Position numbers and translations under genes: made by a program
Shown here: positions 1 through 64,000 of the stretch, piece after piece
How positions within the stretch are numbered: position 1 is the first letter of the stretch
How the letters are laid out: each line of letters starts with the position of its first letter
Source of the DNA: Halomarina rubra
GTDB taxonomy: Archaea; Halobacteriota; Halobacteria; Halobacteriales; Haloarculaceae
Length of the DNA stretch: 64,000 bases
Direction of reading: 5' to 3'
Assembly: GCF_023699475.1 (NCBI RefSeq)
Contig: NZ_JALXFV010000005.1
Span: 124,001-188,000 of the forward strand
The notes under the pieces: generated by a model
Databases searched by the model: none
Told to the model about the DNA's origin: nothing
What the model saw: only the letters and a program-made list of their open reading frames with translations

Positions 1-2
1 CA

Positions 3-215
3 GCCCGCTCGCTGTTCGTGGCAGTGGGACAAGAGGTGGGTGTCCCCACGACGAGGCCGTCAGACGGAATCGGCGTGACGATCGAGATGACTGAGCGACT
101 GGTCGGCGGCCTTCTCGTCGTCCCGTTCGTACTGTTGTTCCTCCAGCGACTGCGCACATACCTCAGTGTCAAGGAACAAGGCGCAGGGTTTGTCTCCTGG
201 CTACGCGGCCGATAA
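3..215 (+). CDS. C-terminal end of an unidentified membrane protein (5' partial)
   Basis: An open frame enters from the left edge and stops at 213-215. The visible 70 residues contain one hydrophobic segment (LVGGLLVVPFVLLFLQ) followed by a basic tail ending in WLRGR, as expected of a last membrane helix with a cytoplasmic end. No family is recognisable. The frame has no stop upstream within the window, so it could be the end of a longer gene, but base composition is less strictly GC3-rich than in neighbouring genes and the frame could be fortuitous. Confidence 0.3.
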   Translation, partial: ARSLFVAVGQEVGVPTTRPSDGIGVTIEMTERLVGGLLVVPFVLLFLQRLRTYLSVKEQGAGFVSWLRGR

Positions 216-670
216 CGTGGTACGAGGAGCGCACCCTGCAGGCCGACCTGAACGACCCTCTGTACGGCACCTCTACCGAATCGGGAGTCGTTCACTTTTC
301 GACCAATTTTGTCCGATTATAACCACCAAAGATATACAAATTCACAGCTGTTCGGACAACGAATGACGCTAAAGTAACCTATAAGTGAACATGGCGGCTC
401 GGTGATATCGAGGCGCGTCATCGAAACTCGAGGCGGTCGAACGAATGGCCCGTCCTCCGCGTGCTCAGGCGGATGACGCACCTCCGACCGACGGGGCCGA
501 GCGAGTTCCCAGTCGCAGTCCACCCCGTGGGTGCCAGTTCCCTCGGCGGGCTGGCACCACTTCGTCCGACACCACCCGACAGCGACGCGGTCGCGCTCGC
601 CGCGGGCCGGTGACGCGAACCGACGCATCGAACGAACAGTCCTTTGCTTGCCCACGCTGTAGTGAGTGCA
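216..670. other. Intergenic region with no convincing gene
   Basis: About 450 bases with no frame showing haloarchaeal codon use; frames on both strands translate into arginine/proline-rich shadows. Bases 285-390 are clearly AT-richer than the surroundings and hold TATA-like stretches (GATATACAAATT near 331 and CCTATAAGTG near 378), which may be promoter sequence or decayed DNA. Nothing else is supported. Confidence 0.5.
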
Positions 671-2581
671 ATGGAGTACCGTTCGATCGAATCCTACGGC
701 GTCGTCGGCAACCGGGAGACGTGCGCTCTCGTCGGCCCCGACGGAGCCGTCGACTGGTTACCGTTCCCGAACCTGTATTCGTCGAGCGTCTTCGCCCGTA
801 TCCTCGACATCGACGCCGGGGGGTGGTTCAGCCTCTGTCCGGTCGGCGACTTCGAGTCCGGGCACGCGTACCTCGATGACACGCCAGTCCTCCGGACGAC
901 GTTCCGAGGTCACGACGGGACGCTGGAACTGACCGACTTCATGCCGCCGCGGGACGTCGAACTTCCCGAGACGGTCACCGCTCGGTCGCTCGTCCGACGG
1001 GTCACCTGTACCGAGGACGAGGAGAGCCTGCACGTCGCGTTCCACCCCCGGTTCGACTTCGCGGGGACGCCGACCACCGTCGAGAGCGTCTCGGAGTCCC
1101 GAAGCGCCGACGGGCGAGTCCCCGACGGCGGTATCGTCGGCTACCGGGTGAGCGGCGGCGACCAGACGCTGACGCTCTGGACCGACGCCCGCCTCGACGT
1201 CGCCCGCGACGGCGAGAACGACGGCGCGACGGGGACGGTGACGTTGGCCGAAGGGGAGTCGCGCTGGTTCGTCCTGACCGCGGGCGACAGCCCCCGACCC
1301 ACCCGCGAGGACTGCCGACGGGTGCTGGACGCGACGACGACCCACTGGCGTGGCTGGGTCGACGGCCTCGCCAACGTCGAGGGCGAACACCGCGACCTGC
1401 TGGTCCGCTCGGCGGTGACGATGCGACTGCTGTCGAACGCGGAGTCGGGAGCCATCGCGGCCGCACCGACGACCTCTCTGCCCGAGGACGTCGGCGGCGT
1501 CAGGAACTGGGACTACCGGTTCCACTGGGTGCGCGACTCCTCCATCGTCGCCCGGTCGCTGGCCCGTCTGGGCGGGACGGTCGCCGCGCGTGCGAACCTG
1601 AACTGGTGGCTCGACTACCTCCGAGAGCATGGCCCCGCGAACGACGAGGTGCTGTTCCACCCGCTGTACGACCTCGCGGCGCTCGACGGTGACGACGCGA
1701 GCACCGACCGGACCACCGAACGGACCCTGGCGCACCTCTCGGGGTACCGCGACTCCGCGCCGGTCCGCGTCGGCAACGCCGCCTACGACCAGAAGCAACT
1801 GGACGTCTACGGCGAGTTGCTGTTGAGCGCGAGCGAACTCGTCGCCGCCGGCGTGTCGCTCACCGACACGGAGTGGACCCAGCTTCGCCGCGTCGTCGAA
1901 CACGTCTGTGCGGTCTGGGACCAGCCGGACTACGGCATCTGGGAGGTCCGCAGCAACCCCGAGCAGTTCGTCCACTCGAAGGTGATGTGCTGGGCGGCCG
2001 TCGACCGCGGTATCGAACTCGCGGCGACGCGGGGCGACCCCGTCCCCGACCACTGGCGACGGACCCGCGACACCATCCACGAGACGGTCTGCGAGGAGGG
2101 CTTCCGCGAGGCGGAGAACGCGTTCGTCCGGTCGTTCGAGGCCGACCAGGCGCTCGACGCGGCGTGTCTACGCATCCCGCTCGTCGGGTTCCTGCCGGCG
2201 GACGACCCGCGCGTGCAAGGGACCATCGACGCCGTCTTCGACCGCCTCGTCGTCGACGACGGTCTCGTCCAGCGCTACGAGGGGCCGGACGGCCTCCCCG
2301 GACGGGACCACGCGTTCGTCCTCTGTACGTTCTGGCTGGTCGACGCGATGGCGGCGGCGGGTCGCCAGGAGGCCGCCCGGCGGATGCTGGACGCGATTCT
2401 CGCGCGCGGCTCCTCGCTGGGACTGTTCGCCGAGGAGATCGACCCGATGGACGACGGCCACCGCGGGAACTACCCGCTGGCGTTCGCCCACGCCGGTCTC
2501 GTCGACAGCGTCCTCGGTCTCGCCGCAGCGAACGAAGACGGTCTCGCCGCCGACGACCCCGTCGTCTCGACCCGAGAGTGA
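671..2581 (+). CDS. Glycoside hydrolase family 15 protein (glucoamylase/trehalase-like)
   Basis: A 636-residue protein of the GH15 family, whose members are inverting enzymes that release glucose from alpha-glucans or trehalose. The N-terminal third is a beta-rich domain starting with MEYRSIESYGVVGN and ADWLPFPN-like motifs; the rest is the (alpha/alpha)6 barrel. It contains the family stretches GGVRNWDYRFHWVRD and NAAYDQKQLDVYGE, the probable general acid in GIWEVR (about residue 422) and the probable base in FAEEID (about residue 585). There is no secretion signal, so it should be cytoplasmic. The start at 671 begins with the conserved N-terminus; an upstream in-frame ATG at 644 would add nine unconvincing residues. 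Trehalase versus glucoamylase activity cannot be told from motifs; archaeal members of this type include trehalases. Confidence 0.9.
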   Translation: MEYRSIESYGVVGNRETCALVGPDGAVDWLPFPNLYSSSVFARILDIDAGGWFSLCPVGDFESGHAYLDDTPVLRTTFRGHDGTLELTDFMPPRDVELPETVTARSLVRRVTCTEDEESLHVAFHPRFDFAGTPTTVESVSESRSADGRVPDGGIVGYRVSGGDQTLTLWTDARLDVARDGENDGATGTVTLAEGESRWFVLTAGDSPRPTREDCRRVLDATTTHWRGWVDGLANVEGEHRDLLVRSAVTMRLLSNAESGAIAAAPTTSLPEDVGGVRNWDYRFHWVRDSSIVARSLARLGGTVAARANLNWWLDYLREHGPANDEVLFHPLYDLAALDGDDASTDRTTERTLAHLSGYRDSAPVRVGNAAYDQKQLDVYGELLLSASELVAAGVSLTDTEWTQLRRVVEHVCAVWDQPDYGIWEVRSNPEQFVHSKVMCWAAVDRGIELAATRGDPVPDHWRRTRDTIHETVCEEGFREAENAFVRSFEADQALDAACLRIPLVGFLPADDPRVQGTIDAVFDRLVVDDGLVQRYEGPDGLPGRDHAFVLCTFWLVDAMAAAGRQEAARRMLDAILARGSSLGLFAEEIDPMDDGHRGNYPLAFAHAGLVDSVLGLAAANEDGLAADDPVVSTRE

Positions 2582-2597
2582 GCGCCGATGCGGGCGG

Positions 2598-2939
2598 TCA
2601 GGAGACGCGCGACTCCGCGTCGGCCGCCGACTGTCGTCGCGTCAGGTCCCGTTTCCTGAGCGTCTCGTGGACACCGACGACCATCGTCGGGACCAGCAGC
2701 ATGAACACGTGCTCCTCGATGGGGATGCCGAGCAGTTCGACGCCCGTTCTGAGCGGTATCTCGAACACGCCGACTTCGAGGGTGTACCAGTCCCAGACGT
2801 ACGCGAACGGGTAGAGCACGAGCGTCGTCCGGGCGGCCGCCCGCCACGCGTCGGCGTAGGTGACGAACGCCACCGCGACGGCGGCCCACAACACCTCGGT
2901 GACGAGGTAGGTGTAGGGGCCGAACACCGTGATGTCCAT
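2598..2939 (-). CDS. Single lycopene-cyclase-domain membrane protein
   Basis: A 113-residue membrane protein with about three helices. It matches one lycopene cyclase domain: an early WD pair (AYVWDWYTLEVGVFEIPL) followed by the diagnostic LLGIPIEEHVFMLLVPTMVV. Known haloarchaeal CrtY carotenoid cyclases fuse two such domains in roughly 240 residues, so this is a half-size version that may work as a homo- or heterodimer or have another role. The start at 2939 is chosen because translation then opens directly with the first helix (MDITVFGPYTYL); an upstream ATG at 2984 adds a polar tail. It converges with the GH15 gene and is divergent from the CBS gene. Confidence 0.75.
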   Translation of the reverse strand: MDITVFGPYTYLVTEVLWAAVAVAFVTYADAWRAAARTTLVLYPFAYVWDWYTLEVGVFEIPLRTGVELLGIPIEEHVFMLLVPTMVVGVHETLRKRDLTRRQSAADAESRVS

Positions 2940-3037
2940 GGAACACGAAGGCTCGCTGACGGGATAGTCCTGTGGCCTTGCCACGATGGCGGCCTAGCTT
3001 CATAATCGCGGGTGGTGAACACCACTGAGAGAGCACA

Positions 3038-4180
3038 ATGGACATCGCAGATATCGCGACCCAGGAGTTCGTCGAGGTCGACGCTGACCAGCGCCTCTCG
3101 AAGGTTCGCTCGCTGTTCGAGCGGGAGAACCCGAAGGGCGTCATCGTCACCAACGACGGCGACTACGCCGGGGTCATCACCCAGCAGCAGTTGTTACAGT
3201 CGCACATCGAAGACGACACCAAGGCCGGCGCGATGGTGAAGTCCGCTCCCAAGATCGAACGTGACGCGGACGTGCGCGATGTCGCCCGGATGCTCGTCGA
3301 GGGCGACACCAAGGTCGCACCGGTGTTCGAAGCCGGCGACCTCTGGGGCATCATCGACGCCGACGCCATCCTCCACGCCGTCATCGACAACCTCGACGTG
3401 CTGACCGTCGACCAGATCTACACCGACAACGTCGTCAGTGTCACCGAAGACACCCACATCGGTCGCGTCATCAACCTCCTCCGGGAGAACAGCGTCTCGC
3501 GACTGCCCGTCGTCAACGAGGACGGGAAGCTGACCGGGATGGTGACCACCCACGACATCGTCGACGTGGCCGTCCGGAACATGGACAAGGCGACCCAGGG
3601 CGACCGCGCGGGCGACATCGAGCGCATCCTCGACCTGCCCGTCTACGACGAGATGTCCAGCCCGGTCATCACCATCGACCTCGAGGACTCGGTGCAGGAC
3701 GCCGTCGAACTCATGTTCGAGTACGACTACGCCGGGCTCGTCGTCACCCCCGAGTACGACGACTCGCTCGTGGCGGGCATCCTGACCAAGACCGACGTGC
3801 TGCGCGCGCTCACCTACACCGAGGAGGAGCACATGGACGTCCAGATCACGAACGTCGAGGTGCTCGACACCATCACGCGCGACGACATCCGCCAGTCCAT
3901 CGAGCAGGTCGCCCAGAAGTACCAGGAGATGAGCGTCCAGCACGCCCACGTGCGCTTCCACCAGCACCGCGAGAAGCTCCGTGGCACCCCGCTCATCCAG
4001 AGCCAGATTCGCCTCCGGACGACCCACGGCCAGGTCGCCGGCAGCGGCGAGGGCTACGGCGCGGAGTCGGCGTTCCGCGTCGCCCTCGACAAGCTCGAAC
4101 GCAACGTCATCGAGATGAAGGGGATGCGCAGCGACGAGGAGTACAAGGGCCAGCTCCTGCGGAAGCTCAACGAGCTGTAA
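3038..4180 (+). CDS. Four-CBS-domain protein with C-terminal HPF/RaiA-like domain
   Basis: A 380-residue soluble protein. Residues 1-270 hold four CBS motifs in tandem (for example SVSRLPVVNEDGKLTGMVT and YAGLVVTPEYDDSLVAGILT), a fold that senses adenine nucleotides such as AMP, ATP or SAM. The last 100 residues resemble the ribosome hibernation factor family: VQITNVEVLDT near the start, AHVRFHQHREK in the middle, and the family-like ending GEGYGAESAFRVALDKLERN. Such CBS-to-ribosome-factor fusions are an archaeal speciality, so a role in parking ribosomes in response to energy state is likely but inferred. A TATA-like TTCATAATC at about 2999-3007 implies a very short leader. Confidence 0.85.
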   Translation: MDIADIATQEFVEVDADQRLSKVRSLFERENPKGVIVTNDGDYAGVITQQQLLQSHIEDDTKAGAMVKSAPKIERDADVRDVARMLVEGDTKVAPVFEAGDLWGIIDADAILHAVIDNLDVLTVDQIYTDNVVSVTEDTHIGRVINLLRENSVSRLPVVNEDGKLTGMVTTHDIVDVAVRNMDKATQGDRAGDIERILDLPVYDEMSSPVITIDLEDSVQDAVELMFEYDYAGLVVTPEYDDSLVAGILTKTDVLRALTYTEEEHMDVQITNVEVLDTITRDDIRQSIEQVAQKYQEMSVQHAHVRFHQHREKLRGTPLIQSQIRLRTTHGQVAGSGEGYGAESAFRVALDKLERNVIEMKGMRSDEEYKGQLLRKLNEL

Positions 4181-4240
4181 GCCGGACGCCCACCTACGGC
4201 GCGTTCGTTCCGACGGCGCGTCGTGACGCGCCGCGCACCG

Positions 4241-4708
4241 TCACTCCAGTCGCTGGACGTACTCGACCCGTTTCTCTTCGAAGCCGCTACTCTCGTAGAA
4301 CCGACGAGCGTCCTCGTTGTGCCACTCGCAGGCGACCTTCAGGTAGTCGACGCCGTCCTCGCGAGCCATCGCTCGCACGCGCTCGACGGTCGTCGAGCCG
4401 TAGCCGCGGTCACGCCACCCCTCGCGGACGAACAGGTCGACGATGCGGAGGTACTCGGAGTGGACCCGCGAGGCGTGCTCGCCGCGACGGACCAACAGGA
4501 AGCCCACGGTCTCCTCGCCCTCCCGGAGGAGGTAGTAGGTGGTGTCGTCGGCCGCGAGATGTCGGCGGAACCCGTCCTCGGGGACCGCCTCGGCGTCGGG
4601 GTAGGCGACGGCGTTCACCTCGGCGTACGGCTCCATCGCCGTCGCCAGCGCGTACCAGAGTCGGGCGAGCGTCGGTAGGTCGTCCGCGGTGGCCTCGACG
4701 AGTTCCAT
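4241..4708 (-). CDS. GNAT family N-acetyltransferase
   Basis: A 155-residue protein with the GNAT acetyl-CoA-binding pattern RGYGSTTVERVRAMA (the R/Q-x-x-G-x-G/A loop, here GWRDRGYGSTTVE) and a C-terminal FYESSGFEEKRVEY typical of motif B. The frame runs further upstream but the extension is arginine/glycine-rich shadow; MELVEATADDLPTL at 4708 is the usual GNAT start. The substrate is unknown. It is transcribed towards the CBS gene. Confidence 0.88.
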   Translation of the reverse strand: MELVEATADDLPTLARLWYALATAMEPYAEVNAVAYPDAEAVPEDGFRRHLAADDTTYYLLREGEETVGFLLVRRGEHASRVHSEYLRIVDLFVREGWRDRGYGSTTVERVRAMAREDGVDYLKVACEWHNEDARRFYESSGFEEKRVEYVQRLE

Positions 4709-4835
4709 ACGAGAGACGGGTTCGTCGACCCGGCAGTTATCGCCGTCGGTAGTGTGACATCCGTCGCGGCCACCACACCCGTCCGGTCGGTCACCGCGCC
4801 ACAACACCCATTACACACACCTCGAACGGTGTGGT

Positions 4836-5540
4836 ATGCCATCACTCGTCGTCCACGTGGCGCTCGCGGGGCTGGTGGGGGCGGCACTGCTCGGCGAGGA
4901 GTTCGACCGGCGCTCCGTCGCGCTCGTCCTCCTCGTGCCGGTGATTCCGGACCTCGACGCGTTCGGCGGCTTCCTCGTCCCCGGCACCCACCGAGCGCTG
5001 TTGCACACGCTGTTGATTCCGCTCGTCGCGGGGACGGTGCTCTACGTCGACACGCGCCGCCGCGAACGGTCGTGGCTCGCGGGACGGTACGGTGCCCGCG
5101 GCGTCCACCTCGCGTGGGTCTGTGTCGTCGTCTACGCGTTCGCTGGCATCGGTCTCGACCTGTTCACCGGCGGCGGTGCGAACCCCTTCTACCCCCTCCA
5201 CGACCAGTTCTACGAGATTTCGGGACGACTCCAGTACTCCTCGACGAAGGGGTGGGTCCAGACGTTCGTGGAGGTGAACCTCGACCCCACGCCCGCGGAG
5301 GCGGCCAGCGGAAGCGGTGGGGAGGGCGGCGGCGGACGCGTGGTCGACGCCGGCCAGCGCGGGTCGACCGAGAAGGTCCACGTCAACACCGGCATCGACC
5401 CGAGTCGCGGGGCCGAACCCGACGACGTCGAACGTATCTTCCCCATCGCCCAGTCGGGGTGGCAACTGCTGCTCGTGCTCACCTCGGGTGTGGTGCTCGC
5501 CGGGAAGGCCGTCGAGCGGCGGCGGAGCGGCCGACGCTGA
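4836..5540 (+). CDS. Membrane-bound metal-dependent hydrolase-like protein (YdjM/DUF457 type)
   Basis: A 234-residue integral membrane protein. It opens MPSLVVHVALAGLVGAALLG and carries VPVIPDLDAFGGF and GTHRALLHTLLIP, the histidine/aspartate pattern of the DUF457 family (annotated as inner-membrane metal-dependent hydrolases, biochemical activity mostly unproven). A glycine/glutamate-rich extracytoplasmic loop lies at residues 148-165, before the last helix (WQLLLVLTSGVVLAG). A TTACACAC motif lies about 25 bases upstream. Confidence 0.75.
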   Translation: MPSLVVHVALAGLVGAALLGEEFDRRSVALVLLVPVIPDLDAFGGFLVPGTHRALLHTLLIPLVAGTVLYVDTRRRERSWLAGRYGARGVHLAWVCVVVYAFAGIGLDLFTGGGANPFYPLHDQFYEISGRLQYSSTKGWVQTFVEVNLDPTPAEAASGSGGEGGGGRVVDAGQRGSTEKVHVNTGIDPSRGAEPDDVERIFPIAQSGWQLLLVLTSGVVLAGKAVERRRSGRR

Positions 5541-5612
5541 CGCACCGACGTCGGTGTCGCGCTTCCCGCGGTGGACCGGTCGGGTTTTCCACCCCTCGCG
5601 AGTAGCGGGGCT

Positions 5613-6113
5613 ATGACCGACGCGACGGTTCGGACCTACGACCACGAGCGCGACTGGGCCGGCCTGTGGGAGCTGAAAGCCGCCTTCGAGCGGGAGTTGG
5701 GGAGTGCGAACGAGGCGAAGTCGGAGAGCTACGACGCGAAGCTCACCGAGGAGTACCGGGCGGGCTATCGCGGGTGGGTCGGCGACTGCGTGGCGCGGGA
5801 CCCCGACTGCATCACCGTCGTCGAGGCGGACGAAGAGTTGGTGGGGTACGTGTTCGTCCTCCCGGCGGCGTTCGCGTACGTCTGGGACGCCGCCGTGCTC
5901 AACGAACTGTTCCTCGCGCCCGCCCACCGAGGGAGCGGCCTGGCCGACACGCTGCTCGACCGAGCGGTCGCCCACGCACGGAGTCAGGACCTCCCGCTGG
6001 AGCGACTCGTGCTGGACGTCGACCCCGAGAACGGGCGGGCCGCGCGGGTGTACGAGCGCTACGGCTTCGAGCCGTGGGCCGGGATGGTCGCGCTCGACCT
6101 CGACGACGCGTGA
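5613..6113 (+). CDS. GNAT family N-acetyltransferase
   Basis: A 166-residue acetyltransferase. The core reads AAVLNELFLAPAHRGSGLADTLLDRAV (acetyl-CoA loop HRGSGLA) then LDVDPENGRAARVYERYGFEPW, the canonical motif B. The start at 5613 (MTDATVRTYDHERDW) is preferred over an in-frame ATG at 5571, which lies in low-coding sequence. It is the second of four GNAT genes within 7.5 kb; they are not close copies of one another. Confidence 0.9.
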   Translation: MTDATVRTYDHERDWAGLWELKAAFERELGSANEAKSESYDAKLTEEYRAGYRGWVGDCVARDPDCITVVEADEELVGYVFVLPAAFAYVWDAAVLNELFLAPAHRGSGLADTLLDRAVAHARSQDLPLERLVLDVDPENGRAARVYERYGFEPWAGMVALDLDDA

Positions 6114-6144
6114 GGAGTACGCGACGAGGCGCGCTCCGGCGACC

Positions 6145-6744
6145 TCACGAGCGGACCAGACCGACGAGCGCGCCGCCGACCGACCCACAGACCAGCGGGT
6201 AGGCGAACCCCGCGAGGAGGAGCGCGGGGACGAGCGCGACGGCGACGGTCACGCTGCCACCGAACGAGTGCGCGGAGAGGAGCGCGACGACGCCGGTGAC
6301 GAGGAAGTAGCCGACGACGACGGCCGCTCCGCCGACGGCCCCCGACACCACGTCTCTCGCGCCCGCGATGGCGACGACGGCGACGGTGACGAGCAGGATG
6401 GCGAGCGGCGGGAGGACGTACAGCAACGGCGCGTTCGCGCTGTCGCTCTCGGCGATGATGTCGTAGCTCCGCGACCCGCCGGGCAGGCCCGTGACGCGGA
6501 TGACGGCCATGTGGGCGTTCAGGTAGAGCCACGAGATGGCCTTCCACGTGGGCACCTCGCTCCCGCCGACGAAGCCCACGATGGAGTTGAGGTCGGCGAG
6601 CGACTGCTCGACCTGGTCGCCGGCGGCAAGGAAGGTGACGGCGTAGCCGAGCAGCCACGCCACGACGCCGGCGGCGGCACCGCCCGCGGCCACCGACCCC
6701 ACACGACGGTCCGACGCGCTCCGGGACGACGCTCGCTGGGACAT
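6145..6744 (-). CDS. Unidentified multi-pass membrane protein
   Basis: A 199-residue protein with five hydrophobic segments: VAAGGAAAGVVAWLLGYAVT, a weak one, LLYVLPPLAILLVTVAVVAI, VGGAAVVVGYFLVTGVVALL and VTVAVALVPALLLAGFAYPL. The loop between segments 1 and 3 is polar and contains ISWLYLNAHMAVI. The start at 6744 gives a short serine/arginine-rich cytoplasmic N-terminus (MSQRASSRSASDRRVG); longer frames upstream overlap the neighbouring GNAT gene and lose coding character. The pattern is common in haloarchaeal proteins of unknown function and no family is claimed. Confidence 0.75.
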   Translation of the reverse strand: MSQRASSRSASDRRVGSVAAGGAAAGVVAWLLGYAVTFLAAGDQVEQSLADLNSIVGFVGGSEVPTWKAISWLYLNAHMAVIRVTGLPGGSRSYDIIAESDSANAPLLYVLPPLAILLVTVAVVAIAGARDVVSGAVGGAAVVVGYFLVTGVVALLSAHSFGGSVTVAVALVPALLLAGFAYPLVCGSVGGALVGLVRS

Positions 6745-6862
6745 ACACCACGCGATGCAATCGGCGCGTATCAAGCTAGTGGCCAACTGTCGGGCCGGTG
6801 AAGGGGGCGTGGTAGCGTGTGCGCCGGACCGGACCCCGTCGGACGCCTCCTCGATGGTCCCC

Positions 6863-7486
6863 CTACGCCCGCTCACCGAACGTGACGCCGTGGTCGTCGC
6901 CGACCGCCTCGCGCCACTCCTCGCGGGCGACGGTGTAGCGCACCGAGTCCCGGACGGTGCCGTCGGGGAACCGGATGTCGTTGCGGAGGTGACCCTCCCG
7001 GCGGCCGCCGAAGCGGTCGACGTACTTCTCGATGGCGCGACGCGAGGCGTCGTTCTCGGGGTCGTGGTTGACGGCGACGACCTCCAGATCGAGGCGGTCG
7101 AACGCCAGCGCGAGCAGCGCGCCCGCTCGTTCACCGGAGTAGCCGCGGCCCCACAGCGGTTTCCGGAGCCAGAGACCGAGCGTGCCGAGACGTCGGTCCC
7201 AGTCGACGCCGAGACCGGTCGTCCCGCCGAACTCGCCGGCGAGCGGTTCGCCCTCGCGCGTCCGGACGACGTAGGTCGCGCCCTCGCGGTCGGCCCACTG
7301 GGTCTCGACCATCGAGAGGAACTCGTGGGTCACCTTCGGCGTCTCGTGTGGCTCCCAACTCACGTATCGCGTCACCTCGTCGACGTCGGGGGCGTCGGCG
7401 CGAGCGTGTTCGTAGAGGCTCCAGAGGTCGTCGGTCGTCAGTCGTTCGAGGCGGAGGCGGTCGGTCTCGATCCGTTCGGGGAACAT
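6863..7486 (-). CDS. GNAT family N-acetyltransferase (RimJ/RimL-like)
   Basis: A 207-residue protein that begins MFPERIETDRLRLERLTTDD, the hallmark of the RimJ/RimL subgroup that acetylates protein N-termini or small amines. GLWLRKPLWGRGYSGERAGAL holds the acetyl-CoA loop, and VNHDPENDASRRAIEKYVDRFGG is motif B. It lies 118 bases upstream of the membrane protein gene on the same strand. Confidence 0.9.
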   Translation of the reverse strand: MFPERIETDRLRLERLTTDDLWSLYEHARADAPDVDEVTRYVSWEPHETPKVTHEFLSMVETQWADREGATYVVRTREGEPLAGEFGGTTGLGVDWDRRLGTLGLWLRKPLWGRGYSGERAGALLALAFDRLDLEVVAVNHDPENDASRRAIEKYVDRFGGRREGHLRNDIRFPDGTVRDSVRYTVAREEWREAVGDDHGVTFGERA

Positions 7487-7561
7487 CGTCGTACCTCGAC
7501 CGACGACAGACGGTTCAAAAAGCGTTCGCTGGCCGTGACATCGAGTGACGTACGGCGCGAG

Positions 7562-8017
7562 TCAGTCGTCGCTCTGGGCTTCGGTCCGGCCCGTCAGTGT
7601 CTCCGGGTCGAGACGGAAGAAGCCGAACGTGAGCGTCCGCGGGTCAGTCTCGAAGGCGTCGACCATCGGGATGTCGACCCGGCGAAGCGACTCCAGGACG
7701 CCCTCCGCGACGTCGACGTCCTCGACGGCCTCCAGGCGACCGGTCGCGACGACGCTGTGCCACCGCCCGTCCTCGTCGCCGTACGTGACGAACGACACCG
7801 GCGTGCCGGCGGCGACGACGTCGCGTTTCGCGCTGTCGGGACCGAACGCGAACCGGAAGAACAGGTGACCGGTCGCGGCGTCGAACCCGTAAGACACCGG
7901 AATCGAGTGAGGCGAGACGTCCGCACCGCGGGCGAACGACGCGACGCCGGTTCCCCCGGTCCCGAGGAACGTCGCGACCGCCTCGTCGTCCAGTTCGACC
8001 GCACGGTTGTACTCCAT
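7562..8017 (-). CDS. Pyridoxamine 5'-phosphate oxidase family (FMN-binding split barrel) protein
   Basis: A 151-residue protein of the haloarchaeal PNPOx-like type. It starts MEYNRAVELDDEAVATFLGT, and the core HSIPVSYGFDAATGHLFFRF with later PVSFVTYGDEDGRWHSVVATG matches the flavin split-barrel fold used for F420- or FMN-linked reductions. The substrate is unknown; true pyridoxamine oxidase activity is not implied. It is divergent from tenA. Confidence 0.85.
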   Translation of the reverse strand: MEYNRAVELDDEAVATFLGTGGTGVASFARGADVSPHSIPVSYGFDAATGHLFFRFAFGPDSAKRDVVAAGTPVSFVTYGDEDGRWHSVVATGRLEAVEDVDVAEGVLESLRRVDIPMVDAFETDPRTLTFGFFRLDPETLTGRTEAQSDD

Positions 8018-8062
8018 GGTCGACGGTAGCGCGCCACGAGGAAAAAGCTCGCGAGCGTTGAC

Positions 8063-8103
8063 ACCACCAGCTACAACCCAGTGGTAGTAGCCAGATATAT
8101 AAC
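8063..8103 (+). promoter_or_regulatory. Candidate tenA promoter with small inverted repeat
   Basis: An AT-rich core GATATATAAC near 8094-8103 lies about 30 bases before the tenA start, in the right place for a TATA box with a short leader. Just upstream an ACCAC (8063-8067) and a GTGGT (8081-8085) form a 5-bp inverted repeat separated by 13 bases, a possible operator. Thiamine genes in haloarchaea are known to be controlled by the DNA-binding repressor ThiR; whether this is such a site is speculation. Confidence 0.4.
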
Positions 8104-8127
8104 CGCCGCGCGACGTTCGTCGAGACG

Positions 8128-8811
8128 ATGGCGTTCAGCGACCACCTGCTCGACGTGGGGACGAACTTGTGGGACGCACAGAAACGACACCCGTTCGTGA
8201 CGGAACTCGCTGCCGGCACGCTCGACGAGGCGGCGTTCCGGACGTGGCTCGAACAGGACTACCGCTACCTGCTCGACTACGCGCGGACGTTCGCCGTCCT
8301 CGGGACGAAAGCGCGCGACGAGGCGACGATGGCCCACTGCTTCGCGGTGGCGAACGCCGTCGTCGCCGAGGAGATGGACCTCCACCGGTCGTTCGCCGCG
8401 GACTACGGCCTGACGGGCGCGGACCTCGCGAGCGTCGGGAAGACCCCGACCTGCGAGGCGTACACGAACTACCTGCTCCGGACGGCCCGCGAGCGGCCGC
8501 TGTCCGTCGGCGTCGCCGCAGTCTACCCCTGCGGGCAGGGCTACCTCGACGTCGCCGAGCACATGGCGAACCTCGCGGACGAGGACCACCGCTACACACC
8601 GTTCGTCGAGAAGTACACGAGCGACCCGTTCCGCGAGTCCGTCGCGACGATGCGCACACTCGTCGACCGGCAGGCGACCGCCCACCCCTCGCTCCACGAC
8701 GAGATGGAGGCGGCGTTCCTCCGCTGTAGCGAACTCGAACACGCGTTCTGGGAGATGGCCTACACCGAGGAGTCGTGGCCCCACGAGTCGGACGCCGGTC
8801 CGACGGCCTGA
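8128..8811 (+). CDS. tenA: TenA family thiaminase II / aminopyrimidine aminohydrolase
   Basis: A 227-residue all-helical protein. TenA hydrolyses aminomethyl-pyrimidine derivatives to hydroxymethylpyrimidine, salvaging degraded thiamine. The active-site cysteine lies in AVYPCGQGYLDVAE (about residue 135), which places it in the cysteine-bearing TenA_C class, and the conserved catalytic glutamate is in HAFWEMAY near the C-terminus. The N-terminal HPFVTELAAGTLDEAAFRTW is also typical. Length matches the family. No other thiamine gene is adjacent. Confidence 0.9.
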   Translation: MAFSDHLLDVGTNLWDAQKRHPFVTELAAGTLDEAAFRTWLEQDYRYLLDYARTFAVLGTKARDEATMAHCFAVANAVVAEEMDLHRSFAADYGLTGADLASVGKTPTCEAYTNYLLRTARERPLSVGVAAVYPCGQGYLDVAEHMANLADEDHRYTPFVEKYTSDPFRESVATMRTLVDRQATAHPSLHDEMEAAFLRCSELEHAFWEMAYTEESWPHESDAGPTA

Positions 8812-8877
8812 GCGCGAGTGGTCGGCCGGGACGCGCGCTCCGAAACCATTACCCGCTACTCCGACCTCGGTTCGGTA

Positions 8878-10338
8878 ATGGCTGACTGGACGGAGACGTA
8901 CCGCCCGACGACGTTGGCGGAGGTCCGTGGCAACGACAAGGCCCGCAAGGCGCTCCACCAGTGGGCGAAGTCGTGGGACGACCACCGCGACGCCGTCATC
9001 CTCCACGGGTCGCCGGGCGTCGGGAAGACCAGCGCCGCCCACGCGCTCGCCAACGACATGGGCTGGCCGACCATCGAGTTGAACGCGAGCGACCAGCGCA
9101 CCAAAGCCGACATCGAACAGTACGCCGGCGGCGCGGCGATGAACCAGTCGCTCTCCGGGACCGGCCGACAACTCATCATCCTCGACGAAGCGGACAACAT
9201 CCACGGCAACGCCGACCGCGGCGGGTCGGGGGCCATCACGAAGCTCGTCAAGGAGGCCGAACAGCCGATGGTCCTCATCGCCAACGAGTTCTACGACATG
9301 TCCAACGGCCTGCGGAAGGCGTGTGAGGACGTCGAGTTCCGGGACGTCTCGGCGCGCTCTATCGTCCCCGTCCTCCGCGACATCTGTCGGAAGGAAGAGC
9401 TCCAGTACGACCCCGACGCGCTGGAGGCCATCGCGGAGGCGAACTCGGGTGACCTCCGCGGGGCGGTCAAGGACCTCCAGGCGACGGCCGAAGGCCGGAG
9501 TAAGATAACGAAAGAGGACGTCACTGCGGGCGGTCGCGACAAGACGGAAGGCATCTTCCAGTTGCTCGACGCGGTGTTCAAAGAACAGGACGCCGAAGGC
9601 GCGCTGAAGTTCTCCTACGACGTCGACGAGACGCCCGACGACATGATCAACTGGCTCGAGGACAACGTCCCGAAGGACTACCACGGCGCGGAGTTGGCCG
9701 ACGCCTACGGCTTCCTCGCGAACGCCGACCGCTGGCTGGGGCGGGTCCGAGCGACCCAGAACTACTCGTTCTGGCGCTACGCGAGCGACAACATGACCGC
9801 CGGCGTGGCGGCCTCGCGCTCGGGGCAGAAAGGCGGGTGGACGCGCTACGGGCCACCGAGCTACTGGCGCAAACTTGGCAGTTCGCGGGCCGCCCGCGAC
9901 AGACGCGACTACGTCGCCCGCCACATCGCCGAGGTCGGCGGGATGTCGATGGCGACGGCGCGCAAGCAGGTGCTCCCGTACCTCGCGACGATGACCCACC
10001 ACTGCAAGAACCGCGAGTTGACCGTGCTGATGACGGCGACGTACGACCTGGAGGCCGAACACGTCGCGTTCGTCACCGGGAGCGGGAAGGACACCAACAA
10101 GGTCAAGTCCATCGTCGAGGACGCCCAGACACTGCGCGAGGAGGCCGCCGTCGAGCACTCCGGTGGCGCGTTCGCGGGCGGAGAGTTCGACAGCGAGGAC
10201 GCCGAGGAGGAACTGGACGCGGAGACCGAGGAAGTCGGCGAGAGCGAGACGGCGGAGGAAGCGGAGACGGACGAATCGGACGCGAGTGAAGAAGGTGGGA
10301 GCGACGACCAGCAGTCCGGCCTCGCCGACTTCTACTGA
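8878..10338 (+). CDS. rfcL: Replication factor C large subunit (clamp loader)
   Basis: A 486-residue AAA+ ATPase that, with the small subunit, loads the PCNA sliding clamp onto DNA. It starts MADWTETYRPTTLAEVRGN; Walker A is HGSPGVGKTSAA (residues 42-53), Walker B is LIILDEADNIHG, and sensor and collar domains follow (GDLRGAVKDLQATAEG; SYWRKLGSSRAARDRRDYVA). Residues from about 435 are a glutamate-rich disordered tail ending in QQSGLADFY, a PCNA-interacting (PIP) box at the extreme C-terminus. The start at 8878 is used instead of the in-frame ATG at 8818 because conservation begins there; it lies 66 bases after tenA. Confidence 0.96.
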   Translation: MADWTETYRPTTLAEVRGNDKARKALHQWAKSWDDHRDAVILHGSPGVGKTSAAHALANDMGWPTIELNASDQRTKADIEQYAGGAAMNQSLSGTGRQLIILDEADNIHGNADRGGSGAITKLVKEAEQPMVLIANEFYDMSNGLRKACEDVEFRDVSARSIVPVLRDICRKEELQYDPDALEAIAEANSGDLRGAVKDLQATAEGRSKITKEDVTAGGRDKTEGIFQLLDAVFKEQDAEGALKFSYDVDETPDDMINWLEDNVPKDYHGAELADAYGFLANADRWLGRVRATQNYSFWRYASDNMTAGVAASRSGQKGGWTRYGPPSYWRKLGSSRAARDRRDYVARHIAEVGGMSMATARKQVLPYLATMTHHCKNRELTVLMTATYDLEAEHVAFVTGSGKDTNKVKSIVEDAQTLREEAAVEHSGGAFAGGEFDSEDAEEELDAETEEVGESETAEEAETDESDASEEGGSDDQQSGLADFY

Positions 10339-10448
10339 CCAGTCGACCCGCATCAGTCGATTCCACGACGCGTGCCACCCGAAGTACACCGTGCGACAGG
10401 GGTACGCTACGGGTCGACCAGGGTGGCTACTCGGTGGCTCGACGAACC

Positions 10449-10455
10449 CTTATAC
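10449..10455 (+). promoter_or_regulatory. Probable TATA box of the following membrane protein gene
   Basis: CTTATAC is centred about 27 bases before the GTG at 10479, the standard archaeal TATA-to-start-site distance. It therefore suggests a leaderless transcript beginning at that GTG and argues against the upstream in-frame GTG codons at 10434 and 10461. Confidence 0.5.
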
Positions 10456-10478
10456 GCTCGGTGAGAGAACGAACCCTC

Positions 10479-11030
10479 GTGAAGATATACCCCATCCACC
10501 TTCGAGGGTTGGGGACGACCGTCCCGCTCTCTATCATCGGCCTCTTTGGCGTCGTTGCAGGAGTCGCCGAAGACAATCCGGCCACCCTCGGGGCGTTCGG
10601 CGTCCTCGCGATACCGGGACTGTTCTTGCTAACCGGGATACTCGCGGACATACTCCACCCAGCGGAGTACTACGAACGAGACGAGCACATCTTCGGCGGA
10701 ATCGTCCGAACGGTCGGGCTGCTCGGTCTCGTGGGAATCGCCGGGTCCGTACTCGTGGTTCTGAACGCTGCAACTGCTGGGGCACTCTTCGGTCACCCAC
10801 CGATGAGGTCGCTCGTTCGAGGTGCTGTGACGGTCGGTGGGCCGTTGGTCGCTGGTGGACTCGACGTACTGTCCATGGTGCCGATGTCCTTCGCACTCGC
10901 CGTCGTCGCTCTGTCGGGTGTGGTGATGATACTCACGAAACTACTGAGTGGCCCGAACCTCTCCGAGGACGTGGGACTACTGCTCAGGGGGGACCTGGAC
11001 CGTCGAGAAGACCCAGTGTTCGAACGGTAG
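10479..11030 (+). CDS. Unidentified membrane protein with four to five helices
   Basis: A 183-residue protein: LGTTVPLSIIGLFGVVAGVA, LGAFGVLAIPGLFLLTGILA, GLLGLVGIAGSVLVVLNAAT, LVAGGLDVLSMVPMSFALAV and VVALSGVVMILTKLL are hydrophobic. An acidic stretch (HPAEYYERDEHIFGG) lies between the second and third, and the C-terminus is charged. Codon use is looser than in neighbours (more ATA, CTA and TTG, lower GC3), a hint of more recent arrival. The start is set at GTG 10479 from the TATA position. No family is recognised. Confidence 0.7.
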   Translation: MKIYPIHLRGLGTTVPLSIIGLFGVVAGVAEDNPATLGAFGVLAIPGLFLLTGILADILHPAEYYERDEHIFGGIVRTVGLLGLVGIAGSVLVVLNAATAGALFGHPPMRSLVRGAVTVGGPLVAGGLDVLSMVPMSFALAVVALSGVVMILTKLLSGPNLSEDVGLLLRGDLDRREDPVFER

Positions 11031-11107
11031 AACCGTTCGGAACCCGACGAGTATCGTTTTGTTCTACTCACGCTCTTGGTCCGACCACCGACTCGACGAC
11101 GACCGTC

Positions 11108-11686
11108 TCACCGTTCGCGCCACTCGCGGGCGAGCAGGCCGAAGTGGTGTTCGTCGTGGTACTCTCCGAACCGGAAGACGTGCTCGCGGAACTGCCCCTC
11201 GCGGGTGAACCCCAGCGACTCCAGGAGACCCTGGGAGGCGTCGTTGTAGTCGAACACCTTCGCGACGACCTTGTGGAGCGCGAGCGTGTCGAAGGCGTGG
11301 TCGAGGACCATCGAGACGGCGCGGGTGGCGTAGCCCATCCCGTGGTGGTCGGGAACCAGCCAGTACGCGAGTTCGCCGCGGTCGTACTCGACGTCGAACA
11401 GCGCGACGTTGCCGATGGGTTCGACCGGGACGTCACTCGCCGGGTCGAGCGGCCCACGCGGCACGTCGCCGTGTTCGAGACACACGAGGACGTTCAGGTC
11501 CTGGTCGGCCTCGACGGTCCACTGCTCGTACTGCTGTTCGACCTCGTCGGCGGTCGCGGGGGTCGTGAATCCGAGTGCGTCGCGGAGTTCGGGTGCGTTC
11601 TGCCAGCGCTGGAGGAACTCGAGGTCGTCGCGTTCGACGGTGCGGAGCGTCAGGTCGCCGTCGCGGGCGAAGACGGGGCCGGGCAT
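11108..11686 (-). CDS. GNAT family N-acetyltransferase (RimJ/RimL-like)
   Basis: A 192-residue acetyltransferase: LTLRTVERDDLEFLQRWQNAP at the start, then ELAYWLVPDHHGMGYATRAV with the acetyl-CoA loop and NDASQGLLESLGFTREGQFRE as motif B. The frame continues far upstream in shadow sequence; MPGPVFARDGDLTLR at 11686 is the natural start. The substrate is unknown. Confidence 0.88.
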   Translation of the reverse strand: MPGPVFARDGDLTLRTVERDDLEFLQRWQNAPELRDALGFTTPATADEVEQQYEQWTVEADQDLNVLVCLEHGDVPRGPLDPASDVPVEPIGNVALFDVEYDRGELAYWLVPDHHGMGYATRAVSMVLDHAFDTLALHKVVAKVFDYNDASQGLLESLGFTREGQFREHVFRFGEYHDEHHFGLLAREWRER

Positions 11687-11776
11687 GGCCGAACCGAACG
11701 AGTCCCCCGTTGTAGCAGTTCCGGGACGCGAACGCACCGCGCCGACAGTTAACCCGCCCCCGACCGAAGTCGGCGT

Positions 11777-12838
11777 ATGCGCGCCGCCGTCGTCCGGGAG
11801 TACGGAGAGCCACTCGAAATCGAAGAGCGCGAGCGTCCCGCTGCACCGCCCGACGGCGTCGTCGTGGCTGTCGAGGCGTGTGGCATCTGTCGCTCGGACT
11901 GGCACGCCTGGCAGGGCCACGGCGACTGGGTCGACGACCGCGTGCCGCGCGGGCAGGTCCTCGGGCACGAACCCGCCGGTCGGGTGGTCGAGGCGGGCCC
12001 GGACGTCGAGACCGTCGCCGTCGGCGACCGCGTCGCCGTCCCGTTCTGCCTCGGCGACGGCACCTGCTCGTACTGTCTCTCGGGGCGGGGCAACGTCTGT
12101 CCGGACGGCACCGCACTCGGCTTCGAGGCCGACGCACCGGGTGCGTTCGCGGAGTTCGTCGCCGTCCCGGCGGCCGACTACAACCTCCTCGCGCTCCCCG
12201 ACGGCGTCTCCCCGACCGCGATGGCCGCACTCGGCTGTCGCTACGTCACGGCGTATCACGCGCTCGAACACCGCGCCCACCTCGGCGCGGGCGAGTGGCT
12301 GGCCGTCCACGGCTGTGGCGGCGTCGGCCTCTCGGCGGTGCAGGTCGCCCGCGCCCTCGGTGCTCGCGTCGTCGCCGTCGACGTGCGCGAAGCGCCACTG
12401 ACGAAGGCCGCCGAACTGGGCGCGGACGTGACCGTCGACGCGAGCGCAGTCGAAGCCACGGCGACCGCCGTCCGCGAGGCGACTGGTGGCGGGGCCCACG
12501 TCGCGATGGACGCGCTCGGCAGCGAGGTGACCGCCCGTGACGCGCTCGACGGACTGCGGCGGGCCGGACGCTACCTCCAGGTCGGACTGACCGGCGACGA
12601 CGAGCGCGGCGAGATTCCGCTGCCGACCGACGCCATCGCGGGCCGAGAGCTGTCGGTGCTCGGTGCGCGCGGGATGCCGCCGACGCGCTACGAGGAGGTG
12701 CTGGCGCTGGTGACCGGCGGCCACCTCGACCCCGGCGCGCTCGTGACCCGGGAGGTGTCGCTGGAGGAGGTTCCCGAGCGACTCGCCGCGATGACCGACT
12801 ACGAGACGGTCGGCGTCGAGGTCGTCACCGAGTTCTGA
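11777..12838 (+). CDS. Zinc-dependent alcohol dehydrogenase (MDR superfamily)
   Basis: A 353-residue medium-chain dehydrogenase. The catalytic zinc cysteine is in VEACGICRSDWHAWQGHGDW; GHEPAGRVVEAG follows. The structural-zinc cysteines are visible as FCLGDGTCSYCLSGRGNVC (four Cys). The Rossmann motif GCGGVGLSAVQVARALGA precedes VDVRE, whose aspartate suggests NAD preference. Such proteins oxidise primary or secondary alcohols; the substrate is not predictable. It is divergent from the GNAT gene. Confidence 0.92.
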   Translation: MRAAVVREYGEPLEIEERERPAAPPDGVVVAVEACGICRSDWHAWQGHGDWVDDRVPRGQVLGHEPAGRVVEAGPDVETVAVGDRVAVPFCLGDGTCSYCLSGRGNVCPDGTALGFEADAPGAFAEFVAVPAADYNLLALPDGVSPTAMAALGCRYVTAYHALEHRAHLGAGEWLAVHGCGGVGLSAVQVARALGARVVAVDVREAPLTKAAELGADVTVDASAVEATATAVREATGGGAHVAMDALGSEVTARDALDGLRRAGRYLQVGLTGDDERGEIPLPTDAIAGRELSVLGARGMPPTRYEEVLALVTGGHLDPGALVTREVSLEEVPERLAAMTDYETVGVEVVTEF

Positions 12839-12875
12839 GCCGGGTGCGAGAACGGGCGGGTCTCGAACGGGGAAA

Positions 12876-13868
12876 CTACTCCCGGCCGTCGCGGACGCCG
12901 AGTCCGGGAATCGCGACGCGGTCCTCGACCCAGCCCATGAACAGCGTCGCCGAGAGGACGAGCGCGAGGTAGAACAGCGCGAGCAGCGCGTAGATGTTCA
13001 GGTACTGGAACGTCTGGCCGGCGATGTCCCGGCCCGACTCGAACAGTTCGACGACGGTGATGAACGCCGCCAGCGAGGAGTACTTGATGAGGTAGACGAG
13101 TTCGTTCGTCCAGCCCGGAATCGCGTAGCGAAGCCCCTGCGGGAGTACGACGTGTCGGATGCCGTCGATCCGCGAGAGCCCGATGGCGCGCGCCGCGGTC
13201 AGTTGGCCCGACTCGACCGACTCGAGCGCCGAGCGGATGTACTCCGCCTGGTAGGCCGCGGAGTTGATGGTGAACCCGACGATGGCGACCCAGACGGCCG
13301 TCGTGGGGAGCAGCCCGGAGCTGACCCCACGGAAGTACTGGGACATGTTCAGCCCGTAGTAGATGACGAACAGTTGGGCGAGCAGCGGCGTCCCGCGGAT
13401 GAGTTCGATGTACACCAGCGCGAGGCTCCGCGTGACGACGCCGCCGTAAACCCGGGCGACGCTGAGCGGGACGGCGATGACCAGCCCGAAGGCGATGCCC
13501 GCGACGGTGAGGACGACCGTCAGCCACGCCCCTTCCGCGAGCGTCGGGAGGTACTCGACGGCGAACGCGACGAACGAGGCGACGTCCGAGAAGAGGAACC
13601 AGAACCCCGCGACGAAGTCGAGCACCGGTGCGAGCGCTCCCGTGTTCTGTTGCATCACGAGCGCGTCGTTCTCGAAGCCGGTCGCGAGACCCTCGAAGAA
13701 CGCGACGGGGAAGAACGGCTCCGAGTAGCCCGCCCAGATGGTGACCCACCGGACGACGAGCCACGCCCAGAACAGCGCGCCGATGGCGAGGCCGACAGAC
13801 CGACCCGTCGGGAGCCCCTCGCCGGCGCGGGCGAGCGTGGTCCGGGCCGTCGAACGCTCCCCGCTCAT
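12876..13868 (-). CDS. Amino acid ABC transporter permease
   Basis: A 330-residue HisM-type permease, last gene of a four-gene importer operon. After an N-terminal helix and a long extracytoplasmic loop (residues 45-100) come GAWLTVVLTVAGIAFGLVIA, YIELIRGTPLLAQLFVIYYG (the conserved start of the domain) and AIGLSRIDGIRHVVLPQGLR, the EAA-loop equivalent that contacts the ATPase. It is about 70 residues longer at the N-terminus than the other permease of the operon. Its ATG overlaps the ATPase stop by 4 bases. Confidence 0.93.
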   Translation of the reverse strand: MSGERSTARTTLARAGEGLPTGRSVGLAIGALFWAWLVVRWVTIWAGYSEPFFPVAFFEGLATGFENDALVMQQNTGALAPVLDFVAGFWFLFSDVASFVAFAVEYLPTLAEGAWLTVVLTVAGIAFGLVIAVPLSVARVYGGVVTRSLALVYIELIRGTPLLAQLFVIYYGLNMSQYFRGVSSGLLPTTAVWVAIVGFTINSAAYQAEYIRSALESVESGQLTAARAIGLSRIDGIRHVVLPQGLRYAIPGWTNELVYLIKYSSLAAFITVVELFESGRDIAGQTFQYLNIYALLALFYLALVLSATLFMGWVEDRVAIPGLGVRDGRE

Positions 13869-14728
13869 ACCTCCTCGGAGATGGTGGTCAGCCGCTGGAG
13901 GAACTCGGCCGTGCGGTCGTGTTCGGGGTCGTCGAACAGCTGTTCCGGCGGCCCGCGTTCGACGATGCGCCCCTCGTCGAGGAACATCAGCGACGACGCG
14001 GCACGGCGGGCGAACCCCATCTCGTGGGTGACGACGAGCATCGTCATCCCGCCCTCCGCGAGGTCACGCATCACCTCCAGCACCTCCCCGACGAGTTCGG
14101 GGTCGAGCGCGCTCGTCGGTTCGTCGAACAGGAGCAGTTCGGGGTCCATCGCCAGCGCGCGAGCGATGCCGACGCGCTGTTTCTGCCCGCCCGAGAGTTC
14201 GGCGGGGTAGGAGTCGGCCTGGCTAGCGAGGCCGACCCGGTCGAGTTGGTCCATCGCCTTCTCGCGGGCCGCCTCCTTGCCCATCCCGCGGACCTTCCGA
14301 AGCCCGAGCGTGACGTTCTGCAGGGCGGTGAGGTGGGCGAACAGGTTGATGTCCTGGAACACCATCCCGACCCGGCGGCGCAGGTCGTTGTCGTTCATCG
14401 CCATCACCGACTCGCCGTCGAGGTAGATGGCCCCGCCCTGGAACTCGGTGAGGCGGTTGACACAGCGCAGCATCGTCGACTTGCCGGACCCCGAGGGGCC
14501 GATGATGACCTCCACGTCACGTTTGTCGAGGTCGAAGCTGATGCCCCGGAGCACCGTCTCGTCGCCGTAGGACTTCTGGAGGTCCTCGACGCGCAACAAC
14601 GGTTGCGAGGCGGCCCCCGCGGTGGCAGCGTCCGCCGAGGCGGTGTCTGTGTCGCTCGCCTCGGTACCGCTGGCGGTAGCGGCGCTCGTGTCGGTGCCGT
14701 CGGCCGTCCCGGAGTGCTGGTCGCTCAT
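13865..14728 (-). CDS. Amino acid ABC transporter ATP-binding protein
   Basis: A 287-residue GlnQ/HisP-type ATPase. Walker A GPSGSGKSTMLRCVN, Q-loop VFQDINLFAHLT, signature ELSGGQKQRVGIA, Walker B LLLFDEPTSALDPEL and switch histidine VVTHEMGFA are all intact. The first 40 residues are a serine/threonine/alanine/aspartate-rich tail before the ATPase core (LLRVEDLQKSYG); it is unusual for the family and may be disordered or an over-long start. It overlaps both neighbours by 4 bases, so it is translationally coupled. Confidence 0.94.
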   Translation of the reverse strand: MSDQHSGTADGTDTSAATASGTEASDTDTASADAATAGAASQPLLRVEDLQKSYGDETVLRGISFDLDKRDVEVIIGPSGSGKSTMLRCVNRLTEFQGGAIYLDGESVMAMNDNDLRRRVGMVFQDINLFAHLTALQNVTLGLRKVRGMGKEAAREKAMDQLDRVGLASQADSYPAELSGGQKQRVGIARALAMDPELLLFDEPTSALDPELVGEVLEVMRDLAEGGMTMLVVTHEMGFARRAASSLMFLDEGRIVERGPPEQLFDDPEHDRTAEFLQRLTTISEEV

Positions 14729-15507
14729 CGGTCACCCCCGGGAATCGCGTAGTAGTCGCCGAGGTAGTCGAGCGAACGGTTGGTGACGAAGGTCATGATG
14801 AAGTAGACGAGGCTGATGAACAGGAACAGTTCGAGCGTCGCCGTCGTCCGCTGGGTGAACAGGTTGTCCGCCCGCGCGAACAGTTCGGTGAGTCCGATGG
14901 CGAACGCGATGCTGGTGTCCTTGAGGACGATGGTGAACTCGTTCTGGAACCCGGGAATCGACCGCCGCAACGCCTGTGGCAGGACGACGTGTCGGATGCC
15001 TTGGAGCCGACTCATCCCGACGGAGCGGGCGGCCTCCATCTGGCCGCCGCTGACGCTCTGGAGCGCCCCGCGGAAGATCTGTGCCTGGTAGGCCGCCGAG
15101 CGGAGGCCGAGACCGACCGTCGCCGCGAGGAACGCGCTCCGGCCGAACGAGACCGAGCCGACCCGCGGCACGTCGAACGCGAACTGCCCCCCCGGGAGCG
15201 GGATGGGCGCGACGAAGAACATGAACACGAGGATGACGACGATGGGAATCGCCCGGAGGACGACGCCCGCGCCGTAGACGAACGAGCGGAGCGGGCCGCG
15301 GCCGTACACCTCGATGGCCCCCATCGGGAAGCCCGCGAGGAAGCCGAGCACGATGCTCGTCAGCGTCAACAGCAGCGTGACGACGAACCCGCGAGCCAGG
15401 TACGGCAGCTGTTCACGGACGAACGCCCAGTCGCCGGACTCGAACTGGGCGAGCGCCACCCAGTCGACCGCGTCGAGCGCGGGCGGAGACGCCAGCGAGA
15501 GAACCAT
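14725..15507 (-). CDS. Amino acid ABC transporter permease
   Basis: A 260-residue HisQ/GlnP-type permease. LARGFVVTLLLTLTSIVLGF opens the membrane domain, and RSVGMSRLQGIRHVVLPQAL is the ATPase-contact loop. The start codon at 15507 directly abuts the stop of the binding-protein gene and its end overlaps the ATPase gene by 4 bases, giving a fully coupled operon in the order binding protein, permease, ATPase, permease. Confidence 0.94.
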   Translation of the reverse strand: MVLSLASPPALDAVDWVALAQFESGDWAFVREQLPYLARGFVVTLLLTLTSIVLGFLAGFPMGAIEVYGRGPLRSFVYGAGVVLRAIPIVVILVFMFFVAPIPLPGGQFAFDVPRVGSVSFGRSAFLAATVGLGLRSAAYQAQIFRGALQSVSGGQMEAARSVGMSRLQGIRHVVLPQALRRSIPGFQNEFTIVLKDTSIAFAIGLTELFARADNLFTQRTTATLELFLFISLVYFIMTFVTNRSLDYLGDYYAIPGGDR

Positions 15508-16416
15508 CTACGCCTCGCTGAACCACTCGTTGCGCAGTTCCTCGTAGGTGCCGTCCTCCTGGACCGTCGCGAGCCCCTGGTTGAGCGCGCTCTGGAGGTC
15601 GCTGGCGTCCTGCCGGATGCCGAAGCCGTACTCCTCACCGGTCTCGTAGGTGAACGCCACCTCGACGTCGCGCTGGGCGGCGAACGTCTCGGCGACCGGC
15701 TTGTCGAGCACGACGGCGTCGATGTTGCCGTTCTCCAGGTCGGTCACGGCGAGCACGTAGCTCCCGTAGCCGTTGTAGTTCACGTCGCTCAGCTCCTCCC
15801 GGACGACCTGCTCGCCGGTGGTGCCGTTCTGTGCACCGACGGCCTGGCCCTCCAGGTCGCCGAGTTGCCCCGGCTGGAAGTCACCGCCCGCCCGGACGAG
15901 GATGGACTGGTCGGCCTCGTAGTACGGGTCGGTGAACGCGATGGTCTGCTGGCGCTCCTCGGTGATGGTCATCGCCGCGGCGATGACGTCGATGTTGCCG
16001 CCGGTGAGCGCGGGGATGAGCGAGTCGAACTCGAACTCCTGCCAGCCCTCCAGCGTGTAGCCCGGAGCGGCGCTGATGATAGCTTCGAGCAGTTCGACGT
16101 CGAACCCGGTCAGCTCCTCGCCCTCCTTGATCTCGAACGGCGGGAAGCCGGGGGCGGTGCCGGCGACGATTGCCTGCTCCTCGCCGCTCGCGGTGCCGCC
16201 GTCGGTCTCGTTGCCCATGTCCGTCTCGTTCCCCATCTCCGTCTCGTTGCCGGTACCGGCCCCGTCGGTCTCGTTGCCGCCGGTTCCGCCACCGCCCTCG
16301 CCGGGCGATTCGGTCCCTTCGGACGGTTCACCGAGACAGCCAGCCAGTCCCGCGACGGCACCCGCACCGACCGCAGCGAGATACGAACGACGACCGATAG
16401 CGTCTTTTCGCGTCAT
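15508..16416 (-). CDS. Amino acid ABC transporter substrate-binding lipoprotein
   Basis: A 302-residue extracytoplasmic binding protein (SBP_bac_3 fold). A Tat-type signal with IGRRSYLAAVGAG is followed by the lipobox LAGC (about residues 24-27), then a glycine/asparagine/threonine/glutamate linker with repeated GNETDM units. The binding domain runs from about residue 80: GFPPFEIKEGEELTGFDVEL, MTITEERQQTIAFTDPYYEA and DLENGNIDAVVLDKP are the family signatures for polar amino acids. A GTTAAAAC at 16440-16447 (minus strand) lies where a TATA box for a near-leaderless transcript is expected. Confidence 0.94.
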   Translation of the reverse strand: MTRKDAIGRRSYLAAVGAGAVAGLAGCLGEPSEGTESPGEGGGGTGGNETDGAGTGNETEMGNETDMGNETDGGTASGEEQAIVAGTAPGFPPFEIKEGEELTGFDVELLEAIISAAPGYTLEGWQEFEFDSLIPALTGGNIDVIAAAMTITEERQQTIAFTDPYYEADQSILVRAGGDFQPGQLGDLEGQAVGAQNGTTGEQVVREELSDVNYNGYGSYVLAVTDLENGNIDAVVLDKPVAETFAAQRDVEVAFTYETGEEYGFGIRQDASDLQSALNQGLATVQEDGTYEELRNEWFSEA

Positions 16417-16475
16417 ACAGACCCATGCGTCAGAAACCCGTTTTAACGTTGCGGCGGTTTTCGGCCGATTTCGGC

Positions 16476-17303
16476 CTAGTCGTCCGACGGAACGCCCGTT
16501 TCGTGTCTCCCGTCGGGACTGTCACGCCGAGCGACCCACCACGTCAGGAGCGCCAACCCGAGTGCCAGTGCGGTCGCACCGAGCGACAGGACCCGGCCGT
16601 CGAGGCCGTAGTACTGCCGGCCGACGGCGAGCAGGCCGAACAGGAGCGTCGAGCAGCCGAGAGCGGGGAGGCGGGCGCGAGCGTCGAGACCGTGGCGACC
16701 GGCCCAGACGGCCGTCGCGAGCGCGCCGCCGAACGCCAGCAGGGCGACCGCGTAGTACGCGACCTGTACTGGGGGGGTGTAGGCGACGAACGTCCGCGGG
16801 TTGAGGACGACCATCGCGCCGACCGTGAGGGGGACGAGGCCGGCCACCGCACGGACGAGTCGGTTCGTCACGACGTCGTCGGCCGCCCACAGCGCCGCGA
16901 GGACGACGCCCGCGAAGATGGTCGCCGCGGTCACGAAGTGCGCGGTGAGGATGAGCCACTCGTACTGCGTGACGGTGAGCGCACCGAGGACTATCTGGGC
17001 CGGCAACAGCAGGGTCGCGATTGCGAGCGCACCCTGTGTCTTCCGGCCCGCCGCGCCACGGAACGCGCTGACGGTGTTCCCGAGGATGACGAAGCCGGTC
17101 ACCATCGCGACGAGGCGGTGGAACCACTCGACGAAACTCGCCCAGTTCGCGGGGAACAGTCCGAACACCGCACCGTCACAGAACGGCCAGTTCTGGTCGC
17201 ACGTCAGCCCCGCACCCGCCGCCGCCGTGTAGACGCCGAGGAGGACCAACACGAACGTCAAGCCGGCGGAGAGGGCGGTGAGCCTGCGGAACCGTGACTC
17301 CAT
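16476..17303 (-). CDS. ctaA: Heme A synthase (COX15/CtaA)
   Basis: A 275-residue protein with about eight membrane helices that converts heme O to heme A for cytochrome oxidase. It shows the half-repeat structure of the family: [15 protein letters not shown] with the cysteine pair, [15 protein letters not shown] with a heme-ligand histidine, and [18 protein letters not shown]. The second half has weaker histidine motifs (the family normally has a second H pair), as is usual for short archaeal forms. The start at 17303 ([16 protein letters not shown]) gives a compact N-terminus; the upstream frame overlaps the malic enzyme promoter. Confidence 0.88.
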
Positions 17304-17427
17304 GGCCGGAACTGGGGACCGGACACACTTACCCCCACCGTTCACCAGCCACGTGGGGCGATGGCAAGGCCCACACGTCAGGCGACCCTCGGATAGCTTT
17401 TTGCTCCCGCCTTGCGCGGTTGCGAGT

Positions 17428-19698
<2,271 letters not shown>

Positions 19699-19702
19699 GC
19701 CC

Positions 19703-19728
19703 CCGGCGACTCGCCGGACACACTTTTT
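19703..19728 (+). terminator. Probable terminator of the malic enzyme gene
   Basis: A perfect 7-bp stem (CCGGCGA at 19703-19709, TCGCCGG at 19711-19717) directly after the stop codon is followed by a run of five T at 19724-19728. The one-base loop would open in RNA to a shorter stem; the T-run is the part known to matter for archaeal termination. Confidence 0.5.
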
Positions 19729-19911
19729 CCGAGAACGCGGCCACGACGAGTCGCGAGACCCTCGCATCGAGACCGCCTCGTCGGGTGGCGAGCGCGTAGG
19801 TGGTCGGTCGAGTGTCGTCTGCTCTCGCCGTGAGTTGTTCCAACCAGTTACATTCACTTAATAACTACATTCATCACAATATTAATGTCTGGTCGGGCGT
19901 TGGTGTTACCC

Positions 19912-21738
19912 ATGACAGAGCGAGGGCTGAACCGGCGGCAGTTCATGAAGGCGGGAACCGCGCTCGGGGTTGGGGGAGTGCTCACGTGGGGGGTCACGAC
20001 GGCGGCCGAGTCGTCGCCCGACCTCGAGAAGTTCGTCCAGCCGCTTCCGATTCCGTCGGTCAGGGAGGCCGACGGTCGGATGCGGGGGAAAGACTACTAC
20101 GAGATTCCGATGGAACAGGTCGAGCGGACGGTCCACCCGGACCTCCCGCCGACGACGATGTGGGGGTTCGACGGGGAGGTTCCCGGACCGGTCATCGAGG
20201 CACAGCAGAACGAGCGCATCCACGTTCGCTACGACAACAGTGCGCTCCCCGAGGAGCACATCCTGTCGGTCGACGAGTTCGTCCACGGCACGAAGCCCGA
20301 GGACTACGAGAACCACGACGGCCCCGTCCCCGAGGTCCGGACGTCGGTCCACCAGCACGGCCTCAACGTCGAGCGCCTAAGCGACGGTCAGGCCCGCCAG
20401 TGGGAGTCCCCCGACGGCGTGAAAGGCCCACAGCCGGCCAAAGACGTTCACGAACTGCCCAACCGTCAGGACCGGATGACGGCGACGTACCACGACCACG
20501 CCCTCGGTGTGAGTCGACTCAACAACTACGCGGGCCTGCACGGCTTCTACCAGATAGAGAGCAAGGACGAGGAACGACTGAACCTCCCGAGTGGCGACTA
20601 CGACGTCCCCATCATGCTCGAGGACAAGTCGTTCCACGACGATGGCTCGCTCAGCTACCCCGACGAGTTCGTCGCGAACTTCGCGGGTGACACCGCGTTC
20701 GTCAACGGCGCGGTGTGGCCGTACATGGAGGTCGAACCCCGGAAGTACCGCTTCCGTCTCGTCAACCAAGCCAACGGTCGGACGTTCGGCATGAGCCTCG
20801 CGAGCGAAGACGGTCACGGCGGCCCGACGATGTTCCAGATCGCCCCCGACCACGGCTTCCTCGAGGAGGTCGTCGAGATCGGTCACCACGGCGACGCCGA
20901 GTCGCTCGTCCTCGCGCCGTTCGAGCGCGCGGAGGTCGTCGTCGACTTCTCGGAGTACGCTGGCGAGACCATCACCATGACCAACGACGCCGCGTTCCCG
21001 TACACGGGGCCGGGCGGCCACGGCGGCCACGGCGACATGGAGATGGGCGGCAACGAGAGTATGGAGATGGGCGGGATGGAGATGAACGACAGCGGCAGCA
21101 TGGAGATGGGCGGCAACGACTCCATGGACATGGGTGGCGACGACGGGATGCACATGGACATGGGCGACGAGGAGTACCCCCAGATCGACGAGGTCATGCA
21201 GTTCCGCGTCGCCGAGAGCGTCAGCGAACCCGACACCAGCGCGGACCCCGCGACCCTCGACCTGCCCGGTGGCCCCGTCCACAACGAGCAGGCCGCCGTC
21301 GAGACCCGCCAGATGACCCTCGGTATGCGGATGATGATGGACGAACCTGACCTCCACGTGCTCAACGGGAAGGCCTCCTACGAGGGCGGCGACATCGCGC
21401 GTCCCCGACTCGGGACGACCGAGGTCTGGGAGTTGGAGAACACCGGCCACCACTCCCACCCCATCCACATGCACCTCGTGACGTTCGACATCGTCGGTCG
21501 CGGTCCCGACGGGACCCACCCGCCCGCGCCCACCGAGCGCGGTCCGAAGGACATCGTCCGGGTCGACCCCGGCGAGACCGTCCGCATCGTCGTGCGCTTC
21601 GACAACTACGCCGGGAAGTACCCGTGGCACTGTCACGTCCTCGAACACGAGGAACACGCGATGATGCGCCAGTTCGAGGTCGTCGGCGACGAAGACGAGT
21701 GGGACGACGATGACGACGACGGCGAAGACGACGACTGA
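19912..21738 (+). CDS. Exported multicopper oxidase with methionine-rich insert
   Basis: A 608-residue laccase-type oxidase. The Tat signal is GLNRRQFMKAGTALGVGGVL. All four copper motifs are present: VHQHGLNVE, YHDHALGVSRLNNY, HHSHPIHMHLVTF and YPWHCHVLEHEEHAMM, so type 1, 2 and 3 sites are complete. Residues 367-421 are an insert rich in Met, Gly, His and Asp with 13 methionines (repeats of MEMGGN), like the copper-binding Met-rich segments of CueO/PcoA proteins. An acidic tail closes the protein. Two starts fit TATA-like boxes: ATG 19912 (TATTAAT at 19880-19886) and ATG 19885; 19912 puts the twin arginine at residues 8-9. Likely substrates are Cu(I), Mn(II) or phenols. Confidence 0.92.
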   Translation: MTERGLNRRQFMKAGTALGVGGVLTWGVTTAAESSPDLEKFVQPLPIPSVREADGRMRGKDYYEIPMEQVERTVHPDLPPTTMWGFDGEVPGPVIEAQQNERIHVRYDNSALPEEHILSVDEFVHGTKPEDYENHDGPVPEVRTSVHQHGLNVERLSDGQARQWESPDGVKGPQPAKDVHELPNRQDRMTATYHDHALGVSRLNNYAGLHGFYQIESKDEERLNLPSGDYDVPIMLEDKSFHDDGSLSYPDEFVANFAGDTAFVNGAVWPYMEVEPRKYRFRLVNQANGRTFGMSLASEDGHGGPTMFQIAPDHGFLEEVVEIGHHGDAESLVLAPFERAEVVVDFSEYAGETITMTNDAAFPYTGPGGHGGHGDMEMGGNESMEMGGMEMNDSGSMEMGGNDSMDMGGDDGMHMDMGDEEYPQIDEVMQFRVAESVSEPDTSADPATLDLPGGPVHNEQAAVETRQMTLGMRMMMDEPDLHVLNGKASYEGGDIARPRLGTTEVWELENTGHHSHPIHMHLVTFDIVGRGPDGTHPPAPTERGPKDIVRVDPGETVRIVVRFDNYAGKYPWHCHVLEHEEHAMMRQFEVVGDEDEWDDDDDDGEDDD

Positions 21739-21879
21739 GCGCCGGTCCTGACCCGCAGTTCCGGGGTCACACCGACCTCGACTCCTCTCGTTCTCGCTCC
21801 GGGAGCCGACGGCTCGCGACGCGAATCGACGGTGGCGGAGGAAAGACGGACGACAGCGACGTCGAGCGAGACCGCTCGA

Positions 21880-23181
21880 CTACTTCCCGACGCTCGTCGC
21901 GCGCTCGACGACGCTCTCGCCGTACATCTCGGCGAGTTCCTCGTGTTGGTCCGGGCGGTTCTCGTAGACGTCCTGGAACAGTGCGATGGGGGTCATCGCG
22001 GCCTGGTAGGTCGCCTCGTCCCACATGCGGTCGTTCGAGATGTCGACCTCGACGTCGCCGAAGCGGAGCGTGGTGGCCTGCTCCATCGCGATGGCACCGG
22101 TGCCGGCGTCGCGGGCGGCCTCGAACTCCTCCATGGAGTCGACGATGTCGTCCATGCTCGGGACGTACTCGGCCATGTCGAGCAGTTCCTCGCGCAACTC
22201 GTCCTCGTCGAGGTGCTGTTCACCGCCCGGCGTCCGGAGGACGTAGCCGTCACCCGTCTCCTCCAGCGAGAGGCGGTCGCCCTCGTAGGCCTGCACGTCG
22301 CCCTCGTCGGTGAGGGTGACCGTCTGGTCGCCGACGGTGAGCTGCCAGCTCCCCTCCTTCGGCGGGAGCGGGTGGGTGTTGGCCTCGACGACCTGCCCCG
22401 GCGTCAGCGACCAGATGCCGAGCATCCCCTTGGCGTGGTTCTCGGTCATGCGCTCGCGGTAGCCGTCGACGTCGCGGATGTCGTCGAACGGGCCGTCCAC
22501 GGCGATACAGCCGGTGGCGCTCGCACCGCGTGAGGTGTTGTGGCGGAGTTCGGGCCACGCCGGGAGCTTCCCGGTCGGCGTCATCGCGCGCATGTCCTTC
22601 GTGTAGTCGACCTCGCCGTCGACGAGCAGGAACAGGCGTTCGAGGTTGTTGGTGTCCTTGCCCATCTCGTCGCGGAGCTTGCCCATCGCGAGTTCGGCCT
22701 CGCCGCTCTCGATGATGACGGACATCTTGAGGCTCCCCTCCTCCAGGCCGTGTTCGGTCTCGACGATGGTGAAGAACTCGTCGGCCTTCTTCCAGTCGTC
22801 GATGTCGCCGACCTCGGGGATGACGAAGCCGTCGATGTGCTCGCTCGCGCCGTTGTCGGGGTCGGCTATCTCGAGCATGTGCTGGAACCCCTGGTAGCGC
22901 GTGGCGGGGCTGTCGCGGTGCCAGACGACGCGGGGGTGGATCTCGCCGGGGAACTCCGCGCCGCCCTCGGCGACGACATCGATGATGTTCCGCGCACCCT
23001 CGTCGCGCATCGACGGGGCGGTGGCGTCCTCGTTGTCGGGCACCCAGACGTCCGGGGCCTCCAGACCGCGCAGTTGGGCGGCACGGCGAATCATCTTCGC
23101 GGAGTCGTCCTCGCCCTGCAACGCCGTGGGCGAGGTGAAGAACGTCCGCACGAACTTCCGCTGGTGTCTACGTTCGGTCAT
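21880..23181 (-). CDS. aceB: Malate synthase, haloarchaeal type
   Basis: A 433-residue enzyme that condenses glyoxylate with acetyl-CoA to malate. It is the short haloarchaeal isoform, related to the CitE/HpcH aldolase superfamily rather than to bacterial AceB or GlcB: RTFFTSPTALQGEDDSAKMI at the start, VWVPDNEDATAPSMRDEGAR, GFVIPEVGDIDDW and MSVIIESGEAELAMG (metal-binding Glu). Length agrees with characterised haloarchaeal enzymes. It lies 69 bases behind aceA on the same strand and is probably cotranscribed with it. Confidence 0.93.
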   Translation of the reverse strand: MTERRHQRKFVRTFFTSPTALQGEDDSAKMIRRAAQLRGLEAPDVWVPDNEDATAPSMRDEGARNIIDVVAEGGAEFPGEIHPRVVWHRDSPATRYQGFQHMLEIADPDNGASEHIDGFVIPEVGDIDDWKKADEFFTIVETEHGLEEGSLKMSVIIESGEAELAMGKLRDEMGKDTNNLERLFLLVDGEVDYTKDMRAMTPTGKLPAWPELRHNTSRGASATGCIAVDGPFDDIRDVDGYRERMTENHAKGMLGIWSLTPGQVVEANTHPLPPKEGSWQLTVGDQTVTLTDEGDVQAYEGDRLSLEETGDGYVLRTPGGEQHLDEDELREELLDMAEYVPSMDDIVDSMEEFEAARDAGTGAIAMEQATTLRFGDVEVDISNDRMWDEATYQAAMTPIALFQDVYENRPDQHEELAEMYGESVVERATSVGK

Positions 23182-23250
23182 CGTAATCGACTCTGTAGGG
23201 AACTGGAATGAACATTAAAGTAGGGGCGAATTTCGAGGGTGGTCGTCGGT

Positions 23251-24312
23251 TCAGTCGTCGTCGTTGTTCGAGGTCAGCGGCTCCGAGCGGTCCTCGCTGA
23301 AGCCGGCGGACTTCTGCATGCGCTCGCTGGCTTCGGGGTCGAACTCGGCTTCGATGTCCTGGTAGCGCGGGACGAACGAGAGCTGGTGGTGGCTCTCGGT
23401 CTCGTGGTCGAGGTAGCGACCTTCGAGGTCCATCTGGCCCTGCTCGGCGTTGTCCGCGATGTTCTTCATGTCCTCGTAGACGGCGTGTGCGCCGGAGTGC
23501 AGCGCGTACAGCGTCACGAAGATGTACTTGTAGCCGAGGTCGCCCAGTTCGGCGAACGTGAGCGGGTCCTCCTCCTCGCTCCAGGCGAAACTGGAGGAGT
23601 AGTTGAACGCCAGGTCGAGGTCTGGGTGGGTCTCGTGGATGGTCTCGGCGTAGTTGACCGCGTCCTCTCGCGAGGGGTCGGGCATCTCCGGCCAGACGAG
23701 GTCGACGCCGGCGTCGGCGTACAGACGACCGCGTTCGAGGTGTTCCTCCCAGTCGCCGTTGGAGGAGCCGTAGGCGTCGGTGCGGGCGATGATGACCGTG
23801 TCCTCGCTCTGCTTGGCGTCGACGGCGGCGGAGAACCGCGAGACGGCCTCCTCGCGGGAGACGATCTGCTTGCCCGCGATGTGTCCACAGCGCTTCGGCG
23901 AGGTCTGGTCCTCGATGTGGACGGCGGCGACGCCGGCCTTCTCGTACTCGCGGACGGCCCGCTGGACGTTGTGGATGCCGCCGTAGCCGGTGTCGCAGTC
24001 GGCGACGACCGGCAGGTTCGTCGCCTCGACGATGCGCTTTGCGTTCTCGACCATCTCGGTCATGGTGACCATCTCCAGGTCCGGGAACCCGAACTGCCCC
24101 AACACGGTCGAGTACCCGCTCATGTAGACGGCGTCGTGTCCGGCCATCTCGGCCAGTCGCGCGTCGAGCGCGTGGTACAGCCCCGGCGCGAACACGTACG
24201 GTTCGTCGGTCAGCAGTTCGCGGAACTCGCGGCCCGCGGCGTTGTCGACGTCTCTGATGTTCGACTCCGTGCTTCGCACCCGACTCGCAACCTTGTCCTG
24301 TGAATCCTTCAT
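23251..24312 (-). CDS. aceA: Isocitrate lyase
   Basis: A 353-residue enzyme of the ICL/PEP mutase superfamily that splits isocitrate into succinate and glyoxylate, the first step of the glyoxylate shunt. Key features are [12 protein letters not shown] (metal-binding aspartates), [16 protein letters not shown] with the catalytic KRCGH, and [10 protein letters not shown]. The C-terminus is acidic and short. The start at 24312 ([17 protein letters not shown]) fits; the frame continues upstream through AT-rich promoter sequence and is not coding there. With aceB it allows growth on acetate or fatty acids. Confidence 0.95.
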
Positions 24313-24509
24313 GGTTGGTTCGCACGCGACCGCTCCGCGTGACGTATCCCCACCTGCAACAGTCCGACTAAAAACTGTTATGATAGATAATGATAATAGT
24401 CTATAATCGCCTATTACTACCTTATATCCCACTCCCGTGATGCAACCGGCAGGCTGACCGTCATCTCGGCCAGAGCCATTTAATTGGGTGACTGCGTACC
24501 GCCGCCACA
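24313..24509. promoter_or_regulatory. Divergent promoter region between aceA and the Bat-like regulator
   Basis: Nearly 200 bases, with an AT-rich stretch at about 24369-24427 that stands out in this GC-rich genome; it contains the near-repeat GATAATGATAATAG and several TATA-like words on both strands. For the plus-strand gene, TTTAATT at 24479-24485 is 28 bases before the ATG, implying a leaderless transcript. For aceA the best TATA candidate is the minus-strand CAGTTTTTAG around 24368-24377, implying a leader of about 30 bases. The rest of the AT tract is available for regulator binding. Confidence 0.55.
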
Positions 24510-26909
24510 ATGCCGGACGACAGCGACGCGACCCGGGCACTCAGCCCGAACCGGCCGAATCGGCCGACGGAACCGGTCCGGGTCGCGTACGTCGACACCG
24601 ACCAGGCGTTCGCCGAGTTGGTCGTCACCGGACTCGAACTCGCCGGCGACATCGAGGCCGAGGCACTCCCCGACGGCGAGAGCGCGCTGGCGACGCTCTC
24701 GGCGGTCGACTGCGTCGTCTGTGCGTACGACCTCCCCGACGGCGACGCGCCGGCGCTCGTCGAGCGCATCCGTCGCGAGCGCCCCTCCCTCCCGGTCATC
24801 CTCTTCTCGGCGGCGTCGCCGGGCGAGGTCGACCGTGCCGTCGCTGCGGGCGTCACCGACCACCTCAGGCGCTCCGACACCGTCGAACACCACGAACGAC
24901 TGGCCGACCGCGTCCGGACCGCCGTCTCCGAGAGCCGCGCGCACACGAACTACCGCGAGGTGTTCGAGAAGGTCGACGCCGGACTCGTCGTCTACCACCC
25001 CGAGACGGGCGACGTCGACGACGTCAACGAACGCTTCTGCGAGATGTTCGGCTTCGACCGCGAGACGCTGCTGGAGCGGTCGCTGGCAGACGTGACGCTC
25101 GCTGCCGACGACGACGAGAAGGACCGCGCGGCCGACCACATCGCGGCGGCCATCGACGGCGACCCCCAGCGCTTCGAGTCGCACGCGAGGACCGTCGCGG
25201 GCGAGGAGCTGTGGGTAGAGATCAGCCTCAAACTCGCGACCATCGACGGCAACGAACGGCTGCTCGCCATCGTCCGTGACGTCGGCGAGCGAAAGCGACG
25301 CGAGCGGGAACTCGAAGAGGAGCGGGCGTTCGTCGAGAGCGTCCTCGACGGCCTGCCGGACGTGCTGTACACCGTCGGGGCCGGGGGCGACATCCTCCGG
25401 TGGAACGACCGCGTGACCGCGGTCACCGGCTACACCGACGCGGAGATCGCCGAGATGAGCGCCTTCGAGTTCGTCCCCGAACACGACCACGACCGCATCA
25501 TGGCCGCCATCGCCGCCGTCGTCGACGAGGGCGAGATGGTGACGATCGCTTCCCACCTGCTGACGAAAGACGGACGCGAGGTCCCCTACGAGTTCACCGG
25601 CGCCCCCATCACCGACACCGACGGCGAGGTCGTGGGCCTCACGGGTATCGGCCGGGACATCTCCGAGCAGGCCGAACGCGAGGCGCTGCTCGAACGACAG
25701 CGCGACGAACTCGAACGCCTCGACCGCATCAACAGCGTCATCCGGAGTGTCGTCCGGTCGCTCGTCGACGCCGAGAGCCGCGAGACCATCGAACAGCGCG
25801 TCTGCGACCGACTGGCCGACTCCGAGAGCTACCGCTTCGCCTGGGTCGGCGACCGGAGCGGCCCCGACGGACGGGTCGTCTCCCGCGCGTTCGCGGGCGT
25901 CGAAGCGGGCTACCTCGACGACATCGACATCGACGTCGAGGACGCCGACACCGGTCGAGGCCCGGTCGGACGGGCCATCCGCTCGCGGGAGGTGGCGGTC
26001 GCCCAGCGCATCGTCGACGACCCGGACTTCGAGCCGTGGCGCGAGGACGCCCTCGAACGCGGCTATCGCTCCTCGGCGGCCGTCCCGCTGGTCTCCGGGG
26101 AGGCGCTGTACGGGGTCCTCTGTGTCTACTCCGAGCGTCCCGAAGCGTTCGACGACGAGGAACGGGCGGTGCTGGCGGAGTTGGGTGAGACGGTCGGCTA
26201 CGCCATCGCCGCCGTCGAGCGCAAGCGAGCGCTCTCCAGCGACGCCGTCGTCGAACTCGAACTCCACCTCGACGAAGCACCGCTGTTCTCGGAACTCGCC
26301 GACGCGCTCGACACCACCGTCGCGCTCGACGGGGCGGTCGGCCGCGCCGACGGGACGACGCTCCTCACGCTGTCGGTCGCCGCCACGGAGGAGGAGACCG
26401 CGGCCGGGGCCGCCCAGTCGCTCGACGGCGTGCGCCACGCGAGCGCTGTCGGGCACGCCGACGACGCCACCCTCCTGGAGGTGCTCGTCGACGGCGACAC
26501 CATCGTCTCGACGCTCGCCGACGGCGGGGCGACGGTGCGGACCGCCCGAGCGGACACCACCGGCTGTACCGTCGTCGTGGACGTCGCCGAACACGCCGAC
26601 GTGCGTGGCGTCGTCGAGACGCTCTCGCGAGTCGCGACCGGCGTCGACCTCGTGGCACGGCGCGAGCGCGACCGACCGTTGCGCTCGCGGACGGCGTTCC
26701 GCGCGAAACTCGACGAGCGACTCACCGCCCGCCAGGCGACGACGCTGGAGGCCGCCTACCGCGCGGGCTACTTCGAGCGCCCCCGTCGCCGCAGCGGCCA
26801 GGAGGTCGCCGAGTCGCTCGACATCTCCCCCAGCACGTTCACCCAGCACCTCCGAGCGGCCGAGCGCAAACTGTTCGCCCTCGTCTACGACCACGACACC
26901 GAGGAGTAG
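24510..26909 (+). CDS. Bat-like sensor/regulator: pseudo-receiver, two PAS, GAF, HTH_10
   Basis: A 799-residue cytoplasmic regulator of the bacterio-opsin activator type. Domains: receiver-like fold (residues 24-135), PAS 1 (145-265; [16 protein letters not shown]), PAS 2 (275-395; [20 protein letters not shown]), a coiled linker, GAF (410-575; [16 protein letters not shown] and [15 protein letters not shown]), a Bat-specific region (580-730), and the C-terminal HTH_10 ([39 protein letters not shown]). The phosphoacceptor aspartate is missing: the site reads [10 protein letters not shown] where receivers have D before the hydrophobic-N/D-M-P stretch. Transcribed divergently from aceA, it is the obvious candidate regulator of the glyoxylate shunt. 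Confidence 0.9.
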
Positions 26910-26973
26910 TTCTCCTCACACGTTCCGGCTACGTACGAACGTCGAGCGGCCCGCGAGGACCCTTCACGAACGA

Positions 26974-26993
26974 ACACCACGATAGCGTGGTGT
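26974..26993. repeat. Perfect inverted repeat between two genes
   Basis: ACACCACG (26974-26981) and CGTGGTGT (26986-26993) form an 8-bp stem with a four-base ATAG loop, 65 bases after the regulator gene and 68 before the next start. It could be a terminator-associated hairpin or an operator for the small winged-helix gene downstream. A second hairpin (GAGGAG/CTCCTC, 26901-26917) spans the preceding stop codon. Confidence 0.45.
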
Positions 26994-27060
26994 CGTTGTC
27001 AAGTACCCCCGACAATCGTGGCACCGAACACACCCGGTTCGGGACGAACCTACTGGCAAG

Positions 27061-27387
27061 ATGGCACAGAACGGACTGCGACGACCGACGACGGACTCCC
27101 CGACCGCCCGGACGACGCCCGACGCTGACCACACCTTCCGACTGCTCGCCGACGACGAACGCCGCACCCTCCTCGGCGCGTTCGAGGAGGCCGAGCACGT
27201 CGCCGTCGAGGACCTCCGCGACCACATCGCCGCCGACGCCGACGACCGCGACCACGCCAGCATCCGCCTCCACCACGTCCACCTCCCGAAGCTCGCCGAC
27301 GCGGGCCTGCTCGACGTCGACGCCGACGGCGACGTCGTGACGCCGACCGACCGCGGTCGAGCGCTCGCGAGTCGACTCGAAGCCTGA
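27061..27387 (+). CDS. Small winged-helix protein (DUF7344-like)
   Basis: A 108-residue protein with a disordered polar N-terminus and a winged helix: HTFRLLADDERRTLLGAFEE, VEDLRDHIAADADDRDHASI, then RLHHVHLPKLADAGLLDVDADGD and a final helix. The LHHVHLPKLADAGLLD recognition-helix pattern is typical of the many small haloarchaeal regulators of this type, often classed as DUF7344. The target is unknown; the inverted repeat upstream could be its own operator. Confidence 0.82.
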   Translation: MAQNGLRRPTTDSPTARTTPDADHTFRLLADDERRTLLGAFEEAEHVAVEDLRDHIAADADDRDHASIRLHHVHLPKLADAGLLDVDADGDVVTPTDRGRALASRLEA

Positions 27388-27444
27388 GCCACCGCGTCGC
27401 CCGACCGAAACTGATGGGCGACTCCGGGCGCAACCTGCGAGCGC

Positions 27445-28332
27445 ATGGTCGAGGGACCCACCGACGCGGACGAACCTCAGACGTGGCGCGACGAACTGGA
27501 GGCGGCCCTCGAGGGACGGGTCGTCGCCGTCGCCCCCCTCGACGGCGGGGTCACCGGGCGCGCGTTCCGCGTGGACCTCGCCGACGGCCGTCGCGTCGTC
27601 GCCAAGACCGCCCCAACCCCGCTCACCGTCGAGGCGCGGATGCTACGGTACCTCGCCACCCACTCCTCGCTCCCCCTCCCCGACGTCCGCTACGCTAGCG
27701 ACGACCTGCTGGTGCTCGCGTTCGTCCCCGGCGACGACCCCGTCACGCCCGCCGTCGAACGCGACCTCGCCGACCACCTCGCCGCCCTCCACGACGAGAC
27801 CACCGACGCCTGCGGGTTCCCGTTCGACACCACGGCCGGCCCCCTCCCGAAGCCGAACCCGTGGACCGAGTCGTGGCCCGCGTTCGTCCGCGACCACCGA
27901 CTGCGCTACTACGCCGCCCTCGCCGCCTCGGACGCGGCCCTCCCGGCCGCCCTGGTGGAGCGACTGTGGCGACTCGGCGACCGACTCCCCGACCTACTCG
28001 ACGACCCGGCCGCGCCCGCGTTGCTCCACGGCGACGTCTGGACGCAGAACCTCGTCGTCGACGGCGACGGCGTGGCGGCGTTCCTCGACCCCGCGTGTTA
28101 CTACGGCCACCCCGAAGCCGAGGTGACGTACGTGTGCTGGACCGAGACCGCCGGCGAGACGTTCGTCGAGCGCTACCGCGACCGGGCAGGGCTGGCAGCA
28201 GGGTTCGAGACCCGCCGCGCGGTGTACGAGGTCGTCTTCTACTGCCAGCAAGCGTGGTGGTTCGTCGACGTCGACCGGCGCGACGACCTGCTCGTCGGCC
28301 TCCGTGACCGACTCGACCGCCTGAGTGTCTGA
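27445..28332 (+). CDS. Fructosamine kinase family phosphotransferase
   Basis: A 295-residue kinase of the fructosamine-3-kinase/aminoglycoside phosphotransferase superfamily, which phosphorylates ketosamines and so helps remove glycation from proteins. PLDGGVTGRAFRVDLADGRRVVAKT gives the nucleotide loop and lysine; LLHGDVWTQNLVV carries the catalytic aspartate and asparagine; FLDPACYYGHPEAEVTYV is the second metal-binding motif, diagnostic of the fructosamine kinase branch. The substrate is inferred from family only. Confidence 0.88.
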   Translation: MVEGPTDADEPQTWRDELEAALEGRVVAVAPLDGGVTGRAFRVDLADGRRVVAKTAPTPLTVEARMLRYLATHSSLPLPDVRYASDDLLVLAFVPGDDPVTPAVERDLADHLAALHDETTDACGFPFDTTAGPLPKPNPWTESWPAFVRDHRLRYYAALAASDAALPAALVERLWRLGDRLPDLLDDPAAPALLHGDVWTQNLVVDGDGVAAFLDPACYYGHPEAEVTYVCWTETAGETFVERYRDRAGLAAGFETRRAVYEVVFYCQQAWWFVDVDRRDDLLVGLRDRLDRLSV

Positions 28333-28519
28333 GAAGTAGTCAACGAATTGATTACTACGGCTCACGTACCGGTAGCGAGATGCGAGGCAGGGGCTGGGGC
28401 GACGGAGACCGGAGCGGTCGGCCGCGAGCGACCGTGCGAGGAACTGCGACGCGGGGAGGGTCGCGCTCGCGTGGCGCGACGACTGAGCTGGCCGGCCGCG
28501 CCACCCGGGAGGGGTGGTC

Positions 28520-29125
28520 GTGAGCTTCGCGACCATCCTCCCGCTCGCCGTCGTCATGGTCGCCGGGCCACAGCTCCTCAGCGCCATCTTCCTCGCGACG
28601 AGTCGGCAGTGGCGACGGAACTCGCTGGCGTACGTCGTCGGCGCGTCGCTCTCGATCACCGCCATAGTGCTGCTGGCCTACACGCTCGGTGGGGTCGCCA
28701 CCGGCGGGTCGGAGTCGCGACCGCTGCTCACCGTCGTCATCGTCGTCGCCCTGCTCGCGGCGATGGTCCACACCTACCTGACCCGCGAGCAGTCGGAACC
28801 GCCGTCGTGGATGGGGAAGCTGGAACGCGCCTCCCCGCGGTTCTCGTTCCGACTCGGGTTCCTGTTGCTCGGGTTCTTCCCGACGGACATCCTCACCTCG
28901 GTCGCCGTCGGCTCCCACCTCGCGTCGAACGACCTCCCGGTCACCGACTCGCTGGGGTTCATCGGGCTGACCCTCCTGTTCATCGCGCTACCCGGCCTCG
29001 CCGTCCTCGGACTGGGAGAGCGCGCCGAACGGACGCTCCCGACCATCCGCGACTGGATGAACGACAACGCCTGGGTCGTCAACGAGGCCGTCCTCGCGTT
29101 CTTCGTCGTGCTCACCCTGACGTGA
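28520..29125 (+). CDS. GAP-family membrane protein (Sap-like)
   Basis: A 201-residue membrane protein with about six helices, resembling the GAP family named after the mycobacterial sulfolipid-1-addressing protein (TILPLAVVMVAGPQLLSAIFL; FLLLGFFPTDILTSVAVGSHLASND). Such proteins are thought to help lipid or glycopeptidolipid export. The start is GTG 28520, because GGAGG at 28508-28512 lies 7 bases before it; the other in-frame GTG at 28514 sits on the ribosome-binding site itself. Confidence 0.75.
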   Translation: MSFATILPLAVVMVAGPQLLSAIFLATSRQWRRNSLAYVVGASLSITAIVLLAYTLGGVATGGSESRPLLTVVIVVALLAAMVHTYLTREQSEPPSWMGKLERASPRFSFRLGFLLLGFFPTDILTSVAVGSHLASNDLPVTDSLGFIGLTLLFIALPGLAVLGLGERAERTLPTIRDWMNDNAWVVNEAVLAFFVVLTLT

Positions 29126-29179
29126 GCGAGGGTCCCCGGCGAGCGCTTGGTTATGTGTCTCCGTGACATACCATCGAGT

Positions 29180-29677
29180 ATGGGACTGAGCGTGACGCCC
29201 CCCGACCCGCCCGTCGTCGACGGTGGGGCCGTCGACGAGGAGTACGACGCAGAGCGCCGTGGGGACCTACAGGCGTACCTCTCGCTCGACAACGCGTGGG
29301 GCGAGGCGTTCGACGAGTGGGCCACCGACACCTCGCTGACCGACGACGACCCCGCCACGGCCGTCGTGCTCCGCCTGATTCCGACGCTCGACTTCTACTG
29401 GTACGCCGCCCGCGACCGGGTCGAGTACGACGCGCCGACGGTGCCCGACGACTGGCCCGACCGCGAGGCGTACGCCGACGTCGACTCCTGGTCGACCGCC
29501 TCGACCGTCGACGAGGAACTCGACAGCCTCGGCGCGACCGTCGCGAACACGCTCGACGACTACTTCCTCGACTGGGAGCCGACCGGGCGACGCCACTCGA
29601 CGTACCACGAGATGTTCGGCGACCAGTTCAACGGCGGCGACGACGACTACCTCGAACCGCCGAGCGAAGAGCGCTGA
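29180..29677 (+). CDS. Acidic protein of unknown function
   Basis: A 165-residue strongly acidic soluble protein (many Asp and Glu, tryptophans in NAWGEAFDEWATD and DFYWYAARDRVEYD). No motif of a known family is seen. Codon use is typical of the genome, so it is a real gene. The start at 29180 (MGLSVTPPDPP) is preferred to the in-frame ATGs at 29147 and 29153, which lie in non-coding-like sequence. Confidence 0.75.
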   Translation: MGLSVTPPDPPVVDGGAVDEEYDAERRGDLQAYLSLDNAWGEAFDEWATDTSLTDDDPATAVVLRLIPTLDFYWYAARDRVEYDAPTVPDDWPDREAYADVDSWSTASTVDEELDSLGATVANTLDDYFLDWEPTGRRHSTYHEMFGDQFNGGDDDYLEPPSEER

Positions 29678-29785
29678 CCGTCTCCCACTCTCGGGGCTAT
29701 CGTGTGCATCGCTACCGTACGGACAGTGTACGGCCCGTGCAAACCCGGAGGGCGTACTTACTGCGCGCGGCCGAACCGAGAGTCG

Positions 29786-30907
29786 ATGCCAACGGACCAC
29801 GACGCGCTGTTCGAGGCGTTCTCGTTCGACGACCTGACGGTCGACGGCCGGGTCGGTCTCGCCCCGATGACCCGAACGAGCGCGACCGCGGACGGTCGCG
29901 CGACCGAACGGATGGCGCGCTACTACGCCAAGTTCGCCCGCGGTGGCTTCTCCTTCCTCCTCACCGAGGGCGTCTACACCGACGCCGAGTACAGCCAGGG
30001 CTACGAGAACCAACCCGGCCTCGTCACCGACGACCACGTCGAAGCCTGGCGGCAGGTGACCGAGGCGGTCCACGACGAGGGCACACCCATCTTCGCCCAG
30101 TTGATGCACGCCGGGGCCATCTCGCAGGGCAACCCCCACACCGACGAGACCGCCGGCCCCTCCGCGATTCGGCCCGACGGGGAGAAGTCCGGCCTCTACG
30201 GCGGCGAGGGGGAGTTCGACACCCCGAAGGCGCTCACCCACGACGAACTCGACGACGTGCGCGAGACGTTCGTCGCCGCGGCCGAGAACGCCCGTGCGGC
30301 CGGCTTCGACGGCGTCGAACTCCACGCCGCCAACGGCTACCTGCTCAACGAGTTCCTCGCCGCCGACGCCAACCGGCGCGACGACGAGTACGGCGGCGAC
30401 GTCGAGTCGCGAGTGCGGTTCCCCGCCGAAGTGCTCGCCGCCGTCCGCGAGGCGATGCCCGAGTCGTTCGTCGTCGGCATCCGCGTCTCCCAGGAGAAGG
30501 TCAACGACGACGGCTACGAGTGGCCCGGCGGTGAGGACGACGCCGAAGTCGTCTTCGCGGCGCTCTCGGAAGCCGGCGCGGACTACCTCCACGTCACCGA
30601 GACGGACATCACCGCCCCCGCCTTCGGCGACGACGGTCCGACGCTCGCGGCGGCCGCCGTCGAGTACGGCGACGCCCCCGTCGTCGCCAACGGTGGTCTC
30701 GGCGACCCCGAGACCGCTCGCAGCGTGCTGGAAGCCGGTGCGGACCTGCTGACCCTCGGGACGAGCGCGCTGTCGAACCCCGACTGGCCCGAGCAGGTCG
30801 CCCGCGGCGAGGACCCCGACCCGTTCGACTTCGAGGGCATCCTGCTCCCCTCGGCGACCATCGGGGACGACGAAGTGCCCGAGACGGACGTGGCGTCGCT
30901 GGACTGA
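29786..30907 (+). CDS. NADH:flavin oxidoreductase, Old Yellow Enzyme family
   Basis: A 373-residue FMN-dependent ene-reductase. VGLAPMTRTSATADGRATERM, FAQLMHAGAISQG, the substrate-binding GVELHAANGYLLNEFLAA, DEYGGDVESRVRF and APVVANGGLGDPETARSVLEAG-like (PVVANGGLGD) motifs follow the family in order. It probably reduces activated C=C bonds; it lacks the extra iron-sulfur domain of dienoyl-CoA reductases. The start at 29786 leaves the natural N-terminus MPTDHDALFEAFSFDDLTVD. Confidence 0.92.
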   Translation: MPTDHDALFEAFSFDDLTVDGRVGLAPMTRTSATADGRATERMARYYAKFARGGFSFLLTEGVYTDAEYSQGYENQPGLVTDDHVEAWRQVTEAVHDEGTPIFAQLMHAGAISQGNPHTDETAGPSAIRPDGEKSGLYGGEGEFDTPKALTHDELDDVRETFVAAAENARAAGFDGVELHAANGYLLNEFLAADANRRDDEYGGDVESRVRFPAEVLAAVREAMPESFVVGIRVSQEKVNDDGYEWPGGEDDAEVVFAALSEAGADYLHVTETDITAPAFGDDGPTLAAAAVEYGDAPVVANGGLGDPETARSVLEAGADLLTLGTSALSNPDWPEQVARGEDPDPFDFEGILLPSATIGDDEVPETDVASLD

Positions 30908-30983
30908 GACGACCGATCGTTCGCCCACCGAAACGTGTCGGGGTTCGGAAACGTTTTCTCGTGTGACTGGCGTGGTAGTGACG

Positions 30984-31742
30984 ATGCCGTGGAGCCACGA
31001 ACTCGGGTCGGACGACGTCGAGTACAGCGACTGCCCGGTCGACGACGGACCGGCACCTGGTGGCGACGACGTCCACCGTGGTGACGTGGCCGAACTGACG
31101 GTCACCGACGGTACGGAGCATCTTACGCTCGAGCTCCAGTTCTGGCAACCGCTCTGGACCCCGGAGACGGTCGCTCACGACATGGAGAGCAAGGCCGGCT
31201 ACCTCGCGTGGCGACTCGACGACCAGTCGGGTGCCTACGGCGTCCTCGACGGATACGCAAAGCGCGTCTGGTTCGGCCTCGAACGGCCCTCCATCGGTGG
31301 GCCGTCGTACTCGTTCACCACCGTCGGCCACGACTAGCGCGACGAACTGTACTGGGCGAACTACCACCGGTTGTACGAGAACTACCCACTTCGGCAGACC
31401 GGCCCCCTCCAACGCACCGACCACGACCCGCAGGTCGACCACGACGGGCCGACGAGCGACGTGTACGAGTTCGTCAGCGAGATACTCGCAGACGACTTCC
31501 ACTGTCGGCTCCAGCTGTGGCGGCCCCCGTCGTGCGACGCGGTGTTCACCGCGCTCCGCTGGACGAGCGCCGAGATCCACGGCGACGGCTACGAGGCACA
31601 GTGTGGCGTCCTCGGGCGGTCCACCCTGTTCTCCGACACGGGGACGACGGTCTCGTTCGAGGACGAGGCGTTCGCGACGGTGTACGGTCTCGCGGGCGAC
31701 CTGCGGACGGAGTCTTCGGAGGGACTGACGTTCGTCGAGTAG
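30984..31742 (+). pseudogene. Two-domain hypothetical protein interrupted by an in-frame amber stop
   Basis: One continuous frame codes for about 250 residues except for a TAG at 31335-31337. Upstream: MPWSHELGSDDVEYSD to SFTTVGHD; downstream in the same frame: RDELYWANYHRLYENYPLRQ to GLTFVE. Codon use stays haloarchaeal on both sides, and the two halves are related: LTLELQFWQPLWTPETV matches FHCRLQLWRPPSCDAVF, each followed by a GAYGVL/AQCGVL stretch. So a duplicated-domain protein seems to be split by a point mutation (or sequencing error, or read-through). The second half has no start codon of its own near its beginning. No family recognised. Confidence 0.7.
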
Positions 31743-31788
31743 TCGGTGTCCGGGAAGCGTTACTGTCGGAGAAAGTGAGTTCGGAAGA

Positions 31789-31860
31789 AGCCTAGGCCGG
31801 GATTTGAACCCGGGCTCTCGTCCTTACCAAGGACGCGCTTTACCGCTAAGCTACCCAGGC
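31789..31860 (-). tRNA. tRNA-Thr (anticodon GGT)
   Basis: The minus strand folds into a cloverleaf: acceptor GCCTGGG with CCTAGGC (one G-U pair), D-arm GCTTAGCGGTAAAGC, anticodon stem CGTCC/GGACG with loop TTGGTAA (anticodon GGT, reading ACC and ACU) and T-arm GCCCGGGTTCAAATCCCGGC. The discriminator is U, as in archaeal threonine tRNAs. It has no intron and no encoded CCA. A CCTAAAG about 35 bases upstream may be the TATA element. Confidence 0.96.
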
Positions 31861-31910
31861 ACGCTGAGTGCGTTTTCAGAGTGCCACGACTCGACTTTAG
31901 GCGTTTCGAT

Positions 31911-32531
31911 TCAGTGGTCGGCGAACGCCCCGGTATCACGTCGCACGCGGTCGGCGACGTCGTGGTCGGCCAGCGTCGCCGCCGGCGGGAACGGCGCGTC
32001 GAGCGTGCCCGCCAGGTCCGACGCCATCGTCCGGAGCGCGTCGGTCGGGTCGCCGCCGCCGGCCGTCGCTCCCGCGACGACCGCCAGGTCGAGCACGTCG
32101 GCTTCGAGGGTCGTCGGGTCGCTGTCGCCGCGCTCGCGACGTTCGGTCTCGTCGCGGCCGAACGCGCGAACGACGCCGACGGCGGCCTCGGCGGCCTCGG
32201 TGCGCGCGAGGAGGTAGAACCCCCGAGCGACCAGCGCGTTGGCCGCGAGGACGTGCATGTCGCCGGTGTCGCGGTCCCCCGAGAGCCACGGCTCGGTGTC
32301 GGCGAGCGTGCGGGTGAGACGGAGCCCGTCGTAGACGAGTTGGACGCCGGCGGCGCGTTCGAGGAGCGAGTCGCCCGCTGCGCCGTGGGACCGGCCGACG
32401 AGCGTCGTCACCACCCCCGGGACCATCGAGCCGTCGTCGATGAACGCGTGCAGGTCGTCGCGGAGCCGTTTCGGCTCGATGTCGTCGACCGACGCACGCG
32501 CAGTCCGACGGACGGCGGCGGCGTCCTCCAT
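31911..32531 (-). CDS. Helical haloarchaeal protein of unknown function (DUF7114-like)
   Basis: A 206-residue, almost wholly alpha-helical acidic protein (LLERAAGVQLVYDGLRLTRT; DMHVLAANALVARGFYLLAR; AVGVVRAFGRDETERRE). The helix pattern recalls polyprenyl synthetase-like folds, but the aspartate-rich DDxxD motifs of active prenyltransferases are absent, so catalysis of that kind is unlikely. The start at 32531 (MEDAAAVRRTARAS) is just after the long shadow frame; it is divergent from the crotonase gene with 60 bases between. Confidence 0.75.
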   Translation of the reverse strand: MEDAAAVRRTARASVDDIEPKRLRDDLHAFIDDGSMVPGVVTTLVGRSHGAAGDSLLERAAGVQLVYDGLRLTRTLADTEPWLSGDRDTGDMHVLAANALVARGFYLLARTEAAEAAVGVVRAFGRDETERRERGDSDPTTLEADVLDLAVVAGATAGGGDPTDALRTMASDLAGTLDAPFPPAATLADHDVADRVRRDTGAFADH

Positions 32532-32591
32532 TGCTTCGAGATAGCCCCGGAACACGCAAAGACCTTTGGAAACCGCATCCGAGCGACGGTC

Positions 32592-33332
32592 GTGCTCCGA
32601 ATCGAGGACAGCGCGGGCGTCCGGACGGTGACACTCGACCGACCCGAACGACGCAACGCGCTCACCCCCGCGATGCTCGACGACCTCGCCGCCGCCGTCT
32701 CCGACCCTCCGGAACCGGTCGTCTACCTCCGGGGGGCGGGCAGTGCCTTCTGTGCGGGCGCGGACCTCGACGCCGTCGCCGACGTCGCGGCCGCGACCAC
32801 GACCGATGGCGACACCACCGACGGCGACACCACGGATACCGACCCGGCGGCCGCCTTCGCCGAACACGGCCAGCGGACCGCCCGCGCCATCGCCGACTCC
32901 TCGGCGGTCGTCCTCGCGGGAATCGACGGCGCGGCCCGCGGCGGTGGCGTCGAACTCGCACTCGCGTGTGACCTCCGGGTCGCGACCGACGCGGCCACGT
33001 TCGCCGAGACGGGCGTCACGTTCGGCCTGTTCGGCGCGTGGGGCGGGACCGTCCGTCTCCCGCGAATCGTCGGCGAGGGCAACGCGATGGACCTCACGCT
33101 CTCCGGGCGCGCCGTCGACGCCGACGAGGCGCTCCGGATGGGGCTGGTCTCCCGGGTGGTCGAGGACCCCGCGACCGTCGCCCGCGAACTGGCCGACAAC
33201 GACCACGCCGCGCTCGAACGGGTCAAGCCGCTGCTCCGGAGTCGCGGGAGCGACGACGACCGGGAGACGGCCGAGGCTGGCGTGTTCGCCGACCTCGTCG
33301 CCCGGAACGCCGACGCGCTCCGGCGGGACTGA
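32592..33332 (+). CDS. Enoyl-CoA hydratase/isomerase family protein with only one catalytic glutamate
   Basis: A 246-residue crotonase-fold protein. RTVTLDRPERRNALTPAML, GAGSAFCAGADLDAV (oxyanion hole) and GAARGGGVELALACDLRV (first catalytic Glu) are clear, but the second glutamate position reads FAETGVTFGLFGAWGG, with glycine where hydratases have Glu. It is therefore more likely an isomerase or another crotonase-type activity. Residues about 73-90 are a threonine/aspartate repeat (TTDGD units) inserted after the oxyanion hole. The start is GTG 32592; no ATG is available in this stretch. Confidence 0.85.
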   Translation: MLRIEDSAGVRTVTLDRPERRNALTPAMLDDLAAAVSDPPEPVVYLRGAGSAFCAGADLDAVADVAAATTTDGDTTDGDTTDTDPAAAFAEHGQRTARAIADSSAVVLAGIDGAARGGGVELALACDLRVATDAATFAETGVTFGLFGAWGGTVRLPRIVGEGNAMDLTLSGRAVDADEALRMGLVSRVVEDPATVARELADNDHAALERVKPLLRSRGSDDDRETAEAGVFADLVARNADALRRD

Positions 33333-33419
33333 GCGGTAGGTAGCCCCCACCGAACGGCCCGAAGGACGTCCGGGTCCCCCGGACTTTTCACGAGGTGGTC
33401 CGTCGCCCCGGGAGAGACG

Positions 33420-35396
33420 ATGGACGGGTTCCTGCCGGCCCTGGACGGGCACTACGACGCCGCCGACCAACTGACTCGGTACCTCCGGCGACGAGCGGAG
33501 GCGCAGTTCGAACGCACTCACGCGGAGAAACGTGCCGTCGACACCCGCGAGGAGTACGAGGACCGCCGCGAGCGCGTCCGCGAGTGGTTTCTCGACCGCA
33601 TCGGCGGACTGCCCGACCGCCCGGAAGCCCTCGCGATGGAGACGGTGGGAACGGACGACCGCGACGGCTATCGCGTCGAGCGCATCGTCTTCGAGAGTCA
33701 CCCGCGATTCCACGTCACCGCGAACTGCTACGTGCCCGAGAGCGAGGTGCCTCACCCCGGCGTGCTGTTCCTCTGCGGACACGTCGACGCGGGGAAGGCC
33801 GACCCGCTCAACCAGCGCGCGTGTATCGAACTCGCGACGAACGGCGTCCTCGTGCTGGTCGTCGACTCGCTGGGGCAGGGCGAGCGCGAACAGTACCCCG
33901 ACACCGACCTCGGCGCGGACGTCGTCCGCGGCGGCGTCTCCGAACACTGCTACGCTGGCCAGCAGTGTCTCACCGCGGGCGCGACGCTGGCGCGGTACGT
34001 GGTCCACGACGACCGCTGTGCGCTGGACGTGCTCGCTACCAGGGACGACGTCGACTCGGAGCGACTCGGCGTCGTCGGCACCTCCGGCGGCGGCCTCCGG
34101 ACCCAGTTCCTCGGCCTGCTCGACGACCGGGTCGCCGTCGCCGCCCCCTGCTGTTCGGTCACGACGCGTGCCGAGTGGCTTCGGACGGGCAAGCGCATCG
34201 ACGCCGAGCAGTTGCTCCCGGGAGCCATCGCCGACGGCGTCGACCACGACGACTTCCTCGCCGCGATGGCTCCGCGACCGCTCCTCGTCGGGGCGGCCGC
34301 CTCGGACCAGTACTTCCCCGTGGAGGGCGTCCACGATGCGGTCGAGCGAGCGCGGCGAGTGTACGACCTGTCCGACGTGGCCGACCGCCTGGAACTCGTC
34401 GTCGCGGACGAGCCACACTGCTCGGTGTACGACCTCGGCGACCCGGTGTACGAGTGGCTCTGTGCGCACCTCGGCGTCGGGGAGTACTCACCTCGTGACG
34501 AGCACGCGGTCGTCGACCCGTCGGCCCTCGACTGCACCACCGACGGAGCCGTCCTGACCGCCTTCCCCGACGAGCGCACCGTCACCGACCTGCTCCGTTC
34601 GGACCTCGACGCGGACCGTCTCCGAGCGGCGTCTGCCGGCGACCCGCGGGAGGACGAGGCCGCGAGCGATGTCCGACTCCGCGACCGACTCGTCGAGCGG
34701 TTCGACCTCGACCGGTCCGCCGCCGACCGACACCCGCGAACCACCCGCCAGACCGAGACGGACGGGTTCTCGGTCGAGCACGTCTGGTTTCGCACCGAAC
34801 GCGACCCGGACGTCGTCGTCGCGGGCGTGCTCGTCTCGACGCTCGGCGTCCCGGCCCGCTCGCCCGCGGTCGTCTGTTACGAGGACGGCACCGAGGCCGT
34901 CGCGGACCCCGACCGGGCCGCAGAACTGCGCGAACTGGCCGCCGAACGGGGCACGGCGTTCGCGTTCGACCCGCGGGGCGTCGGGGCGGTCCGGAACCGA
35001 GAGATACCGATTCCGCACTGGGTCGACGCGTACGACGGCGTCTACGGGACCGAGTTCGAACTGGCGTACGACGCGCTGGACGACTCGCTGTTCGGGATGC
35101 GCGTGTTCGACGTGCTGTGTGCCGCCGCGTTCCTCCGGTCCCGGACGGACAGCCAGACGGTGTCGCTCGTCGGGGAGGGCGTCGGCGCGTACCACGCGCT
35201 GTACGCCGCGGGCGCGGACGAGCGCGTCGACGCCCTCGGCCTTCGCGACCTCGGTCCGAACTTCCGCGAGATGGCGACGAGTCGCGACTACCCGTACGAC
35301 GCGCGACTCACCGTCTCCGACGTGCTCGACTGCGACGTCCCGGACGTGTTCGCGGCGCTGGACGAACGTGGCGTCGCCGTCGAGCGCGGGGGTTGA
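33420..35396 (+). CDS. Duplicated alpha/beta hydrolase, second domain degenerate
   Basis: A 658-residue soluble protein of two hydrolase halves. Half one (residues 60-360) resembles acetyl-xylan-esterase/dienelactone-type hydrolases: VPHPGVLFLCGHVDAGKADP, LVVDSLGQGEREQYPDTD, the nucleophile elbow GVVGTSGGGLRTQ, the acid region GAAASDQYFPVEG and the histidine in ADEPHCSVYD. Half two (about 440-658) repeats the layout (VCYEDGTEAVADPDRA, FDPRGVGAVRNREI), but its elbow reads LVGEGVGAYH with glycine instead of serine. Only half one should be catalytic; the substrate is unknown (sugar or plant-polymer esters are typical in relatives). No signal peptide. Confidence 0.8.
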   Translation: MDGFLPALDGHYDAADQLTRYLRRRAEAQFERTHAEKRAVDTREEYEDRRERVREWFLDRIGGLPDRPEALAMETVGTDDRDGYRVERIVFESHPRFHVTANCYVPESEVPHPGVLFLCGHVDAGKADPLNQRACIELATNGVLVLVVDSLGQGEREQYPDTDLGADVVRGGVSEHCYAGQQCLTAGATLARYVVHDDRCALDVLATRDDVDSERLGVVGTSGGGLRTQFLGLLDDRVAVAAPCCSVTTRAEWLRTGKRIDAEQLLPGAIADGVDHDDFLAAMAPRPLLVGAAASDQYFPVEGVHDAVERARRVYDLSDVADRLELVVADEPHCSVYDLGDPVYEWLCAHLGVGEYSPRDEHAVVDPSALDCTTDGAVLTAFPDERTVTDLLRSDLDADRLRAASAGDPREDEAASDVRLRDRLVERFDLDRSAADRHPRTTRQTETDGFSVEHVWFRTERDPDVVVAGVLVSTLGVPARSPAVVCYEDGTEAVADPDRAAELRELAAERGTAFAFDPRGVGAVRNREIPIPHWVDAYDGVYGTEFELAYDALDDSLFGMRVFDVLCAAAFLRSRTDSQTVSLVGEGVGAYHALYAAGADERVDALGLRDLGPNFREMATSRDYPYDARLTVSDVLDCDVPDVFAALDERGVAVERGG

Positions 35397-35426
35397 GAGA
35401 ACCGCGCGAGGAGGGTTCGGGCCGAC

Positions 35427-36257
35427 TCAGAGCGAGAGCGCGTCGGGCGCGGGCGGCATGTGGCGTTTGTGCTCGCTCGTCGCGTACAGTTCGTCGACGC
35501 GGTCGATCACCGACTCGTCGACGTCCAGCGTGCTCGCCGTCGCGGCCGTCGAGAGGGGGCCGTCGACGTGGAGGACGAGCACCGCGTCGAGCAGGTCGTA
35601 GCTCAGCCCCATCTCCTCCTCGTCGGTCTGGCCGACCCACATCTCGGCGCTCGGGGGCTTCTCGACGAGGTCCTCGGGGACGCCGACGTGGTCGGCGAGT
35701 TGGCGAACCTGGCGCTTGTAGAGGTTGCCGATGGGGTTGCAGTCGACCGCCTGGTCGCCGTACTTCGTGTAGTAGCCCGTCAGCGTCTCCGAGCGGTTGC
35801 CCGTCCCGAGGACGATGCGCGACTCTGCGTTGGCGACGAAGTAGTTGAGCACCCCCCGCGTGCGGACCCGGACGTTTCCGAGGGCCATCCGGTGGTCCTC
35901 GCCTGCGGGGTAGGCGTCGACGAACGCGTCGACGATGGGTTCGATGTCGACGACGTCGTAGTCGATACCCAGCATCTCGGCCACTCGCTCGGCGTCGCTC
36001 ATGTTCCCCTCGGTGTTGACGTCGCTGGGCATCACGAGGCCGTGGACCGCCTCCGCCCCCAGCGCCTCGACGGCGAGGTGGGCGGTCAGCGTCGAGTCGA
36101 TACCTCCCGACAGGCCGATGACCGCACCGTCGGCCCCCGCGTCGTCGACCACGCTCCTGACGAACGCCGTGATGTGCTCGCGGTGGGCCTCCAGTTCCGA
36201 CTCGGAGAGCGTGAGGTCGACGGGCAGGTCCTTCGGTCGGGCGACGGCGTCACTCAT
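35427..36257 (-). CDS. nadE: NAD+ synthase, ammonia-dependent type
   Basis: A 276-residue N-type ATP pyrophosphatase making NAD from nicotinate adenine dinucleotide. The PP-loop GLSGGIDSTLTAHLAVEALG, the NRSETLTGYYTKYGDQAVDCNPIGNL-type region (seen as TGNRSETLTGYYTKYGD) and PPSAEMWVGQTDEEEMG are conserved. There is no glutaminase domain, so it uses free ammonia. It converges with the double hydrolase. Confidence 0.95.
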   Translation of the reverse strand: MSDAVARPKDLPVDLTLSESELEAHREHITAFVRSVVDDAGADGAVIGLSGGIDSTLTAHLAVEALGAEAVHGLVMPSDVNTEGNMSDAERVAEMLGIDYDVVDIEPIVDAFVDAYPAGEDHRMALGNVRVRTRGVLNYFVANAESRIVLGTGNRSETLTGYYTKYGDQAVDCNPIGNLYKRQVRQLADHVGVPEDLVEKPPSAEMWVGQTDEEEMGLSYDLLDAVLVLHVDGPLSTAATASTLDVDESVIDRVDELYATSEHKRHMPPAPDALSL

Positions 36258-36446
36258 GGTCGTATCGAGGCGTTCGACCGACTAATAGCTGCCCTGTCAC
36301 GCGATATTTCCGACCGTTCGTCCATCGAGAGTGGGTACCTCGACCCGAACTGAACGACGGGGTTCCGACCGGCACGACTCCTCGGCGTCGCGATGAGACG
36401 CTACGTTCAAGTGGGGTGATGCAGAACAACCAGTGCTGACAGAACC

Positions 36447-36541
36447 GAGACCGTTGGCGAGCGGTCCCGAAGGGACGCGAGTCTCGGTGTGAGCCGCGCG
36501 GGACCGAAGGTCCCGCTGGAAACCGGCGACGCAGTCGCCGG
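36447..36541 (+). other. Cluster of perfect hairpins just upstream of tRNA-Gly
   Basis: Three stems lie in 95 bases: GTCCC/GGGAC with a GAA loop (36466-36478), enclosed by CCGAGAC/GTCTCGG (36447-36453 with 36481-36487); GCGGGACC/GGTCCCGC with a GAA loop (36498-36516); and CCGGCGAC/GTCGCCGG with a GCA loop (36523-36541). The last ends 11 bases before the tRNA. It may be an RNA processing leader, a separate small RNA, or selfish palindromic DNA. No reading frame with good codon use covers it. Confidence 0.5.
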
Positions 36542-36552
36542 TGACGAAGGGA

Positions 36553-36623
36553 GCACCGTTGGTCCAGTGGTAGGACATTGGCTTCCCAAGCCAATAGCCC
36601 GGGTTCAATTCCCGGACGGTGCA
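36553..36623 (+). tRNA. tRNA-Gly (anticodon CCC)
   Basis: A perfect cloverleaf: acceptor GCACCGT with ACGGTGC (seven Watson-Crick pairs), D-arm GGTCCAGTGGTAGGAC, anticodon stem TTGGC/GCCAA with loop TTCCCAA (anticodon CCC, reading GGG), T-arm CCGGGTTCAATTCCCGG and discriminator A. Length 71 as usual for glycine; no intron, no encoded CCA. Its 3' end is repeated twice downstream. Confidence 0.97.
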
Positions 36624-36712
36624 TTTCTGTCCGAACGGCAGTGAGGACGAAATCAGTAGGTGGGAATTGAAGTAGACGAGACGCACGCAGCGAAGCGAGC
36701 ACGTCTCGGCGT

Positions 36713-36737
36713 GGTTCAATTCCCGGACGGTGCATTT
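36713..36737 (+). repeat. Second copy of the tRNA-Gly 3' end (attachment-site-like)
   Basis: Twenty-five bases identical to 36602-36626, i.e. the T-loop, 3' acceptor strand, discriminator and three flanking T of tRNA-Gly, 111 bases downstream. No tRNA 5' half accompanies it. Integrases that target tRNA genes leave exactly such 3'-end duplications. It is followed by the hairpin TTTGC-GA-GTCGCG / CGCGAC-GA-GCAAA (36736-36763), whose opposed GA pairs would form tandem sheared mismatches. Confidence 0.8.
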
Positions 36738-36811
36738 TGCGAGTCGCGAACGCGACGAGCAAACGCTCTACTTCAGAATCGAACCAGCGAGCGACTGCAG
36801 GGAGCGAGTGG

Positions 36812-36836
36812 GGTTCGATTCCCCGACGGTGCATTC
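36812..36836 (+). repeat. Third, diverged copy of the tRNA-Gly 3' end
   Basis: Matches the first copy at 22 of 25 bases (three substitutions), 99 bases beyond the second. It too is followed at once by a hairpin, GCTCG/CGAGC with a GAA loop (36838-36850). The DNA between the copies is only about 75-90 bases, has no gene, and carries fragments such as an inverted TGAAGTAG/CTACTTCA pair. Confidence 0.75.
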
Positions 36837-36949
36837 TGCTCGGAACGAGCGTGAAGAGCGACCGCGCTACCGTGGGCGTCATTTCCGGCGACCCACTGCA
36901 GTCGAGTTCGGTTCGGAACCACTTTCACCGACAGGTCTGTGCGGAAGGC

Positions 36950-37534
36950 ATGGACGAGGTCTCCCGCACACTCGACGCCTACAGTACCGACGCCGACGCG
37001 TACGTCGAGAAGTACCGTTCGGAGTCCGTCGCCGCCCGCTACGGTGCGGCGTTCCGCGATGCCGTCGAGGGCCTCGACGGCGAACGGGTGCTGGACGTCG
37101 GCTGTGGCCCAGGCGCGGACGTCGAGACGTTTCTGAACACGGGGTACGACGTGACTGGCCTCGACCTCACACCCGGGTTCCTCCAGGCGGCGGCCGACCG
37201 CCACCCCGAGGCGTCGTTCGTCCACGGAGACATGCGGCGGTTGCCGTTCGACGAGGGGACGTTCGACGGACTCTGGAGTTCGGCGTCGTTCCTCCACGTC
37301 CCGCGGGCGGAGGCGGCGGGGACGCTCCGGGAGTTCCGTCGAGTCCTCCGTCCCGAGAGCGTCGTCTACCTCTCGGTGAAGTCGAGCGAGCGGGCCACTC
37401 ACGACGCGAACGACCGCCACTTCGTCTACTACCGTCCCGAAGAGGTGACCGACCTGTTCTCCGAGAACGGGTTCGAGACGACCCGTGTCGAGACCACCGA
37501 CAACTGGGTCGCGGTGCTCGCGGTACCGAACTGA
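36950..37534 (+). CDS. Class I SAM-dependent methyltransferase
   Basis: A 194-residue methyltransferase. Motif I is RVLDVGCGPGADVETFLNTG, the acidic motif II DVTGLDLTPGFLQAA, then FVHGDMRRLPFDEGTFDGLW and the helix LREFRRVLRPESVVYLSVK. The substrate is unknown (UbiE/BioC-like core). The frame runs upstream across the tRNA repeats, but conserved sequence begins at MDEVSRTLDAYSTDADAYVE, so 36950 is the start. Confidence 0.88.
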   Translation: MDEVSRTLDAYSTDADAYVEKYRSESVAARYGAAFRDAVEGLDGERVLDVGCGPGADVETFLNTGYDVTGLDLTPGFLQAAADRHPEASFVHGDMRRLPFDEGTFDGLWSSASFLHVPRAEAAGTLREFRRVLRPESVVYLSVKSSERATHDANDRHFVYYRPEEVTDLFSENGFETTRVETTDNWVAVLAVPN

Positions 37535-37601
37535 GCCACCCGCCGCGACGGCCGGGGCACCCGCCCGCGGACTTTTGGCACCACCACCCGAGCGCTAGTC
37601 C

Positions 37602-38402
37602 ATGTCACACGAGGCGTTCACCGCCGAGAACGGGTACGCTCGCGTCGAAATCGACGGCTACCGCGCGGACGTACTCATCGACCGGGCCGACAAACGCAAC
37701 GCGATGGACCGGGCGGTCATCGCGGACCTGACGGACGCGTTCGACCACGTCGCCGACCGAGAGGACGTGCGGGCGGTGACGCTACTGGGCGAGGGGCCGG
37801 TGTTCTGTGCGGGGATGGACCTCCCGATGATGCGCGACAGCGGTGCGGCGCTCCACGAGGTCATCGGTACGGAGTTGCGGGCGCTGTTCGAGCGCATCGA
37901 GCGATTCCCGCGGCCGGTCGTCGTCGGTATCAAGCGCGCCGCCGTCGCCGGCGGGTTCGAGTTGACCCTGCCGGCGGACTTTCGCATCATCGGTGCGGAG
38001 GCGAAGTACGGCGTCGTCGAGGTGAAACTGGGCGTGTTCCCGAGCGGCGGGTCGACCCAGCGCCTCCCGCGACTCGTGGGCCTGGCGCGGGCGAAAGAAC
38101 TCGTCCTGACCGGCGAGTACGTCGCCCCCGAGGAGGCCGAACGGATGGGGCTGGTCAACGACGTCGTCCCCGACGACGAGGTCGACGAGCGCGCCCGAGC
38201 GTTCGCCGACGGACTGACCGAGAACGCACCGCTCGGGATGGAGCGCGCCCTGCGGGCGTTCGACCACGCGCTCGACGTGCCCCTGGAGGACGGCCTCGAC
38301 GTGGAGGGCTACCTCGCCGCGCCGCTGTACGACACCCACGACCACGAGGAGGGGTTCGGCGCGCGCATCGAGGGCCGCGACCCGGAGTTCGAGGGGTGCT
38401 GA
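37602..38402 (+). CDS. Enoyl-CoA hydratase/isomerase family protein with both catalytic glutamates
   Basis: A 266-residue crotonase-fold protein. ADVLIDRADKRNAMDRAV, GEGPVFCAGMDLPMM (oxyanion hole), AVAGGFELTLPADFRI (first Glu) and YGVVEVKLGVFPSGGSTQRLP (second Glu) are complete, so hydration of enoyl-CoA is plausible. Start MSHEAFTAENGYARVEI. It is the first gene of a same-strand group with an SDR dehydrogenase and another crotonase, suggesting a shared acyl-CoA pathway. Confidence 0.9.
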   Translation: MSHEAFTAENGYARVEIDGYRADVLIDRADKRNAMDRAVIADLTDAFDHVADREDVRAVTLLGEGPVFCAGMDLPMMRDSGAALHEVIGTELRALFERIERFPRPVVVGIKRAAVAGGFELTLPADFRIIGAEAKYGVVEVKLGVFPSGGSTQRLPRLVGLARAKELVLTGEYVAPEEAERMGLVNDVVPDDEVDERARAFADGLTENAPLGMERALRAFDHALDVPLEDGLDVEGYLAAPLYDTHDHEEGFGARIEGRDPEFEGC

Positions 38403-38495
38403 GAGCGGCGACGGTCGGGGAACGTCCGGAGGACGACGCGGGGCGGCGATTGCGGTGAGGGGAACGTTATTGTGACCGGTCGGCCACGTTGGGGT

Positions 38496-39347
38496 ATGAG
38501 TTTCCAAGCACCCGACCTGAGCGGGCGAACCGCCTTCATCACCGGCAGCACCCGCGGTGTGGGCAAGGAGATCGCACTCGCGCTGGCCGACGCCGGCTGT
38601 AACGTCGTCTCGACGGGCAAGACCGTCGACGACAGCGACTCCGACCTCGAGGGCACCATCCACAAGACCGCCGAGGCGTGCGAGGAGCGTGGCGTCGACG
38701 CCCACGCCATCCAGCTCAACCTCCGGGAGACCGACCAGATTCACGACGCCGTCGAGGAGGCAATCAACGTGTTCGGCGAGGTCGACGTCGTCATCAACAA
38801 CGCGAGCGCCATCCAGCTCGCCGCCGTCGAGGAGATGCCCGCCAACCGCTTCGACCTCGTCACGGACGTCAACGTCCGGGGAACGTACGTCACCTCCCGA
38901 GCGTTCATCCCGCACCTCAAGGAGATCGGCGGCGGCCACATCCTCACCAACGCCCCGCCCGTGAAGCTCTCCAGTGCGCCCGGCAAGGCCGCCTACTCGT
39001 GGGCGAAGATGGGGATGACGTTCGTGACGCTCTCGCTCGCCCAGGAACTGCGCGGCGACGACATCGCCGCCAACGCGTTCTGGCCGGTGACGGCCCTCGA
39101 CACCCGCGCGACCCGCTACTTCGGACTTGGGACCGAAGACGACTGGCGCACTCCCGACATCCTCGCGCACACGGTGCTCGAACTGCTCGACCGCGACCCA
39201 AGCGAGTTCACCGGACAGGCCGTCTACGACGAGGACCTCCTGCGCGAGGTCGGCGTCGAGGACTTCTCGGCGTACAACTGCACGCCCGGCGACCCCGCAC
39301 CGACCTCCGCACAGATGTTCGACCCCGACTTCCAGCGCCCGGAGTAG
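38496..39347 (+). CDS. Short-chain dehydrogenase, HSDL2-like
   Basis: A 283-residue SDR enzyme. The cofactor loop is FITGSTRGVGKEIALALADA; VVINNASAIQLAAVEEMP is the NNAS variant typical of the HSDL2 (hydroxysteroid dehydrogenase-like 2) branch; the catalytic pair is in AAYSWAKMGMTFVTL; and the serine position reads ILTNAPPVKL as in HSDL2 relatives. It has no C-terminal SCP2 lipid-binding domain, unlike eukaryotic HSDL2. The start at 38496 is favoured over 38472 by conservation. It lies between two crotonases, supporting a role in acyl-CoA or fatty acid metabolism. Confidence 0.9.
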   Translation: MSFQAPDLSGRTAFITGSTRGVGKEIALALADAGCNVVSTGKTVDDSDSDLEGTIHKTAEACEERGVDAHAIQLNLRETDQIHDAVEEAINVFGEVDVVINNASAIQLAAVEEMPANRFDLVTDVNVRGTYVTSRAFIPHLKEIGGGHILTNAPPVKLSSAPGKAAYSWAKMGMTFVTLSLAQELRGDDIAANAFWPVTALDTRATRYFGLGTEDDWRTPDILAHTVLELLDRDPSEFTGQAVYDEDLLREVGVEDFSAYNCTPGDPAPTSAQMFDPDFQRPE

Positions 39348-39422
39348 TCGGTACCGACCCATCCGCGGCCGTCGACAGCGACCCGAGCGAACCCTTTTGC
39401 CACCACCCTGTGACCCACAGCC

Positions 39423-40211
39423 ATGACCGAACCCGACTACGAGAACTTCGTGACGACGTTCGAGGACGGCGTCCTGCGTGCGGAGATTCACAGCACCTCG
39501 AAGATGAACGCGCTCAACGGGACGATGACCGAGGAGCTGTTCGACCTCGCGATTCGACTCCACGAGGAGCCGGTGCGCTGTTTAGTCCTCACCGGGTCCG
39601 ACGGCGTGTTCTGTGCGGGCGGCGACGTGGCGACGTTCGTCAGCGAGGACGCCGCCGGCGAGATTCGAAAAGGCGCGTCGCTGCTCCACGACGCGGTGTT
39701 CCAGTTGCGCGAAGCCGAGGTGCCGGTCGTGACGGCGGTCAACGGTCCGGCGGTCGGCGCGGGGTTCAGCTTCGCCATCATGGGTGACTACGTGCTCGCC
39801 AGCGAGGCGTCGTACTTCCAGTTCGGCTACCCCGGTATCGGCGCGACGGGCGACGGCTCCTCGACGTACTTCCTCCCGCGCGTCGTGGGCCTGCGGCAGG
39901 CCAAACGAATCGCGCTGTTGAACGAGCGCATCGACCCCGAGGAGGCGGCCGACCTGGGGTTGGCGACCGAGAGCGTCGCGGCCGACGAGTTCGAGAGCCG
40001 GGTGGCCGACGTCACCGCACAGGTCGCCGAGGGACCGACCGTCGCGCTGGGTCGGACCCAACGGCTGTTGACCGAGAGCACCACCCGCGGGATGGAGGCG
40101 CAGCTCGCCGCCGAGACCGACGCGATGGCCGAGACGGCCCGCACCGACGACTTCGCGGAGGGGGTCCGGGCGTTCGTCGAGAAGCGGTCACCGGAGTTCG
40201 AGGGGCGCTGA
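39423..40211 (+). CDS. Crotonase-fold protein lacking both hydratase glutamates
   Basis: A 262-residue enoyl-CoA hydratase/isomerase superfamily member. SDGVFCAGGDVATFVS gives the oxyanion hole, but the catalytic positions read GAGFSFAIMGDYVLA (Ser for the first Glu) and YFQFGYPGIGATGDG (no second Glu). It should therefore be an isomerase, dehalogenase or thioesterase-type crotonase, or inactive. The end SPEFEGR is almost identical to the end of the upstream crotonase (DPEFEGC), a sign of shared ancestry. Confidence 0.85.
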   Translation: MTEPDYENFVTTFEDGVLRAEIHSTSKMNALNGTMTEELFDLAIRLHEEPVRCLVLTGSDGVFCAGGDVATFVSEDAAGEIRKGASLLHDAVFQLREAEVPVVTAVNGPAVGAGFSFAIMGDYVLASEASYFQFGYPGIGATGDGSSTYFLPRVVGLRQAKRIALLNERIDPEEAADLGLATESVAADEFESRVADVTAQVAEGPTVALGRTQRLLTESTTRGMEAQLAAETDAMAETARTDDFAEGVRAFVEKRSPEFEGR

Positions 40212-40449
40212 GAACGGTCTGCGTCGTGTCGACGGCCAGTGTCGTACGGACAGCGTGTCGGACGGAACGTCGGTGTCCCGTGGACGGCCCGTACCGTGCG
40301 AACCGAGCCCGCGTCGTCGACCCTCCCCACTGCGTCGTCGGCATTTCACGGCCGACGTGCGGTCGCGTCGCTCGCGAGTCGTCGGTCGTCCGGTGTTCGG
40401 TCGAGTCCTCGACGATGCGGCCGTCGCTCGTCGGCTCACACCGACCGAA

Positions 40450-40779
40450 TCACGGGAGTCGAGTCGACCCCCACTCGTGGTACTCGACCAGTGCGTCGAC
40501 CCCGTCCTCGGAGATGGCGTAGTAGTTCGTCCGGCGGTCGATCTCGCCTTTGTCCGCCAACCCCTTGTTGACGAGCGTGTCCAGGTTCGGATACAGCCGC
40601 CCGTGGGTGATCTCGCGGTCGGTCTGTGCCTCCAGTTCCTCGCGTATCGACTGGCCGGACGGTCTGTCCAGACCCGCGATGCAGTACAGCAGGTCGCGCT
40701 GGAACCCCGTCAGCCCGTGAATCGTTCGAATGTCTACGGCACCACCGCCGCCACCTGCTCCTGAGTCCAACCCCGACAT
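40450..40779 (-). CDS. PadR family transcriptional regulator
   Basis: A 109-residue winged-helix protein. HGLTGFQRDLLYCIAGLD, GQSIREELEAQTDREITHGR, LYPNLDTLVNKGLADKGEID and RRTNYYAISEDGVDALVEYH follow the PadR pattern, including the wing with Y-x-I/L-T/S. The N-terminus is a glycine-rich tail (GAGGGGGAVD). PadR proteins are usually repressors responding to small ligands or stress. A perfect palindrome lies 35-52 bases upstream of its start, so self-regulation is likely. Confidence 0.9.
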   Translation of the reverse strand: MSGLDSGAGGGGGAVDIRTIHGLTGFQRDLLYCIAGLDRPSGQSIREELEAQTDREITHGRLYPNLDTLVNKGLADKGEIDRRTNYYAISEDGVDALVEYHEWGSTRLP

Positions 40780-40813
40780 GACGATAGGTCCTGTGCGCCG
40801 TCCGATGTTTGTT

Positions 40814-40831
40814 ATTGACTGTCAAGTCAAT
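40814..40831. promoter_or_regulatory. Palindromic operator candidate upstream of padR
   Basis: ATTGACT (40814-40820), four bases GTCA, then AGTCAAT (40825-40831): a perfect 7-bp inverted repeat in AT-rich sequence. On the minus strand CAATAAC next to it is about 30 bases from the padR start and can act as the TATA box, so a bound dimer would block it. Confidence 0.6.
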
Positions 40832-41287
40832 GAGACCGTCGCAACAGTTATCGTTGCACGGGAGACGGCGACGAGGGGCGGAACTCGACACACCGTTAGA
40901 AACACGTTAAACGGTTAACACTTCCCATATTACTCGCTTACGAACGAGAAAGCGAGCGACAGCGGGGCCGTGTCCCTCGACGGTCCCCAATCGACCCTCG
41001 CCGTGTAACGACCCACCGACCGCCAGAGCGGGAAGCGGCAAACGACCCATTTCAGCACCGAAGGGTGTCGAGTCGGCCGTCGTCCACCGACCATCCATCG
41101 GTTTTCCCCCCACCCCCACCAGTGGACCATTCATCAGGCGACCACGCTCGACAGACATCGACGGCCTCGGCTAGCCGTGGGTCGCTCCCGAGGTGTGCGC
41201 GACGAGGTAGACTCCGGACTCACACACTACTCTGGACTCAACACTCATGCTCGTCGCGAGCACGTCTGGAGACGGAGGAGATGAGGT
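40832..41287. other. Intergenic region between padR and the ZIP gene
   Basis: The left part (40840-40935) is AT-rich with words such as GTTAAACGGTTAAC and CATATTA, which look like promoter sequence for the plus strand, yet no well-coded frame follows for 350 bases. Nearer the ZIP gene there is an imperfect direct repeat around GGACTCA (41215-41246), a possible regulator site, and a tiny frame at 41247-41291 (MLVASTSGDGGDEV) that overlaps the ZIP start by 4 bases. Confidence 0.45.
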
Positions 41288-42133
41288 GTGACAGGACCGG
41301 TCGCAGCCGTGGTCGTCGGACAGTTCGAGTGGGTCGGAGCGAACCCCGTCCTCGGTGGTCTCCTGGGTGGCGTGTTCATCGCCGCGCTCAACCTGTTCGG
41401 CGCGACGTTGGTGTTCGTCTGGCGAGACCCCTCCGAGCGCGCGATGGACGGGGCGCTCGGGTTCGCCGCCGGGGTGATGCTGGCCGCGAGTTTCACGAGC
41501 CTCATCGTCCCCGGCATCGAGACGTACTCGGGTGGCGACCCGCTCCCGGTTCTCGTCGGGGTCCTCCTCGGTGCGCTGTTTCTCGACCGCTCGGACGTGC
41601 TCGTCCCGCACGCTCACTACCTCCTGACGGGTCGACGGCGGGCCGACGCGGCGAACCCCGGCGACTCCCTCCCGGTCGACGACGACAGACTCGCCGGCGT
41701 CGTCCTGTTCGTCCTCGCCATCACGCTGCACAACGTGCCCGAGGGCCTCGCCGTCGGCGTCGGGTTCGGCAGCGGTGACCCCGCGACGGCGGTGCCCCTG
41801 ATGCTCGCCATCGGTATCCAGAACGTCCCCGAGGGGCTGGCCGTATCGGTCGCCGCCATCAACGCCGGCCTCGACCGCCGGTTCTACGCCGCCGTCGCCG
41901 GTGTCCGGTCGGGACTGGTCGAGATACCGCTGGCCGTCCTCGGCGCGTACGCCGTCCAGTCGGTGACGCCGCTGCTCCCCTACGCGATGGGGTTCGCCGC
42001 GGGCGCGATGCTGTTCGTCATCAGCGACGAGATCGTCCCCGAGACCCACCGCGGCGGCCACGAACGGGTCGCCACGCTCGGTCTCGTCGTCGGCGTCGTC
42101 GTGATGCTGTACCTCGACATCTCCCTCGGGTGA
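41288..42133 (+). CDS. ZIP family divalent metal transporter
   Basis: A 281-residue membrane transporter of the ZIP family (zinc, iron or manganese import; some relatives act in both directions). The diagnostic helices are FVLAITLHNVPEGLAVGVGF and MLAIGIQNVPEGLAVSVAAI, with the HNxPEG metal site in the first and QNxPEG in the second. A cytoplasmic variable loop (RRRADAANPGDSLPVDDD) lacks the usual histidine-rich stretch. The GTG start at 41288 has GGAGGAG at 41274-41280, 7 bases before it. Confidence 0.92.
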   Translation: MTGPVAAVVVGQFEWVGANPVLGGLLGGVFIAALNLFGATLVFVWRDPSERAMDGALGFAAGVMLAASFTSLIVPGIETYSGGDPLPVLVGVLLGALFLDRSDVLVPHAHYLLTGRRRADAANPGDSLPVDDDRLAGVVLFVLAITLHNVPEGLAVGVGFGSGDPATAVPLMLAIGIQNVPEGLAVSVAAINAGLDRRFYAAVAGVRSGLVEIPLAVLGAYAVQSVTPLLPYAMGFAAGAMLFVISDEIVPETHRGGHERVATLGLVVGVVVMLYLDISLG

Positions 42134-42162
42134 GCGACCGACACTCTCCGAACGAGAGTCGC

Positions 42163-42372
42163 TCACCGGCCCCCGTGTTTCCGGAACCAGACGCGCTCGC
42201 CGACCGGCGACGCCTCCGGTCCGAGGTCGAGTCGACCGACGAAGAGGTCCCGAACGGCGAGCGTGACGCGGAGTTCGACGGGGTCGGTGCCGTCGGTCGG
42301 GACGACCCCCTCCGTCCACCGGTCGACGTGGTGGTCGGGGCGTCGGGCGTGAATCCGGTCGTGGACCATCAC
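42163..42372 (-). CDS. Possible small protein of unknown function
   Basis: A 69-residue frame (MMVHDRIHARRPDHHVDRW to GERVWFRKHGGR) converging with the ZIP gene. The middle, DPVELRVTLAVRDLFVGRLD, looks like real protein with alternating hydrophobics, but no family is recognised and the overlapping plus-strand frame is of similar quality. Kept as tentative. Confidence 0.4.
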   Translation of the reverse strand: MMVHDRIHARRPDHHVDRWTEGVVPTDGTDPVELRVTLAVRDLFVGRLDLGPEASPVGERVWFRKHGGR

Positions 42373-42454
42373 CGGGGGTAGACGGCCGGCGACGATGAGT
42401 CCGACGGCACCGGAATTCGACGGTCAGCGTCGGCGACGTCGATTCCGGTCGTCC

Positions 42455-42521
42455 CGACGTGTGCGTCGAGCGTCGCTCCGCTCTCGTTACGGCGCGGTCG
42501 TCTCGACGTGTGCGTCGAGCG
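42455..42521. repeat. Eighteen-base direct repeat at the 3' end of a small gene
   Basis: The 18 bases at 42455-42472 recur exactly at 42504-42521. The second copy encodes the last residues (around DAHVE) of the small minus-strand protein; the first lies just past its stop. This suggests a short duplication of the gene's 3' end or a slippage event. Confidence 0.6.
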
Positions 42522-42735
42522 CCGCGTCCGCCGAGCGGTACTCGCGCCGTGGGTAGACGTCCTCGCCGGCGTCGTCCTCGACGACCCAGTACGCCCGCTG
42601 GTCGGTCTCGACGACGTAGACGAGCGCGCTCCCCTCGCTCGTCGTCATCTGCTCGACGAGTCGTGCCGACTCGACCCTGTCACCGGTCTCGTTCTCCACG
42701 AGCGTGATCGCTCGTCGGAGCTGCGCCCCAGCCAT
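42487..42735 (-). CDS. Small acidic protein of unknown function
   Basis: An 82-residue protein: MAGAQLRRAITLVENETGD, then a beta-rich centre ALVYVVETDQRAYWVVEDDAG and YPRREYRSADAALDAHVET. Good codon use and an acidic composition support a real gene. It resembles small stand-alone haloarchaeal proteins with a single alpha/beta unit; no function is known. Confidence 0.7.
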   Translation of the reverse strand: MAGAQLRRAITLVENETGDRVESARLVEQMTTSEGSALVYVVETDQRAYWVVEDDAGEDVYPRREYRSADAALDAHVETTAP

Positions 42736-42897
42736 GTGACTCGTTACCGATTGTCGTTCTTAGCTGTTCGGTCGGTGGGCGTGCGTCGGACCTGCCGACG
42801 GTCGTATCGGTGGTATCGTCCCCCGCGCGTGATTGCCCGGTTGCGGGTGACGTCCGTGGAGTCGCCCGCCGCCGCTCGTGGTCGGTTACACCCGCGG

Positions 42898-43254
42898 TCA
42901 GTTCCGGTCGAGGTCGGTCGTCTTCTCGGTGACGCGGTCGCCCGTGTTGCGCGTTCCCGCCGGTTCGAACAGGAGGACCGTCGCCGGAGCCTCGGCGACC
43001 GGCCGGTGTTCGACGCCCGCCTCGACGACGTACAGGTCGTGTTCGGCCAGGTCGACGACCCCGTTGCGGAACTCGATGCTGATGGCCCCTTCGACGACGA
43101 GGAACAGTTCGTCGGCGTCGGGGTGTGCGTGCCAGTCGAACGGCCCCTCCATCCGCGCGAGTTTGACGTGCTGGCCGTTCAGTTCCGCGAGCAGTCGAGG
43201 TGACCACGCCTCCTCGATGGCCGCGGCAGCCTCGGGTAGCGAGACGGTGTCCAT
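42898..43254 (-). CDS. Cupin domain protein
   Basis: A 118-residue single-cupin protein. Motif 1 is DWHAHPDADELFLVVEGAISIEF (two metal-binding His and the Glu), motif 2 is VVEAGVEHRPVAEAPATVLLF. Such small cupins bind a metal and act as isomerases, dioxygenases or sensors; nothing here fixes the choice. The start at 43254 (MDTVSLPEAAAAIEEAW) is preferred to the ATG at 43326. Confidence 0.88.
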   Translation of the reverse strand: MDTVSLPEAAAAIEEAWSPRLLAELNGQHVKLARMEGPFDWHAHPDADELFLVVEGAISIEFRNGVVDLAEHDLYVVEAGVEHRPVAEAPATVLLFEPAGTRNTGDRVTEKTTDLDRN

Positions 43255-43383
43255 ACACCACCCACGCACCCGACCACCAAGCACTCGTGGGTCCCCGCCG
43301 TCGCCCCCGTGACACGTGATACCCATGCAATAACTCCCAGTAGCGGACGTATACTAAACCGTGTCTTTCCAGTAGCGAAACAT

Positions 43384-45210
43384 ATGAACCCACACGTCCA
43401 CCTCCAGCGGCCCGACGACTGGACCCGGGGGGCCGGAACCGCGGTGCGAGGGACCGCGTTCGTCGACGGCGAACGGTACGACGCGGACGCGCTCCACGAC
43501 CGTTTCAGCGCCGTCGACACCCGCGAGGCGTTCCGCGCGGCCGTCGAGGAACTGGAGGGCTTCTTCGCCGTCGTCCGCGTCGTCGAGGGGACGGTGTTCG
43601 CCGCGACCGACCACGTCCGGAGCATCCCGCTGTTCTACGCCCCCGGTGCCGACCTCGTCTCCGACAGCGCCCGTGCCCTCCGAACCCGTCTCGCGGACCC
43701 GGCCGTCGACACCGTCGCCGAAGCCGAGTACCTCTCGACGACGTACGTCACCGGCGGCGAGACGCTGTACCGAGACATCAGACAGCTCAGAGCAGGCGAA
43801 CTCCTCGCCTTCGAGACGAGCGCCGGCGGGACGCGACCGACGGCCCCCGCGGTGACCGAACGCCACTGGACGTACGCGCCGAGCACGACGGGTGCCGAAC
43901 CCGAGGCGACCCCGACCGACAGACTGGTCGCCCTCGACGACGCGCTCGTCGAGGCGTTCGAGCGCTGTCTCGCCGTCGCCGACGGGCGGCCCATCGCCGT
44001 CCCGCTGAGCGGCGGGTACGACTCGCGGCTGGTCGCGACGATGCTCGTGCGCCTCGGTGCCGAGGACGTCCGGACGTTCACCTACGGCCGAGCGGACTCG
44101 TCAGACGTCCGGGTCGCCCGCGACGTCGCCGCCGCCCTCGACCTCCCGTGGCGACACGTCGAGTACACCGCCGACGACTGGTACGACTGGTTCAACGGCC
44201 CCGACCGCGAGTCGTACTACGAACGCGCCGACGACTTCGACGCTATCCCGAACCTGAGCGCGCTGCCCGCCGTCGAGGAGCTGCTGGCCGATGGGTGGCT
44301 CCCCGCGGACAGCGTCGTCGTCCCCGGCCAGACCGTCGCCGAGATCGGTGGCCACCTGCCCGACCGCCTGCTCGACGGGAGCGCGACCGCCGCCGACCTC
44401 GTCGAGAGCGTGCTCGACCGCCACTACTGCCAGTTCGAGTGCGACGAGCGCCTCGACCGCACGTTCCGACTGCGCGTCTGGCAGAGCGTCGCGGACGTCT
44501 GTGACACGAGCGACCGCACGAGTGCCTACGCCGCGTGGGAGTGGCAAGAGCGCCAGGCGAAGTTCCTCTGTGGCGACGGCCGCATCTACGAACACGCCGG
44601 TCTCGACTGGTGGTTCCCGCTGTGGGACCCCACCGTCGCCGCGGCGTGGGGAGCGATTCCCGCCGCCGGCCGCGCCGAGAAACGTCGCTACACCGAACTC
44701 GTCGAGACGCTGTACGCCGACGTCGCCGAGGTGGACGCGTCGGCCGCCGCCCGGACGCAGGCGACCGACAGCCGAGTCACCGTCGCGACGCGTCGGCTCC
44801 GGTCGGCCGTCGCCGACTCGCCGCTGGCCGGGGTCGCACGACCGCTGTACCGACGCTTCCGCGGTCGGACCGCCAGCCGCGAGGACGGCCCACTGGCACA
44901 CTTCGGGATGCTCTCGGCGGCCCAGTTCGACCGCCTCTACGCCGCCGACCGGAGCCACCACGCGTTCCGTGCGCTAGAGGCGACCGGTCGGGTCTCGTTC
45001 GACCCCGCACACGAGGACGGGTGGCCCGGCGACGTACTGACGGTCGAGGGTCTGGAGGCGACCCGTCCGGACCGACCGGATCTACCGAACGAGGCCGACG
45101 ACGCCGAGACCACCGAGGCGGCCTACGACCCGCCGACGGTGACCGGCCAGGGTGACGGTCCCCACCCGACGCGCCTCGGAGGCTGGGCGGCCGAACCGAG
45201 CGACGACTGA
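43384..45210 (+). CDS. Asparagine synthase-like protein without the glutaminase cysteine
   Basis: A 608-residue protein with the two-part layout of AsnB. Residues 1-170 look like a class II glutamine amidotransferase domain (FFAVVRVVEGTVFAATDHVR, SIPLFYAPGADLVSDSARAL), but it begins MNPHVHLQ and has no cysteine after the initiator Met, so it cannot use glutamine in the normal way. Residues 190-470 are the synthetase: PLSGGYDSRLVATMLVR (PP-loop), FTYGRADSSDVRVARDVA and AKFLCGDGRIYEHAGLDWWF. The C-terminus (from 470) is variable and acidic. A TATACTAAA at 43350-43358 gives a very short leader. Relatives in archaea lie among surface-polysaccharide genes; the acceptor is unknown. Confidence 0.85.
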   Translation: MNPHVHLQRPDDWTRGAGTAVRGTAFVDGERYDADALHDRFSAVDTREAFRAAVEELEGFFAVVRVVEGTVFAATDHVRSIPLFYAPGADLVSDSARALRTRLADPAVDTVAEAEYLSTTYVTGGETLYRDIRQLRAGELLAFETSAGGTRPTAPAVTERHWTYAPSTTGAEPEATPTDRLVALDDALVEAFERCLAVADGRPIAVPLSGGYDSRLVATMLVRLGAEDVRTFTYGRADSSDVRVARDVAAALDLPWRHVEYTADDWYDWFNGPDRESYYERADDFDAIPNLSALPAVEELLADGWLPADSVVVPGQTVAEIGGHLPDRLLDGSATAADLVESVLDRHYCQFECDERLDRTFRLRVWQSVADVCDTSDRTSAYAAWEWQERQAKFLCGDGRIYEHAGLDWWFPLWDPTVAAAWGAIPAAGRAEKRRYTELVETLYADVAEVDASAAARTQATDSRVTVATRRLRSAVADSPLAGVARPLYRRFRGRTASREDGPLAHFGMLSAAQFDRLYAADRSHHAFRALEATGRVSFDPAHEDGWPGDVLTVEGLEATRPDRPDLPNEADDAETTEAAYDPPTVTGQGDGPHPTRLGGWAAEPSDD

Positions 45211-45259
45211 CGAGACACGGAGGGGAAGACACTTGCCGGCCGGTCGTACACCTACCGCA

Positions 45260-45709
45260 ATGACGGATTCGGACCCCGCGTACCTGGTCAACGTCGACGC
45301 CGTCGTCGTCCGCGACGGCGAGTACCTGCTCGTCGAACGCAGTCCCGACGAGGAGCACGCCGCCGGCGAACTCGGCTTCCCCGGCGGGACGACCGACGGC
45401 GACGACGAGGGGCCGGACGTCCTGGAGGCGACGGTCCGCCGCGAGGTCCGCGAGGAGGTCGGTGTCGAGCTAGCGACGACGATGGCGTACGTGCAGTCGA
45501 ACGCCTTCGAGTCAGACACCGGCGAGGGGGTCGTCAACGTCGTGTTCCTCTGTCGGTACGAACGCGGCGAGGTCTCCGTCGACCCGACGGAGGTCGCGGA
45601 GGTCCACTGGCTCACCGCCGAGGCCGTCGCGAACCACCCGGAAACGCCAGCCTACACGCGACAGCAACTCGAACTCGCGGAGGGGCAGCGCCAGCTACTG
45701 GGCTGGTAA
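45260..45709 (+). CDS. Nudix hydrolase
   Basis: A 149-residue Nudix protein: VNVDAVVVRDGEYLLVERSP, then ELGFPGGTTDGDDEGPDV leading into the Nudix helix TVRREVREEVGVEL. The box fits G-x5-D-x7-REVREEVGV, with aspartate in place of the first Glu; the REVREE metal-binding part is intact. It hydrolyses a nucleoside diphosphate derivative, identity unknown. The start at 45260 lies 49 bases after the preceding gene; the longer frame upstream overlaps it out of frame. Confidence 0.9.
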   Translation: MTDSDPAYLVNVDAVVVRDGEYLLVERSPDEEHAAGELGFPGGTTDGDDEGPDVLEATVRREVREEVGVELATTMAYVQSNAFESDTGEGVVNVVFLCRYERGEVSVDPTEVAEVHWLTAEAVANHPETPAYTRQQLELAEGQRQLLGW

Positions 45710-45745
45710 GGACAGCCTAACGAGGCGACGCCGTCGCTCCGTCGC

Positions 45746-46519
45746 TCAGAAACACGATTCGAGGTCGCGCTCTGTGACGACCCGCCGGAGTTCGGCGGTC
45801 GCCCCCGCGTCGAACCGCATCGGGCGTCGCCACCACGGCCCCTTCCCCGAGTCGCTCGACAGGTCGACGACAAGTCGGTTGGCGTCGATGCCCGCCTCCT
45901 GCCCCGACAGCGGAACCACGCGCTCGAACAGCCGCGACCGTCCCTCGTCGCCGAGTATCAACACCTCGGCGTCGAACGTCTCGCGGCGGACGTGGGCGTT
46001 CGTCCGGAACGGTTCGCGTTCGGCGTCGTCCATCGCGCGGTACTGCTCGCCGGTGACGGCGTCCCGGGCGAGACACATCCCGCCGACGAGGTACGCCCCC
46101 CAGCGCGGCGACTGCCACCACGCCGGGTCGCCCCGCTGGCTCAGCGTCGCGTAGAAGAACAGCCAGTCGTCGGCACGCAACTCCGAGAGCGGGCGGGCCT
46201 TCACGCCGTGTTCGTCGCCGTAGGTGTAGCGCTCGCCGCCGGCCTCGGGGAACTCCGGGTCGAAGTGCAGCGGCGTCTCCGCCACGTCGCTCACGTCCGT
46301 CTCCACGTCGAGGTCGGCGTAGGTGGGGACCGAGTCGCGCGTCGGCTTCGTCTCCGGGATGGGGATGTACTCGAAGGTGCCGTCGGGGTGGATTGGACCG
46401 CGGAACCCCGGCTGGTTCGTGTTCGCGGCGACGTTGATGGCGACGGCGCGCGGCGCGCGGTCCGAGGGTGCGTGGGCGGAGGCGTCGTTCGGGTCGTCCC
46501 CGTTCTCGTCGTCCGTCAT
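45746..46519 (-). CDS. Nmad3-like domain protein (nucleotide-modification-associated)
   Basis: A 257-residue protein, acidic at the N-terminus. After a 30-residue tail, AVAINVAANTNQPGFRGPIH followed by PDGTFEYIPIPETKPT resembles the Nmad3 domain, described from neighbourhoods of modified-DNA-base biosynthesis genes. Later WLFFYATLSQRGDPAWWQSP and WGAYLVGGMCLARDAVTGEQ support that reading. The biochemical role of the domain is not established. Its ATG overlaps the stop of the PQQ-type dehydrogenase by 4 bases, so the two are translated together. Confidence 0.7.
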   Translation of the reverse strand: MTDDENGDDPNDASAHAPSDRAPRAVAINVAANTNQPGFRGPIHPDGTFEYIPIPETKPTRDSVPTYADLDVETDVSDVAETPLHFDPEFPEAGGERYTYGDEHGVKARPLSELRADDWLFFYATLSQRGDPAWWQSPRWGAYLVGGMCLARDAVTGEQYRAMDDAEREPFRTNAHVRRETFDAEVLILGDEGRSRLFERVVPLSGQEAGIDANRLVVDLSSDSGKGPWWRRPMRFDAGATAELRRVVTERDLESCF

Positions 46520-47652
46520 CCGTCCTCCGGGCGGAACCGCAGCAGTCGGTCGTCGTCCTCCGACGGCGACCCCCGACCGTCGCGGTTGCTGGTCGTCGCG
46601 TAGAGGTGGCCGTCGGGGCCGACGAGTGTCGTCCGGAGGCGGCCGAACTCCCCCTCGAACAGTCGCTCGTCGAGCGTGACCGCGTCGTCGCCGTCGAGGC
46701 GAACGCGGTGGAGGTGCGTCCCCGAGAGCGTGCCGAACAGCAGGTCACCCTGCCAGGCGTCGATGGCCCCGTCGTCGGGGTAGACTGCGAGTCCGCCGGG
46801 GGCGATGGTCGGCGTGTAGCTGGCGAGCGCGGGGACGAACTGCCCGTCCTCGCCCGACTCGGTGCCGCGAACGGTCGGCCAACCGTAGTTCTCGCCCGGC
46901 CGGATGCGGTTGACCTCGTCGTCTGTCTCGGGGCCGTGTTCGGTCTGGTAGAGCGTCTCGCCGTCCGCACCCACCGCGAGCCCCTGCGGGTTGCGGTGGC
47001 CGTAGGTGTAGACCGCTGGGTGGCCAACGTCCGGGTTGTCGGGGTGCGGGTCGCCCTCGAACGTGAGGCGGAGTATCGAGCCGTTGAGCGTCTCGGGGTC
47101 CTGTGCCAGGTCCGCGTCGGTGGCGTCGCCCGCGGTGACGAACAGCGAGTCGTCGTGGACGAGCAGGCGGCCGCCGTCGTGGTAGCGCGCGCCGGGGATG
47201 CCCTCGAACACCGGTTCGCTCGCCCAGTCGTCGTCGACGGCGTGGCGCAACACGCGGTTTCTCGTCCCGTCGTCCTCGTAGGTCTGGACCGTGAACGCGA
47301 CCGAGGAGTCCTCGGGGTGGAACGCCAGCCCCATCAGACCGCCTTCACCGGTCGCGCCGGTGTCGTCGAGGTCGGCGACGACCGAGCGTTCGCCGTCTCG
47401 GACCCGGACGATGCGCCCCGGCCGCTCGGTCAGGTAGACGTCGTCGGGGTCGTCGTCGCGGAACGCGACGCCCCACGGCACTTCGAGGTCGGTGACGAGC
47501 GTCTCGGCGACGACCGACTGGCCGTCGCCGGTGGTCGTCGTCGCGGTGCCGCCCTCGGCCGTCGGCGGGTCCGACTGGAGACAGCCGGCGACACCGACGA
47601 GACCAGCGAGCGTCCCCGCGCCGGCGACCCGGAGGAAGGTTCGCCTGTCCAT
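46516..47652 (-). CDS. PQQ-dependent sugar dehydrogenase-like lipoprotein
   Basis: A 378-residue six-bladed beta-propeller of the soluble glucose/sorbosone dehydrogenase (Yli) family. The Tat signal is MDRRTFLRVAGAGTLAGLVG with lipobox VAGC, so it is anchored outside the membrane. PWGVAFRDDDPDDVYLTERPG, LMGLAFHPEDSSVAFTVQTY, YTYGHRNPQGLAVGADGETLY and HGPETDDEVNRIRPGENYGW are the family blocks, with the HRNPQG and GPxxDDE residues that bind PQQ and calcium. Whether this organism makes or takes up PQQ is not visible. Confidence 0.93.
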   Translation of the reverse strand: MDRRTFLRVAGAGTLAGLVGVAGCLQSDPPTAEGGTATTTTGDGQSVVAETLVTDLEVPWGVAFRDDDPDDVYLTERPGRIVRVRDGERSVVADLDDTGATGEGGLMGLAFHPEDSSVAFTVQTYEDDGTRNRVLRHAVDDDWASEPVFEGIPGARYHDGGRLLVHDDSLFVTAGDATDADLAQDPETLNGSILRLTFEGDPHPDNPDVGHPAVYTYGHRNPQGLAVGADGETLYQTEHGPETDDEVNRIRPGENYGWPTVRGTESGEDGQFVPALASYTPTIAPGGLAVYPDDGAIDAWQGDLLFGTLSGTHLHRVRLDGDDAVTLDERLFEGEFGRLRTTLVGPDGHLYATTSNRDGRGSPSEDDDRLLRFRPEDG

Positions 47653-47709
47653 ACTGTCGGTTGGGCCGTGGAGGGAAAAGCCGTCCGTCGTCGGTGGTGG
47701 TCGGGAGGG

Positions 47710-48633
47710 TTACGGCCGTTCGTGTGGGTTCACCGGTCCGCCGAGGTCCCGACCGAACTCGTCGAAGGTGTCGAGGTCGTCGGGGAGGTCGTAGGGAATC
47801 TCGCGGTCGGACTGGTGGTTGGTCAGTTTGCCGTCTTCGGGGACGGGGTCGGCGACGTCCTCGAAGCCGGGTTTGACGGAGATAGAGCGAGCGGGCATCC
47901 CGACGGCGACGTGGTGGGCGGGGACGTCGCCCTGGACGACCGCGCGTGCGCCGACGACGCTGTTCTCGCCGACCGTACAGCCGGCGCGGACCATCGCGTC
48001 GTAGGTGACCCGCGCGTCGTCCTCGACGACGGTGTGGAAGTTGCTCACCTCGGTCTGGTCGACGATGTCGTGGTCGTGGCTGTAGAGGTGGACGCCGTCG
48101 GACAGCGAGACCCGAGCGCCGATGTCGAGGCGGCCCCGGTCGTCTAAGTGGACGTCGTCGTGGATGACCGTGTTGTCGCCGACGGTGATGTTGTGGCCGT
48201 ACGAGAACGTGACGCCCTTGAAGATGCGGAGGTTCTCGCCGGCCTCCTCGAACAGATGGTCGGCGAGCATCTGGCGGAACTGGAGCGCGAAGTCGACGTT
48301 GTCCGCCATCGGCGTCGCGTCGAACTGCCGCCAGAGCCACTGGAGGTGCTTCGAGCGTTTGAACCGCTGTTCGTCCTTCTCGGCGTAGTACTCGGCCTCG
48401 ACCGTCGCGTTGCACGGGTCGTACCCCTGCAGGCGGACGCGCTCGGCGGCGGAGACGTCGCCGCCGTCCTGCCAGCGCTCCCACGCCTCGCGGTCGCCGT
48501 AGAGGTCCACGAGAACGTCGCGGACCACGTCACAGGTGTCTTCGGGTCCCGACAGTCGCTCGTCCACTTCGTCGAGGAACGCCTGCAACCCCGCAGCGGC
48601 GTCCGACGGAAGCGAGACGTGCCGTTTCGTCAT
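47710..48633 (-). CDS. Hexapeptide-repeat acyltransferase
   Basis: A 307-residue left-handed beta-helix acyltransferase of the maltose/galactoside O-acetyltransferase type. A helical N-terminal part of 150 residues (QWLWRQFDATPMADNVDFAL) precedes the repeats VTFSYGHNITVGDNTVIHDD, RLDIGARVSLSDGVHLYSHD and MVRAGCTVGENSVVGARAVV, with the catalytic histidine in SHDHD. Typical substrates are sugars of surface glycans. The start at 48633 (MTKRHVSLPSDAAAG) is chosen over 48660, which adds poorly coding residues. Confidence 0.88.
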   Translation of the reverse strand: MTKRHVSLPSDAAAGLQAFLDEVDERLSGPEDTCDVVRDVLVDLYGDREAWERWQDGGDVSAAERVRLQGYDPCNATVEAEYYAEKDEQRFKRSKHLQWLWRQFDATPMADNVDFALQFRQMLADHLFEEAGENLRIFKGVTFSYGHNITVGDNTVIHDDVHLDDRGRLDIGARVSLSDGVHLYSHDHDIVDQTEVSNFHTVVEDDARVTYDAMVRAGCTVGENSVVGARAVVQGDVPAHHVAVGMPARSISVKPGFEDVADPVPEDGKLTNHQSDREIPYDLPDDLDTFDEFGRDLGGPVNPHERP

Positions 48634-48799
48634 GCAACCGCGTTGGCCCGGTGCGGCCATAGGGGTTTCCGTTGTGCGAGGGGGTCGTCAGTCCGCGCGG
48701 ACCCTGACCCGGTTCCGAGGGTGCCGGCGCGCGTCGGACGGGGTTCGTGATGTGGCGATGGACACGAAACTTATACCGAACCGTCACGATTCGAGAGCT

Positions 48800-50020
48800 A
48801 TGCGACGACTGGTCCCCCTGTCGCTGGTAGCACTGCTGCTCCTCTCCGGGTGTCTCGGCGCACTCGGCGGGGACGCCACCTCCACCCCCGAAGAGATCGA
48901 CCCCGCCGACGCCGACCTGCCGCCCGGCGTGACTGTGAACGGCGTCGAGAACGCCTCCGCGCTCGCGGCGGCGCACGACGAGACGCTGCTGGACGAGGGG
49001 TTCGTGTTCGACGGTACGGTCGTCACGGACCAACCGGGAAGCGGCATCGTGAACGAGACGGCCACGGTCGTCGTCGGTGTCGACGCCGAGACGCTCCGGA
49101 GCGACTCCGTGCGGACGCTCTGGCCCTACGAGAACCGGTCGGTCGTTTCACAGCGCGTGCGTGACCGACTGTGGCTCGACGGCGACGAGCAGTTCGTCCG
49201 AACCAACTTCACGACTCGTGACAGCGTCATCGCTGGCCCGTACGACGCCTCCAACGACCCCCGTGACGGTGTCACGCGAGCGAGCACCTACGAGGGTGTC
49301 CTCGACGCGGCGAACTTCACCGTCGAGTCGACGGTCGCCCGCGACGGCCACACGTTCACCACGCTCGTCGCCGCCGACGCGAACGGTACCGAAGACGACC
49401 CGGCCTACGACGGCCACCTCGTCGTCGACGAACGCGGCGTCGTCCACGAGGCCGTCGTCGAGATCGACCGCGGGCCGGAGTCGGTGTGGGGTCTCCTCGA
49501 CTACCGACTGGTCGAACTCGGCGCGTCGCCCGAGGAACCCGACTGGGTCGACGGCGTCCGCGAGAGTGCGGACCTGAACCTGAGCTTCGACGCCGAGTTC
49601 CTCAGCGACCACTCGGCCGTCGGTGTCACGAACACCGGCGACGACGCGGTTCCGGCCGGCACCGAACTGGAGGTCGACTTCGAGGTGGACGACGAACCGT
49701 CGGCGACCACCGCACCGACCGTCATCACGCTCGACGAGACCATCGACCCCGGCGAGACGGTCTACGTCTATCGTTCCGGGTGGGAGGCAGACCTGGTCCG
49801 TTCGCGGTCCACCGCTATCGACGACTCCTCGTTCTACGGGGACGTCGGCGTCCAGTTCAGCCTCGACGACGTCTCACTCGGTGGGGTCCGCGTCACACAG
49901 GAGTCGAACGACGGACGGACCGGACGACGACGGCACCGACCGCGGACTGAGCCTCGCGGGAAGCGGCATCACACGTTGCGGTGGCTTGATTACCCCACGC
50001 GAGAACATCAAACCGTATGA
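48800..50020 (+). CDS. Haloarchaeal lipoprotein (DUF7537-like), probable frameshift near its end
   Basis: A 406-residue exported lipoprotein: signal MRRLVPLSLVALLLLSGCLG with lipobox LSGC, then a Thr/Pro/Glu linker and the conserved start NGVENASALAAAHDETLLDE. The body is beta-rich with repeats like HTFTTLVAADANG and a C-terminal SDHSAVGVTNTGDDAVPAGT Ig-like part. It is paralogous to the next gene. The last 30 residues turn arginine-rich (GRTGRRRHRPRTEPRGKRHH), unlike anything exported here; shifting frame near 49915-49925 gives a short threonine-rich end and a stop at 49948-49950, like the paralogue. The GC-rich CGGA/CGAC tract there is slippage-prone. Confidence 0.85.
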   Translation: MRRLVPLSLVALLLLSGCLGALGGDATSTPEEIDPADADLPPGVTVNGVENASALAAAHDETLLDEGFVFDGTVVTDQPGSGIVNETATVVVGVDAETLRSDSVRTLWPYENRSVVSQRVRDRLWLDGDEQFVRTNFTTRDSVIAGPYDASNDPRDGVTRASTYEGVLDAANFTVESTVARDGHTFTTLVAADANGTEDDPAYDGHLVVDERGVVHEAVVEIDRGPESVWGLLDYRLVELGASPEEPDWVDGVRESADLNLSFDAEFLSDHSAVGVTNTGDDAVPAGTELEVDFEVDDEPSATTAPTVITLDETIDPGETVYVYRSGWEADLVRSRSTAIDDSSFYGDVGVQFSLDDVSLGGVRVTQESNDGRTGRRRHRPRTEPRGKRHHTLRWLDYPTREHQTV

Positions 50021-51273
50021 CACGACGGTTGGTCCCCGTGTTGCTCGCAGCGCTGGTGCTCCTCTCCGGGTGTACCGGCGTGTTCGACACCGGGACGACG
50101 GCAGACGAGACGACGACGCCCGAAGAACTCGACCCCGCCGAGGCGGACCTCCCGCCCGGTGTGAACGAGTCGGGCGTCGAGAACGCCTCCTCGCTGGCGG
50201 CGGCACACAACGAGACGCTGCTCGCGGAGGGCTACGTCCTGAACTCCAGTTCGACGACCAACAGCAGCACGTTCGGCAACCGGACCACGACGGCCCAGTG
50301 GGTCGTCGGTCCGTCCGCCGACCGGTTCACCTTCGATGCTCGAACGAGCGTCCACACCCCGCCGTCGTACGACGGACCGGCCGGCGACTACCGCCAGCGA
50401 CTCTGGGGCGGTGACTCGGTCGTCACGCGCATCGACCGCGGCAACGAGACGACGTACAACAACGTCGAAGCGCTGGCGTCGCGCCTCGGCGTGGCACAGA
50501 GCCAGACGTTCGAACGCTACCTCGACATCGGCGCGTACGACGTCGAACGGGTCGTCACCGACGGTGAGCACACGTTCACGACGCTCGCCGCCACCGAACC
50601 CCGCGACGACGCCGAGTTCAACGGGACGTTCGAAGCGCGGTTCGTCGTCGACGAGCGTGGCGTCGTCCACGAGGTCGACGTCCACACCGACCAGCGGATG
50701 GGCGACTACGAACAGCGTATCGAGTACCGACTGGTCGAACTCGGCGCGTCACCCGAGAGGCCCGACTGGGTGAGCGAGGTGCCCGACGTCGCGTTCGAGA
50801 ACGTGAGCGTCGACGCCGACGTGAACACGCACGGGGACGGCGGTTCGACGCCGTACCTCACCGTCACCAACGAGGGCCCCGACACGCTGCCCGCGGGTGC
50901 GGAACTGAACGTCACCACGAACGAACCGGACTCCGACGAACCGGCGCGCGAGGAGACGCTGAACGCCGTCCTCCGGACCGGCGCGCCGCTCGACCCCGGC
51001 GAGTCGGTGTACGTCTACCGGAGCGGCGACACGCTCGAACTGACGCGCGACGAGGCGACCGCGAAGAGCGGCGACGGCCTCCGCAGTAGCGTCAGCGTCG
51101 CCGTCAGCGCCGACGGCGTCTCGTTCGGGTCGTTCGGTATGGGCTGGAGTTCCAGTTCGGCGTCCGAGTCCGCGAGTTCGGGCACGTCGGGCAGTGCGAG
51201 CGGTAGCGCCTCGGCCGGGTCCGGCAGCGCGTCCACGAACGGGACGGCCACGACCACGACCGCGAGCGCCTGA
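50017..51273 (+). CDS. Haloarchaeal lipoprotein (DUF7537-like), paralogue of the preceding gene
   Basis: A 418-residue lipoprotein: signal MTRRLVPVLLAALVLLSGCT, lipobox LSGC, then EELDPAEADLPPGVNESGVE and NASSLAAAHNETLLAEGYVL, nearly the same as the gene before. Shared blocks later include DGEHTFTTLAATEP, VVDERGVVHEVDVHTD and YRLVELGASPERPDWV. The C-terminus is a serine/glycine/alanine-rich stretch (SSSSASESASSGTSGSASGS) ending in TNGTATTTTASA. Tandem duplication is obvious; function unknown, outer surface of the membrane expected. Confidence 0.88.
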   Translation: MTRRLVPVLLAALVLLSGCTGVFDTGTTADETTTPEELDPAEADLPPGVNESGVENASSLAAAHNETLLAEGYVLNSSSTTNSSTFGNRTTTAQWVVGPSADRFTFDARTSVHTPPSYDGPAGDYRQRLWGGDSVVTRIDRGNETTYNNVEALASRLGVAQSQTFERYLDIGAYDVERVVTDGEHTFTTLAATEPRDDAEFNGTFEARFVVDERGVVHEVDVHTDQRMGDYEQRIEYRLVELGASPERPDWVSEVPDVAFENVSVDADVNTHGDGGSTPYLTVTNEGPDTLPAGAELNVTTNEPDSDEPAREETLNAVLRTGAPLDPGESVYVYRSGDTLELTRDEATAKSGDGLRSSVSVAVSADGVSFGSFGMGWSSSSASESASSGTSGSASGSASAGSGSASTNGTATTTTASA

Positions 51274-51330
51274 CCACGCGCTCGGACTCCAACCGCGCCT
51301 GATAAGTTCCTCAGTCCGCTAGCCACGAGT

Positions 51331-52383
51331 ATGCACTACCGGACGCTCGGCGACTCCGGCGTAGAGGTCAGCGAAGTCGGGTTCGGCGCGTGGGTCGTCG
51401 GCACCGACTGGTGGGGCGACCGCTCCGAGGACGACGCCAAGGAGATGCTCCGCTTCGCGCTCGACCAGGGCATCACCTACTTCGACACCGGCGACGTCTA
51501 CGGCCACGGTCGCTCGGAGGAACTCGTCGGCGAGGCGCTCGCGGACGTCCGCGACGAGGTGACGCTCGCGACGAAGGTCGGCTACGACTTCTACAACAAC
51601 CCGCAGGCGGGCCACGGCGAACTCCCCAAGGAGATGGACGCGGAGTACCTCCGCGAGGCGTTCGAGACGTCGCTGGACCGGCTGGACACCGACTACGTCG
51701 ACCTCCTCCAGTTGCACAACGCGAACGTCGGCGAGGTCGACGAGGACGTACTCGAACTGCTCGACGAGTGGCGCGAGGAGGGGAAGGTCGACGCCGTCGG
51801 GTGGGCGCTCGGTCCCTCCATCGGCTGGCTGGCGGAGGGTGACGCCGCCGTCGAACACGACTTCGACGCCGTCCAGACCGTGTTCAACCTGTTCGAGCAG
51901 GTGCCGGGCCGCCACTTCATCGAGTCCATCCGCGAGAGCGACGCCGACACCAGCGTCGTCGCACGCGTCCCGCACTCCTCGGGACTGCTCAACGAGCAGG
52001 TCCGCCCCGAGACCGAGTTGGAGGAGGGCGACCACCGCGGGTTCCGACCCGACGCGTGGTACGAGACGGGGTGGGAGAAGATCGAGAACCTCCGGTTCCT
52101 CGAACGCGACGGCGAGCGCACGATGGCCCAGGCCGCCATCCAGTGGCTCCTGAGTCACGACGAGGTCGCCTCGGTCACGCCGACGTTCCGCACCCGCGAG
52201 GACATCTCGGAGTGGGCGGCCGCCAGCGAGACGCCGCCGCTCACGCCCGGCGAGGTCGAGCGCGTCGAGGAACTGTACGCCGAGAACTTCGGCGTCGACC
52301 GCGACGACGGGATGGACGCGCTGCGCTCCTCGGTCGAAGGGAAAGACCTGGAGGGCACCGGCATGCACTGGGCCGGTCGCTGA
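51331..52383 (+). CDS. Aldo/keto reductase
   Basis: A 350-residue TIM-barrel NADPH-dependent reductase. LGDSGVEVSEVGFGAWVVGT starts the barrel; the catalytic tetrad is visible as YFDTGDVYGHGRSEELVG (Asp, Tyr), TLATKVGYD (Lys) and YVDLLQLHNAN (His); AAIQWLLSHDEVASVTPTFR is the cofactor-binding end. The subgroup resembles YghZ/perakine-reductase-like AKRs. Substrate unknown. It lies 57 bases behind the lipoprotein gene. Confidence 0.93.
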   Translation: MHYRTLGDSGVEVSEVGFGAWVVGTDWWGDRSEDDAKEMLRFALDQGITYFDTGDVYGHGRSEELVGEALADVRDEVTLATKVGYDFYNNPQAGHGELPKEMDAEYLREAFETSLDRLDTDYVDLLQLHNANVGEVDEDVLELLDEWREEGKVDAVGWALGPSIGWLAEGDAAVEHDFDAVQTVFNLFEQVPGRHFIESIRESDADTSVVARVPHSSGLLNEQVRPETELEEGDHRGFRPDAWYETGWEKIENLRFLERDGERTMAQAAIQWLLSHDEVASVTPTFRTREDISEWAAASETPPLTPGEVERVEELYAENFGVDRDDGMDALRSSVEGKDLEGTGMHWAGR

Positions 52384-52394
52384 ACACCCGCGTC

Positions 52395-52742
52395 TCAGGT
52401 CCGAACCTCCGTTCTCGCTCGGTCGCCACGGAGCACCTGCCCCGTTCCCCACAGCGCCAGGGGGACGGCGACCGCCGCGAGGGTGTAGCCGTCGAGCGGC
52501 CGCCACGGTGTCCACTCGAACGCGCCGAGTCCCCACGCGACCGTCCCGACGACCGCCCACGCGCCGACACCCACGCTCACGAGCGCGAACAGTCGACCGG
52601 GGACGCCGTAACGGTGGTGCATCGACCCGACCCAGTCCGTCGCGGGCCCGGCAGCGAGGCGGAAGCTCGCGACGAGGGTGGTGAGGGCGAAGGCGATGCC
52701 GGCGACCTGCTCGGGAGGGAGCGACGGCGGGAGACCGGGCAT
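52395..52742 (-). CDS. Unidentified membrane protein
   Basis: A 115-residue protein with three hydrophobic segments (VAGIAFALTTLVASFRLAAG; FALVSVGVGAWAVVGTVAWG; YTLAAVAVPLALWGTGQVLR) and a basic end. Two starts are possible (52742 and 52766); 52742 leaves the shorter proline-rich N-terminus MPGLPPSLPPEQ. No family is recognised. It converges with the aldo/keto reductase, 11 bases apart. Confidence 0.65.
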   Translation of the reverse strand: MPGLPPSLPPEQVAGIAFALTTLVASFRLAAGPATDWVGSMHHRYGVPGRLFALVSVGVGAWAVVGTVAWGLGAFEWTPWRPLDGYTLAAVAVPLALWGTGQVLRGDRARTEVRT

Positions 52743-52788
52743 ACTGCTCGGTCCGAGCGACGGCACGTAGGCTTTCTGTCGGGACGCC

Positions 52789-53181
52789 TCAGGGCCAGCC
52801 GAGTCCCGGCAGTCGCGAGAGGACGCCCCCGTGGGCGAACGGCGAGTCGTCGAACGTCAGCAGTTCGGGGCGGGTGAGGTCGTCGAGCACCGCGACGACC
52901 GCCGTCCGCGCGAGGCCGCTGTCGAAGTCGGTGACGTTCCACGGCGGCCAGAGGGTGAACCGCTCGAACCCACGGGTCGGGTCTCGACGGACGTAGACGT
53001 CCGCGAGATTGTCGTGGCCGACGAGACAGAGGTCACCGTCCGTGACGGCGAGTGCCTCCGCGAGGTCGGTCGCGTCGAGCGCGTCGAGCGTGTCGTTCTG
53101 GACGGCCGCCCACACCGTTCGACACGCCCGCTGGTCGGAGTTGTCGAGGAGAACCTTCCGCACCGTCGTCGCCCCTGACAT
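52789..53181 (-). CDS. Small haloarchaeal protein of unknown function
   Basis: A 130-residue soluble acidic protein: MSGATTVRKVLLDNSDQRAC, DALDATDLAEALAVTDGDLC, LVGHDNLADVYVRRDPTRGF and FTLWPPWNVTDFDSGLARTA. The mixture suggests an alpha/beta fold; no known family motif is seen. Codon use is fully typical. It is divergent from the TrkA gene, with 106 bases between. Confidence 0.7.
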   Translation of the reverse strand: MSGATTVRKVLLDNSDQRACRTVWAAVQNDTLDALDATDLAEALAVTDGDLCLVGHDNLADVYVRRDPTRGFERFTLWPPWNVTDFDSGLARTAVVAVLDDLTRPELLTFDDSPFAHGGVLSRLPGLGWP

Positions 53182-53287
53182 GGACCCACACACGACCCGA
53201 GAGCGCATAAACGGACCACCCGATTGCTCGGGGGGAACGGTCGCCCTCGGGGCTACCCTTTTTACGACCGGCGTGGGAGAGGGAGTC

Positions 53288-53953
53288 ATGAAGTTCGTCA
53301 TCGCCGGCTACGGGCGCGTCGGGATTCGGACCGCAGACATCCTCGGCTCGGAGGGCCACGAGGTCGCTATCGTCGACAACGACCCCGAGAAGGTCGAACG
53401 TGCGGAGTCCGCGGGGTTGGCCGCCTACCAGGGCGAGGGCGACGACGAGGAGACGCTTCGCGAGGCGGGCATCGAAGAGGCCGACGCGCTCGGCGGGTTG
53501 ACCGGCGACCTGAACGTCAACCTGAGCGCGTGTGTCATCGGCGACGCCTACGGCTGCCGGACCGTCATGCGCATCGACGACGACTACCACGCCGAGATCT
53601 ACGAGAAGTACGCCGCCGAGGTGGACGAGGTCATCTACCCCGAACGCCTCGGCGCGGCCGGCGCGAAGACCGCGCTGCTCGGCGGTGACTTCGACGTGCT
53701 CGGCGACCTCACCGAGAGCCTCTCGGCGGTGAGCGTCGTCGTCGGCGACGAGTCGGACGTGGTCGGCCAGCGTGTCGTGGAGGTCGAGGTGCCCGACGGC
53801 GTGCTCATCTACGCCCACGGGAGTCGGAACGAACCGATGACCATCCCGCTCCCCCAGACCGAGATCGGTGCCGGCGACGAGATCGCGTTCATCGCCGAAC
53901 CGGAACTCGTCGAGTCGGTCCGGGACCAGTTGACCGGCGAGGCGGCCGCCTGA
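53288..53953 (+). CDS. trkA: TrkA-type potassium channel/transport regulatory protein
   Basis: A 221-residue RCK protein. The N-terminal Rossmann domain shows KFVIAGYGRVGIRTADILGS and VAIVDNDPEKVERAESAG (NAD(H)-binding glycine loop and acidic residue); the C-terminal TrkA_C domain is near residues 135-221 (SAVSVVVGDESDVVGQRVVE; GAGDEIAFIAEPELV). These subunits gate K+ uptake by Trk/Ktr-type channels, central to salt-in haloarchaea. No membrane partner is adjacent. A CTTTTTACG about 26 bases upstream would give a leaderless message. Confidence 0.92.
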   Translation: MKFVIAGYGRVGIRTADILGSEGHEVAIVDNDPEKVERAESAGLAAYQGEGDDEETLREAGIEEADALGGLTGDLNVNLSACVIGDAYGCRTVMRIDDDYHAEIYEKYAAEVDEVIYPERLGAAGAKTALLGGDFDVLGDLTESLSAVSVVVGDESDVVGQRVVEVEVPDGVLIYAHGSRNEPMTIPLPQTEIGAGDEIAFIAEPELVESVRDQLTGEAAA

Positions 53954-54092
53954 GCGGTCCTCCTCGACACTGTTCGTCCTCTCGCCCGTTCTCGACAGGT
54001 CGCGTTCCTCTTCGACGCCGCCCGGTCGTTCTCGGTCACGCTCGCTCTCGGCGGTTCTACTCGCCGCTCGACGCTACGGTCGCCGAGGTCGT

Positions 54093-54211
54093 GTGCCGCA
54101 GGTGGAAGTGCCGGTGCGTGCCCGAGACGCACCGGCGGACGCCAGCATGCCCTCGAGAATCGCCGGGCGCGCGGTGGGGAGGATGGGGACGAGACCGCAG
54201 CGCGCGCCCGG
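54093..54211 (-). ncRNA. Candidate structured small RNA
   Basis: On the minus strand GATTTAAG (centre about 54237) is 26 bases upstream of 54211, where an 11-bp perfect stem begins (CCGGGCGCGCG, 54201-54211 with 54163-54173, loop of 27 bases rich in C). A second perfect 10-bp stem follows (54127-54136 with 54110-54119, 7-base loop). Promoter spacing plus two strong stems and lack of coding suggest an independent RNA, possibly a guide or regulatory RNA; no known RNA family motif was found, and the 3' end is a guess. Confidence 0.35.
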
Positions 54212-54398
54212 TTTCGGCATGTGTCGGTCGGGACTTAAATCCGCGTCAGACGTGCGTATGCCGCTCTCTGCACCACTACAGGTCGGTTTCGGAGTCGGCA
54301 AGGTAGGCACGGACGGTCGCCGCCCGAGCAGTCGGGTGACCGCCACCCCTCAGCGAGCGCGCGCCGGGTCGACGGGTGGCGGCTGTGTAGTGAGTGGC

Positions 54399-54424
54399 GG
54401 GGTGGTGGGTGGCAGGGTGGTGGG
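54399..54424 (+). promoter_or_regulatory. G-quadruplex-forming motif upstream of the aldolase gene
   Basis: Four G-runs (54399-54402, 54407-54409, 54415-54417, 54422-54424) are separated by loops of 4, 5 and 4 bases, a canonical quadruplex pattern. It is also an imperfect tandem repeat of a GGGTGGTGGGTG unit. It ends 35 bases before the ATG, overlapping the expected promoter. Confidence 0.6.
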
Positions 54425-54458
54425 TGAGATTGAAGCGACCGGCACCCTACTCGCCGGT

Positions 54459-55322
54459 ATGCACGGCACTGGAGTCCCGATGGTGACGCCGTTCGACGAC
54501 GGCGACGTCGACGAGGCGGCGCTGACGGCGACGGTCGAGTGGCTGGAAGCACGCGGCGTCGACTTCCTCGTCCCCTGTGGCTCGACCAGCGAGGCCCCAC
54601 TGATGACCCCCGACGAGCGGGCGCGGGTCACCGAGGTCGTCTGTGACGCCGCGAGCGTCCCGGTGCTGGCGGGCACGGGCCACCCCGGCCGGGCCGCCAC
54701 CGAGCGCCAGACCGAGCGGGCGGCCGAGGCGGGCGCGGACGGCGCGCTCGTCGTCACACCGTTCTACTACGGTCACGACCAGGCGGCGCTCCGGCGGTAC
54801 TACGAGGCCGTCGCCGACGCCAGCCCCATCCCGGTGTACCTCTACAGCGTCCCCCAGTTCACCGGCGTCGCGCTCGACCCCGCCACCGTGGAGACGCTCG
54901 CCGACCACCCGAACGTCCACGGCATGAAGGACTCGAGCGGCGACGTCGGGACGTTCCAGCGACTCCGTCGGCGGACACCCGCCGACTTCGACCTGTTCGT
55001 CGGCAGCGGCAGCGTCTACGCGCCGGCGCTCGACGCGGGTGCCGACGGCGGCATCCTCGCGCTCGCGAACGTCGTCCCCGAGGCCGCGAGCGAGGTGTAC
55101 GACACCCACCGCGAGTACGACGAGAACGCCCGAGAGCTCGGCGCGGAGCTGGTCGAGTTGAACGTCGCCGTCACCGAGACCCACGGCATCCCGGGGTTGA
55201 AGGCGGCGATGCGCGACCGCGGCGCACCCGCGGGCCAGCCCCGCGAACCGTTCGCCGACGTCGACGAGGTGACCCGCGAGGAGCTGACCGAACTGGTCGA
55301 CGACGCGCTCGCGCTGGTCTGA
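54459..55322 (+). CDS. Dihydrodipicolinate synthase/KDG aldolase family protein
   Basis: A 287-residue class I aldolase. VPMVTPFDDGDVDEAALTAT opens the barrel; the substrate loop reads VPCGSTSEAPLMTPDERARV (family GTTGE position is GSTSE); GALVVTPFYYGHDQAALRRY and PVYLYSVPQFTGVALDPATV follow; the Schiff-base lysine is in VHGMKDSSGD (residue 157). Without the strict lysine-pathway signature it may be a DapA paralogue acting as a 2-keto-3-deoxy sugar-acid aldolase. The upstream in-frame extension is non-coding. Confidence 0.88.
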   Translation: MHGTGVPMVTPFDDGDVDEAALTATVEWLEARGVDFLVPCGSTSEAPLMTPDERARVTEVVCDAASVPVLAGTGHPGRAATERQTERAAEAGADGALVVTPFYYGHDQAALRRYYEAVADASPIPVYLYSVPQFTGVALDPATVETLADHPNVHGMKDSSGDVGTFQRLRRRTPADFDLFVGSGSVYAPALDAGADGGILALANVVPEAASEVYDTHREYDENARELGAELVELNVAVTETHGIPGLKAAMRDRGAPAGQPREPFADVDEVTREELTELVDDALALV

Positions 55323-55352
55323 GCGCGAGCGCCCGCGCCCGCCGTCGCCTTG

Positions 55353-56075
55353 TCAGACGTCGGGAGCGGGCGTCGCCCGGGTCGCCGTCGCCTTCAGCGT
55401 CGCGACGACGGGCCGGTCCGGCGCGAGGGCGAGGCGCTCGACGCTGTCGATGGTGACCAGCGCCGCGAGCGTCGGGGAGTCGGCGACGGACGCGTCGTCA
55501 CCCGGAGCGTCGCCCTCGCCGACCGCGACCGTGACGAGCGCGACTGCCTCCCCGCGGTCGATGCGGGCGACGCGCCCGTCGAAGCGGTTGCGCGCGCTCG
55601 TCCCGCCCGCAGGTGGTGCCTCGGCGGGGTCGTGGAGCGTCACGCTGTCGGCACGAACCACGACCTGCACCCGGTCGACGTCGGGCGCGAGCGCGCGGAC
55701 GGACCCGGCGACCGTCTCGACGGTCGTCAACTCGCCCTCGCGAGCGACGACGCGCCCCTCCAGGACGGTCTCCTCGACGGCCGCCGTCCCGGTGAGTGCG
55801 GCCCGTAACCGGTCGAAGCGCGCGAGCAGTCGTCGGGCGTTCGCAGTGAGTCGACTCCCGCCGCCGCCCGCGCCGCCGCGCTGCCGCTCGACGAGCGGCC
55901 CGAACGCGGTTTCGAGGTCGTCGATGCGCTCGTGTGACCGCGCGTACGATCGACCGAGGCCGTTGGCCGCGGCGTTGAGCGACCCCGCCTCGTCGACGGC
56001 GCGCAGCAGCGTCGCGTCGCGCTCCTCGAACGTCTCCCCACCCTCGCGTAGTCGGGCCTCGAACCCCGGGTCCAT
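55353..56075 (-). CDS. ModE-type molybdate/tungstate-responsive regulator with TOBE domain
   Basis: A 240-residue protein: residues 15-85 are the LysR-like ModE winged helix (DATLLRAVDEAGSLNAAANG, RSYARSHERIDDLETAFGPL, GGGSRLTANARRLLARF); residues 105-240 hold TOBE-type oxyanion-binding sequence in two parts (LEGRVVAREGELTTVETVAG and RFDGRVARIDRGEAVALVTV). ModE proteins bind molybdate or tungstate and then regulate uptake genes. It is divergent from the tupABC genes, a direct functional link. The start at 56075 (MDPGFEARLREGGET) avoids a non-conserved extension. Confidence 0.9.
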   Translation of the reverse strand: MDPGFEARLREGGETFEERDATLLRAVDEAGSLNAAANGLGRSYARSHERIDDLETAFGPLVERQRGGAGGGGSRLTANARRLLARFDRLRAALTGTAAVEETVLEGRVVAREGELTTVETVAGSVRALAPDVDRVQVVVRADSVTLHDPAEAPPAGGTSARNRFDGRVARIDRGEAVALVTVAVGEGDAPGDDASVADSPTLAALVTIDSVERLALAPDRPVVATLKATATRATPAPDV

Positions 56076-56167
56076 GTTCCACGTGGGCGGTGGGACCACA
56101 AAAACACCGGACACCGAACGATTCGTCACAAGCGTTATACCGGTCGTGAGAGAACGGAGTTGTATCC

Positions 56168-57226
56168 ATGACGGAAGAACGCGGCCGTGACTGGGGCGCG
56201 ACGCGCCGACGACTGCTGCAGGCGGCCGGAGCGGGCAGCGCGCTGGTCCTCGCCGGCTGTCTCGGGGGCGACGGACCGGCCGAGAACGACTCCAACGGCT
56301 CGGGGGACGGAAACGGGACCGGTGACGGCGGTGGCTCCGGCGGCGACGCCGCCATCGGCGACGACGAACTCGTCCTCGCGACGACGACCAGCACCGACGA
56401 CACGGGCCTGCTCAACGCCATCAACCCGGCGTTCCAGGACGCGTTCGGCATCACCATCAACGTCGTCGCGAAGGGGACCGGCGCGTCCATCGAGACGGCC
56501 CGGGCGGGCGACGCCGACTGCATCCTCGTCCACGCCCGCGGCGCGGAAGACGAGTTCGTCAGCGACGGCGTCGGCCTCAACCGCCGCGACGTGATGTTCA
56601 ACGACTTCGTCGTCGTCGGGCCCGAGGACGACCCGGCGGGCATCAACGGCGCGACGAGCGCGACGGAGGCGTTCGCGACCATCGCCGAGCAGGAAGCGAC
56701 GTTCTTCTCTCGGGGCGACGACTCCGGGACGAACAAGAAGGAGCTCATCGTCTGGGAGGAGGCGGGCGTCGAACCCAGCGGGTCGTGGTACCGCGAGACC
56801 GGTCAGGGGATGGGCGACACGCTCAACACGGCGAACCAGAGCGGCGGCTACACGCTCTCGGACCGCGGGACGTACCTCTCGATGCAGGACAACGTCGACC
56901 TCGTCGTCCACGTCCAGGGGCCGCTGAAGGACGGTCCGGCCATCCTGCGCAACCCGTACGGCGTCATCCCGGTCAACCCCGCGGTCCACGACAACGTCAA
57001 CTATCAGGCGGCGATGGCGTACGTCGGCTACCTCACCAGCCCCGAGGGCCAGAGCGCCATCGAGAACTACACCGCCAACGGCTCACAGCTGTTCTTCCCG
57101 AACGCGCTCTCCGAGGAGCCACAGTTCGGCCAGTACGTCCCCGAGGACTACGACGGGTCGAGCGAGGCCCGGGAGGTCGCTCGGTTCCGCCACTGGGTCG
57201 ACACGGTCGTACCGGAGGACTTCTGA
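56168..57226 (+). CDS. tupA: Tungstate ABC transporter substrate-binding lipoprotein
   Basis: A 352-residue binding protein. The Tat signal TRRRLLQAAGAGSALVLAGC has its lipobox at LAGC, followed by a glycine/asparagine/aspartate linker. The TupA hallmarks are all there: LVLATTTSTDDTGLLNAINP, VVAKGTGASIETARAGDADC, ILVHARGAEDEFVSDGVGLN, VMFNDFVVVGPEDDPAGING, FFSRGDDSGTNKKELIVWEE and TGQGMGDTLNTANQSGGYTL. TupA binds tungstate far more tightly than molybdate in studied cases. GCGTTATACC at about 56131-56140 is the likely TATA box with a leader of a few bases. Confidence 0.94.
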   Translation: MTEERGRDWGATRRRLLQAAGAGSALVLAGCLGGDGPAENDSNGSGDGNGTGDGGGSGGDAAIGDDELVLATTTSTDDTGLLNAINPAFQDAFGITINVVAKGTGASIETARAGDADCILVHARGAEDEFVSDGVGLNRRDVMFNDFVVVGPEDDPAGINGATSATEAFATIAEQEATFFSRGDDSGTNKKELIVWEEAGVEPSGSWYRETGQGMGDTLNTANQSGGYTLSDRGTYLSMQDNVDLVVHVQGPLKDGPAILRNPYGVIPVNPAVHDNVNYQAAMAYVGYLTSPEGQSAIENYTANGSQLFFPNALSEEPQFGQYVPEDYDGSSEAREVARFRHWVDTVVPEDF

Positions 57227-57249
57227 GCCCCCTCGCGCACTGACGAGTC

Positions 57250-58005
57250 GTGATTCAGGCCGGCATCTTCGAGGAGTTCGGCACGCAGTACCTCATCAGC
57301 ATCGTCCTCGTGACGCTGCAGGTGAGCCTCACCGCCGTCGGCATCAGCACCCTCCTCAGCGTCTTCCTCGCCGGCGTGCTAGGGTTCAACGAGTTCCCCG
57401 GCAAGCGTTGGGCGGTCGCCGTCGTCAACACCGGGATGGGCTTTCCCAGCGTCGTCGTCGGTCTCGCCGTCCTGCTCGTGCTCTCCCAGCAGGGACCGGT
57501 CGGGGGCGGGTTCAGCGTCGTCCTCCCCGGTGGCGGCGTCCTGTTCGACTTCGACGGCGTGGAGTTGCTGTTCACGCCGACCGCGATGGTCGTCTCGCAG
57601 GTCATCCTCGCGACGCCAGTCATCACGAGCGTCACGCTGTCGGCCATCGAGGGCGTCGACGACGCCATCCGGGACGCGGCGTTCGCCGCCGGCGGGACGA
57701 GCGTGGACGTCTCGCTCGCCGTCGTCCGCGAGGCACGCTACGGCGTCGTCACCGCCGTCCTCGCGGGGTTCGGTCGCGCGGTGAGCGAGGTCGGGTCGGT
57801 GCTCATCGTCGGCGGGAACATCGCCATCGCGACCGGTGGCGGGATGCGCGTCTCCTACACTCGGACGCTGACGACCGCCATCACCACCGAGTCCCGGCAG
57901 GGCAACTACGAACTCGGCATCGCGCTGGGCGTCGTGTTGCTCGTGCTCGCGCTGACCATCAACGTCCTGGGGTCGGTCGTCCGCGACCGGGGGACCGCCC
58001 GGTGA
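57250..58005 (+). CDS. tupB: Tungstate ABC transporter permease
   Basis: A 251-residue permease with a GTG start 23 bases after tup[21 protein letters not shown] begins the membrane domain; the ATPase-contact loop is [40 protein letters not shown] is characteristic of TupB. Its TGA overlaps the next GTG (GTGA), so it is coupled to tupC. Confidence 0.93.
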
Positions 58006-58817
58006 CACGCCTCGAAGCCGACGGTCTCAGCTACGGCTACTCCGAGGCCGTCGTCGAGGACGTGTCGTTCGCGGCGGCCCCCGGCGAGGTGCTGGCGCTC
58101 ATCGGCCCCTCCGGGACGGGCAAGACCACCCTCCTGCGGACGCTCGCGCTGTTCGACCGCCCCGACGCGGGCACCGTCCGCATCGACGGTCGGGACCCGT
58201 GGACGACGAGCGACGACGAGCGCATCGCCCTCCGACGACGCCTCGGGATGGTGTTCCAGGACCGCTCGCTGTTCACCGGGAGCGTCGCGTTCAACGCGGC
58301 GTACGGCCTCCGGGTGCGTCGCTCACGGTTGCAGCGGGGCCGCGAACGCCTCTTCAGTTCCGTCCGGTGGGCGCTGGAGACGCTTCCCGGCGTCCCCGCC
58401 GGCAGCGTACTCGGTGACCGGGCGGTCCCCGACGCCGCGCTGGAGGCGCTCGACGCGGTCGGGATGCTGTGGGCGGGTGACCGGCCCGCCCGCTCGCTGT
58501 CGGCGGGGGAGGCCCAGCGCGTCGCGTTCGCCCGCGCGCTGGCGACCGACCCCGCCGTCCTCCTGCTCGACGAACCGACCTCGAACCTCGACCCCCGGAA
58601 CACCGCGCTCATCGAGGCGGCCATCGAGCGCGCCAGTGCACGGGGTATCACCGTCGTCCTGGCGACCCACGACATGCAGCAGGCGAGGCGCGTCGCCGAC
58701 AGCGTCGCCGTCCTCCTGGACGGCCAGTGCATCGAGCACGGCCCCCGCGACCGTGTGTTCGAGGACCCCGAGGACGAACGCGCGGCGAAGTTCGTCGCGG
58801 GCGAACTCGTCTACTGA
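58002..58817 (+). CDS. tupC: Tungstate ABC transporter ATP-binding protein
   Basis: A 271-residue ATPase: Walker [22 protein letters not shown]-loop [13 protein letters not shown], signature [17 protein letters not shown] (alanine for the usual second glycine), Walker [14 protein letters not shown] and switch [13 protein letters not shown]. It has no C-terminal TOBE domain. An insertion of about 40 residues (around [20 protein letters not shown]) separates Q-loop and signature, longer than usual. GTG start shared with the tupB stop. Confidence 0.92.
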
Positions 58818-58915
58818 ACCGAGGTCCAGTAACCGGATTCGGTTCACCTGCGGCGAGCGTGTCGACGGTTCCGGTTTCCGGCAAGATACAACCACTCGGG
58901 AGCCGTCGCGCCGGT

Positions 58916-60028
58916 ATGGCTACTGCGCCCGGCACGCGGTTGCGCAACCACCTACCGTTTCCTCCGGGCGACCTGACGGGCGCGCTCGGCGACTCGGTGA
59001 CGGTGCTCCCGTTGGTCGTCGCGCTCGCGGCGCTCACCCCGGCGAACCTCGGGGCGCTCCTGCTCGGGTTCGCCGTCTTCCAGGTGGTGTGGGGCGTCCG
59101 CTACGGCCTCCCGCTGTCGGTCGAACCGATGAAGGCGCTCGCGGGCCTCGCCGTCGCGGGGGCGCTGAGCTACGGCGAGTTCCTCGCGGCGGGCATGCTG
59201 GCGGGCGTCGTCCTCCTGCTCGCCGGGTGGACCGGGACGCTCTCGCGGGTCGAACGCTCCGTCGGGCGGCCCGTGGTCCGTGGGGTCCAACTGGCGGTGG
59301 CGCTCGTCCTCCTCGACTCTGGGTGGTCGCTCGCGGTGGGAGACCCGAGGCTCGCACTCGCGGGCCTCGCCGTCGCCGCCGTCGTCGCCGTCGTCGCTCC
59401 CCGAGCGGCCGCGCTGGCGGTGCTCGCCGTCGGGGTCGGTCTCGCCGCGCTCGCGACGGGCGTCCCCGCGCCCGCGCTGCCGACACTCGGCGCACCGGTC
59501 GCCCTCACGCTCACCCCCGACACGCTCTCTGGAGCGGCCGGCCAGTTGGCGATGACCGTCGGGAACGCCGCCGTCGCCACCTCGCTGCTCTGTGCGGACC
59601 TGTTCGACCGGGAGGTGTCGAGCGACGACCTGGCGACGAGCATGGGGGCGATGAGTCTCCTCGCGGTTCCGTTCGGTGGTCTGCCGATGTGTCACGGTTC
59701 GGGCGGTCTCGCGGGGAAGTACGCCTTCGGTGCGCGCACCGGGTGGGCGAACGTCGTCCTCGGGGTGCTGTACGCGCTGGCAGCGCTCGTCGCTGGCCTA
59801 CTGACCGGGTTCCCGATGGCGCTGCTCGGCGTGTTGCTCGGCGTGGTCGCGCTCCAGTTGGGGCGGGTCGCGCTCGCCGAGCGGTCGTGGCTCGCACTCG
59901 TCGTCGGTGTAGTCGGAGCCGTCGTGGGCGTGGGCGTCGCCTTCCTCTTCGGCGTCGGTCTCTACCACCTCTGGCGACGGTTCGGCGAGCCGGTGACCGG
60001 ACGGACGACGGAGACGACGGCGGACTGA
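58916..60028 (+). CDS. MOT1-type molybdate/tungstate transporter (SulP-related)
   Basis: A 370-residue membrane protein with about ten helices. FPPGDLTGALGDSVTVLPLV and VEPMKALAGLAVAGALSYGE in the N-terminal part, and PFGGLPMCHGSGGLAGKYAF followed by GARTGWANVVLG, match the molybdate transporter MOT1 family of plants, algae and prokaryotes. With the adjacent TupABC genes it makes a second route for the same oxyanions. The start at 58916 (MATAPGTRLRNHLPF) is 98 bases after tupC. Confidence 0.9.
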   Translation: MATAPGTRLRNHLPFPPGDLTGALGDSVTVLPLVVALAALTPANLGALLLGFAVFQVVWGVRYGLPLSVEPMKALAGLAVAGALSYGEFLAAGMLAGVVLLLAGWTGTLSRVERSVGRPVVRGVQLAVALVLLDSGWSLAVGDPRLALAGLAVAAVVAVVAPRAAALAVLAVGVGLAALATGVPAPALPTLGAPVALTLTPDTLSGAAGQLAMTVGNAAVATSLLCADLFDREVSSDDLATSMGAMSLLAVPFGGLPMCHGSGGLAGKYAFGARTGWANVVLGVLYALAALVAGLLTGFPMALLGVLLGVVALQLGRVALAERSWLALVVGVVGAVVGVGVAFLFGVGLYHLWRRFGEPVTGRTTETTAD

Positions 60029-60103
60029 CCCGTGCCCGCTCGCCTCGTCTGCGGGCAGGACGCCGACCGAAGTCGCTTTTCGGCGGGCGACCGGACGTCG
60101 ACC

Positions 60104-60202
60104 ATGGAGACGTGGGCACGACTGTTCGAGCGGGCGGCGGACCACGACGTCGACGAGGACGACGTCCGAGAGACGCTCGCCGGGCGACGGGACGATGACT
60201 GA
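60104..60202 (+). CDS. Very small protein overlapping the PIN-like gene
   Basis: A 32-residue frame starting METWARLFERAADHDVDEDD and ending GRRDDD. It has haloarchaeal codon use, an amphipathic helix and an 8-base overlap with the next start, the geometry of translational coupling. GC-skewed frames of this size do arise by chance, so confidence is moderate. No family is known. Confidence 0.5.
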   Translation: METWARLFERAADHDVDEDDVRETLAGRRDDD

Positions 60203-60704
60203 GGGGAACGGCGGGTCGTCGGCAGACCACCCGCCCGAGAGCGTCCACGCGACGCGGGTCGTCGCCGACGCGGACGTGCTCGCGGCGGACCTGCTCGTCG
60301 GGGGCGCGGCCCGCGACGCGCTGGACCTGGTTCGAGCGCACGCCTGGGTCGACCTCGTCGCGAGCGACGCGCTGCTCGACGACGTCCAGTGGGTCGTCGC
60401 GGAACTCGCCGACGACGCGCTCGCGGCGGACTGGCGCGACCGCGTCGAGACGCTGCGGGTGGCGGTCGAGCACCCCGAGGGCGACCACCCAGCGGTCGCC
60501 TCGGCGCTCCACGGCGACGCCGCCCACGTGCTCACACTGGACGACGGCCTGCGGAGCGCGAAGGCGGGCGCGACCATCCGGGGCCACGTCGAGACGAGCG
60601 TGAAAACGCCCGACGCGTTCGTCTCGCTGTTCGACCCCGAGTCGCTCTACCCCGCGCTGTTCGACGCGTCGTACCCCGGCCCGGACGCCGACCCGCGGGC
60701 GTGA
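60195..60704 (+). CDS. PIN-like domain protein of unknown function (DUF7384-like)
   Basis: A 169-residue protein that resembles a PIN nuclease fold: an early beta strand ending in acidic residues (ATRVVADADVLAADLLVGGA), helix ARDALDLVRAHAWVDLVASD, then VASALHGDAAHVLTLDDGLR, where the aspartate in LTLDD sits at a typical PIN active-site position, and a last acidic strand region. Some canonical acidic residues are not obvious, so nuclease activity is uncertain. It ends 18 bases before the convergent ITPase gene. Confidence 0.75.
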   Translation: MTEGNGGSSADHPPESVHATRVVADADVLAADLLVGGAARDALDLVRAHAWVDLVASDALLDDVQWVVAELADDALAADWRDRVETLRVAVEHPEGDHPAVASALHGDAAHVLTLDDGLRSAKAGATIRGHVETSVKTPDAFVSLFDPESLYPALFDASYPGPDADPRA

Positions 60705-60722
60705 GCGACGACGCCGACGGCG

Positions 60723-61379
60723 TCACCGCTCGGCGTAGAACTCGGCGAACGTCGCCAGCGCGCGGCCACGGTGCGAGATGGCGTTCTTCTCGGCGGCGGT
60801 CATCTCCGCGAGCGTCTTCCCGTCGTGTTCGAAGATGGGGTCGTAGCCGAACCCGCCCTCGCCGCGCGGTTCGACGATGCGCCCCCGGACGGTCCCCGTG
60901 AACAGTTTGACGGGGAGGTCGCCGGAGACGACGGAGTCGCTCGTGCTGGCGGTCCCGCGCTCGTCGGCCGCGAGGTCGTGGCCCCGACGGTCGCCGTAGT
61001 CGACGGCGTCGGGCGTCGCCGCGAACCCCTCGCCGTCGCAGTACGCGAGGACACAGCGGAACTGCGCGCGGGGCGTCTCGTCGGTCTCGGCCGCCTGCTG
61101 GCGGGCCAACTCGCCGACGCGCTCGACGCCGAGCGTGTGCTCGACGTACGCCGAGTACGGACCGGGGAAGCCGTCGAACCCCTCCAGGAACAGGCCGGCG
61201 TCGTCGACGAGCACCGGGCCGCCGACGTGGGCGTACGCCTCACGTGCGCCGCGGGCGGCGATGGGGCCGAGGTCGTCGGCCTGGACCTCGGTGTAGTCGA
61301 AGTCGACCGCCTCGACGGCGTCGAGGTACTCGCGGGCCTCCCGGACCTTCCCGTCGTTGGTCGTCACGTAGTGGAGCAT
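60723..61379 (-). CDS. rdgB: Non-canonical purine NTP pyrophosphatase (RdgB/HAM1)
   Basis: A 218-residue ITPase that removes dITP, ITP and XTP from the nucleotide pool. LHYVTTNDGKVREAREYLDA carries the TxNxxK motif; VLVDDAGLFLEGFDGFPGPY is the conserved specificity block; GGFGYDPIFEHDGKTLAEMT and HRGRALATFAEF near the end complete the signature. Between them is a halophile-type acidic insertion (residues 120-150). Confidence 0.95.
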   Translation of the reverse strand: MLHYVTTNDGKVREAREYLDAVEAVDFDYTEVQADDLGPIAARGAREAYAHVGGPVLVDDAGLFLEGFDGFPGPYSAYVEHTLGVERVGELARQQAAETDETPRAQFRCVLAYCDGEGFAATPDAVDYGDRRGHDLAADERGTASTSDSVVSGDLPVKLFTGTVRGRIVEPRGEGGFGYDPIFEHDGKTLAEMTAAEKNAISHRGRALATFAEFYAER

Positions 61380-61479
61380 ACCGTCGCTGGGAGCGGGAGG
61401 TGAAAAGCGGCGTCGATACCGGGGCGTTCGGAGCGGTGTGACGCGGTCGAGAACGGGTCGGTGGGTTGGGTGAAGCCGG

Positions 61480-61743
61480 TCAGTCGACGATGACTTCGAC
61501 GGGGTCGTCTTCGGGCATCGCGTCCTCGTCGCTGCGCTCGGTGTAGAGCAGGACGCCGGCGACGGCGAGGATGACCCACGAGCGCCAGTTGGCGAGGTTG
61601 AGGGTGTAGCCGATACCGAACGGCTTCTCGACGAGCATCCCGTCGCCGGGTTGCCAGTACGAGGAGAACATTCGGCCGATGCTGGGACGTTCGAAGTTGT
61701 ACGGCACGCCGAAGATCTCGCCTGTCTGTGACCTGTCTGCCAT
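61480..61743 (-). CDS. DUF5808-like small membrane protein
   Basis: An 87-residue protein. GEIFGVPYNFERPSIGRMFS and VEKPFGIGYTLNLANWRSWV match the small DUF5808 domain, in which a GIGxTLNxANxxSW stretch leads into one membrane helix (VILAVAGVLLYT). The C-terminal tail is acidic. Function unknown. The start at 61743 follows from the domain boundary. Confidence 0.8.
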   Translation of the reverse strand: MADRSQTGEIFGVPYNFERPSIGRMFSSYWQPGDGMLVEKPFGIGYTLNLANWRSWVILAVAGVLLYTERSDEDAMPEDDPVEVIVD

Positions 61744-61836
61744 GGACGGCGCTACGTCGGGCGACGTTAAACCGTTTGCCACGTCCGCCGTCGCCGCCGG
61801 CGACCGATTTAACCACCACCCGACTGTCTCGGCGGT

Positions 61837-63039
61837 ATGTTCGGTCGGGGCTCTCGCTGGCGGGCGGACACCGCCTTCCTCCTCGCCTGTCTCGCCCACG
61901 CGCTGACCGCCGCTCTGACGCGCGTCGTCGGTCGCGACGAGCGCCGGTGGCTGTTCGGCGCTCGGTTCGGCGAGGCGTACGTCGACAACGCCCGCTACCT
62001 CTTCGAGTACGCCGACGAGCGCCCGGACGTCCGGGCGATATGGCTCTCGCGGGACGCCGAGACGGTCGCCGCGGTCCGGGCGCGGGGCTTCGAGGCGTAC
62101 CACCGCCGCTCGCTTCGGGGACGCTGGCACGCGCTTCGGGCCGGCGTGGTCGTCGTCACCCACGGGGTCCGTGACGTGTCGCTGTCGCTGACCGGCGGCG
62201 CGTTCGTCGCGAACTGCTGGCACGGCCTCCCGCTGAAGACCGTCGGGTTCGACGCCGAACTCGCCGAGCGACCGTGGCCCGTCCGTCGCGCCCACCGGTT
62301 CCTCGCCGGCCGACTCGACTTCGTCCTCTCTCCCTCCCCCGTGGCGGTCCACGAGATGGCGACCGGTCTCGGCGTCCCCCACGGGCGGGTTCGGGTGGCA
62401 CCGTACCCCCGATACGACGCGCTCGTGGGTGGGGCCGGGGCGGCGAGCGGCGACGAAGCGACGCCGAAACTCCCCGCACGCATCGCCGACCGGACGGTCG
62501 TGTTCTACCTCCCGACGTTCCGCGACGTGGGGGCGGACGTCGCCGACCGGGTCGACGTCGCCGCGCTCGACGGACTGCTCGACGGCCACGACGCCCACCT
62601 CGTCGTGAAACCCCACCCCTACGAGACGCTCACGCTCCCCGAGGAACTCGACCGAGTGAGCGCGCTGGACGAGGCGACGGACCTCACCGCCCTCCTCCGC
62701 GAGGCGGACGTGCTGGTGACCGACTACTCCTCGGTGTTCGTCGACTTCCTCCTGCTGGACCGGCCGCAGGTGTTCTACGCCCCGGACCTCGACGCCTACC
62801 GGGCCGAACGGGGGTTCTACTACGACTACGAGACGATGGTCCCGGGACCGGTCGTCCGCGACGACGAGGGCCTCCGACGCGCGCTGAGCGAGGCGCTGAC
62901 CGGGGACCCGGCCGCCGAGCGACGACGGGCGCTCCGCGACGCCCTCCTCGTCGACCCCGGCGACCGGCCCGCCGAACGTGCTTTCGAGGTGGTCCGGGCC
63001 GCCCTGGCCGACCGGGCGAGCGACGACGCGACCCGGTGA
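61837..63039 (+). CDS. CDP-glycerol glycerophosphotransferase family protein
   Basis: A 400-residue GT-B-type enzyme of the TagB/TagF family, which adds glycerol phosphate from CDP-glycerol to membrane-linked acceptors. After an amphipathic N-terminus come VVVTHGVRDVSLSLTGGAFV, ANCWHGLPLKTVGFDAEL (catalytic His), VVFYLPTFRDVGAD, LVVKPHPYETLTLPEEL and VLVTDYSSVFVDFLLLDRPQ with the nucleotide-binding SS. GATTTAACC at 61805-61813 is 28 bases before the ATG, so the message is probably leaderless. Archaea lack wall teichoic acid; a glycerol-phosphate-modified surface glycan is the likely product. Confidence 0.9.
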   Translation: MFGRGSRWRADTAFLLACLAHALTAALTRVVGRDERRWLFGARFGEAYVDNARYLFEYADERPDVRAIWLSRDAETVAAVRARGFEAYHRRSLRGRWHALRAGVVVVTHGVRDVSLSLTGGAFVANCWHGLPLKTVGFDAELAERPWPVRRAHRFLAGRLDFVLSPSPVAVHEMATGLGVPHGRVRVAPYPRYDALVGGAGAASGDEATPKLPARIADRTVVFYLPTFRDVGADVADRVDVAALDGLLDGHDAHLVVKPHPYETLTLPEELDRVSALDEATDLTALLREADVLVTDYSSVFVDFLLLDRPQVFYAPDLDAYRAERGFYYDYETMVPGPVVRDDEGLRRALSEALTGDPAAERRRALRDALLVDPGDRPAERAFEVVRAALADRASDDATR

Positions 63040-63170
63040 GGGGTCGTCCGAACGAACGGACCACGACTCGGTTCGTCACAGTAGCTCACCCCAACCCGTC
63101 ACTGGGAAACGTAGTCGAACCTACACGAGAAGGTGAAGCTTAATATTTGGACAGTGTAAGGAGACATCGA

Positions 63171-64000
63171 ATGCAGCGAGGCCGCTCGACAGCGGTACCC
63201 GATTCGACCCTCGACACCGTCTGCTCGCAGGGGGCCGACGTCATCGCCCACCGCGGGTTCGCGGACGTCTACCCGGAAAACACCCTCACAGCCCTCGAAC
63301 GGGCCGCAACCGCGAGCGACGGGACCGCCACCACGACCGTCGAACTCGACGTGATGCCGTGTGCGACCGGCGAACCGGTCGTCTTCCACGACGCGACGCT
63401 CGACCGGGTCACCGACGCGCCCGACGCGCTCGCCGGGCAGGCCGTCTGGGAGACGCCACTCGAGACGCTCCGGTCGCTCGACGTCCTCGACAGCGGCGAA
63501 CCCGTCCCGTTGCTGGCGGAGGCGTTCGAGGCCGTCCCCGACTCCGTGGCGCTCAACGTCGAGTTCAAACACCCCGGCGTCGACCCCGGCCCGACCGGTC
63601 TCCTCACTCGGGACGCCGCCCGGACCGAGCGCACTCGCTGGCGACCGTTCGTCGAGCGCGTCCTCGACGTCGCCGCCGACCACGACCACGACCTGCTCGT
63701 CTCCTCGTTCTTCGAGGGCGCACTGGCCGCGACGCGGGCGGTCGACCCCGACGTCGCCGTCGCGAACGTGTTCTACCGGGGCATCGAGGACGGGTTCACC
63801 GTCGCCGACCGCTACGACTGCGAGGCCGTCCACCCGCCCTGGAACATGATCTACGGCACGCCGCTGTTCAACGAGCCGTACGTCTCCGGGCCGTTCGACC
63901 CTCACGACCTCGTCGCCCGCGCACACGAGGCGGGGCGAGCGGTCAACGTCTGGACCGTCGAGACGGCCGAGCAGGTCCGTCACCTCCGGGCGGCCGGCGA
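63171..64000 (+). CDS. Glycerophosphodiester phosphodiesterase (3' partial)
   Basis: The first 276 residues of a GDPD-type TIM-barrel enzyme, cut by the window end. VIAHRGFADVYPENTLTALE holds the catalytic histidine, arginine and the ENT glutamate; VELDVMPCATGEPVVFHDAT holds the metal-binding Glu and Asp and the second catalytic His; SVALNVEFKHPG holds another metal Glu; GRAVNVWTVETAEQVRHL is near the usual C-terminal end, so little is missing. It frees glycerol-3-phosphate from phosphodiesters. CTTAATATTTGG at about 63138-63149 serves as TATA box. Confidence 0.93.
   Translation, partial: MQRGRSTAVPDSTLDTVCSQGADVIAHRGFADVYPENTLTALERAATASDGTATTTVELDVMPCATGEPVVFHDATLDRVTDAPDALAGQAVWETPLETLRSLDVLDSGEPVPLLAEAFEAVPDSVALNVEFKHPGVDPGPTGLLTRDAARTERTRWRPFVERVLDVAADHDHDLLVSSFFEGALAATRAVDPDVAVANVFYRGIEDGFTVADRYDCEAVHPPWNMIYGTPLFNEPYVSGPFDPHDLVARAHEAGRAVNVWTVETAEQVRHLRAAG

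Follow-up and report, generated by a model that had tools for sequence, protein, structure and literature searches.

Why should the end of a tRNA gene stand three times in a row, when only one of the copies belongs to a complete gene? This question is raised by a locus of the haloarchaeon Halomarina rubra, analysed here within a window of 64,000 nucleotides (contig NZ_JALXFV010000005.1, positions 124,001 to 188,000), in which tRNA-Gly(CCC) is recognised both by ARAGORN and by Rfam RF00005 at 36553-36623 (+). An earlier note on this DNA had reported that the 25 bases at the end of this gene are met again 111 bases downstream as an exact copy and, 99 bases beyond that, at 22 of 25 positions, with no tRNA 5' half beside either extra copy and with a hairpin after each copy; all of this was borne out. 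The 25-mer in question is GGTTCAATTCCCGGACGGTGCATTT (36602-36626), composed of the final 22 nt of the gene and TTT; its extra copies stand at 36713 (spacing 111) and 36812 (spacing 99), and the hairpins are short. The repeated segment itself is the last 21 nt of the tRNA, GTTCAATTCCCGGACGGTGCA (36603-36623), which extends from G53 to N73 and whose downstream copies are referred to below as echoes.

The tRNA-Gly(CCC) locus and the anatomy of its units

Directly behind the tRNA, unit 1 begins with a hairpin detected by its fold (TTTCTGTCCGAACGGCAGTGAGGACGAAATC..., 36624-36661, +), and a similar hairpin is located directly 3' of tRNA-Gly(CCC) in the congeners G003, G004 and G006. It is followed by an inverted copy of the T-loop (GGGAATTGAA, 36662-36671, -), identified from the sequence and from class-wide tests of inverted copies, then by a variable loop of the GTAGACGAGACGC..GCACGTCTCGGCGTG class (36672-36713, +; DNA fold z = -4.0) and by direct echo 1 of G53-N73, identical to the tRNA at 21/21 positions (36714-36734, +). 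The class of this loop is also found behind other tRNAs, and at the Gly(CCC) locus of the genus the loop is seen in G000, the genome of the window, only. The same order of parts is repeated in unit 2, with a hairpin detected by fold (TTTTGCGAGTCGCGAACGCGACGAGCAAA..., 36735-36775, +), an inverted T-loop copy whose position 5 agrees with echo 2 and not with the tRNA (GAATCGAACC, 36776-36785, -), a variable loop similar to those of the congeners G002, G004 and G006 (AGCGAGCGACTGCAGGGAGCGAGTGGG, 36786-36812, +) and direct echo 2, identical at 19/21 positions (36813-36833, +). The unit 2 hairpin folds as DNA no better than chance, against z = -4.0 for that of unit 1. Another hairpin, apparent in sequence and fold, is positioned 3' of the last echo (36834-36867, +). 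Each cassette of the window thus measures 78-90 nt, to which the 21-nt echo is added. The inverted copies that precede the two echoes had escaped the earlier note, as had the genome-wide extent of an arrangement that is not local to tRNA-Gly(CCC).

The plan of the units was established on 257 tRNA loci, which gave 213 units at 31 tRNA species, a set enriched in Gly by the way in which loci were fetched. The order in each is the tRNA end or the previous echo, a hairpin in which a CGAACG..GTGAG loop is common, the inverted copy of T54-C63, a variable loop of ~25-60 nt that often forms a hairpin of its own, and the direct echo. The median distance between copies is 92 nt in this set, which is too short for genes. 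The edges of the echo are sharp at G52/53 and N73, and the identity between tRNA and echo falls abruptly beyond them (0.30 at -2; ~0.55 at +1, both sites being rich in T there). At least 7/10 positions of the inverted copy match in 171/179 units and at least 9/10 in 106/179 units, compared with 0/179 shuffles for the latter threshold. The inverted copy is specific to its host tRNA, fitting its own tRNA better than a swapped one in 142 units and worse in 17, and it follows the AATT and AAAT alleles of Gly(CCC) and Gly(TCC), respectively. The stem between inverted copy and echo is closed in the predicted fold of 134/134 units, all of them prefiltered for an inverted match of at least 8/10. By eye, hairpin 1 seemed to pair with the tRNA acceptor end, an idea that was rejected when own tRNAs were compared with swapped ones (6.19 vs 6.06 of 10). 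A second class of echoes is shorter and spans no more than the last ~14 nt of the tRNA (L229, L231, L202 and Halorubrum loci); in front of these, CTCCCTNCGGTCGT and an inverted copy of the acceptor end are often found.

The echo arrays are also a source of spurious ORFs, which is of concern to annotators. A long antisense ORF of the window (36250-36882, -) contains three RPGIEP/RRGIEP repeats, encoded by the tRNA end and its echoes when read in reverse orientation; antisense ORFs of this kind are artefacts that may be annotated as proteins. Likewise, the ORF at 36737-37534 (+) extends into the echo array, and the methyltransferase gene that it represents probably starts at the ATG at 36951. 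Elsewhere in the window, the tRNA-Pro(CGG) predicted by ARAGORN at 43878-43948 (-) is supported neither by the Rfam scan of the window nor by the genome-wide tRNA search, and is probably a false call.

Occurrence in the genome and across Halobacteria

A search of the whole 4.07-Mb genome for the Gly(CCC) core, allowing at most 2 mismatches, returned the three places described above, two more at tRNA-Gly(TCC), a gene whose own echo lies 100 nt downstream, and no others; with the pattern reversed, 0 matches were obtained. When the G53-N73 segment of each of the 42 scorable tRNA genes of G000 was sought within 320 nt downstream of that gene, with at least 17/21 identities counted as an echo, 22 of the 42 had an echo of their own 3' end. 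The association is tRNA-specific: upstream flanks gave 0, the ends of other tRNAs 1/336 and shuffled flanks 0 loci. What would be the remains of an insertion process are found at roughly every second tRNA gene of G000.

Eight sampled relatives of G000 had an echo of their own 3' end at 26/88 tRNAs, so that nine genomes, with tRNAs picked without regard to echoes, totalled 48/130 loci. The corresponding controls were 5/1018 for swapped ends and 2 upstream matches, both in G019. The frequency varies considerably between genomes, from 0/10 in G011 and 1/11 in both G021 and G149 to 6/14 in G006 and 5/10 in G147. These nine-genome fractions, for which the tRNAs outside G000 were those with the best covariance scores and from which G138 was left out as it had been picked for bearing an echo, are the sole figures free of echo-search bias; the other loci discussed here come from sampling and from echo searches. 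A strict two-copy Gly pattern was present in 20/146 genomes of the order and in 14/57 genera, with 0 in the controls. The same pattern, sought in 84,980 species genomes, gave 55 stretches, all from Halobacteria by title save one DPANN MAG and a few MAGs with no class in the title. The DPANN match (L203) is probably not the same element, the inverted copy being absent by eye. Of 53 tRNA loci sampled outside Halobacteria but within the phylum, none had an echo, and the best match reached 13/21. The echo pattern thus recurs across the class Halobacteria, at 31 tRNA species, and it would account for many of the tRNA-tail repeats in haloarchaeal genomes.

Origin of the units

The comparison of congeners exhibits occupied and empty sites with a boundary precisely at N73. 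At tRNA-Arg(CCG), G006 contains 104 nt more than G000, corresponding to one unit and its echo, and the sequence behind this echo is that found directly 3' of the tRNA in G000. The same pattern is observed at tRNA-Leu(CAA), with 105 nt extra in G006; the size of ~105 bp at both loci includes the 21-nt duplication. At Ser(GGA), the segment adjoining the tRNA in G000 matches the segment behind the first echo in G006. The distal unit of Val(TAC) is homologous in the two genomes and the tRNA-proximal hairpins differ, and the sole unit of G000 at Arg(TCG) corresponds to the middle of three in G006. Differences between species are mostly tRNA-proximal: pairs of loci of the same tRNA differed next to the tRNA in 43 cases and at an internal or distal position in 2, although these pairs are not independent, 36 of the 43 being Gly(CCC), and such comparisons of congeners with no outgroup do not separate gain from loss, so that individual cases could be losses. 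Distal echoes are also more decayed, the first echo being more faithful to the tRNA than the second at 24 loci, less faithful at 2 and equal at 21. In the Gly(CCC) arrays of Haloferax, one and the same unit is first in one species and third in another. The proposal of the earlier note that elements integrated repeatedly at the tRNA 3' end is favoured by these occupied and empty sites and by the decay of distal copies; the near-complete loss of elements that it also supposed is at variance with cassettes of standard size (median 92 nt), built on a fixed plan, at about half of the tRNA genes.

The loops are modules shared between tRNAs. A blind motif, GAGCGACCGTGGTTCRAATC, which joins the end of the loop to the start of the echo, was sought with at most 2 mismatches in six genomes and gave 32 matches in five of them, against 0 for the reversed pattern; all 30 of the 30 matches with a fetched locus sit 70-320 nt behind a tRNA gene, and these genes represent many tRNA species. 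The nearest relative of a loop was found at another tRNA in 50/54 cases. In Halorubrum salipaludis, one and the same cassette is found at both Gly(CCC) and Gly(TCC); at the base in which the two T-loops differ, the echo and the inverted copy change along with the tRNA end. In addition, hairpin 1 can be kept while the loop is exchanged, as in the Halorubrum loci L175 and L196 and at the Gly(CCC) locus of the genus of G000. The loop core AGTCGCAGCCCGCGCAG (AGTCGCAGCCCGC...GGACCGTCTTCC) is also a dispersed haloarchaeal palindrome, present in 56/195 genomes and far above its reversed-pattern control; 14 of the 52 places examined were adjacent to a tRNA and 38 were away from tRNAs. Genome-specific bursts of one loop type were considered and rejected, as the 18 same-genome neighbours, with 9.6 expected, were within the permutation range.

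Several further observations concern such modules. A dispersed palindrome, CGGAAGTCGCAGCCCGCGCAG...GAGCAGGACCGTCTTCCGGTGG, occurs in many copies (L309-L328, in G117, G127 and G065), often within a longer repeat with GGGACTCAAAGGGGCAG. At two loci of G006 (L271 and L278), the loop palindrome away from tRNAs is enclosed between short direct and inverted copies of ACTCAT and adjoins an apparent start codon, an arrangement reminiscent of the tRNA units. The hairpin TCTTCTGAACGGAACCA..CGAGGAGCCGA.AGGCTCCGAG is common to Gly(CCC) of Haloferax (L195, L199) and Gly(TCC) of G006 (L104), which belongs to another family; it had no match with at most 1 mismatch in 59 sampled genomes, and horizontal transfer is possible. 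In G001 (G001:C1, L233 and L006), an insert of 1.3 kb that contains HalOD1 and DUF7344 ORFs but no integrase separates tRNA-Gly(CCC) from an echo of 20/21 and is possibly a gene-bearing cassette.

We consider it an even call that the locus of the window represents a tRNA followed by two small gene-less cassettes, serially added at its 3' end by what would be recombination at the T-loop. The cassette would consist of hairpin, inverted T54-C63 and loop, with G53-N73 at both sides once it is inserted; the tRNA would be left intact, the echo would remain downstream, and the newest cassette would go in between the tRNA and the earlier one. The event could be a site-specific recombination at the conserved T-loop (GTTCRAATC), nearly alike in every tRNA, presumably carried out in trans, with a tyrosine recombinase as the natural candidate enzyme. 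It can be hypothesised that the inverted copy allows one DNA strand to fold into a stem that holds the T-loop site, as in attC, and we may guess that mismatch repair inside the folded hairpin fits the inverted copy to the new host tRNA. On the simplest reading, the element would be close to neutral, or selfish, and would exploit a safe site. Several features speak against cassettes: no recombinase was linked to the arrays, the T-loop core (GTTCRAA) departs from the integron core GTTRRRY, the customised direct and inverted copies at a new tRNA are not explained by simple site-specific recombination, and the exchange of loops with hairpin 1 kept needs crossovers at the inverted copy too. Duplication with no dedicated enzyme, by slippage, template switching and homologous unequal crossing-over at a hairpin-rich tRNA 3' flank, would copy G53-N73 and the T-loop in both senses and would expand and contract the arrays. 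The uA-uB-uA' pattern of Arg(TCG) in G006, which resembles the duplication of a dimer, the near identity of the first hairpins in four pairs of successive units and the occurrence of loop modules as dispersed palindromes away from tRNAs are consistent with such a process. However, the edges at G52/53 and N73 are constant at 31 tRNA species and the order of parts is fixed, foreign loops and presence/absence at the otherwise unoccupied Leu(CAA) and Arg(CCG) are hard to obtain locally, and the pattern is absent from the 53 tRNA loci of other classes. From the sequences compared, slippage and unequal crossing-over appear to be a poor account of the first insertion and of the foreign loops, and we regard them as a rather unlikely origin of the units; they probably act on existing arrays.

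Two other explanations are each given little credence. The main idea of the earlier note, that the echoes are the att scars left behind when ordinary viruses or plasmids integrated at tRNAs were lost, finds some grounds in the usual targeting of tRNA 3' ends, in the direct repeat of the tRNA 3' segment (echo G53-N73), in the tRNA repeats of 22 and 43 nt at the ends of haloarchaeal prophages of Haloquadratum (PMC3119063) and in an 8.1-kb stretch with an integrase gene directly 3' of the echo-bearing tRNA-Gly(TCC) of G011. However, the att copy of this element is longer, with its start in the anticodon arm, its distal copy has no visible inverted T-loop copy beside it, and a normal echo array lies behind the element, displaced 8.1 kb downstream. 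The position of this array indicates that it predates the element, and the three features together argue that echoes are not simple integrase scars, in a comparison that rests on one element as an example and not on a survey. Generic PF00589 genes were present in all 11 genomes searched, few of them near tRNAs, and no recombinase among them was linked to echo arrays. Apart from the 1.3-kb insert, which is itself devoid of an integrase, no integrase or recognisable element was found between copies. One unit motif had no match in viral contigs, and a viral origin was rejected since the 13 viral matches to the loop core were attributable to chance, none having the second half. Standard unit size at half of all tRNAs likewise weighs against scars, which makes this origin improbable. 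Equally improbable, in our estimation, is a functional RNA, namely a trailer that would regulate maturation or termination and would fold with the pre-tRNA, either the 5' acceptor strand or the inverted copy serving as partner of the echo. For the predicted transcript 36553-36880, the fold is better than that of shuffled sequences (z = -4.5), the long stem is formed in all 134 units, partly by selection through the filter, and proximal echoes reproduce the tRNA very closely. Conversely, hairpin and loop are freely exchanged, and Rfam gave no family above the gathering score over the units except tRNA itself. At the 32 informative sites where echo and tRNA differ, the inverted copy agrees with the tRNA in 23, with the echo in 7 and with neither in 2; compensatory upkeep of the stem, seen in 7/32 sites only, was therefore rejected. 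That the stem is not upheld, that many tRNAs are devoid of units and that the number and type of units differ between congeners argue against a required RNA, and the conserved RNA envisaged in the earlier note is thus disfavoured.

Relation to known systems

The insertion kind appears to be undescribed: echo units were not found described in the open literature searched, in which the only relevant items were prophage att repeats and integrons. If cassettes are inserted serially, these arrays lend themselves to the study of how tRNA genes come to serve as integration sites, and the process can be tested directly on congeners in which a site is filled in one and vacant in the other.

Several known systems share part of the plan. 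In CIME accretion, elements devoid of an integrase, which derive from ICEs and carry genes, are stacked at an att site. The likeness lies in the stacking of integrase-less elements between att copies at a tRNA, whereas the units described here are hairpins of ~100 nt, and no related full-length element was found in the few regions read. REP- and MITE-like palindromes resemble the units in that the loop core is also dispersed; they differ from the direct and inverted copies specific to the target and from the 21-nt duplication with fixed edges, and the unit motif, found behind tRNAs in 30/30 cases, is not dispersed independently of a target gene. Elements that integrate into tRNA genes by means of tyrosine integrases, such as the Haloquadratum prophages (PMC3119063), have in common with the units the tRNA 3' target, the intact tRNA and the downstream direct copy. 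These elements measure kilobases, encode an integrase and often have longer att repeats, whereas the units are gene-free, of ~100 nt, and add an inverted copy, a range of 31 tRNA species and serial arrays.

The likeness to integron cassettes (attC/attI, IntI), which are also known from archaea (PMC9668308), comprises arrays, a variable hairpin between inverted and direct core, anchor-proximal polarity, shuffling and mosaic loops. An attC site is defined by a RYYYAAC inverse core and a GTTRRRY core with a palindrome between them (PMC3053210). Integron cassettes are recombined as folded single strands. The architecture of the units agrees with this definition and their core, GTTCRAA, with C at position 4, does not; the anchor is the tRNA T-loop and not attI, and the units usually have no gene. 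The anchor-proximal growth of integron arrays has its counterpart in the 43 vs 2 pairs and in the 24 vs 2 loci for decay, in which gain and loss are unseparated. Because the core, GTTCRAA, departs from GTTRRRY, and because the generic PF00589 search linked no integron integrase (IntI) to the arrays, we do not file them as integrons; the study of archaeal integrons contains neither "Halobact" nor "tRNA" in its main text (PMC9668308). It is tentatively conceivable, with the balance of probability against it, that Halobacteria possess a class-wide integron-like system with tRNA genes as anchors, in which cassettes of ~100 nt would be folded as single strands and recombined at the T-loop, with customised direct and inverted copies and occasional genes. 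If this folded-hairpin mechanism were true, it would constitute a second, tRNA-anchored route to cassette arrays besides integrons, further from known kinds than the serial insertion at tRNA 3' ends that is the nearest known kind to the units described here.
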